A DNA stretch of 28,695 nt from a virus. Under the pieces are notes generated by a model that made no database searches, was not told the origin of the DNA, and saw nothing but the letters and a program-made list of their open reading frames with translations. The stretch is taken from positions 1 to 28,695 of IMG/VR virus record IMGVR_UViG_3300028925_005788. One strand, given 5' to 3'. A program made the translations under genes and the position numbers. Shown here one piece after another: positions 1 to 28,695 of the stretch (position 1 is the stretch's first letter; each line of letters begins with the position of its first letter).

Positions 1-1
1 G

Positions 2-469
2 GGGCAATATGACACAGCAGGCTTAGAGGCAGATGAACTTGGAAACCTAATTTTTGATAAAGAGAATCCCCCAAATAGATTGTACGACCTGAACTTAGGC
101 AAGTACGACGTGACAGTAAAGGCAGGCCCATCCTATGCCTCCAAAAGAGAAGAGACGAGAGAAACTCTTATCGAAATCATGCGACAGGTTCCGGGCTCTG
201 CCATGTTATTGGGTGACATCTTACTTGAACACATGGACTTTGAAGGGGCGGAAGAAGTCGCCGAAAGATTGAAAGCATTCGCGGCAACACAAATACCGGG
301 AATGGCTAACATGACCGCAGGCGCGGCGGCTGGGAATCCACCTATGCCACCGGGTCAGCAAAATATTGTATCGCCAGCCGCAGTCACTTCTCCGCCGGGT
401 AACGTACCAACACCGGGCGGCAGTGGTGCAGGGGCTGGAACACAATTTGTCCAAGGAGCATCAGCATGA
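2..469 (+). CDS. Portal protein, C-terminal part (P22-like)
   Basis: The frame is open from the first bases of the window, so this is the 3' end of a gene that starts upstream. The visible 155 residues include a YDVTVKAGPSYASKREE stretch followed by a helical segment. This is characteristic of the C-terminal part of P22-type portal proteins, the dodecameric ring at one head vertex through which DNA enters and leaves. The tail after that is rich in Gly, Pro and Ala and looks disordered. The stop overlaps the start of the scaffold gene (ATGA), which suggests translational coupling. A TTG at position 80 is an internal codon, not a likely start. The identification rests on the motif and on the scaffold-coat genes that follow. 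Confidence 0.85.
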   Translation, partial: GQYDTAGLEADELGNLIFDKENPPNRLYDLNLGKYDVTVKAGPSYASKREETRETLIEIMRQVPGSAMLLGDILLEHMDFEGAEEVAERLKAFAATQIPGMANMTAGAAAGNPPMPPGQQNIVSPAAVTSPPGNVPTPGGSGAGAGTQFVQGASA

Positions 470-1479
470 AAGTAGAAACAGAACCGGAAGCAATCGCCAA
501 CGACCGTCCCGCGACGGAAGATGGAACTGCTCCAAAAGAGATCGTAACCGATCCAGTAGAAGACGAAGTTGATCCAACGCTAGAGGTAGGAGATCCAGAC
601 ACTGACGCTGACACTTCGGATGACGAAGGAGACGAAGACGCGGACGGGGATTTTACAGATGGTGATGATGACGATGTTGAAGGCGAGTCCGACGAGGATG
701 AATACCAATTCGATTTCGGCGGAAACAAATACAACGCCCCAAAAAAGGGTACGTCTAAAGAAGCCGCAGAAGCATTGCAAAACTACGGCAACGGATTGCA
801 GACATCTTACACTAAAAAATTCACCGCTCTATCCGAAGCGCACAAAGTCATGGAGAATCGTGTCGAGTCCGTTTCAAAACTAGAGTCGATGAACAACCAA
901 ACTCTTAACGAGTACGCGCAAGGTTTAAGCCTAAAAACTGAAATCGCAGAACTGGAGAAAATTGATTTAGATCCTTATCTCCGATCAGATGACAATCGTG
1001 ATCATATTGAAGCGCAAAGGATTCAAAATGCAATTGCCCAAAAAACGAGACAGTTTAACAACCACCTCAATAATGTGAATCAACTAGGACATCAAGCCAA
1101 CGAGGTGCAACGTCAGGAGAATGTAAGGCGTTACGTCGAAGGGTCGGCAATGATGGATAAAAGGATTCCAAACTTCTCAAAGAGTGTCGCCAAGGACGTG
1201 GTCGCATACGCTGTCAGTAAAGGAGTTCCAGAGGCCCATGCAGCAACGTGGCCCTTGAATCCATTTGCGGCAGAGACTACATACAAGGCAATGATGTGGG
1301 ACAAGGCGCAGTCAAAAGCCAAGACGGGTATTCGCAAAACAACAAACAAAAAAGTCACACCCGTGATCCCTGTTGCACCGAAGAAAAAGGGCAAAGGTTC
1401 TGGAGCTAGGAAAGATCCCGGCAAAATGAGCCAAGGGGAATACGCAGTGTGGTACGCAAAAAAATACGGAAAACGCTAG
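466..1479 (+). CDS. Scaffolding protein (putative)
   Basis: A 337-residue protein between portal and coat genes, the position of the scaffold in P22-like phages. Scaffolds guide coat assembly into a procapsid and then leave. The first 85 residues are extremely acidic (runs of Asp and Glu), the middle (about 95-230) is Gln/Asn/Glu-rich and predicted helical, and the C-terminus is strongly basic (KKKGKGSGARK and KKYGKR). In P22 a basic C-terminal helix-turn-helix of the scaffold contacts the coat protein, so the charge layout fits. No sequence motif proves the function. The assignment is mainly by position, length and charge pattern. Confidence 0.75.
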   Translation: MKVETEPEAIANDRPATEDGTAPKEIVTDPVEDEVDPTLEVGDPDTDADTSDDEGDEDADGDFTDGDDDDVEGESDEDEYQFDFGGNKYNAPKKGTSKEAAEALQNYGNGLQTSYTKKFTALSEAHKVMENRVESVSKLESMNNQTLNEYAQGLSLKTEIAELEKIDLDPYLRSDDNRDHIEAQRIQNAIAQKTRQFNNHLNNVNQLGHQANEVQRQENVRRYVEGSAMMDKRIPNFSKSVAKDVVAYAVSKGVPEAHAATWPLNPFAAETTYKAMMWDKAQSKAKTGIRKTTNKKVTPVIPVAPKKKGKGSGARKDPGKMSQGEYAVWYAKKYGKR

Positions 1480-1498
1480 GGGCTAGGAGGCCCATCAC

Positions 1499-2725
1499 AT
1501 GGCTAATACCAATCTCACCGTAGATCAGGTGACCAACAGAGCGCAGATGGTACTTCATCAGAAGCTCAATTTTATTGGCAATTGTAACCGCCAGTATGAT
1601 GATAGTTACAAAACTGGTGGGGCCAAAGGCGGCTCAGATATTCGCATCAAACTTCCTAACGAGTTTACAGTTCGTAGCGGGAAGACCTTGAATGTCGAGG
1701 ACGTTGAAACTCAATCGGTCACCATGTCTACATCGACACAGAAGGGCGTGGACATGAACTTCAGTTCTCAGGAACTGACTCAGGACATTTCATTGTTCTC
1801 GGAGAATTACATCGAACCCGCGATGTCCGCACTGGCGGCTGTTGTGGAGAGCGATGCATTGTCAATGTACAAAGATGTTTATGACGAAGTGTCTGATGTC
1901 AGCGAAGATCCAGCCTTGAGGGACATCCTCGACATGGGTAGTCGGTTGACAGAAAATCTCGCACCATATCAAGATCGTTGCTTGCTCTTGCGACCGCGTT
2001 CTGAAGTTGCTTTGATCGACGCTCTGTCGGGCCTGTTCTCGGCCTCGTCCAATTTGGACAAGCACTACCGAGAAGGCCGGATCGCTAACAACTTTGTTGG
2101 CTTTCAAGACGTATTCTGCAACACCATGCTTCCCAACCACCAGAGTGGGACTGATGATGGAACTGGAGATTATTTAATTAACGGCGGTACTCTCACAGGG
2201 AAAACGCTGACCGTTGACACAGGTGCAGGGACTTTGCTCAAGGGCGACATCCTATTGCTTGAAGATGTTTTCCGCGTTCATCCTGAAACCAAAGTCACCA
2301 CAGCGAAGGCACAGCCTTTTGTTGTTACTACCTCCACGGGTACGAGCGCAACCAGTCTGTCGATTGAACCGGGTATCACAGCCTCGGGCGGCAGACAGAA
2401 TGTTGATGCGGCTGCGGTTAACAATAAGTCTCTGCACAAGGTTGAGTCCAATACTCGTCTGATCACTGGTGTTGACATTGGTGCTTCTGCAAACTACGGC
2501 ATCGACCTCGCGTTCCATAAAAATGCTTTTGCATTTGCGACGGCAGATTTGGAGGTTCCGAAAGGGGTTCACTTTGCAGGACGAAGAGTGCAAGACGGTA
2601 TTTCATTGCGGATGGTTCGTGATTACGACATCAACAATGACAACATGCCTTGTCGCTTGGATATTCTGTACGGGTACAAAACCATCAGGCCACAGTTGGC
2701 TTGTCGTGGTGGTTTCATAGCATAA
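1499..2725 (+). CDS. Major capsid (coat) protein, P22 gp5-like
   Basis: A 408-residue protein starting MANTNLTVDQVTNRAQMVL, close to the usual start of P22-type coat proteins, with an early region around residues 40-75 (GGSDIRIKLPNEFTVRSGK) and SSQELTQDI near residue 85 that recur in that family. P22 coat is about 430 residues, so the length fits an HK97-fold coat with a short inserted domain. A strong ribosome site (AGGAGG, 1486-1491) precedes the ATG, as expected for the most abundant virion protein. It follows the scaffold gene after 19 bases and is followed by a GC-rich hairpin. Confidence 0.9.
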   Translation: MANTNLTVDQVTNRAQMVLHQKLNFIGNCNRQYDDSYKTGGAKGGSDIRIKLPNEFTVRSGKTLNVEDVETQSVTMSTSTQKGVDMNFSSQELTQDISLFSENYIEPAMSALAAVVESDALSMYKDVYDEVSDVSEDPALRDILDMGSRLTENLAPYQDRCLLLRPRSEVALIDALSGLFSASSNLDKHYREGRIANNFVGFQDVFCNTMLPNHQSGTDDGTGDYLINGGTLTGKTLTVDTGAGTLLKGDILLLEDVFRVHPETKVTTAKAQPFVVTTSTGTSATSLSIEPGITASGGRQNVDAAAVNNKSLHKVESNTRLITGVDIGASANYGIDLAFHKNAFAFATADLEVPKGVHFAGRRVQDGISLRMVRDYDINNDNMPCRLDILYGYKTIRPQLACRGGFIA

Positions 2726-2738
2726 CCAAAAATGGAGC

Positions 2739-2756
2739 GGGGGCTTCACGGCCCCT
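2739..2756 (+). terminator. GC-rich hairpin after coat gene
   Basis: GGGGGC at 2739-2744 pairs with GCCCCT at 2751-2756 (six pairs, one G-U) around a six-base loop, 14 bases after the coat stop codon. No uridine tract follows directly, so it may protect the 3' end of coat mRNA or cause partial termination rather than act as a full terminator. Confidence 0.5.
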
Positions 2757-2787
2757 CAACCTTTAATCTTTTAAACGGAGAAGTCCA

Positions 2788-3003
2788 ATGGCAGTTGAAT
2801 TCTTAGGGACTGGAAACGACGAGGGAGTAAACTTCGGTCGTTCCTCTACCGACAAGATAGGCTTTTACGGTCTGACCACGCCAATCGTGCAACCGACCCT
2901 GACAGCCTCAAACACAGCTACGGCTACCACCACGATCAACGAGAGGCGTATTGATTCTATCGAAACGATTCTAGTTAATCTCGGTTTGTGTACAACCGTA
3001 TAA
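2788..3003 (+). CDS. Small head-module protein, function unknown
   Basis: A 71-residue protein directly after the coat gene with a clear ribosome site (GGAG at 2778-2781) ahead of the ATG. It is Thr/Ala-rich in the middle (about residues 34-50), has no cysteine pair, membrane segment or enzyme motif, and ends in a short helical stretch (RRIDSIETILVNLGL). The gene sits between two GC-rich hairpins, so it is likely expressed with the coat gene at high but separately tuned levels. A minor head or decoration protein is a reasonable guess from position and length, but nothing in the sequence demonstrates it. Confidence 0.7.
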   Translation: MAVEFLGTGNDEGVNFGRSSTDKIGFYGLTTPIVQPTLTASNTATATTTINERRIDSIETILVNLGLCTTV

Positions 3004-3016
3004 GTTAAACCGTGTC

Positions 3017-3034
3017 GGGGGGCTTCGGCTCCCC
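3017..3034 (+). terminator. UUCG hairpin, possible partial terminator
   Basis: GGGGGGC (3017-3023) pairs with GCTCCCC (3028-3034), seven pairs including one G-U, closed by a very stable UUCG tetraloop. It lies 13 bases after the 71-residue gene's stop codon. The bases after it (ttcacttt) are only moderately T-rich, so partial termination or RNA stabilisation is likelier than complete termination. Confidence 0.6.
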
Positions 3035-3054
3035 TTCACTTTAAAAGGATCTTC

Positions 3055-4350
3055 ATGAGTTTTTATTTTACGGACAAAGGACTGCCGAAGGAAAAAGGGA
3101 AACGGAAAGTTTGTCTTGCTACTACGGTATACGATTGTATTGAGCCAGCGTATACGTTTGCGATGTCTAAGTGCCGGGAGGTTCTGCACAAGCGAGGTAT
3201 ACAGACGGCTTATTTTTTATTGCAAGGTAATTGTCATGTGGATGACGCGAGGAACTCAATTGTTAAAGAGTTTCTGCATTCCGACTGTGATGAATTAATT
3301 TTCATAGATGCTGATTCGGGCTGGGAGCCGAAAGATCTGGTGCGAATTTGTAAGCACGATGTGGATGTTGTTGGTGGGGTTGTCCCTTACAGAGCGGAGA
3401 ACAGAAAGGCCATGCCTGTCCGTATGGCGGTGGGCGTTAACGGGCCTGATGATCGCGGACTGATGAAGGTGGACGGTCTGGGAACAGCCTTCCTGCGGAT
3501 ACAGCGCAAGGTGCTGGAGAAACTATTCGACCAAGCCGACAAGCACAACACCGAGTTCGGCAAGGGAGAGAAGACCGCAATTATTTTTGAAAGAACATTC
3601 GCTGATGGTATCAGGTTCGGCGGTGATTTAAGTTTTTGTAATAAAGCCAGAGCCGCAGGGTTTGAATGTTATGCAGACTTTGAGATGATACTCACCCATG
3701 TTGGCAAGACCGTGTTCCGGGGCAGTCTGGGTCAGACTTTAAGACGGGCCAACAGCGCAACGGTTGCCCATGTCGCGAAGATATTAGGGGACAAAGCTGA
3801 AACGATTGAAACGATAGAAGAGTTGGTGATAGCTATCGGGAATTCTTATTCAATGGACGTGCCGGGTTTGACCACGCTGATGTTGTTGGCGAGAAAAGCT
3901 GACGGCCCTATCCTTGAAGCAGGGAGTGGCCTGTCAACCCTTGTCATGGCGGCGGCGAACCCAGACCAGATAGTGTATTGCCTTGAACATGATGAAGGTT
4001 ATGCAAAAAAACTCAGAAGCTGGGCGAACTCTGCGGGGTTGACCAATATTGGCCTGTGCCTATGTCCTATCAAAGACGGGTGGTACGACTTGGAGGAGAT
4101 GGACGGCTTGCCTGAACATTTTTCTCTTGCACTTGTCGATGGGCCACCACAGACTGAAGCGAGTCGGATGCCATTCTTTGAGCAAGGGTTCGCTGACAGG
4201 TGCGACACTGTTGTTTGCGACGACGCAGGCACACATGGCTACGCGGACAAATTAAATGAGTGGGCCGATCTGAAAGGCAGGACATTCAATCAGATTGACC
4301 CTCGCATGGTTATCATTGGAGAAACGGAGACGGTAGAATGTCTTTCCTGA
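3055..4350 (+). CDS. Glycosyltransferase-methyltransferase fusion
   Basis: A 431-residue two-domain protein. Residues about 15-230 resemble a GT-A fold glycosyltransferase: a first strand KVCLATTVYD, the acidic metal/sugar-nucleotide motif DAD at 85-87 within LIFIDADSGW, a GGDLSFCNKA segment at 189-198 and HVG at 215-217, as in many family-2 enzymes. Residues about 265-430 look like a class I SAM-dependent methyltransferase: LEAGSGLST (287-295) is the SAM-binding loop, an acidic residue follows strand 2 (CLEHDE), and LVDGPP (360-365) matches the motif IV position. The donor and acceptor are unknown; virion glycan or host surface polysaccharide are options. The gene lies between head and adaptor genes, and its end overlaps the adaptor start by 13 bases. 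Confidence 0.75.
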   Translation: MSFYFTDKGLPKEKGKRKVCLATTVYDCIEPAYTFAMSKCREVLHKRGIQTAYFLLQGNCHVDDARNSIVKEFLHSDCDELIFIDADSGWEPKDLVRICKHDVDVVGGVVPYRAENRKAMPVRMAVGVNGPDDRGLMKVDGLGTAFLRIQRKVLEKLFDQADKHNTEFGKGEKTAIIFERTFADGIRFGGDLSFCNKARAAGFECYADFEMILTHVGKTVFRGSLGQTLRRANSATVAHVAKILGDKAETIETIEELVIAIGNSYSMDVPGLTTLMLLARKADGPILEAGSGLSTLVMAAANPDQIVYCLEHDEGYAKKLRSWANSAGLTNIGLCLCPIKDGWYDLEEMDGLPEHFSLALVDGPPQTEASRMPFFEQGFADRCDTVVCDDAGTHGYADKLNEWADLKGRTFNQIDPRMVIIGETETVECLS

Positions 4351-5066
4351 CAATAGCTCAAGATGTTTTAATCGCGGTTGACTTTCCATCTCCGTCGAAT
4401 GCTTTCGCCAACAACGACCCGGCAGTAAAAAAAGTGAGACGATCTATCGAGTCATCTTCCTACGCCCTTGCAAGAGTTAATGCGTGGAAGACGATGCGCG
4501 GGGAACAAACATTCACGTCACTGGCGGCAGAAGTGCAGACAGGAATATTGCCAGCCGGGTTCGACCGATTCATACCTGAAACATTTTGGAACCGCACAGA
4601 TAAAAATTTAGTTATAGGGCCGATCACAGAGGTTGAGTGGGCAAGCCTTAAAGCGTATGGATACGCTGACACCTCAAGACCCAAATTCATTCAACGTGGC
4701 AACACTGTGGCCTCATCCATCCTGATGATACCCGCGCCGTCGGCTGGGAAGACCTTTGCGTTTTCTTATGTGAATAGTTATTTCTGCCAGTCCTCTAGTG
4801 GGACAGCGCAGTCGGCATGGGCGGCAGATACGGATGTGGCAAGACTTAACCCAGAGCTTGTAACGCTCGGCGCGATCTCTGACTTCCTCTGGATGGAAGG
4901 CATGAACCATGAGAAGGCCGACAGTGATTTTGAAGATCTATTTAATCTACTTGTAAAAAATGATAACCCTAGAGCTAGGGCAATGTCCTGCGGAGATATT
5001 TTCGGATCACGAAGACATTTCACGGGATCGCCTGCTTCAACGGGAAACTATAACATGACATCTTAG
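4338..5066 (+). CDS. Head-to-tail adaptor protein (putative)
   Basis: A 242-residue protein starting MSFLTIAQDVLIAV, followed by helical segments (VKKVRRSIESSSYALARVNAW, about residues 33-53, and DFEDLFNLLVK near 197). Short-tailed phages encode an adaptor of this size, of the phage SU10 or T7 tail-tube type, which begins with a similar helix and has an aromatic 'W' after a row of alternating residues. It forms a ring below the portal. The location, just upstream of the tail hub gene, agrees. It begins inside the end of the fusion gene, so translation is probably coupled. Family membership is inferred from the N-terminal pattern and gene order. Confidence 0.6.
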   Translation: MSFLTIAQDVLIAVDFPSPSNAFANNDPAVKKVRRSIESSSYALARVNAWKTMRGEQTFTSLAAEVQTGILPAGFDRFIPETFWNRTDKNLVIGPITEVEWASLKAYGYADTSRPKFIQRGNTVASSILMIPAPSAGKTFAFSYVNSYFCQSSSGTAQSAWAADTDVARLNPELVTLGAISDFLWMEGMNHEKADSDFEDLFNLLVKNDNPRARAMSCGDIFGSRRHFTGSPASTGNYNMTS

Positions 5067-5073
5067 GAGAAGA

Positions 5074-5547
5074 ATGATGCCAAACTTTATGCAAGGCGGT
5101 ATGTTCGGGCCGAGCGGTGGAATGCAGGGACAGGGTCAACTCACCGACGAAGAGATGAGGTTGCTGACCCAAGGTAATCGGCTGGCAGGCACGGGAATTA
5201 GTGGGCAGATGCCACAATATAATCAGGCTCCAGCAGGTGGCCCTCCTCCTCCGCAGACAATTGGCGGGGCAGGCCAAGGCATAGATCCCAACATGATTGG
5301 TGGCGGGGCGCAGGGCGGCCTTGACGGCATGAACTTCGGTGAGGGAGCTATTACTGGCGGGATGGGCCAAGGCCAAGAGGCTTTAAATATGATGGTTCAA
5401 AAGGGTATGCGAGATGAAGAGATGGCAAAAATGTTAGCCCAAATGGCGGCAATGCAAGGTTCAGTACCGGGCGGTGGCGCAGACTATCAATTTGGGGGGG
5501 CAGGTGCTGGGGGGATGGCACAGGATGGGATGACGTTTGTAAGATGA
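5074..5547 (+). CDS. Gly/Met/Gln-rich virion-module protein, unknown
   Basis: A 157-residue low-complexity protein rich in Gly, Met, Gln and Ala, with two short helical islands: LTDEEMRLLTQ near residue 25 and MRDEEMAKMLAQMAAMQ near 111. No catalytic motif is visible. A ribosome site (AGGAG, 5065-5069) partly overlaps the preceding stop codon and lies only four bases from the ATG, and the stop overlaps the tail hub start (ATGA). The composition suggests a flexible structural or linker component of the tail or an internal virion protein. No family is recognised. Confidence 0.6.
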   Translation: MMPNFMQGGMFGPSGGMQGQGQLTDEEMRLLTQGNRLAGTGISGQMPQYNQAPAGGPPPPQTIGGAGQGIDPNMIGGGAQGGLDGMNFGEGAITGGMGQGQEALNMMVQKGMRDEEMAKMLAQMAAMQGSVPGGGADYQFGGAGAGGMAQDGMTFVR

Positions 5548-7118
5548 TAATCGCAAAACGCAGAAAGGCTGGACGGAAAAAATACGCTTCAAAACGTGCC
5601 AACATCCAGACCATACCTTCGCCAACGGGGGGTTGGGATACACGGCAGGCGGTAAGCGCAATGCCTCCGACCAATGCCGTGTTGCTCGACAATTGGTTCC
5701 CTGAAACGGAGAAGGTAACACTTCGCGGCGGTTCTGAGGCTTATGCTACTGGACTTGGCGGATCTGCGGAGCCTGTCGAAACATTGATGGAGTACAACAA
5801 GCTCGACGGGACGAATGAACTCTTCGGGGTTTGCGGTGCGGAGATTTACGATGTCACTTCAGCGGGTGCGGTAGGGGCGGCAGTGGTATCGACTCTCACT
5901 AATGCGCGGTTCCAGTATGTAAACATGGGAACCAGTGGCGGACAGTTTCTTCTCTGCTTTAACGGCGCGGACACTCCGAAACTTTATAACGGGTCAACGT
6001 GGGCCAACGCCGCTATGGCAGGCCCGACCATTGCAAATTGTATCTGGTGCAACACTCACCATCGTCGGCTTTGGATCGGAGAAAAAGATTCTCTCTCTGG
6101 ATGGTACGGTGGCCCGAATGCAATCACCGGAACTTTTGTAGAGTTCTCGCTCTCTGGGGTTTTCTCCAAAGGCGGATACATCGCTGGCATGGGAACATGG
6201 ACACGAGACTCAGGTGAAGGCTCAGAGGATCTCGCGGCATTCGTAAGTAGCGAAGGGCAGGTAGCTTTGTTCAACGGGATAGACCCATCCACTGCGGCGG
6301 ACTGGCAGTTGATCGGTGTGTTCCAGATTGGGCGACCTATCGGCAGACGCTTCATGATCAAAGCTGGCGCGGATCTCGTCCTGATAACTACGGACGGATT
6401 TGTTTCTCTCGGTGCGATCCTTGCGCTGGACAGATCCCAAGCAGAGATGGCATCTATCTCAGCCCAGATAAATGACGCAGTGAATAACGCGGTAAGAACG
6501 TATGGCACTCAATTCGGATGGGAAGCTATTTTGTATTCTCAAGGGCAACAATTAATTTTCAACATTCCTATTTCTGGGACAGAAAAGCATCAGTACGTTT
6601 TCAATACGCTCACGCAGGCTCCGTGTCGGTTTAAGGGCTTAGAGGCAGTGACTTGGGGCTTGAAGGGTGACGACATTTTTATGGGCATGGAAGACGGCAC
6701 AGTCGATAAATACGATGGTGACGATGTAACTTCCGACACTGGTGGCGTTGCGATTAGTGGCGACGGCGTTGCGGCATTTAATTATTTTGGTTCGCCCAAT
6801 ATGGAAAAGCAATTCCAAGCGGTCGAGCCTATCTTTGAATCAATAGGCAACCCGGTTATCGCTACCGATATGAATGTGGACTTCCAGATAAGAGCCGCGA
6901 CAGGTACTGCTGTAGCTGGGCCGACGCATGTCGGAATATGGGGAACTGCAAAGTGGGGCGTGGATCTCTGGGGAGAAGCTCCGCAGGTTTTTAGAGGGTG
7001 GCGCGGTGCGATGAAAAAAGGATTCGCTGGATCACTGCGGGTCAGAATAGAAACCACGGTAAGCAAGCCGTCATGGTTGGCGACGCGGTATCGTTATAAC
7101 CCGAGTAGAAGCTCATGA
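5544..7118 (+). CDS. Tail hub / DNA stabilisation protein (P22 gp10-like)
   Basis: A 524-residue protein with the opening SPTGGWDTRQAVSAMPPTNAVLLDNWFPE at about residues 26-54, a recurrent start in tail hub proteins of P22- and T7-like podoviruses. The rest is a series of short beta-rich, Gly/Trp/Asp-containing repeats (for example ELFGVCGAEIYDVTSAG, QFLLCFNGADTPKLYNGS, QVALFNGID), compatible with the beta-propeller platform of tail tubular protein B or P22 gp10. Such proteins plug the head after packaging and form the nozzle. The first 18 residues are strongly basic. It overlaps both neighbours by four bases. Confidence 0.75.
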   Translation: MIIAKRRKAGRKKYASKRANIQTIPSPTGGWDTRQAVSAMPPTNAVLLDNWFPETEKVTLRGGSEAYATGLGGSAEPVETLMEYNKLDGTNELFGVCGAEIYDVTSAGAVGAAVVSTLTNARFQYVNMGTSGGQFLLCFNGADTPKLYNGSTWANAAMAGPTIANCIWCNTHHRRLWIGEKDSLSGWYGGPNAITGTFVEFSLSGVFSKGGYIAGMGTWTRDSGEGSEDLAAFVSSEGQVALFNGIDPSTAADWQLIGVFQIGRPIGRRFMIKAGADLVLITTDGFVSLGAILALDRSQAEMASISAQINDAVNNAVRTYGTQFGWEAILYSQGQQLIFNIPISGTEKHQYVFNTLTQAPCRFKGLEAVTWGLKGDDIFMGMEDGTVDKYDGDDVTSDTGGVAISGDGVAAFNYFGSPNMEKQFQAVEPIFESIGNPVIATDMNVDFQIRAATGTAVAGPTHVGIWGTAKWGVDLWGEAPQVFRGWRGAMKKGFAGSLRVRIETTVSKPSWLATRYRYNPSRSS

Positions 7119-9343
7119 ACTTTCAGGAATTAATGGGGATGGCGCGAGATCCAAACACTCTGGAGAAGCCTATGTCTTTTAAGGAGTGGTGGCGTTTGAC
7201 CCCAGACCAGTTGAAAAAACGTGACGACGAAGCCAAAGGGACAACGGAGAGGGTGACGAGAAAAATTCTCTCAAAGTACAATCCGCCGGGGATGATGATC
7301 GTGGCGCAGACATCCAAGCTGGCGAAGAAGGGTGTCGAAGCGTATGCACAGAGCCTGCTGGCAGAAGGCATGGACGAAAAAGATATATGGGAATCGTCCT
7401 TCGACAAGTTCGGGCAGGGGGCATACTACGACCGCTTAGATGATGCGTGGAAGATAATGGTTCCAACTCCAGATGCGAAGTTCAACAAAGAAACATCTTT
7501 CGTGGATGACGGGCCAAAGACAACCGTCAGGAGATGGAATAATAGAACTCTGGAGGAAATAATTAAAGGAATACCCGGCCTCTCCGAGGACAAGGACATG
7601 GGGAAGATGAGGGTGCAGAATGTAGAGGCTGGTCGTGGGGTAGAAGAGTACGGAGCCTTTGATCCAAAGGCAAACAAGATTGTGAAGGCGGAAGGGCCGA
7701 CCCAAAAAGATGCGTTCAAGGTTCTTATGCACGAAATGCAACACGGCTACCAAGGCAAGCACGGTCATGCTAAGGGAACGAGTCCAGAGGCGCATAGGAT
7801 GCTTCCAGAAGACATTAAAGAGTCGCAGAAGAACTTAAAGACGGCAATGGCTGGCACAGAGTGGTTGCAGTACAAAGACAGGCATGGTATCGCCGACGGT
7901 CAAGAAACAATAAGGCAGTGGAACGACTTTCAAATAGGCTACGAAGCGATAGCTGGTGCGCTACCGACTGGCGATATTAAAGATGCGAAAAGGAAACATT
8001 ATAATGCGCTTGCGTCCGCCGAAAAAAGAATACGGCACACCCTAGAGAGGGCGAAAAACCCAGAACTAGCATATTCAAGAGCGGGGGGAGAGGGCGACGC
8101 GAGATACACGATGAACACCCACAAGTGGGACGCGGATAAGCACAGGGCGAATTTTATCAAAGACAAATACGAGGAGAACACCGAACCTTATCCTGTGAAA
8201 TTTGAAGACAGGTACAGGCAACTCACTCAGGACGAATACGCGGGGAACGAGGAGGTCTGGGAAAGCGTCGGGAAGAAAAAGCCTAATAAAAAAGTTGGTG
8301 TTAGTGGACTAGCACCGGGGCTGATCGGGGAAAAATGGAAGCCGCCACAGTCGAAGATATTCGACATGGTGGGACTGGACGATCCGTCAAGGTTTATTAA
8401 GACGGAACAGATCGCGCCAGAGAGATACAGGCCAGCGCGGGGAGTGCCGAAGGACATCCTCCCGGCAGGACACAAGAAAAATATGGACAGGGTCGCTGGC
8501 CTTCTTGAGGACGGGATACAGAAAGGCGGACTCTCTTGGTACAACCTACGACCACTCCGCGATGAGTATCTCAATATGTGGGGTGAGGAGGAAGGGGCGA
8601 AAAGATTTAAGAATTTCGCGGAGATCTTTGCCGCAGGATCACCGAGGTCGAAGGTTATCCAGAACAATAAAAGAACGTCCATGTTTCAAAAACTAAAAGA
8701 AGACGGCGTTGACATATCAAAGGTTTTAAACGCTGGGAAGACTCCAACTCCGCAACAGTTCAATGAGGGTTATACCACCATGCCACAGGGGTACGGAGAC
8801 TTCGCGCATGGCTTGCACGTTCCCATTATCGGGGATGTCGAATCCGGTGTAGGATTGGCTGGAGGCGAGAAATTTGGGAGGCCCAAGGTTTCCACCTTCG
8901 GACAGAACCTACAGGGTAACCTCGCAGGCTCTACCGTGGACACGCACAACAAGCAGGCGTTGACGTTGCCCTTGAGCTTGAATGTGGCAGTGAAGGATAA
9001 TGAATACGGGTTCCTCGACGACCTGAATAAGAAGCAGGCCGCTCGTCACGGGATACAGCCAGCGCAGGCGCAGGCATCATTATGGCAAGGCGCAAGCGAG
9101 ATCACGGGCGTTGACGACTCAAGGCCGCTGATGCAGATACTTGACGAGCGCATACACGCGACCGCAGACAAGATGAGCATTTCCCCGCAGGCCATGAGGG
9201 ACGGTCTTATCAAGGGGAAGTTGCCACTTCTTCAGTTACTGCCACTACAGAAAATATTGAAAGAGTTCAAACCGCGCCAGCCGTACCAGCAAGCACCAAT
9301 GGGTGGCGGACTTAACATGATGAGATACGGATCAGGATCATGA
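7115..9343 (+). CDS. Polyvalent ejected protein with HExxH metallopeptidase-like domain
   Basis: A 742-residue multidomain protein. Residues 206-210 are HEMQH, a zinc-type HExxH site in VLMHEMQHGYQGKHGHAKG, and GGEGDAR (324-330) could supply the downstream glutamate. The pair resembles the metallopeptidase-like domain found in large polyvalent proteins of phages and plasmids. Residues about 455-665 form a second region (GGLSWYNLRPLRDEY, FAAGSPRSKVIQNN, STVDTHNKQALT, QAQASLWQGA), similar in layout to a DUF7178-type domain; that match is tentative. The gene sits where P22-like phages encode ejected proteins, so co-injection with DNA is inferred. Its substrate is unknown. It overlaps both neighbours by four bases. 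Confidence 0.65.
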   Translation: MNFQELMGMARDPNTLEKPMSFKEWWRLTPDQLKKRDDEAKGTTERVTRKILSKYNPPGMMIVAQTSKLAKKGVEAYAQSLLAEGMDEKDIWESSFDKFGQGAYYDRLDDAWKIMVPTPDAKFNKETSFVDDGPKTTVRRWNNRTLEEIIKGIPGLSEDKDMGKMRVQNVEAGRGVEEYGAFDPKANKIVKAEGPTQKDAFKVLMHEMQHGYQGKHGHAKGTSPEAHRMLPEDIKESQKNLKTAMAGTEWLQYKDRHGIADGQETIRQWNDFQIGYEAIAGALPTGDIKDAKRKHYNALASAEKRIRHTLERAKNPELAYSRAGGEGDARYTMNTHKWDADKHRANFIKDKYEENTEPYPVKFEDRYRQLTQDEYAGNEEVWESVGKKKPNKKVGVSGLAPGLIGEKWKPPQSKIFDMVGLDDPSRFIKTEQIAPERYRPARGVPKDILPAGHKKNMDRVAGLLEDGIQKGGLSWYNLRPLRDEYLNMWGEEEGAKRFKNFAEIFAAGSPRSKVIQNNKRTSMFQKLKEDGVDISKVLNAGKTPTPQQFNEGYTTMPQGYGDFAHGLHVPIIGDVESGVGLAGGEKFGRPKVSTFGQNLQGNLAGSTVDTHNKQALTLPLSLNVAVKDNEYGFLDDLNKKQAARHGIQPAQAQASLWQGASEITGVDDSRPLMQILDERIHATADKMSISPQAMRDGLIKGKLPLLQLLPLQKILKEFKPRQPYQQAPMGGGLNMMRYGSGS

Positions 9344-9792
9344 TCAAAACGAGACGACCACTGCCAAGAGTTTTATATGACCACGGAAAAGAAGTTGCCC
9401 TGTGGGTTGGCGAAAGAATCAAGGATGTCCTGTACGAGTTCGACAAGTGTAATGCGCTCGGAGTCCTAGACGATCAGAGCAACGTGATGTGCGGAGTTGT
9501 TTACCATGACTACCGACCAGAGTGCGGGACGATGCAGTTGTCCATTGCTTCATCAAATCCAATGTGGGCGCGAAGAGAAACGATCATCGAACTTCTCTCG
9601 TATCCCTTTATAAGTTTAAAACTTTTTAAATGTTGGATAGTAGTCCCGTCCGACAATAAACAATCCCTTGCATTGACCAAGCATATCGGCTTCAAACAAG
9701 AAGCACTATTGCATAACCAATTCGGGAAAGACCGACACGCTCACTTTATGAAGATGAGCCGTAAGGACTTCAAAAGAATTTATGGGAGATAG
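9340..9792 (+). CDS. GNAT-family N-acetyltransferase
   Basis: A 150-residue protein with a GNAT-like ending: VVPSDNKQSLALTKHIGFKQEALLHNQFGKDRHAHFMKM (about residues 101-139). The Asn-x-x-Ser-x-x-Leu helix, the following IGFKQE strand and the final beta-hairpin are the usual C-terminal half of acetyl-CoA-dependent acetyltransferases of the RimJ/RimL type. The N-terminal half supplies the expected strands (CGVVYHDY near residue 51). It lies inside the run of internal virion genes, overlapping the metallopeptidase-like gene by four bases. The acceptor could be a virion or host protein; the sequence does not say which. Confidence 0.7.
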   Translation: MIKTRRPLPRVLYDHGKEVALWVGERIKDVLYEFDKCNALGVLDDQSNVMCGVVYHDYRPECGTMQLSIASSNPMWARRETIIELLSYPFISLKLFKCWIVVPSDNKQSLALTKHIGFKQEALLHNQFGKDRHAHFMKMSRKDFKRIYGR

Positions 9793-9795
9793 CCG

Positions 9796-11073
9796 ATGTA
9801 CCATCTGACAAAAGTATTCGATCCTTTCGAGCCAGAACTGGTTGAATGGCCTACTAAAATATTGAAGGCGTGTGACCAAGGGAAGGGCGGAGGGTCACCT
9901 CCCGCACCACCTCCAGCCCCTCCGGCCCCAGACCCTGTTGCCACTGCCGTTGCTCAAGGCGCACAGAACCGCGCCGCTGCAATTAGTCAAGCTGAGATCG
10001 CAATGGTCAACCAGCAGACTCCTTACGGCGCATTGGCATGGGAGCAACGCGGGACTTCACCGATCAGCGTAGATGAGGAAGGTATCACATACGGCGGGAC
10101 TCCGCAGTACACCGCGACTCAGACACTGTCACCGGAACAGCAACTAATCCTTGACTTAGGGAATCAAGCTCAGATCGGATTTGGAGAAACAGCAAACACT
10201 CAACTGCAAAATGTTACTGATCGACTGGAGCAACCGATTGACTTCAGCGGGATTGCAGCAGCCCCGACGATTGACATAAATTCTTTTGTCGGCAACGCTC
10301 CGACCGCAGACTTCTCTGGGATCGCGCAACCGGGCCAACTTGATTACTCAAGCCTCGGTACACGTCCTGAGTTCAATCAGCAGTTCATGGATGACGTATC
10401 CCAAGGCATAAGGAACCGCGCACAGCCTTGGCAGGACAGGCAGCTTGGTCAACTAGAAAACAGGTTGACGAATCAGGGCATCAACATTGGAACCGAAGCA
10501 TGGAACAAAGAGATGGATCGGAACCAAGTTGGTATAAACGATTTCAATCTTGCGGCTGATCAGAATGCCTTGCAACAGGCTAGTCAGTTCTTTGCTAATG
10601 AGCAGGCATCGCGCAACCAAGGACTTAATGAACTGGGTCAACTTCGCTCCTCGCGGGTTTCTGATCGTGACCGTGCAATCGCAGAAGCGTCTCAACTCTT
10701 CGGGTTGGAAGCTAACGCGAGAGATCGTGCAGTCGCAGAGGCTAGTCAGTTGTTCAGCCTACAAGCGGGTGGCAGAGACAGGGCTATCAATGAATTGATG
10801 TTGCAGAGAAACCAGCCTCTAAATGAGTTGGCTGCAATGTTGAGCGGACAACAGGTAGTCCAGCCGAATTTCCTGACACCGCCACAGCCTACGATTCAGG
10901 CTGGCGATCTACAAGGCGCGACGTACGCAAATTATCAAGGGGCGTTAGGACAACAGCAAATGCAGAACCAAAATAACTTGATCGGCTACCAAGCGAATCA
11001 AGCGGCGGGTAACGCCATGACGGGTGGGCTGATGGGCCTCGCCGGGTCAGGCATGATGGCATACGCAATGTAA
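9796..11073 (+). CDS. Internal virion / DNA-ejection protein
   Basis: A 425-residue protein with a Pro/Ala-rich segment (about residues 34-48), a conserved-looking start of the domain (NQQTPYGALAWEQRG, near 74) and LSPEQQLILDLGNQAQIGFGE near 115, then long Gln/Asn-rich helices. Two exact-length 18-residue repeats (RDRAIAEASQLF and RDRAVAEASQLF) begin at 10666 and 10720. The C-terminus is a Gly/Met-rich hydrophobic stretch (MTGGLMGLAGSGMMAYAM), which could insert in a membrane. Helical, repeat-rich proteins with a hydrophobic end are typical of podovirus ejection proteins. A GGAG site precedes the ATG. Role inferred from composition and position. Confidence 0.65.
   Translation: MYHLTKVFDPFEPELVEWPTKILKACDQGKGGGSPPAPPPAPPAPDPVATAVAQGAQNRAAAISQAEIAMVNQQTPYGALAWEQRGTSPISVDEEGITYGGTPQYTATQTLSPEQQLILDLGNQAQIGFGETANTQLQNVTDRLEQPIDFSGIAAAPTIDINSFVGNAPTADFSGIAQPGQLDYSSLGTRPEFNQQFMDDVSQGIRNRAQPWQDRQLGQLENRLTNQGINIGTEAWNKEMDRNQVGINDFNLAADQNALQQASQFFANEQASRNQGLNELGQLRSSRVSDRDRAIAEASQLFGLEANARDRAVAEASQLFSLQAGGRDRAINELMLQRNQPLNELAAMLSGQQVVQPNFLTPPQPTIQAGDLQGATYANYQGALGQQQMQNQNNLIGYQANQAAGNAMTGGLMGLAGSGMMAYAM
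10666..10791 (+). repeat. 54-base in-frame tandem repeats in ejection gene
   Basis: Units start at 10666, 10720 and 10774, each encoding RDRA(I/V)(A/N)E; the first two are full 18-residue copies ending LFGLEANA and LFSLQAGG, the third diverges after eight residues. They encode a repeated amphipathic helix. Confidence 0.75.
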
Positions 11074-11795
11074 TGATTATTCACTTTAGTGGTGGAAAAG
11101 ACAGCCTCGCGGTTGTCCATATGTTCAAGGACGATCCTGACCTAGAGTGTGTTTACTTCGGGGACACGGGTGATGCCTACCCGCACATGATGGAGTTTGC
11201 TATTGAGACTTGCAAGAAGTTCAAGGTTCCGCTAAAGATCATAAAGGCAGAGATGAGCCAGAAGGAATACCACGACAAATTCGGCTTGCCTTCCGACATG
11301 ATCCCGATCGTCAGGACACCGGAAGCAATGCCGATCAGGAAAGAAAGCGGGGAACAAAAGATCCAGTCCTTCGTTCAGTGTTGCGCGGAGATGCTGTGGC
11401 TACCGATATACAACGCATCGCTGGGCAAGACAGTCTACCGTGGCATCAAGAAAAGCGACGAACACAGGACGATGGGCGGGGATAAGATTACAGACAAGAA
11501 CGGCATAACGTGGGTTAATCCGATCTACGACTGGACGGACGACGACGTTTTCGACTACCTGAAGAAGCACAACGTCGAGCCTGCGCGACATTATAAACAA
11601 GTGAACGTCAGTCTGGACTGTGTCCGGTGTACGGCACACACGCACTCACCGACTGCGGTGGACAGATTGCGCTGGACAAAGGAAAATTACCCGAGCTACT
11701 GGCCTGAAATTGTCAGCAGATTTAAAAAAGTTGATGAAGCTGTTAAGGCAGAAAAGAAATTAATTGACGAACCGTTTGACTTCGTTCTGAACTAA
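11073..11795 (+). CDS. PAPS reductase / ATP pyrophosphatase family protein
   Basis: A 240-residue protein with the PP-loop SGGKDS at residues 6-11, which binds the ATP or adenylyl-sulfate phosphates in the PAPS reductase, CysD and related family. A DTGDAYPHMMEF segment follows (31-42), and PIYDWTDDDVFDYLKKHN (150-167) is the standard substrate-side signature. Cysteines stand as a pair (103-104) and as CVRC (183-186), which could bind a metal cluster or act in catalysis. The gene lies among ejection genes; its ATG shares one base with the preceding stop. Sulfur assimilation, nucleic-acid thiolation and host metabolism control are all possible; the sequence does not decide. Confidence 0.8.
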   Translation: MIIHFSGGKDSLAVVHMFKDDPDLECVYFGDTGDAYPHMMEFAIETCKKFKVPLKIIKAEMSQKEYHDKFGLPSDMIPIVRTPEAMPIRKESGEQKIQSFVQCCAEMLWLPIYNASLGKTVYRGIKKSDEHRTMGGDKITDKNGITWVNPIYDWTDDDVFDYLKKHNVEPARHYKQVNVSLDCVRCTAHTHSPTAVDRLRWTKENYPSYWPEIVSRFKKVDEAVKAEKKLIDEPFDFVLN

Positions 11796-11805
11796 AGGAA
11801 ACATT

Positions 11806-13593
11806 ATGCGAAATTATTTGTCCGCAATGACAGGCAATCTCGGTGGTAGCATTGACCCGAGAAGAACTTACGCCCAACAACTTCTCGCACAGGGCGCAAG
11901 CACCAGCCCAAAGAACGCTGGCGAAGGCTTGTCCCAGTTGGCGAAGTCCGCTCTAGGGATGCTGTTGATGAAGCGGTCAATGGCGCAAGAATCCGATATG
12001 TGGAAAGGACTGAACGCCCAACAGCCTGACATAATGAGGCCACCTAACGATGAAGAGATAAGGAGCAACCCTGAGATGGCGGCTCTGTGGAAGCAGGCGG
12101 AGACAGGCGTTCCCAACAACGGAATGATGGTTACACCCCCGGCTCCGCTTCCTGACGCACAACTTAGACAGCAGGGTGGCGTACCGGGAACACTGGACAA
12201 AATCTCTCGCTTTCAAGCAGGATTGAGCGATCAATATGGCAACCCAGACAGCGACAGAAGTAATGCTGTCCGACAAACGGATGAAGCCCTTGCTGGGGGG
12301 ATTGCTTTACAAGAGCAAAACTTGCAAAAAGAAATGCAAGGTCTTAGAGAGAAAAGCACTGTTGCACGACCGAGAGACTTGGTGGCGGAGCTTGAATCAG
12401 GCATGGAGAGATACCGAACAAATCCAGACAACGAAATCATGGAAGACAAGTTGTCACAGGCGGATTGGATGCAACAGCAACTCCGAGGCATGGAAGGAAA
12501 CCCTTTCGCAATGCGAATGATGCAGAATCTGATGTTCCAGAAAATGGCACAGGGCCAAGCGGATAGGCTCTATGATCGTGGTCTGGCGGACAGACGGGAT
12601 GACTACAGCACTCAACTCGCCGACACGCGACAAGACACGAGGACAGGTCGCAAGTTCCAACCACGCCCGACTCGACCACGTTCTGGCGACGGTGGCATGA
12701 GGTACGACGAAACATGGAACCCAGAGACAGGTGAATGGGATAAGGGCAACAACTACGATCCTAACATCAAATCAGCGGAGGCACAGGCACAAGACATCGC
12801 ATCGAAGAACGCTGGCAGGACGACATGGCAGGCAATGACGGGGCCGGGGGGTGCGCCTTCAGGGTTCCAACAGAGCAGTAGAGGCAAAATAGCACCTGTC
12901 CCACTAGCTCCGCAACCCAAGGCTGTAGAGGCGGTTGATAAAGCATGGGCAAAACATTACGAAGCAGTTTTCCCAGAAGGGCAGATTCACGATGCCGTGA
13001 AGAACTTAGACCAACTCGACAAAGTAGTGGCGAGACTGGACGCGGTGGCAAGAGGCATCCCCACAAAAGACACCGTTGACGCACAAGGGAATGTCGTAAA
13101 AGGTGAGGTAGAGAATCTCACTGGGTCGGTGATTGGAATGCGTCCTCCATTTCTTGATAGCATGTTTAACCCAGCGCAGGTAGACGTGCAGGACACGGTC
13201 GAGGAAGTTGTCCAGAGAAATCTCCGCGTAGTCTTAGGAGCGCAGTTCACCGAGGGGGAAGGCAATAGGTTGATCGCAAGAGCATTCAACCCTAAACTTC
13301 CAGAGGCGGAGAATTACAAAAGAGTGAAGAGGCTTGTGGACGCAATGAGGGGAACCCTACAGAATCAGTTGAACGCTGGGAAATACTACGAAGAGAATGA
13401 CACATTGCGGGGCTGGGGCGGGACTTCATACACTATGTCGATCTCTGACGCAGAAAGTATTATTGATGGAACGCCTTTGCTTAAGACGGGAGAAGGCGGA
13501 AACGTCAGTTTCGACAGGCGCGAAGACGACCCGTTGAGTCCAGAAAAGAAAAAGCGTTTGCTAGAATTGCGGCGTAAAGCGAGAGGCCAATAA
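11806..13593 (+). CDS. Internal virion / ejection protein
   Basis: A 595-residue protein with a disordered, Gln/Asp/Arg-rich N-terminal two thirds and a more conserved C-terminal domain from about residue 375: AVDKAWAKHYEAVFPEG, ENLTGSVIGM (near 433) and VVQRNLRVVLGAQFTEGEG (near 469). This C-terminal pattern recurs in large structural proteins of short-tailed phages. A ribosome site AAGGAAA precedes the ATG. No enzyme motif is seen. It shares its final base with the next ejection gene's ATG. Function as part of the ejected complex is inferred from position after the tail hub gene and before the fibres. Confidence 0.65.
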   Translation: MRNYLSAMTGNLGGSIDPRRTYAQQLLAQGASTSPKNAGEGLSQLAKSALGMLLMKRSMAQESDMWKGLNAQQPDIMRPPNDEEIRSNPEMAALWKQAETGVPNNGMMVTPPAPLPDAQLRQQGGVPGTLDKISRFQAGLSDQYGNPDSDRSNAVRQTDEALAGGIALQEQNLQKEMQGLREKSTVARPRDLVAELESGMERYRTNPDNEIMEDKLSQADWMQQQLRGMEGNPFAMRMMQNLMFQKMAQGQADRLYDRGLADRRDDYSTQLADTRQDTRTGRKFQPRPTRPRSGDGGMRYDETWNPETGEWDKGNNYDPNIKSAEAQAQDIASKNAGRTTWQAMTGPGGAPSGFQQSSRGKIAPVPLAPQPKAVEAVDKAWAKHYEAVFPEGQIHDAVKNLDQLDKVVARLDAVARGIPTKDTVDAQGNVVKGEVENLTGSVIGMRPPFLDSMFNPAQVDVQDTVEEVVQRNLRVVLGAQFTEGEGNRLIARAFNPKLPEAENYKRVKRLVDAMRGTLQNQLNAGKYYEENDTLRGWGGTSYTMSISDAESIIDGTPLLKTGEGGNVSFDRREDDPLSPEKKKRLLELRRKARGQ

Positions 13594-15545
13594 TGGGACG
13601 ATTAACCGAAAGAGAAGAGCTTGAGCTTTTAGAGTTGGAAGCACTAGACAGTCAACAGCAGTCTGCTCCAGAGCCTATGGGTTTCGCTGACAAGATGATG
13701 GGCGCAAGAAACGAAATCATGAACACCGCTTTCTTCGGTCAGCCTGACCGCCTCGCTGATGCTATCACTGGGCAACCGGGACAGCGCAAGGCCCAACGAC
13801 AAGAGTTCCGACAAAAAGAACCCAAAATGGCGCAGGCAATGAGTGCCACAGGCGCAGTCGTCAACCCTCCGTTTATGAGATACGGCCCTTCCGCGATGAA
13901 AGGCGCAAAGAATATTATAGACAAGTCGCTCAGAGGCGCAGGGCTAGGCGGAGCGCAGAGAGGCTTGCAGGCGGCAGGCGAAGGCAAGGACGCAGGCGAG
14001 GTTGCCAAGCAGACAGGATTCGGCGCACTCGGTGGTGGCCTCACGCCACTGGTTTTTTGGGGCCTTGAAAAATTATGGGATAACACGGTCGGCGGTTTGT
14101 TAAAACATCTGGAGCCAAATTCTCAGAACGCACACGCCACTAAAGTTGTCATGGATGCGGTCGTCGCTGATGTTAAAGCGAAGTACCCTCACATGGAGCA
14201 AGAGGAAGTCTGGAAGTACGCAGAGCAACGCATGGACGAAATGGGGCCACGCGGTGCGCTTGTGGACATGGGGCCAAATTCACGGTCACTGGCAAGGCAA
14301 GTCTACGAAACACCGGGACAGGGAAGTGCCGACATGGAACAATATTTGAGGCCCCGGTATGAGGGAGCGTCAGATTTTTCCACAGCAGGATCTGGGGATG
14401 CATTGATCGACGACATCGACAGAATAATTCCAGAGGATTACATTTCGACAAAAAACGAATCTTTAAGACAGGACGAAGCGAAGCCATACTATGACGAAGC
14501 ATTTTCCGCGAACCAAGAGATGCAGTCTAACGAGTTGGACTCGATCCTTCGCCATGATGAAGGGAAGAGCGCATTCAAGTACGCGGTGAACGAAATGAGG
14601 GCTGGGGGAAGGAACCCTGTCCTGTACAACAAAGAAGCCACTGACCAACATATAGAGGGCGGTGGCGCGGGGAAGATGGGTATCGGCATCAAGATGGAAG
14701 TCTTGAACGAAGTGAAGATCATGCTCGGGAAGATGGAGCAGGACTCTTATGAGGCGGACGGATTCGGTGGCTTAAAGCCGGGAAGGATGACAAAAACATA
14801 CGGGGATTTAAGGGAGCGACTTAAAAACGAATTGATCAGACAGGACGCGACCGGATCGTACAAGGTGGCCCTCGGACTCGCGCAGGATAAAATTAAAAAC
14901 AGGCAGGCTCTCCAAGCAGGCGGGAAGGCTCTGGGTGGAAGAGACACGGTGGCTGAACGGCAAGAGAATATTGGCAGATATTCAGAGGGAGAGAAAAAAA
15001 ATTACGAGATCGGATTGAAACGCGACATCACCAAAAAAATTGAAGACTCTTCACGCGGCGGAGATCCTGTCAAGAGGGTCATGAAGAGCAAGGGGATGCA
15101 CGACAAGACCGAAGCCTCTTTCCAAGACTACGACAAATTTCTTGACTGGAAAAAATCTCTGGAACGGGAAGCGGACATTTCAAAAACATACGCTGAAGTT
15201 CTTGGTGGGCCGAAGACATCGCGGGGCATGGCAGGTAGGGAAGCCACCGAGGAAAAGCTCAAAGCTCCGTTGCGGGGATTGAAGTCGATCAAACTTGGGC
15301 AACCGTGGACTTATTTCAGTGGGCCGATACAGGCGATGCAGGACTTGGGCAAAAGTTTTCCTCTCCTCGAAAACCAAGGCATACAAAAAAGGATGACAGA
15401 TTTATTAACGAACCAAATGCCACCAAGACCATACCCTCAAGGGGGCGTGGCACAGCCGCCGCTTCCACAGAAATTAGCGGAAGACTTTAGATCAAAACAA
15501 TTAATGGAAGCCGTCATTAGAGCGCAGAGCGGGTTCCGATATTAG
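13593..15545 (+). CDS. Internal virion / ejection protein, largely helical
   Basis: A 650-residue protein. It begins with a Glu/Leu-rich helix (REELELLELEAL), then has a segment about residues 40-160 with Gly/Ala-rich, mildly hydrophobic stretches. RGALVDMGPNSRSLARQVYETPGQG lies near residues 219-243, a segment seen in large internal proteins of other short-tailed phages. The remainder is highly charged and helical. No lytic-transglycosylase or protease signature was found. It is translationally coupled to the preceding gene by a one-base overlap, and ends 12 bases before the fibre gene. The ejection role is inferred. Confidence 0.6.
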   Translation: MGRLTEREELELLELEALDSQQQSAPEPMGFADKMMGARNEIMNTAFFGQPDRLADAITGQPGQRKAQRQEFRQKEPKMAQAMSATGAVVNPPFMRYGPSAMKGAKNIIDKSLRGAGLGGAQRGLQAAGEGKDAGEVAKQTGFGALGGGLTPLVFWGLEKLWDNTVGGLLKHLEPNSQNAHATKVVMDAVVADVKAKYPHMEQEEVWKYAEQRMDEMGPRGALVDMGPNSRSLARQVYETPGQGSADMEQYLRPRYEGASDFSTAGSGDALIDDIDRIIPEDYISTKNESLRQDEAKPYYDEAFSANQEMQSNELDSILRHDEGKSAFKYAVNEMRAGGRNPVLYNKEATDQHIEGGGAGKMGIGIKMEVLNEVKIMLGKMEQDSYEADGFGGLKPGRMTKTYGDLRERLKNELIRQDATGSYKVALGLAQDKIKNRQALQAGGKALGGRDTVAERQENIGRYSEGEKKNYEIGLKRDITKKIEDSSRGGDPVKRVMKSKGMHDKTEASFQDYDKFLDWKKSLEREADISKTYAEVLGGPKTSRGMAGREATEEKLKAPLRGLKSIKLGQPWTYFSGPIQAMQDLGKSFPLLENQGIQKRMTDLLTNQMPPRPYPQGGVAQPPLPQKLAEDFRSKQLMEAVIRAQSGFRY

Positions 15546-15557
15546 GAGATAGGCATC

Positions 15558-16997
15558 ATGGCAAGAAATGGGTCAGGAACATATAGTTTACCGGAGGATG
15601 CGTTTGTATTCGATACGGTCATTGATCAGGGAGAGGTCAATAGCAACTTTTCAGACATCGCCGCAGAGATAACTAACTCGGTTGACAAAGACGGGCAGAC
15701 TCAGATTACAGGAATCCTTAAACATAGCGTTACGGTCGGGCAGACCGCCAACACTGGCTCTGCTCAAGGTGGCAACGTAATTTCTACAGAGTTTTATGAA
15801 ATTGCCGTCGTAGGATCGACAGGTGACGCTGTGACTTTGCCGTCGGCAGTAGCTGGTTTGTGCGTTACCATTGTCAACAACGGTGCTAATGCCGCAGATG
15901 TTTTTCCTTCGAGTGGCGATAAGATTGATGGTGGTTCGGCTAACGCGGCGATCTCATTGGCTTCTGGCGAGAACGGGATCTTCTGGTGTCAAGACGGAAC
16001 CGACTGGGATATGATCCTGTCTTCCGAAACAATTTTTTCTGGAAAAACTTTTGACTTGGATGCCAACACTCTCACCGGAACATTGGCGGAGTTTAACACC
16101 GCGCTTCAGAGTGCGAGTTTTTGTTCTCTCGCTGGATCGGAAACGCTGACAAATAAAACTTTAACGGCTCCAGTTTTAAATGATCCTACTTTTGATGTAG
16201 CAGTAAATGTGACGGCAGACGCAGGTTCAGCGCAGGGGGGCGGGGCTATTACCGCCACCTTTGTCGAAATTTCAACGGTTGGGACAACTGGGGATTCAGT
16301 AACATTACCCACGGCAGCAGCAGGTAAATTGGTTTTTATAGCCAACAACGGGGCTAATTCGGCTGACGTATTTCCTGCTTCTGGGGATAAAATTGATGGG
16401 GGGTCAGTCAACGTAGCCCTAGCTCTGGACGCTGGAGCAAACAGGATATACATATGCCAAGACGGGACTGACTGGGATACTATTGGTGGTGGTGCAACTG
16501 AACTGAGCGATGACACAAGCCCCCAGCTTTCAGGAATGTTAGATGTTAACGGTCAGGCATTGGGAGATGGCACTTTAGAGCTTCTAAAATTCTCTGAAAC
16601 TGGGAGTGCTATTAATGAGTTTACGATAGCTAATGCAGCCTCTGGAAGTGGCCCCACTCTTTCAGCTACTGGTGATGGAACAAATGTAGATATAAATATA
16701 GCCCCAAAAGGGACAGGCGATGTTGTTTTAGCTGGAGACACTGTCAAGGTAGGTGATAGCGGGGCAGCGGCAACCTTAACTTCTAACGGTGCAGGCGTTC
16801 TTACTGTGACAACTGGCGGAGCAACAGATTTGGTCTTGAATACAAATTCAGGAACTAATTCAGGCAGTATAACTATTACCGATGCTGCCAATGGAACAAT
16901 TACTATAGCCTGTAATGGTACAGGAATTATAGATTTGCAATCAACAATGAATCCTTCTTTGACAAGTACAGGCAAAGCCTTAATACTAGGATTTTAA
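15558..16997 (+). CDS. Tail fibre protein with duplicated module
   Basis: A 479-residue beta-rich protein, Gly/Thr/Ala/Asp-rich, preceded by an AGGAG site. Residues 1-60 should attach to the tail. Two copies of an 85-residue module occur at 67-151 and 223-307; both contain GSAQGG, VTLP, NNGAN(A/S)ADVFP(S/A)SGDKIDGGS and end at CQDGTDWD. Between them is LAGSETLTNKTLTAPVLNDP (191-210), a linker very common in phage fibres. The C-terminal third has short repeated strands (SGSITITDAANGTITIACNGTG), like trimeric shaft repeats. The DNA becomes more AT-rich from about 16520, so the distal part may have a different origin. Confidence 0.8.
   Translation: MARNGSGTYSLPEDAFVFDTVIDQGEVNSNFSDIAAEITNSVDKDGQTQITGILKHSVTVGQTANTGSAQGGNVISTEFYEIAVVGSTGDAVTLPSAVAGLCVTIVNNGANAADVFPSSGDKIDGGSANAAISLASGENGIFWCQDGTDWDMILSSETIFSGKTFDLDANTLTGTLAEFNTALQSASFCSLAGSETLTNKTLTAPVLNDPTFDVAVNVTADAGSAQGGGAITATFVEISTVGTTGDSVTLPTAAAGKLVFIANNGANSADVFPASGDKIDGGSVNVALALDAGANRIYICQDGTDWDTIGGGATELSDDTSPQLSGMLDVNGQALGDGTLELLKFSETGSAINEFTIANAASGSGPTLSATGDGTNVDINIAPKGTGDVVLAGDTVKVGDSGAAATLTSNGAGVLTVTTGGATDLVLNTNSGTNSGSITITDAANGTITIACNGTGIIDLQSTMNPSLTSTGKALILGF
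15756..16478 (+). repeat. Duplicated 255-base module in fibre gene
   Basis: Bases 15756-16010 and 16224-16478 encode two 85-residue copies in the same frame with identical internal spacing of the VTLP, DVFP, SGDKIDGGS and CQDGTDWD blocks. The DNA is diverged at third positions, so the duplication is old. Confidence 0.8.
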
Positions 16998-17010
16998 TTA
17001 GGAGAACAAA

Positions 17011-17340
17011 ATGGCATCAGAACTGGTAAAGGTAGCATTACACGCCACTTGTAGTAACTCAGAGGTAAAGCTGATTGACGGGGCTAGTGGACACACTTAC
17101 ACTATTTTATCTATTACTATGTGCGAAACAGCAGCAGCAGCAGAAACTTTTGACCTTTACGTCGATAACGATGATGGTGGCACTGATTTTTATATCTATA
17201 AGGCCCAACCATTAGGAGCCAATCAAACATTTGAGCATACTGGTAGAATTGTGCTTGAGGGAACCGACATGCTTGGGTTTATCACTGGTGGTGCGGCTGA
17301 CGTGGATGTTGTTGTCAGTTACTTAGATCAGACCCTATAG
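17011..17340 (+). CDS. Small virion-associated beta protein, unknown
   Basis: A 109-residue protein with a good AGGAG site nine bases before the ATG. The sequence is beta-rich and soluble: HTYTILSITMCETAAAAETFDLYVDNDDGG in the first half, GRIVLEGTDMLGFITGGAADVDVVVSYLDQ at the end. The layout looks like a compact jelly-roll-like domain, as in small virion decoration or fibre-associated proteins. It lies between the fibre and the C1q-like gene in the same operon. Nothing catalytic is visible and no named family is recognised; a virion role is inferred from location. Confidence 0.7.
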   Translation: MASELVKVALHATCSNSEVKLIDGASGHTYTILSITMCETAAAAETFDLYVDNDDGGTDFYIYKAQPLGANQTFEHTGRIVLEGTDMLGFITGGAADVDVVVSYLDQTL

Positions 17341-17352
17341 GAGCTATAAAGT

Positions 17353-17946
17353 ATGAGTGGAATAATAGGAAGTATAAACACAAGAGGCTCGGGTCTGGTT
17401 AATACAGGCTCGGCATCAGATGGTCAAATATTAACTGGAACCGGGGTAGGCTTACCGACTGGCTTTGAGGCACTTCCTGCTGGCGTTACCGATAATAAAT
17501 TTCTTGCTTGTCTAACTTCTGACCAAAACAACGTAACTGGAGATGGAACAGCTTGGCAGACAAGTTCAACAACAGCTTGGACAGAAAAATATGATACAGG
17601 TAGCGGATTTTCAAATGGGACTTTCACAGCCCCCACAACGGGAAAATATATATTATTTTTTCAGATGTATATATCAGGACTGTCTAGTGCGCATACAGAA
17701 AATAATTTTTATATTAACACATCTAATAGAAATTACTCTATAGGCCACGAAAATTTCGCTTACATCTATGTCGGAGCGAATTCTGCATTGAACAGGGGGC
17801 CATACACAGTAGTTGCTGATATGGATGCAGGGGATACTGCAACAGGGTATATTACTGCTTATAACGGTGCTAAGTCAGTAGATATAGAAGGCAATGGTAA
17901 CAGCAACTCAACTAGCTGCTATTTCGGAGGAGCATTGTTAGGATAA
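17353..17946 (+). CDS. Fibre-associated protein with C1q-like C-terminal domain
   Basis: A 197-residue protein. The N-terminal part contains ILTGTGVGLPTGFEALP (about 26-42), a short motif often joining phage tail appendage modules. Residues about 48-197 resemble a C1q/TNF-like jelly roll: GTFTAPTTGKYILFFQMYIS near residue 89 matches the conserved G-x-F-x-A-P-x-x-G-x-Y-x-F core, followed by alternating strands and a terminal CYFGGALLG strand. C1q domains form compact trimers used for ligand binding. Receptor binding at the fibre tip is inferred. The stop shares a base with the next ATG. The gene is AT-rich compared with the head genes. Confidence 0.65.
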   Translation: MSGIIGSINTRGSGLVNTGSASDGQILTGTGVGLPTGFEALPAGVTDNKFLACLTSDQNNVTGDGTAWQTSSTTAWTEKYDTGSGFSNGTFTAPTTGKYILFFQMYISGLSSAHTENNFYINTSNRNYSIGHENFAYIYVGANSALNRGPYTVVADMDAGDTATGYITAYNGAKSVDIEGNGNSNSTSCYFGGALLG

Positions 17947-18287
17947 TGAATTTAACTACAGAACAACTCAATATTTTAAATCACGTTGTTGTGGATGGAC
18001 AAGGGTGGGCTGACAATGCTGGTGAAAATAATATGCTGGCAAAGGTTGAAAAGTATCGACAGTCTTACCTCGATGCGCAGGGAGAGGGCTACCAAACTCG
18101 CAAGCAAAAAGAAGATGAAGTTGATCGGATACAAAAAGATGCTAGAGAAAATGTGTCTTATGCAATTAAAAGACAGCGAAGCTATCCATTCATAGGCGAC
18201 CAGCTAGATGCACTCTGGAAAGGTGGAGATGACGCAGCAGCTATGAAGGTAATTATAGACAAGGTTAAATCGGACAACCCAAAATGA
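17946..18287 (+). CDS. Fibre-linked small protein, unknown
   Basis: A 113-residue charged, helical protein. It starts MNLTTEQLNILNHVVV and ends with AIKRQRSYPFIGDQLDALWKGGDDAAA (about residues 76-102). The YPxIGDQLDALWK motif recurs in short proteins or protein ends beside phage tail-fibre genes, where a chaperone or attachment role has been suggested; that is not shown here. The start overlaps the C1q-like gene by one base and the stop overlaps the next microgene (ATGA), so all are in one coupled operon. Confidence 0.65.
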   Translation: MNLTTEQLNILNHVVVDGQGWADNAGENNMLAKVEKYRQSYLDAQGEGYQTRKQKEDEVDRIQKDARENVSYAIKRQRSYPFIGDQLDALWKGGDDAAAMKVIIDKVKSDNPK

Positions 18288-18361
18288 CTCAAGAAATACG
18301 CATCCCAGTATCTAAGTTTGTTCCAATTAACCGACCAAGCGAAGGGAACTACTATAAGTGA
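18284..18361 (+). CDS. 25-residue microgene bridging two genes
   Basis: ATG at 18284 overlaps the preceding stop as ATGA, and its TGA at 18359-18361 overlaps the next gene's GTG start as GTGA. The peptide is MTQEIRIPVSKFVPINRPSE plus GNYYK. Overlaps at both ends match the coupling seen throughout this operon and would let ribosomes pass from the 113-residue gene to the membrane protein. The peptide is soluble and has no known motif. It may be a functional small protein or simply a translational relay. Confidence 0.5.
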   Translation: MTQEIRIPVSKFVPINRPSEGNYYK

Positions 18362-18567
18362 TCCCAGATGTCAGGTTGGCTTTTTTTCAGGCGTTAATTG
18401 TTTTAGTCCCAACTTACATGGTCGCATTTTTAACAGACAAAATGGTCTGGACAATCCCAATGTTGGCGGCTTCAGGATTTATAGCATCAAGCATTAGAAA
18501 GGATGCTGTGGAGCGAAAAGTTGATGACGCTGAAGTTGCCCATCATCCTGAAATTGAAGATGGGTAA
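18358..18567 (+). CDS. Small two-pass membrane protein, holin-like
   Basis: A 69-residue protein with a GTG start supported by a GAAGGGA site about ten bases upstream and by the GTGA overlap. Two hydrophobic segments are visible, about residues 7-25 and 29-46, separated by a short polar turn (TDK), followed by a charged, soluble tail rich in Asp, Glu and His. Size and topology fit a class II holin, but two-pass small proteins have other uses and no lysis enzyme is adjacent. The endolysin is 10 kb downstream, next to another membrane-protein gene. Confidence 0.6.
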   Translation: MIPDVRLAFFQALIVLVPTYMVAFLTDKMVWTIPMLAASGFIASSIRKDAVERKVDDAEVAHHPEIEDG

Positions 18568-18581
18568 AAAAAAATTAAGCT

Positions 18582-18911
18582 ATGGAAAAAATTGTCGAGT
18601 ATGGCTGGGCGTTCATCAGTGCAGTTTTTTGGTTTTTTTTGCAAAGGCTGACAGCTAAACTCGATGATCTTGAAAAAAGCAAGGCAAGTGGTGATGATCT
18701 TTCTGGCATACGAAAAGGACTCGCGGCATTAGACAGACGAGTTGACGCAATTGACCATTCAACGCAATTGCGACTTGTTCCTAGAGACGAGGTAAAAAGC
18801 GATGTCACACTTCTTCATCAAAGATGCAACGACCTCTCTGAACGCCTCTGTCAAAAGGAAGACCGAATCAAAACTATTCGTGTAACTGAAAATGAAAAGA
18901 AAGTGAAATAA
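18582..18911 (+). CDS. Membrane-anchored coiled-coil protein
   Basis: A 109-residue protein with one hydrophobic segment at about residues 6-21 (EYGWAFISAVFWFFLQ) followed by a long charged coiled coil (AKLDDLEKSKAS and onwards). The topology fits XhlA-like or inner-membrane spanin-like proteins of phages. The ribosome site is weak and the start lies 14 bases after the preceding gene in an A-rich stretch. The next gene has the same design and starts two bases after this stop, so the pair may work together. The function is not shown by sequence. Confidence 0.6.
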   Translation: MEKIVEYGWAFISAVFWFFLQRLTAKLDDLEKSKASGDDLSGIRKGLAALDRRVDAIDHSTQLRLVPRDEVKSDVTLLHQRCNDLSERLCQKEDRIKTIRVTENEKKVK

Positions 18912-18912
18912 C

Positions 18913-19134
18913 ATGGACAATAAACTCAACGAATTATTTCTCACAGCGACAGGAATTATTTTGGGAATTTCAGCATTTATAACTCGTAGATTATTTCGGG
19001 GCGTTGATAAATGTGAGGCCCGAATAAGTGTTCTTGAAAAAAACTTGATTGACCGCGATTACCTAGAATCGCAACTCACCCCGATCCGACAGGACTTAAA
19101 TTTGATACTAAAGCATTTACTGGAAAAGAAGTAG
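18913..19134 (+). CDS. Second membrane-anchored coiled-coil protein
   Basis: A 73-residue protein, one hydrophobic segment at about residues 8-24 (LFLTATGIILGISAFIT), a basic turn (RRLFRGVDK) and a coiled coil to the end (ARISVLEKNLIDRDYLESQL). Its ATG begins two bases after the preceding stop; AAAGAAAG upstream is a modest ribosome site. It shares architecture with the preceding protein without obvious sequence identity. A spanin or hemolysin XhlA-like lysis accessory is possible. It is the last gene before a promoter, so it ends the structural transcript unit. Confidence 0.6.
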   Translation: MDNKLNELFLTATGIILGISAFITRRLFRGVDKCEARISVLEKNLIDRDYLESQLTPIRQDLNLILKHLLEKK

Positions 19135-19170
19135 TGCTGTAAGTAGCCATTTTTAAAGAGATTATAGTTG

Positions 19171-19198
19171 TTGACATTTCCCCCCATTTTGCTATTCT
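19171..19198 (+). promoter_or_regulatory. Sigma70-like promoter
   Basis: A perfect -35 TTGACA (19171-19176), a 16-base spacer and a -10 TATTCT (19193-19198) lie in the 114-base gap before the 82-residue gene, followed by an A/T-rich leader. It is the only such pairing I noticed in an intergenic gap and marks the change from virion genes to nucleic-acid genes. Confidence 0.7.
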
Positions 19199-19248
19199 AA
19201 GCAAAGAAATTGATTACATTTTTTTTAAACCTCACCAAGGAGAAAATC

Positions 19249-19497
19249 ATGAAAGCACAAAAGTATTACACCCTCGTAGGAACCTTCCAAAAAAATCCGT
19301 GGGAAATTATTTTCGGTGATTACGACCGAGAAGTCGTTGAAGATGAAAGAGCCGACATTAAAGACTACGGAACCGACTACACCAAATTTAAAATCATCAC
19401 CACCTCTGACGCACAAGCCGACATCGAATGGGCTGTTTCGGTTTTAAACGCGAAGCAATATTTGGGAAATACCACTAACGCTCTGACGAGTCCGTAA
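19249..19497 (+). CDS. 82-residue protein whose end is part of a ribozyme
   Basis: The ATG at 19249 is chosen over an in-frame codon at 19210 because AAGGAG at 19237-19242 is correctly placed. The protein is MKAQKYYTLVGTFQKNPWE onwards, acidic, with FGDYDREVVEDERAD near residues 23-37 and a KIITTSDAQADIEWAV segment near 47-62. No motif of known function is visible. It is the first gene after the promoter. The last eight codons (from 19477) also encode the 5' arm and core of a hammerhead ribozyme, and the TAA stop lies in that ribozyme's stem II loop, so the C-terminal NALTSP is constrained by RNA structure. Confidence 0.75.
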   Translation: MKAQKYYTLVGTFQKNPWEIIFGDYDREVVEDERADIKDYGTDYTKFKIITTSDAQADIEWAVSVLNAKQYLGNTTNALTSP

Positions 19498-19527
19498 GGA
19501 CGAAACTCCCTGCGGGGAGTCAGCGTT
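19477..19527 (+). ncRNA. Hammerhead ribozyme 1 (type I)
   Basis: All core positions match. Stem I is AACGCT (19477-19482) with AGCGTT (19522-19527). The core CUGACGA is 19483-19489. Stem II is G-UCC (19490-19493) with GGA-C (19498-19501) around a GUAA GNRA tetraloop. GAA is at 19502-19504. Stem III is ACUCCC (19505-19510) with GGGAGU (19515-19520), loop UGCG. The cleavage nucleotide is C19521 in a GUC triplet. Stem I is the open helix, which makes it type I. Cleavage after 19521 would leave the DUF932-family gene with a 35-base leader containing AGGAG. Confidence 0.93.
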
Positions 19528-19556
19528 TAAAATTAATCTAATCTCAGGAGATCCAA

Positions 19557-20615
19557 ATGAAAACAGCAAAAAGCATTATCGAACTCGCAACAGAAATCCA
19601 ACGCCAGAACGAATTGAAAAAAGACTTCATCGTCCCGACACAGGTCGCGGCAGTTGCGATCAATGGCGCACAGCAGATCCAGTTCAATGGCAACGTCTAC
19701 GACTTGACCGACCACGCACTCGCGCAGGTTGCTGACCGATTGAAGATCCCGAAACGATACCTCGATTATCTTCGCGCAGAGTTCCCTTCTCTGTTGGAAA
19801 ATAACATCAACGAACTTTTCAAAAAATTCCCCGAGCAAAGAATGATCCGCACCTTGGATGGTCAGGCCCGTGCATTTTTGTCTGACCGCTACCGACCGCT
19901 TGATAACGCTGAACTCGCCAACGCGGTTTTTCCTGCTCTGCAAAAAGCTGAAGCGAAGATCGTATCTTGTGAGATCACTCCGAAGAAACTTTACATCAAG
20001 GCGGTTCTGCCACAGATCTCCGCGCTGATACCCGGCGGTTCTCACTTAGGTGATGACAACTTAAATCCCGGTCTTACGATCAGTAACTCCGAGATTGGTA
20101 CAGGTGGCCTGACAGTTCTGCCAGCCTTGCATGATCCGAAGTGTACGAACCTCTGCACCTTTTCTTTCGCCAAATACAGCAAGTACCACTTAGGCGGCAA
20201 GGGCGCGACTGACGACCAGTACAACGTTTATACGACCGAGACAAAGCAACTCGCCGACGCTACGGTGTTCGCGCAACTGACCGACGTGGTCAAGGCAAGC
20301 ATGGGTGGTGAGGTGTTCCAGCAGATCGTTGATCATGTGAAGACGGCACGAGGCAACAAGGTCGCGCCCACACAGGTGACCAAGGTGATCGAAGTTGTCT
20401 CACAAACGCACGGTTTCAATGAGGACGAGAAGGGGTCTGTTCTGGCCCACCTGATCGAGCGTGGTGACCTTTCACAGTGGGGCGTATCTTCCGCTATCAC
20501 CCGAGCGGCAGAGGACGTTGCTGACTACGACAGAGCCTCTGAGCTTGAGACGATTGGTGGTCATGTTATCGAACTCCCTGCCAACCAGTGGCAGACCATA
20601 GCAAACGTCGCATAG
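19557..20615 (+). CDS. DUF932-family phage/plasmid protein
   Basis: A 352-residue protein with the family's hallmarks: YDLTDHALAQVADRLKIP (48-65), RAFLSDRYRPLDNAEL (105-120), a LYIKAVLP strand (145-152), GLTISNSEIGTGGLTVLPA (172-190) and a Cys-Thr-Asn segment (196-198). DUF932 proteins are common on phages and plasmids; their biochemical role is not established to my knowledge. AGGAG (19546-19550) precedes the ATG. Ribozyme 1 cleaves 35 bases upstream of the ATG and ribozyme 2 begins at the last base of the TAG stop. The gene could therefore be released as a separate 1136-nt RNA (19522-20657) with a 5'-hydroxyl and a 2',3'-cyclic phosphate end. Confidence 0.85.
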   Translation: MKTAKSIIELATEIQRQNELKKDFIVPTQVAAVAINGAQQIQFNGNVYDLTDHALAQVADRLKIPKRYLDYLRAEFPSLLENNINELFKKFPEQRMIRTLDGQARAFLSDRYRPLDNAELANAVFPALQKAEAKIVSCEITPKKLYIKAVLPQISALIPGGSHLGDDNLNPGLTISNSEIGTGGLTVLPALHDPKCTNLCTFSFAKYSKYHLGGKGATDDQYNVYTTETKQLADATVFAQLTDVVKASMGGEVFQQIVDHVKTARGNKVAPTQVTKVIEVVSQTHGFNEDEKGSVLAHLIERGDLSQWGVSSAITRAAEDVADYDRASELETIGGHVIELPANQWQTIANVA

Positions 20616-20662
20616 TCCTCTGAAGAGCGCGACACGAAACTCCCCTTCGGGGGAGTCAGGAC
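20615..20662 (+). ncRNA. Hammerhead ribozyme 2 (type I, very short stem II)
   Basis: Stem I is GTCCT (20615-20619) with AGGAC (20658-20662). The core CUGAAGA is 20620-20626. G20627-C20635 supplies the required first pair of stem II, around CGCGACA, in which only one further pair (G629-C633) is possible. GAA is 20636-20638. Stem III is ACUCCCC (20639-20645) with GGGGAGU (20650-20656), loop UUCG. Cleavage is after C20657 in a GUC triplet. All core bases fit; the weak stem II is the only caveat. Stem III and its flanks closely resemble ribozyme 1, suggesting common origin. Confidence 0.82.
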
Positions 20663-20684
20663 AATGGAAAAAAAGGAGAAAAAA

Positions 20685-20909
20685 ATGACGCACTTATACC
20701 ACGTTACATTTTCAAGAAAAATCACAATTTCAAGTGAGGAAGTCTTGACCGAAGAGGAGATAGCTGAGAAAGCTAAGAAAGATCTTTACACGTTTAATAA
20801 TGTCCCACAAAGTCACCTCGACAACACGGTTGTTTCTGTCAAGGCTTTTCTTAGAAGCTACCATCCTTCAGACTTAATTAAAGACTACGAAATCCAACAA
20901 ACTATTTAG
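20685..20909 (+). CDS. 74-residue protein, unknown
   Basis: The start at 20685 is preferred over an in-frame ATG at 20664, because AAGGAG (20673-20678) lies six bases upstream. The peptide MTHLYHVTFSRKITISSEEVL is followed by a charged helix (TEEEIAEKAKKDLYTF) and a polar C-terminus (YHPSDLIKDYEIQQTI). No family is recognised and no membrane segment is present. Ribozyme 2 would cut 27 bases before the ATG, leaving this gene with a short leader that carries only the ribosome site and the 3' arm of stem I. Confidence 0.65.
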   Translation: MTHLYHVTFSRKITISSEEVLTEEEIAEKAKKDLYTFNNVPQSHLDNTVVSVKAFLRSYHPSDLIKDYEIQQTI

Positions 20910-20917
20910 GAGATTTA

Positions 20918-21121
20918 ATGCAAACTTTAGAAGACAAGATTAGCATCGTCAATAGGTACATCAGGAACGGCATTAAAACGGGAGACATCCCGCTTCCTGA
21001 AGCCCTTACTCTCGACACGGCGTGGCGTGGTATCCAATGTGAACTGAAACAGCTTCAGCAGCATCCTAATATTACAAGGATACATACTTTAAATAACGCC
21101 TCGTTATTTAACACCAATTAG
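20918..21121 (+). CDS. 67-residue protein, unknown
   Basis: The gene starts eight bases after the preceding stop with an AGGAG site (20909-20913). The peptide is MQTLEDKISIVNRYIRNGI followed by a helical middle (ALTLDTAWRGIQCELKQLQQ, about residues 28-47) and a polar end. No motif of known function is seen. It is the last gene before the 274-base noncoding segment. The helical pattern suggests a small soluble protein, and it may be early-expressed because it lies downstream of the 19171 promoter. Confidence 0.6.
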   Translation: MQTLEDKISIVNRYIRNGIKTGDIPLPEALTLDTAWRGIQCELKQLQQHPNITRIHTLNNASLFNTN

Positions 21122-21395
21122 GCAACCGCTTTTAAAACCAATCGCTCTCAGCCAGCGACAAGCGGTCGGGGTGGTGAGGATGTACAGGGTGCTTTGCCGC
21201 TCCAGCCTTTCAGTTTCACAGTAACCACAGGGTGGATCCTCAAGACACCTGACTACTCGCGAGAGGTGGTCAATGCTGTGGATTCAATAGGGCTGGTGGT
21301 CTTTTGCGCTACAACGCATTAGATTGCTTATGGGGGTGAGAGGGAATACTTGGGCCTTCTCATTCCCTGCCTTAACTTTTTAAAGGAGTATAATA
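21122..21395 (+). ncRNA. Noncoding, structured RNA candidate
   Basis: This 274-base stretch has no convincing gene and many paired segments. Helix A: 21125-21131 (ACCGCTT) with 21160-21166 (AAGCGGT), enclosing helix B, 21142-21146 with 21154-21158. Helix C: 21175-21181 (TGAGGAT) with 21236-21242 (ATCCTCA). Helix D: CACCT 21246-21250 with AGGTG 21264-21268. Near the end, 21341-21347 (AGGGAAT) pairs with 21362-21368, and this competes with TGAGA 21337-21341 pairing to TCTCA 21358-21362. No known RNA class was recognised: no tRNA, tmRNA, RNase P or riboswitch signature was seen. Confidence 0.45.
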
Positions 21396-21677
21396 ATGGC
21401 ATTTAATCATCCATTCGGGAATTTTTTACAGGCTCACCGGGCAGAGTTTTTTGGTGACCTTCCCGACAATTCAAAGGAGACAAATCATGACAGAAAAGGA
21501 ACCGCAACAAAGCCAAGCCCCTGTGTATCCACCGCTGATAGTCGGGCAGATGCTAGAGAGACTGACCGACGATGTCGGCAGGATGGCGATTCAGTCCGCG
21601 ACGAATCAAGGCTACAACAAGGCGACGTTTGTACAGATCGAAAAACAACTGAAGGATCTAGAGGTAGCGATCGCTAA
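21396..21677 (+). CDS. Overlapping ORF with strong start, uncertain
   Basis: An ATG with an AAAGGAG site (21382-21388) opens a 93-residue frame that overlaps the better-supported gene starting at 21487 in a different frame. The first 30 residues (MAFNHPFGNFLQAHRAEFFG and on) look like ordinary protein; after 21487 the sequence turns into Arg/Asp/Ser-rich low-complexity text of the kind made by reading a real gene out of frame. It may be a leader peptide, a truncated gene that once ended earlier, or an untranslated artefact. Confidence 0.3.
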   Translation: MAFNHPFGNFLQAHRAEFFGDLPDNSKETNHDRKGTATKPSPCVSTADSRADARETDRRCRQDGDSVRDESRLQQGDVCTDRKTTEGSRGSDR

Positions 21678-21756
21678 AATCACGCAGTCGCAAGTTACTG
21701 TCATGGAGTCCTTGAGGTTATTGGTCACAGACATCGACGAGGATAACCAATGCTAA
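21487..21756 (+). CDS. 89-residue helical protein, unknown
   Basis: The start at 21487 is chosen for its AAAGGAG site (21474-21480); an in-frame GTG at 21451 has no better site. The peptide begins MTEKEPQQSQAPVYPPLIVG, then a long helix (QMLERLTDDVGRMAIQSA, about residues 21-38) and a second helix (FVQIEKQLKDLEVAIAKI, about 48-65) ending in Asp/Glu. It looks like a coiled-coil dimer. No family is recognised. Its end overlaps the HU/IHF gene by seven bases, so the two are probably translationally coupled. Confidence 0.65.
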   Translation: MTEKEPQQSQAPVYPPLIVGQMLERLTDDVGRMAIQSATNQGYNKATFVQIEKQLKDLEVAIAKITQSQVTVMESLRLLVTDIDEDNQC

Positions 21757-22025
21757 AAATTGACATAGCGGAGCGGGTGGCTCAAGCCACGCAACTTGGA
21801 CGGGCGGAGTCGATCAAAGCGGTCGATGTCCTCTTCGCCACGGTCAAGGCTATTCTTGCCGAAGGCCACTCTCTAGACATCAGAAAGTTCGGGGGTTTTT
21901 CTACACGAAAAAAAAGAGAGCGTATCGGGCGGAACCCGAAGACCAAAGAGCCATGTACAATAACAGCGCGAACAGTTATGAGTTTTAAACCGAGTAAACA
22001 ATTAAAAGAAAAGGTGAATTTATGA
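21750..22025 (+). CDS. HU/IHF-family DNA-binding protein
   Basis: A 91-residue protein of standard HU/IHF length. It has the N-terminal helices (IAERVAQATQLGRAESIKAVDVLFATVKAIL), the turn GHSLDIRKFGGFSTRKKRER (39-58), and the beta-arm sequence GRNPKTKE (60-67) containing the Arg-Asn-Pro intercalating tip, ending in VMSFKPSKQLKEKVN. Such proteins bend or package DNA. A phage copy may assist replication, recombination or packaging, or substitute for the host's factor. It overlaps the preceding gene and, as ATGA, the following small membrane protein. Confidence 0.9.
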   Translation: MLKIDIAERVAQATQLGRAESIKAVDVLFATVKAILAEGHSLDIRKFGGFSTRKKRERIGRNPKTKEPCTITARTVMSFKPSKQLKEKVNL

Positions 22026-22174
22026 GAGCATATTCGGAAGCAGATCTACTATTAATTTTGGTCGGCGTGTTGCTGTTTATTTTTGGTAGCATCTGCGCTT
22101 ACGTTTTATATTGTTGGAACGAAGAAGTTTTTGAAGACGAAATAATGGAGGAGCAATATCATGATTACGAATGA
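22022..22174 (+). CDS. 50-residue single-pass membrane protein
   Basis: ATG at 22022 overlaps the HU/IHF stop (ATGA), and the frame runs to TGA at 22172-22174, overlapping the start of the exonuclease gene (22161). The peptide has a hydrophobic segment at about residues 8-30 (DLLLILVGVLLFIFGSICAYV) and an acidic cytoplasmic-like tail (NEEVFEDEIMEEQYHDYE). Overlap at both ends and the clear membrane helix support expression. Its last codons also hold the GGAG and ATG used by the exonuclease gene. A similar end, MEQYHDEDED, occurs at 26120-26149. Confidence 0.6.
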   Translation: MRAYSEADLLLILVGVLLFIFGSICAYVLYCWNEEVFEDEIMEEQYHDYE

Positions 22175-23123
22175 ACAAAAAGAATTGAAAGCTGGAAGGC
22201 TCGGAGCGTCGCAAGTTGCGGCGGCTCTGGGCCTTTCGCCGTTTCAAACCCCGGCGCAACTGGCAATGGAGATCCTCGGCAGGATACCTGCGCAGGTAGA
22301 GAACGACGCGATGCGTGGCGGGAACATTATGGAACCTGCAATCGCAAAACTGTATACATCACAAACAGGGATTGATATTTTTCCCGACAACACAACCTAC
22401 ACTCACCCAGAATACGACTGGCTGATCTGCCATCCCGATTATTATAAACCCTGTGGACTAGAAAGCAGGACTCTGATCGAAATCAAGAACGTCGGCGCAC
22501 GTCAGCGTTACCGCTGGGATGAAGGTGTCCCGGTTCACGTGGTCGCACAGGTCGTGCTTCAGTCTTTGTTGACTGGCTGCACTGACGTGGAAGTCGTTGC
22601 CTTCTTCGGCGGCTGGGAGGTGGAGATCTTCCCGCTGACCATTACCAAAAAACAGCAAGACGGATTGCTGTACAAGGTCGCCGCCTTCTGGGTCGATTGG
22701 ATTGAAAAAAATATGATACCGCCAGTCTGCGATAAAGATCTTGAAATGATAAAAACCTTGTACCCCACGTCGGACAACGTGGAAGAGGCAACCGCGACAC
22801 CAAAGGTTATGGAAGATGTTAAAAGTTTCAGGGAATATAAAATTCTTCGCAACCAGATGGACAAAACCATTGGGACGCTGGAAGCTAAGATCAGGTTGAT
22901 GATGGGGGGCTCGGCGATTCTTCTTAACCCTGACGGCACGAGGGAGTTCACCTATAAGCAGGCGAAGCCTTCGGTCAAGACTGACTGGGAGAATATGGTT
23001 CTTGAATTGTGCGACGAGTACGAAGTGGACTCTTTGCGCTATGATAATTTTTTAAACAAGAACACAAAAACAAAAGAGGGATCACGTCGGTTCCTCGACA
23101 AACACGTTTACGATAAGGACTAG
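22161..23123 (+). CDS. YqaJ-type viral exonuclease / recombinase
   Basis: A 320-residue lambda-exonuclease-like protein of the PD-(D/E)XK fold. It opens with KAGRLGASQVAAALGLSPFQTP (10-31), typical of YqaJ proteins, and has MRGGNIMEPAIAKLY (51-65) with E58. Likely metal ligands are D93 (HPDYY) and E107/K109 in LIEIKN. The helix HVVAQVVLQSLLTG (126-139) is the usual substrate-binding element. Such enzymes resect one strand of a duplex so that RecT can anneal the exposed strand, and a RecT gene follows at 23891. The ribosome site is GGAGGAG; the start overlaps the preceding gene by 14 bases. Confidence 0.88.
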   Translation: MITNEQKELKAGRLGASQVAAALGLSPFQTPAQLAMEILGRIPAQVENDAMRGGNIMEPAIAKLYTSQTGIDIFPDNTTYTHPEYDWLICHPDYYKPCGLESRTLIEIKNVGARQRYRWDEGVPVHVVAQVVLQSLLTGCTDVEVVAFFGGWEVEIFPLTITKKQQDGLLYKVAAFWVDWIEKNMIPPVCDKDLEMIKTLYPTSDNVEEATATPKVMEDVKSFREYKILRNQMDKTIGTLEAKIRLMMGGSAILLNPDGTREFTYKQAKPSVKTDWENMVLELCDEYEVDSLRYDNFLNKNTKTKEGSRRFLDKHVYDKD

Positions 23124-23124
23124 C

Positions 23125-23730
23125 ATGGACGAATTTGACACAGGCTGGGATCTCGAAAAGATTCATGACACGGTCATTCTGTTGCGCGAGTACTGGGATC
23201 ACCGCAGTCCACAGATCCCCTTCTACACGCTAGGCAAGGCGGCATATCTGGACGGAAACACCGACGCATATTTTGAGGGCGTTAAAACGGTCAACCCGAT
23301 CTTAAAAGATTATCTTGGTTTTATGTATGACGATCTAAAAGATATGCTCTCGGCAATTTTGCGGGAACCTGTCGGAACCCTTCCCAGCGTTGCCTTGCCG
23401 GGGTTCCATGTTTTTCCGAGTGACCCTGTGTTCCTTGGAATGTGGGGGAACTGGCACGTCGATATTCCGCATCAAACACTAAGCCTTGGCAACCAAGAAC
23501 CTTGGGCGTTCACTGTCGCGATCACCCTGCCCACTGGTGGGGCTGGTCAAGACAGGCGGATCGACAACAAAGAAGTGTATCTTGAATATGAGCCGGGTAA
23601 AATGTATCTGACAAACGGTGAGACAGTTCACCGGATCACTTCTTACAAAGAGTATGTTCCAAACGAGTACCGAGTCACTTTGCAAGGTCACCTGATCAGG
23701 GTGGACGGCAGTTTAATAATGTTCTGGTGA
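23125..23730 (+). CDS. 2OG-Fe(II) oxygenase-like protein
   Basis: A 201-residue protein with the jelly-roll oxygenase signature. HVD at 111-113 provides the first His and Asp iron ligands, H169 in NGETVHRI is the distal His and R183 in EYRVTLQGH sits where a 2-oxoglutarate-binding Arg is expected. Strands AFTVAITLPTGG (128-139) and YEPGKMYLTNGE (155-166) fit the fold. Substrate unknown: protein side chain and nucleobase hydroxylation are both known for the fold. It is placed between the exonuclease and annealing-protein genes, starting one base after the exonuclease stop. Confidence 0.7.
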   Translation: MDEFDTGWDLEKIHDTVILLREYWDHRSPQIPFYTLGKAAYLDGNTDAYFEGVKTVNPILKDYLGFMYDDLKDMLSAILREPVGTLPSVALPGFHVFPSDPVFLGMWGNWHVDIPHQTLSLGNQEPWAFTVAITLPTGGAGQDRRIDNKEVYLEYEPGKMYLTNGETVHRITSYKEYVPNEYRVTLQGHLIRVDGSLIMFW

Positions 23731-23734
23731 AAAC

Positions 23735-23887
23735 ATGAAGCTAGAAAACATCGAAGCATGGATCAAAGGGAAGCCCGAATACACGGTAACCAAGAGCGGG
23801 AAGAAAAAGAAGGAGAGAGAATTTCACCGCTACTCTTGTTTCCTTAGACTGGTTATCCTCACACTTTTAAAATTAGCAAAGGAGTAA
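23735..23887 (+). CDS. 50-residue Lys-rich small protein, possible
   Basis: ATG at 23735, four bases after the oxygenase stop, opens a frame to TAA at 23885. The peptide begins MKLENIEAWIKGKPEY, then a very basic run (SGKKKKEREFHRYS) and a hydrophobic end (FLRLVILTLLKLA). No ribosome site stands out at 5' distance, although the gap fits the operon spacing. Its last codons contain the AAAGGAG ribosome site of the RecT gene, so translation of it would pass directly to RecT. It may be a real small gene or a chance reading frame. Confidence 0.4.
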   Translation: MKLENIEAWIKGKPEYTVTKSGKKKKEREFHRYSCFLRLVILTLLKLAKE

Positions 23888-23890
23888 ATC

Positions 23891-24964
23891 ATGAATGAAG
23901 TAGCAACAGTAAAACCCAACGAGAAAATGCAAACCATCACCGACCTTATAGAGATGAGGAAGGGTGAGATCGCCAAGGCCGCGCCGAAGATTCTGGACAC
24001 CACTAGACTGACACGGATCTGCCTGTCATCAATCCAAAAGAACCCGCTCCTGTTGGAGTGTTCCCCAGCGTCTCTAGTTCGCTGCATAATGGACGCGGCG
24101 ACATTCGGCCTTATACCCGATGGCGCAACAAACGAGGCCCACCTAGTCCCGTTCTACTCTTCTAAGAAGAAACAGTACGAATGCCAGTTCATGCCGGGAT
24201 ACTCTGGAATTATTAAGCTGGCCCTTCAGTCAGGATTTGTCAACGGCGTGGAGCTTCACGAGGTCTATGCTAACGACGAGTTTGATTTTAGGTATGGCCT
24301 AGATCCAATGTTGAATCACAAACCAACAGAGGGCAAGACAGGGGATCTGCGGGGAGTTTACTGCATCGTGTTCACATCCACTGGGCATAAGACCTTTGAG
24401 TTCATGAGCAAGACAAAGGCTGAAGAGCATAGGGACAAGTTTTCCAAGTCCAAGAATAAGTCCGGTCAACACTATGGCCCTTGGGCGGATCACTTCACTG
24501 CGATGGCGATGAAGACAGTCCTGAAAAAAGGATTGAAGTACACGCCGAAGTCAAGCGAACTTGCCGCCGCATTGTCTCTCGACAATCTCCAAGAAGCGGG
24601 GCTTGATCGGGATGATCCGACGATTGACATCACTCCACCAACAGGCCCAGCAAAAACTGGGACGGCAGGATTTGAGAATGCGCTGGGTGAAGGGGCGATT
24701 AATGTAGAGGACACAATGACGGCTGGCGATGATGGAGACATCCCGCTGGACGGTGACCCGACTGACCCGAGCGTTGATCTGAAGCTGGCGATCTGTGACC
24801 ACTTGGAAGATATGTTCCCTAAAAACAAGAAGAAGCAATTGCAACATCTTCTCGGAACCGTGGAGAAAATTTGCGATCCTTCTTTTGATTTTCTTTCGAT
24901 CAAGAATGTCGAAGGACTCACATCTAAATTAGCGGCGCAGGTTGCCAGCGTTTATTTCAAGTGA
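23891..24964 (+). CDS. recT: RecT-family single-strand annealing protein
   Basis: A 357-residue protein. Residues about 15-235 match the RecT core: LLLECSPASLVRCIMDAATFGLIPDGATNEAHLVPF (54-89), MPGYSGIIKLALQSG (101-115) and the FTAMAMKTVLKKGLKY region (about 202-217). It anneals complementary single strands and works with the exonuclease encoded upstream. The C-terminal 110 residues are an acidic, Gly/Thr/Asp-rich linker followed by a short helical tail, longer than in classical RecT and possibly a partner-binding extension. The ribosome site is AAAGGAG. Its stop overlaps the next gene's GTG start. Confidence 0.88.
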   Translation: MNEVATVKPNEKMQTITDLIEMRKGEIAKAAPKILDTTRLTRICLSSIQKNPLLLECSPASLVRCIMDAATFGLIPDGATNEAHLVPFYSSKKKQYECQFMPGYSGIIKLALQSGFVNGVELHEVYANDEFDFRYGLDPMLNHKPTEGKTGDLRGVYCIVFTSTGHKTFEFMSKTKAEEHRDKFSKSKNKSGQHYGPWADHFTAMAMKTVLKKGLKYTPKSSELAAALSLDNLQEAGLDRDDPTIDITPPTGPAKTGTAGFENALGEGAINVEDTMTAGDDGDIPLDGDPTDPSVDLKLAICDHLEDMFPKNKKKQLQHLLGTVEKICDPSFDFLSIKNVEGLTSKLAAQVASVYFK

Positions 24965-25296
24965 GAACCAAGGACGGTAATGCTAATGACTATGGGGATT
25001 TGCCGATGTTTGACGGTCGTCACTACGATCATAAAAAAGATGCGGTGCGACTCACAAAGCAGATGGCTATAATTTATCGCGCTCTTCTGGTGCAGTCTTC
25101 CCCCGAGGGAGAATGGTTAACCTTAGAGGAGATCAACAGGCTTTTTATCGAGCCTCTTCCTTTGCCAAGCATATCAGCCCAACTTCGTAACATGAGAAAG
25201 AAAAAATTTGGGGGGTTAAATGTGAAGGGTAGGTACAGGACAGGGACGCGAATTTTTGAGTACAAATATTTTCAAGGAGAATATAGAGATGAATGA
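24961..25296 (+). CDS. Winged-helix-like DNA-binding protein, putative
   Basis: A 111-residue protein starting at a GTG that overlaps the RecT stop. An N-terminal polar stretch precedes a likely winged helix-turn-helix: MAIIYRALLVQSSPEGEWLTLEEINRLF (about residues 35-62), then LPSISAQLRNMRKKKFGGLNV (about 68-88), with a wing-like YRTGTRIFEYKYF. The arrangement 'W-T-L-E-E-I ... S-I-S-A-Q-L-R' is typical of small phage proteins that recognise DNA or regulate RecT operons, but no characterised homologue can be named. The stop overlaps the start region of the zinc-ribbon gene. Confidence 0.6.
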   Translation: MRTKDGNANDYGDLPMFDGRHYDHKKDAVRLTKQMAIIYRALLVQSSPEGEWLTLEEINRLFIEPLPLPSISAQLRNMRKKKFGGLNVKGRYRTGTRIFEYKYFQGEYRDE

Positions 25297-25786
25297 AGTT
25301 CGGGTCTACGACGCAAGCGGCAATCTAAAGAAAACGATTAGTGCTAAAGAGCTAAACACCCAGATGTGGAAAAGGATGGGTGTAAATATCAACATGAAAT
25401 TTAAAGTGGAAACGCGACAATGCTTAGAATGCAAAAAGGTTTTCACTGTGCTTAATAAGTTTCAAAAATATTGCAAGCCCGACAACGGTGACGACCTGTC
25501 GAGAGACAGTGGCGAGAGCAAGTGCGCGAAGGCTGCCTACAGGCGCAAATTGAAAGTTCCGCAAATGGAGAAAACATGCCAAGAATGTGGGGCTAGTTTT
25601 ATGGGCAGCAAGTCGAGAGTGTTCTGCCAAGATCCATGCAAGGGTGTAGGCAAGAGTGAGGGCGGCCCAATCCCTGCAAGGCCTTGTGCTATTTGCAAAA
25701 AGATATATCAGCCCAAGTCTAATCGAGGAAAATTTTGCGGAGATCCATGTTCATGGTATGACACTAAGCCAGCTAGGGTCATCTGA
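25289..25786 (+). CDS. Three-zinc-ribbon protein
   Basis: The start at 25289 is chosen over 25256 since AAGGAG (25274-25279) precedes it. The 165-residue protein has three Cys4 sets: C45-C48-C62-C79, C97-C100-C113-C117 and C133-C136-C150-C154, the last two sharing an FC-x-DPC ending. Each resembles a treble-clef or zinc-ribbon knuckle. Residues 1-27 (MNEVRVYDASGNLKKT...W) match the N-terminus of the protein at 25806. Nucleic-acid or nuclease partner binding is plausible; the function is unknown. The gene overlaps the end of the winged-helix gene by eight bases. Confidence 0.7.
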   Translation: MNEVRVYDASGNLKKTISAKELNTQMWKRMGVNINMKFKVETRQCLECKKVFTVLNKFQKYCKPDNGDDLSRDSGESKCAKAAYRRKLKVPQMEKTCQECGASFMGSKSRVFCQDPCKGVGKSEGGPIPARPCAICKKIYQPKSNRGKFCGDPCSWYDTKPARVI

Positions 25787-25805
25787 TTGAAGGAGCGAGA
25801 AGGTC

Positions 25806-26012
25806 ATGGAAGAGTGCAGAATTTATGACAAGCACGGGAAATTAGTAGAGGTTTATACAAAAGCATTTTTAAGTAAAAAGCATTGGCTGGATTTCGAGAA
25901 AGGTTTTAGAGGGCCAATAGCAATTAGAAAAAACAAGTCTGACTTGATTAGGATTGAACAAGCAAGGCTAAAGGGGGAGGATGAAGATATCAAAGTTCAA
26001 CAGAAAGATTAA
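25806..26012 (+). CDS. Small protein sharing N-terminal module with zinc-ribbon protein
   Basis: A 68-residue protein beginning MEECRIYDKHGKLVEVYTKA and continuing to a W at about residue 27 and a charged tail. Residues 1-27 align with the zinc-ribbon protein's start (VRVYDASGNLKKT... W): the Y-D-x-x-G-x-L core and the spacing to the Trp are conserved. It ends in acidic/polar residues (EDEDIKVQQKD). A GGAGCGAG site precedes the ATG. Nothing is known about the module; duplication of a small adaptor domain is the simplest reading. It overlaps the next small frame by 32 bases. Confidence 0.6.
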   Translation: MEECRIYDKHGKLVEVYTKAFLSKKHWLDFEKGFRGPIAIRKNKSDLIRIEQARLKGEDEDIKVQQKD

Positions 26013-26163
26013 AAGAAGGCTTACCACTAGGACACAGTGTTCTCCTAAAAAAAAGAACATGCGAACTGCTGAAGCGTTGAAGAAAGCAAAACTAACAAAA
26101 TACTCAAAACTTTTATCTATGGAGCAATATCATGATGAAGACGAAGATCAAACCAATTACTGA
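25981..26163 (+). CDS. 60-residue basic protein, possible
   Basis: A Lys/Arg-rich frame (MKISKFNRKIKRRLTTRTQC and on) that overlaps the end of the 25806 gene by 32 bases and the GroES-like gene by 32 bases. GGGGGAGG lies directly before the ATG, so spacing is poor. Its C-terminus, MEQYHDEDEDQTNY, resembles the end of the small membrane protein at 22022. The A-rich base composition could give a Lys-rich frame by chance, but both ends lie in the coupled gene string. Confidence 0.35.
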   Translation: MKISKFNRKIKRRLTTRTQCSPKKKNMRTAEALKKAKLTKYSKLLSMEQYHDEDEDQTNY

Positions 26164-26425
26164 CAGAGTATGGGTAAAGCCGACAGAGAAGAAGACCCAG
26201 CTTCCTAGCGGGATTCACTTACCACAGGCGTTTGCAAATTCTATAAAAGGTTCTGGAAGTTCTACGACAAAGGGAACTGTCCTATATGTCGGGCCAGAGG
26301 TTACGACGGTTAAAAAGAATGATGTCGTTTACTTTTCAGATTTTACTGGGATGGAAATTAATTACGAAGAGTCACTGGTTTTAGTTATGAAAGAAGATGA
26401 GATCATGGCGGTGGATCTTGGATGA
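26132..26425 (+). CDS. GroES-like co-chaperonin (Cpn10)
   Basis: A 97-residue protein of GroES length. IKPITDRVWVKPTEKKTQLPSGIHLPQ (about residues 6-32) has the strand 'IKPLxDRVxVKP' and a mobile-loop Ile-x-Leu (IHL) comparable to GroES IVL, followed by a longer loop (NSIKGSGSSTTK). GTVLYVGPEVTTVKKNDVVYFSDF (48-71) and LVLVMKEDEIMAV (83-95) complete the barrel. Phage co-chaperonins such as T4 gp31 work with host GroEL to fold coat protein. Here it is encoded beside replication genes, not head genes. The start at 26132 or 26135 cannot be separated; GGAG lies upstream. Confidence 0.88.
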   Translation: MMKTKIKPITDRVWVKPTEKKTQLPSGIHLPQAFANSIKGSGSSTTKGTVLYVGPEVTTVKKNDVVYFSDFTGMEINYEESLVLVMKEDEIMAVDLG

Positions 26426-27323
26426 CATCGAAGGGGTAAATAAAAAGTATCCGTCTTTCCAGTTTTATCCAAACGATTTTATGATGGATAGCAAAGTTGT
26501 AGCCATGCCAACATTAGCTTGCGGGATGTATATAAAACTACTCTGCTATGACTGGATGAATGACGGGATCTTGAACGATATACATGTTATCCAGAAACTA
26601 AGTGGACTTGAAATCCATTTAATAGATGACGATATAGAGATTGATATGCTTTTTAAGCACGTCAGGGATTGCTTTGTTTTCCACCCAGACAAGCCGGGAC
26701 ACATCACCAACCCTAGACTGTACAAGGATCGTAAACGCCTTGAAGACAATCACCTAGCAAAGGTTGCCAACGGCAGGAAGGGTGGCGACGCTAAAGCAAA
26801 GGCACAGCAAGCTAGTAGCGAAGCCCTAGCGAATTCTAGCAAAGGTGTAGCAAAGTCTAGCACTTCAGTTTCAGTTTCATCTTCAGTTTCAACTTCAATT
26901 ACAAAAGACAAAGATCTTAAAACACTTGTTGTTCTAGAAAACGAAAAGTGGTTTGAGGCAGACTGGAAGGTCTACCCGAAAGGCGGTAACAAAAAACGGG
27001 CGAAGGTTCACTACCTGAAGACTGTCAAGACCGAGGCTGATAGAGAAGAGTTTGTTTTTAAGACTGCCGACTATCTTAATGGAGTAGATGATCCGACATA
27101 TTATAAAAACGGTGACACTTGGTTCTGTAACTGGGACACTCACGAGGTTAAGGCTACCGCCCCAAGAAAGACCAAGGGGCAGAAACTTCAAGAGGATCGT
27201 TTCTCTGGATTAAAAACAGCAATGGAAAAAATCGAAAGAGAGGAGAACTCAAATGGAAAAGAAAACACTAGTCAGAGGATTAACATATTTGACCGCAAGC
27301 AACTTAATTCAGGAACCAAGTGA
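26397..27323 (+). CDS. Replication initiator-like protein (DUF1376 N-terminus)
   Basis: A 308-residue protein. PSFQFYPNDFMMDSKVVAMPTLACGMYIKLL (about residues 19-49) and DWMNDGIL match DUF1376, the N-terminal domain of many phage replication proteins. A Ser/Thr/Ala-rich linker follows (about 140-168), then a C-terminal part (FEADWKVYPKGGNKKRAKVHYLKTV, about 186-210) resembling primosomal or O-like initiators. The initiator would bind the origin and recruit the loader encoded next. Start uncertain: no good ribosome site, and an in-frame TTG at 26418 is an alternative. The gene overlaps the co-chaperonin gene by 29 bases. Confidence 0.7.
   Translation: MRSWRWILDDIEGVNKKYPSFQFYPNDFMMDSKVVAMPTLACGMYIKLLCYDWMNDGILNDIHVIQKLSGLEIHLIDDDIEIDMLFKHVRDCFVFHPDKPGHITNPRLYKDRKRLEDNHLAKVANGRKGGDAKAKAQQASSEALANSSKGVAKSSTSVSVSSSVSTSITKDKDLKTLVVLENEKWFEADWKVYPKGGNKKRAKVHYLKTVKTEADREEFVFKTADYLNGVDDPTYYKNGDTWFCNWDTHEVKATAPRKTKGQKLQEDRFSGLKTAMEKIEREENSNGKENTSQRINIFDRKQLNSGTK
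26864..26904 (+). repeat. Short TTCAGTTTCA-type repeats in initiator linker
   Basis: Near-repeats of TTCAGTTTCA/TTCAACTTCA encode a Ser/Val/Thr linker (SVSVSSSVSTSIT). Their unit is a multiple of three, so length change would keep the frame. Confidence 0.6.
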
Positions 27324-27813
27324 GTCCGATATTGATTTCTGGTTTTCTCTGGTTGAGGAGTATTCGGACGACATCTATCATGAAGCTATTATCGAGATGG
27401 TGAAGAAAACCACCGAGGCTTTCCCCGGCACGAACATCATTGCAAAGGTCATCGAAAAGATGGACAGGATCGAATCTGACAGAGCCACAAGAATTGAACT
27501 CGACAAAGCTGAAGAACATCGCAAGGCTAGGAAGTTGCTGGCAGATGAACAAGCAAAGCAGCGACTCATCGAAGCGTCCGAAGCTGAGAAGAGATTGCTC
27601 ACTCCAGAGTACCAAGAGAACTTAAGAAAAATGGACGGGGATTTTGGTAAGTACATAAAAGATATGACAGTTAGCTCAATGGCCCACTGCGATAAGTTCA
27701 TAGACGAAACTAGGAAGCCTATTGATCTGGCTGATTTTAAAAAGCCTTGGGATCAGGAACGTATTGAACTTGTCAGGAGAAAACTCAAAGCTAAAACATT
27801 GGCGGGAAAGTAG
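27253..27813 (+). CDS. Helicase-loader-like protein
   Basis: A 186-residue protein. Residues about 8-68 (LTYLTASNLIQEPSESDIDFWFSLVEEYSDDIYHEAIIEMVKKTTEAFPGTNIIAKVIEKM) resemble the all-helical N-terminal domain of phage SPP1 G39P-type helicase loaders: W/F, then 'EAI..MV....FP....I...V'. The rest is a long charged helix (85-125) and a tail with WDQERIELVRR. No ATPase motif is present, as in the G39P type. The start at 27253 overlaps the initiator gene by 71 bases in another frame; AGGAG at 27240 supports it. The pairing with the initiator supports a replication role. Confidence 0.6.
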   Translation: MEKKTLVRGLTYLTASNLIQEPSESDIDFWFSLVEEYSDDIYHEAIIEMVKKTTEAFPGTNIIAKVIEKMDRIESDRATRIELDKAEEHRKARKLLADEQAKQRLIEASEAEKRLLTPEYQENLRKMDGDFGKYIKDMTVSSMAHCDKFIDETRKPIDLADFKKPWDQERIELVRRKLKAKTLAGK

Positions 27814-27848
27814 TATAGAGCCCGAGCTAGGATCAGAAGGAGATCAGA

Positions 27849-28172
27849 ATGTTAAAGCATAAGTACAAGGCGGTCAGGACTGAGCGTGATGGTCATAAGT
27901 TTAGATCCAAAATGGAAGCACGGCGTTACGACGAACTGGTGCTTGCTCAGAGGGCTGGCGAAATTGTGATGTTCATGATGGAGGTTCCATTCAGAATGCC
28001 GGGAACGGTGTACTGGGCGGACTTCATGGTGTTCTGGACTGATGGCTCGGTGACTGTCGAAGATGTTAAGGGCGTGATCACTTCAACTTTTAAGACAAAG
28101 CAGCGCATGATGAAGCAACACTTCCCCAGCGTTGAGATTATTTGCATCACATATAAACGCACGAAAAAATAG
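27849..28172 (+). CDS. DUF1064-type PD-(D/E)XK nuclease
   Basis: A 107-residue protein with the DUF1064 pattern. KYKAVRTERDGHKFRSKMEARRYDEL (5-30) contains E23, YWADFMVFW (55-63) contains D58, and VEDVKGVIT (70-78) contains the E71-D72-x-K74 metal-ion and lysine motif. These are the elements of a PD-(D/E)XK nuclease. In phages this family stands among recombination genes and is thought to resolve branched DNA, though the role is not proven. A clear AAGGAG site (27838-27843) precedes the ATG. It ends one base before another ATG, but the next gene likely starts at 28239. Confidence 0.75.
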   Translation: MLKHKYKAVRTERDGHKFRSKMEARRYDELVLAQRAGEIVMFMMEVPFRMPGTVYWADFMVFWTDGSVTVEDVKGVITSTFKTKQRMMKQHFPSVEIICITYKRTKK

Positions 28173-28238
28173 ATGGTTACGCGGCCTCTGGTAATACAGG
28201 GGTTGCGCTCTCAGGGGAACTTCATTACAATTTATTAC

Positions 28239-28595
28239 ATGAATGATCTAACTTTAAATTTTAGTCGTAGTGAATTTGAATGTTCCTGTTGCCAGAAAGG
28301 GGAAGTCTCTGGCTCAGTTGTTGAGAAGATCCAAGAAGTCAGGACGGCTTACGGGAAACCTCTGGGGATCAATTCAGGATTTCGTTGTTCCCACCACAAT
28401 AGGGAGGTTGGCGGAAAGGCCACCTCTTCCCACCTCAAAGGTCTGGCGATAGATGTCCATTGCGAATCGTCGGGGGAAAGAAAAATCCTCCTGCCTTTAC
28501 TTCTTGAGAAATTTCGTCGAGTCGGCATCGCAAGTAATTTTATACATGTTGACGATGACATGGACAAGGACAAGGATGTATGCTGGACATACTAA
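28239..28595 (+). CDS. Peptidase M15-type endolysin (D,D/L,D-carboxypeptidase-like)
   Basis: A 118-residue peptidase M15-type protein, cleaving peptidoglycan peptides. Its SGFRC (46-50), SSHLKGLAIDVH (63-74) and FIHVDDD (101-107) contain the three metal ligands H65, D72 and H103. The start at 28239 (MNDLTLNFSRSEFECSC) is preferred over an in-frame ATG at 28173 because this is the usual start in the family; the ribosome site is weak in both cases. The length matches small M15 endolysins. It is followed closely by a probable holin gene, giving a lysis pair in the replication-side module. Confidence 0.8.
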   Translation: MNDLTLNFSRSEFECSCCQKGEVSGSVVEKIQEVRTAYGKPLGINSGFRCSHHNREVGGKATSSHLKGLAIDVHCESSGERKILLPLLLEKFRRVGIASNFIHVDDDMDKDKDVCWTY

Positions 28596-28609
28596 CGTAG
28601 GAGAAACAC

Positions 28610-28695
28610 ATGGAAATGCTTACAAGTTTATTTGAAGGAAAGGATTGGTTTGCTATCGCAGGGCAGATAGTATTAATTGCCACTACTGTCACTGG
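28610..28695 (+). CDS. Holin-like membrane protein, N-terminal part
   Basis: An ATG at 28610 with a TAGGAG site (28598-28603) opens a frame that runs off the window. The visible residues are MEMLTSLFEGKDWFAIAGQI and VLIATTVTG, with a hydrophobic helix starting at about residue 14. Such an opening is common for small holins and for related membrane proteins placed just after an endolysin. Only 28 complete codons are visible, so the call is tentative. Confidence 0.5.
   Translation, partial: MEMLTSLFEGKDWFAIAGQIVLIATTVT

Follow-up and report, generated by a model that had tools for sequence, protein, structure and literature searches.

The window analysed here is a stretch of viral DNA of 28,695 nt (IMG/VR record IMGVR_UViG_3300028925_005788, positions 1 to 28,695), in which two type I hammerhead ribozyme motifs on the same strand, termed HHR1 and HHR2, bracket a single gene encoding a DUF932-like protein (19557–20615). 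An earlier note, made from the sequence alone, had placed both hammerhead cores here, the first 35 bases ahead of the start codon and the second beginning at the last base of the stop codon. These placements were confirmed by a pairing descriptor and a covariance model: ATG 19557 lies 35 nt downstream of the first cleavage site and stem I of HHR2 begins at 20615. The features of the locus are as follows.

19249–19497, + strand: upstream ORF of 82 aa with no family match (translation, profile searches)
19440–19451, + strand: strand competing with HHR1; 12 bp with 19524–19535 in the minimum-energy fold of 19440–19560, a possible alternative to stem I
19477–19527, + strand: HHR1, type I hammerhead (descriptor, covariance model, shuffle background, fold)
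19477–19482/19522–19527: HHR1 stem I, 6 bp
19483–19489 and 19502–19504: HHR1 core, CTGACGA and GAA
19490–19493/19498–19501: HHR1 stem II, 4 bp, GUAA loop
19505–19510/19515–19520: HHR1 stem III, 6 bp
19521/19522: predicted HHR1 cleavage, after C19521 (GUC)
19522–19556, + strand: 35-nt leader of the DUF932 mRNA after HHR1 cleavage, AGGAG at 19546–19550; a 5'-OH is expected from hammerhead chemistry
19557–20615, + strand: DUF932-like protein, 352 aa (phrog_1362; profile match, AlphaFold2 model with pLDDT 93.8)
20607–20611, + strand: GUCGC in the last DUF932 codons, possible pseudoknot strand, complement of GCGAC in HHR2 loop II (20629–20633)
20611–20666, + strand: HHR2, type I hammerhead (descriptor, covariance model, shuffle background)
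20615–20619/20658–20662: HHR2 stem I, 5 bp, followed by an A.A mismatch and three outer pairs (CAU/AUG)
20620–20626 and 20636–20638: HHR2 core, CTGAAGA and GAA
20627/20635: HHR2 stem II, the G20627–C20635 pair alone, followed by a C.A mismatch
20639–20645/20650–20656: HHR2 stem III, 7 bp, capped by a cUUCGg loop
20657/20658: predicted HHR2 cleavage, after C20657 (GUC)
20685–20909, + strand: next downstream ORF, 74 aa from ATG 20685, AGGAG at 20674–20678; 27-nt leader after HHR2 cleavage

HHR1 carries the CUGANGA and GAA core, the A15.1–U16.1 pair, an NUH cleavage site and three helices with an open stem I, as is typical of type I hammerheads, and HHR2 likewise has CUGANGA and GAA, A15.1–U16.1 and an NUH site. 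Both motifs are interwoven with coding sequence: HHR1 overlaps the upstream 82-aa ORF, whose TAA stop (19495–19497) forms the last three bases of the GUAA loop II, whilst stem I of HHR2 starts at the final base of the DUF932 TAG stop (20613–20615). The description of the pair as matched did not hold, as the two differ in stem I and stem II architecture. Nor was a clear promoter found for the promoter-driven transcript that had been envisaged; upstream, a single 10-of-12 match was seen (19171–19198), and promoter-like matches there were not above chance.

When a covariance model was built from 68 phage hammerheads outside the window, HHR1 scored 52.5 bits (E = 1.5e-11) and HHR2 38.6 bits (E = 6.4e-8), the next-best match in the window reaching only E = 1. 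In 20 Mb of Markov-shuffled window sequence the loosest descriptor returned 16 matches, none of which equalled HHR1 or HHR2 in the strength of stems I and III, and chance is therefore not a satisfactory explanation for either motif. No further hammerhead was found in the record, even when one core mismatch was allowed. The minimum-energy fold of 19472–19535 is the HHR1 hammerhead itself. An Rfam scan of the window at gathering threshold gave no match, and both motifs fell below threshold with Rfam's own hammerhead models; HHR1 aligns end to end with RF03152 (RAGATH-1-hammerhead) at 26 bits, under the gathering score of 56.3, but lacks a convincing RAGATH-1 upstream hairpin and loop. KCNQ1OT1 and other sub-threshold Rfam matches in the window were dismissed as chance. 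Since the aligned hammerheads had been selected by the pairing descriptor, counts of pairs in their alignment are to some extent circular. The near relatives of the locus comprise only two near-identical contigs (99.7 %), which give no covariation test; a nucleotide search of phage records returned no match, and RecT used as bait recovered a single near-identical contig.

The bracketed protein matches the phrog_1362 profile over residues 17–342 (E = 1.1e-47). Its assignment to the DUF932 family in the earlier note stands through its relatives, in that proteins at 35–42 % identity to it pass Pfam PF06067 (DUF932), whilst the protein itself has no match to this model. The confident AlphaFold2 model returned nothing with E below 0.001 in a Foldseek search against the PDB, structure comparison with VIA gave Z of at most 4.2, and a sequence search for DUF932 function produced nothing at a useful E-value; with no significant PDB match by this route, we do not claim a function. 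Amongst phages related through the capsid (31–83 %), hammerheads were seen only in G043, and the DUF932 gene is absent from the covered parts, many of these records being fragments. Either the gene is an accessory cassette or the records simply do not cover the locus. Elsewhere, the window encodes a GroES-like co-chaperonin (26132–26425; PF00166 Cpn10, E = 4e-14), a PAPS reductase-like protein within the virion structural gene block (11073–11795; PF01507), and an HU/IHF-like protein, a YqaJ/RecE-like exonuclease and a RecT annealing protein (21750–24964).

A gene-isolating pair of hammerheads had been thought unusual, but the arrangement is already known, since single-gene flanking and activity were reported by Perreault et al. 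2011 (PMC3088659). In that paper, prophage hammerheads flank individual genes 'on many occasions', tandem hammerheads cleave in vitro (one set in E. coli), and the flanked genes are not constant. As here, the clustered hammerheads described share a strand and sit at either end of one gene, and processing to single-gene mRNAs was proposed; their named example is ardA, however, whereas the two type I copies in the window have unlike stems I and II. An association with DUF932 is not reported in the accessible text. Our own survey, by pattern scan and descriptor, of viral contigs points the same way, with 145 distinct type I hammerheads on 72 contigs, and with one predicted ORF in 62 of the 84 intervals of <3 kb between neighbouring hammerheads (the ORF calls are mechanical and such counts approximate). 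For 127 of the 145, an upstream ORF of ≥50 aa ends inside the ribozyme or ≤25 nt before it. The commonest stop-to-ribozyme offset is 0 or +1 nt (HHR2, +1) and a minor group lies at ∼+20 (HHR1, +21); in 21 of the 145 the core TGA is itself the stop codon. Between the cleavage site and the following start codon the median spacing is 28 nt, compared with 35 and 27 nt in the window. Thus, the window fits a general phage layout of stop-codon hammerheads. The bracketed genes of the survey are diverse, with 75 ORFs falling into 47 clusters and single matches to anti-restriction, ligase and helicase/primase families.

What is new is the recurrent association of this gene family with ribozymes, rather than the layout of the pair. 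Two sets of viral records were chosen by DUF932-like protein homology alone and scanned in full with models for type I hammerheads (R1), type II hammerheads (RF02276) and Twister-P5 (RF02684). The count left out the window's own phage and L117, a record found via its hammerhead, as well as weak R1 matches in L187/L188 (E ∼0.1). Eight of 19 ribozymes lay at the DUF932 gene's own junctions, compared with ∼0.5 expected (4 of 6 in the first set and 4 of 13 in the second; the rest elsewhere in the records), giving P ∼1.5e-8 by hit and ∼3e-6 by record, values that are indicative, as the gene density is rough, independence is assumed and L146 is below the Rfam threshold. The following ribozymes were seen at DUF932 genes, including those from local descriptor scans or inspection by eye.

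L177: type I hammerhead 5' and Twister-P5 (57.6 bits) just 3' of DUF932
L175/L176: type II hammerhead 3' of DUF932
L146: Twister-like 3' of DUF932; 34.7 bits against a cut-off of 37.6, E = 2.8e-7 for the record
L368/L289 (Treponema): type I hammerhead 3' of DUF932
L406, L411: type I hammerhead 3', core TGA being the DUF932 stop codon
L399: Twister-P5 5' of DUF932
L194, L418: type III hammerhead 5' of DUF932 (local descriptor scans)
L369: hammerheads on both sides of DUF932 (3001–4059), seen by eye; 3' core CCGATGA (U4 to C)

The search of other DUF932 loci for pairs that the earlier note had suggested thus yielded both-sided bracketing in L177, by a hammerhead and a Twister, and probably also in L369, by hammerheads. 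Twister-P5 (in L177, L146 and L399), which also self-cleaves and occupies the same gene boundary as the hammerheads of the window, belongs to an unrelated ribozyme class. The 10 rows with a ribozyme, placed on a tree of 161 DUF932-like proteins, call for no fewer than 9 changes, of which well-supported branches enforce 7 (the window's row sits on a long branch and its placement is unsure); the trait has been gained and lost often. Loss of the conserved core with retention of the gene, which in close relatives would according to the earlier note speak against the claim, is seen at the level of the family, whilst the close relatives consist of the two near-identical contigs. In most of the DUF932 relatives no ribozyme was detected; the gene can thus do without such elements, and yet it attracts them. 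In the literature searched we found no report of this association; the RAGATH gene list of Weinberg 2015 lies outside that search, and a prior mention there is possible. We tentatively propose, at somewhat less than even confidence, that DUF932-like (phrog_1362) genes have been repeatedly selected for self-excised mRNAs, with unrelated ribozymes (type I, II and III hammerheads and Twister-P5) gained at their borders in at least several independent events, in some cases on both sides, and that the product must be expressed apart from its operon.

For the window itself, we consider it reasonably probable, judging from the sequence, that both hammerheads self-cleave within a polycistronic transcript and release an autonomous DUF932 mRNA. 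The HHR1 cut would free the 5' end of the message, leaving a 5'-OH and a 35-nt leader with its own ribosome-binding site, whilst the HHR2 cut would form a 3' end just past the stop codon, consisting of a stable UUCG-capped hairpin with a 2',3'-cyclic phosphate. With both cuts the gene would therefore become an autonomous mRNA of 1136 nt, and the layout agrees with the release of one gene on an RNA of this predicted length as first suggested. Translation and decay of this message would be uncoupled from those of its neighbours without the need for a promoter or terminator, with a possible effect on stability or dosage. In HHR2, a pseudoknot formed with the last codons of the gene would take the place of most of stem II. 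Counting against this reading, HHR1 stem I could be displaced in its wider context by the 12-bp pairing of 19440–19451 with 19524–19535.

The activity of HHR2 is less certain because its stem II amounts to one pair. In wider context it folds no better than shuffles (z −0.70), with a predicted fold that lacks the full hammerhead, and the relatives available for comparison at the site are near-identical. It could thus be that HHR1 alone is active and that HHR2 has decayed, leaving its stable UUCG hairpin as a 3' element. We nevertheless regard such a single cut as unlikely, as HHR2 retains an intact core and intact stems I and III (at the E-value given above) and loop II has a complementary partner, although a 5-nt complement has a ∼5 % chance of occurring within a random 25-nt stretch. 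Perhaps this 5-bp pseudoknot rescues the one-pair stem II. Pseudoknot-stabilized hammerheads (PMC3088659; PMC11300833) similarly have hardly any stem II, together with a loop that can pair with the stem I flank, and in the former paper one with a one-bp stem II and a 6-bp pseudoknot cleaves at >1.2 per min in 0.5 mM Mg2+; in HHR2, by comparison, the putative partner is a single strand in the coding end, and the pairing would span 5 bp. Far less credible is a pair that ligates via its ribozymes to give circular or spliced RNA in the manner of retrozymes (PMC4918200), in which paired hammerheads also surround one RNA segment. In other arrays (viral loci L006–L124) such ligation is geometrically possible: of 73 pairs of neighbours, 47 have a stem I compatible with the swap, whereas for shuffled partners the proportion is 20 %. 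Common descent of the copies might account for this as well. Circular and spliced products were, however, sought without success by Perreault et al. (PMC3088659), and, whereas the identical repeats of retrozymes can religate into circles (PMC4918200), the ends in the window are not complementary. A swapped stem I, made of the HHR2 5' strand and the HHR1 3' strand, has 2 pairs, and the ends do not re-form one ribozyme. Ribozyme-templated circularization of this pair hence appears unlikely from its sequence. Host RtcB could circularize RNA without base pairing.

Two further readings were weighed. The ribozymes might be interchangeable devices for mRNA 3' ends or segment boundaries that sit at stop codons and have no function peculiar to DUF932; placement at stop codons is indeed general among phage hammerheads, the genes bracketed elsewhere are diverse, and Perreault et al. 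likewise describe inconstancy of the flanked genes. We consider this rather unlikely, however, as ribozymes are concentrated at DUF932 junctions in both record sets, which were picked irrespective of ribozymes, and as all scans together gave four ribozyme architectures there, in addition to the both-sided cases. Alternatively, terminating ribosomes might block ribozyme folding, such that cleavage reports translation of the upstream gene. This accords with the upstream stop codon in loop II of HHR1, the DUF932 stop abutting HHR2, and the core TGA that serves as a stop codon in 21 survey hammerheads as well as in L406 and L411. Such overlap is, however, partly mechanical, because an ORF that enters the CTGANGA core will probably run into a stop in any case, and we hold this reading to be distinctly improbable. 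The purpose of phage hammerheads has been open since 2011 because the flanked genes are unrelated. DUF932 genes that have recruited ribozymes, set beside sister genes without them, offer natural paired comparisons for mRNA stability, dosage and timing, and recurrent recruitment as proposed here predicts that levels of the DUF932 protein are critical to these phages.

A number of additional observations were made in the scanned records. Both L369 hammerheads have one extra base between core and stem II, the upstream core being CTGACGA, and together with L368 they may represent a core-variant hammerhead subclass in Treponema-type phages. L399 carries three Twister-P5 in 1.5 kb (1511–1567(−), 1784–1849(−) and 2914–2970(+)), two of them on the strand opposite to the third. 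In L175, type II hammerheads (4156–4181 and 4887–4916) bracket the gene after DUF932, and so type II pairs isolate single genes too; a strong hairpin in the same record (2921–2975), lying between the upstream stop and the DUF932 start, resembles stem III plus stem I without a core, and was rejected as a ribozyme, having no Rfam support. Lastly, amongst the survey contigs, L098 (2806–6443) and L044 (2231–9485, minus) each contain nine hammerheads in a row, approximately one per gene and each near a stop codon, in what amounts to gene-by-gene segmentation of an operon.
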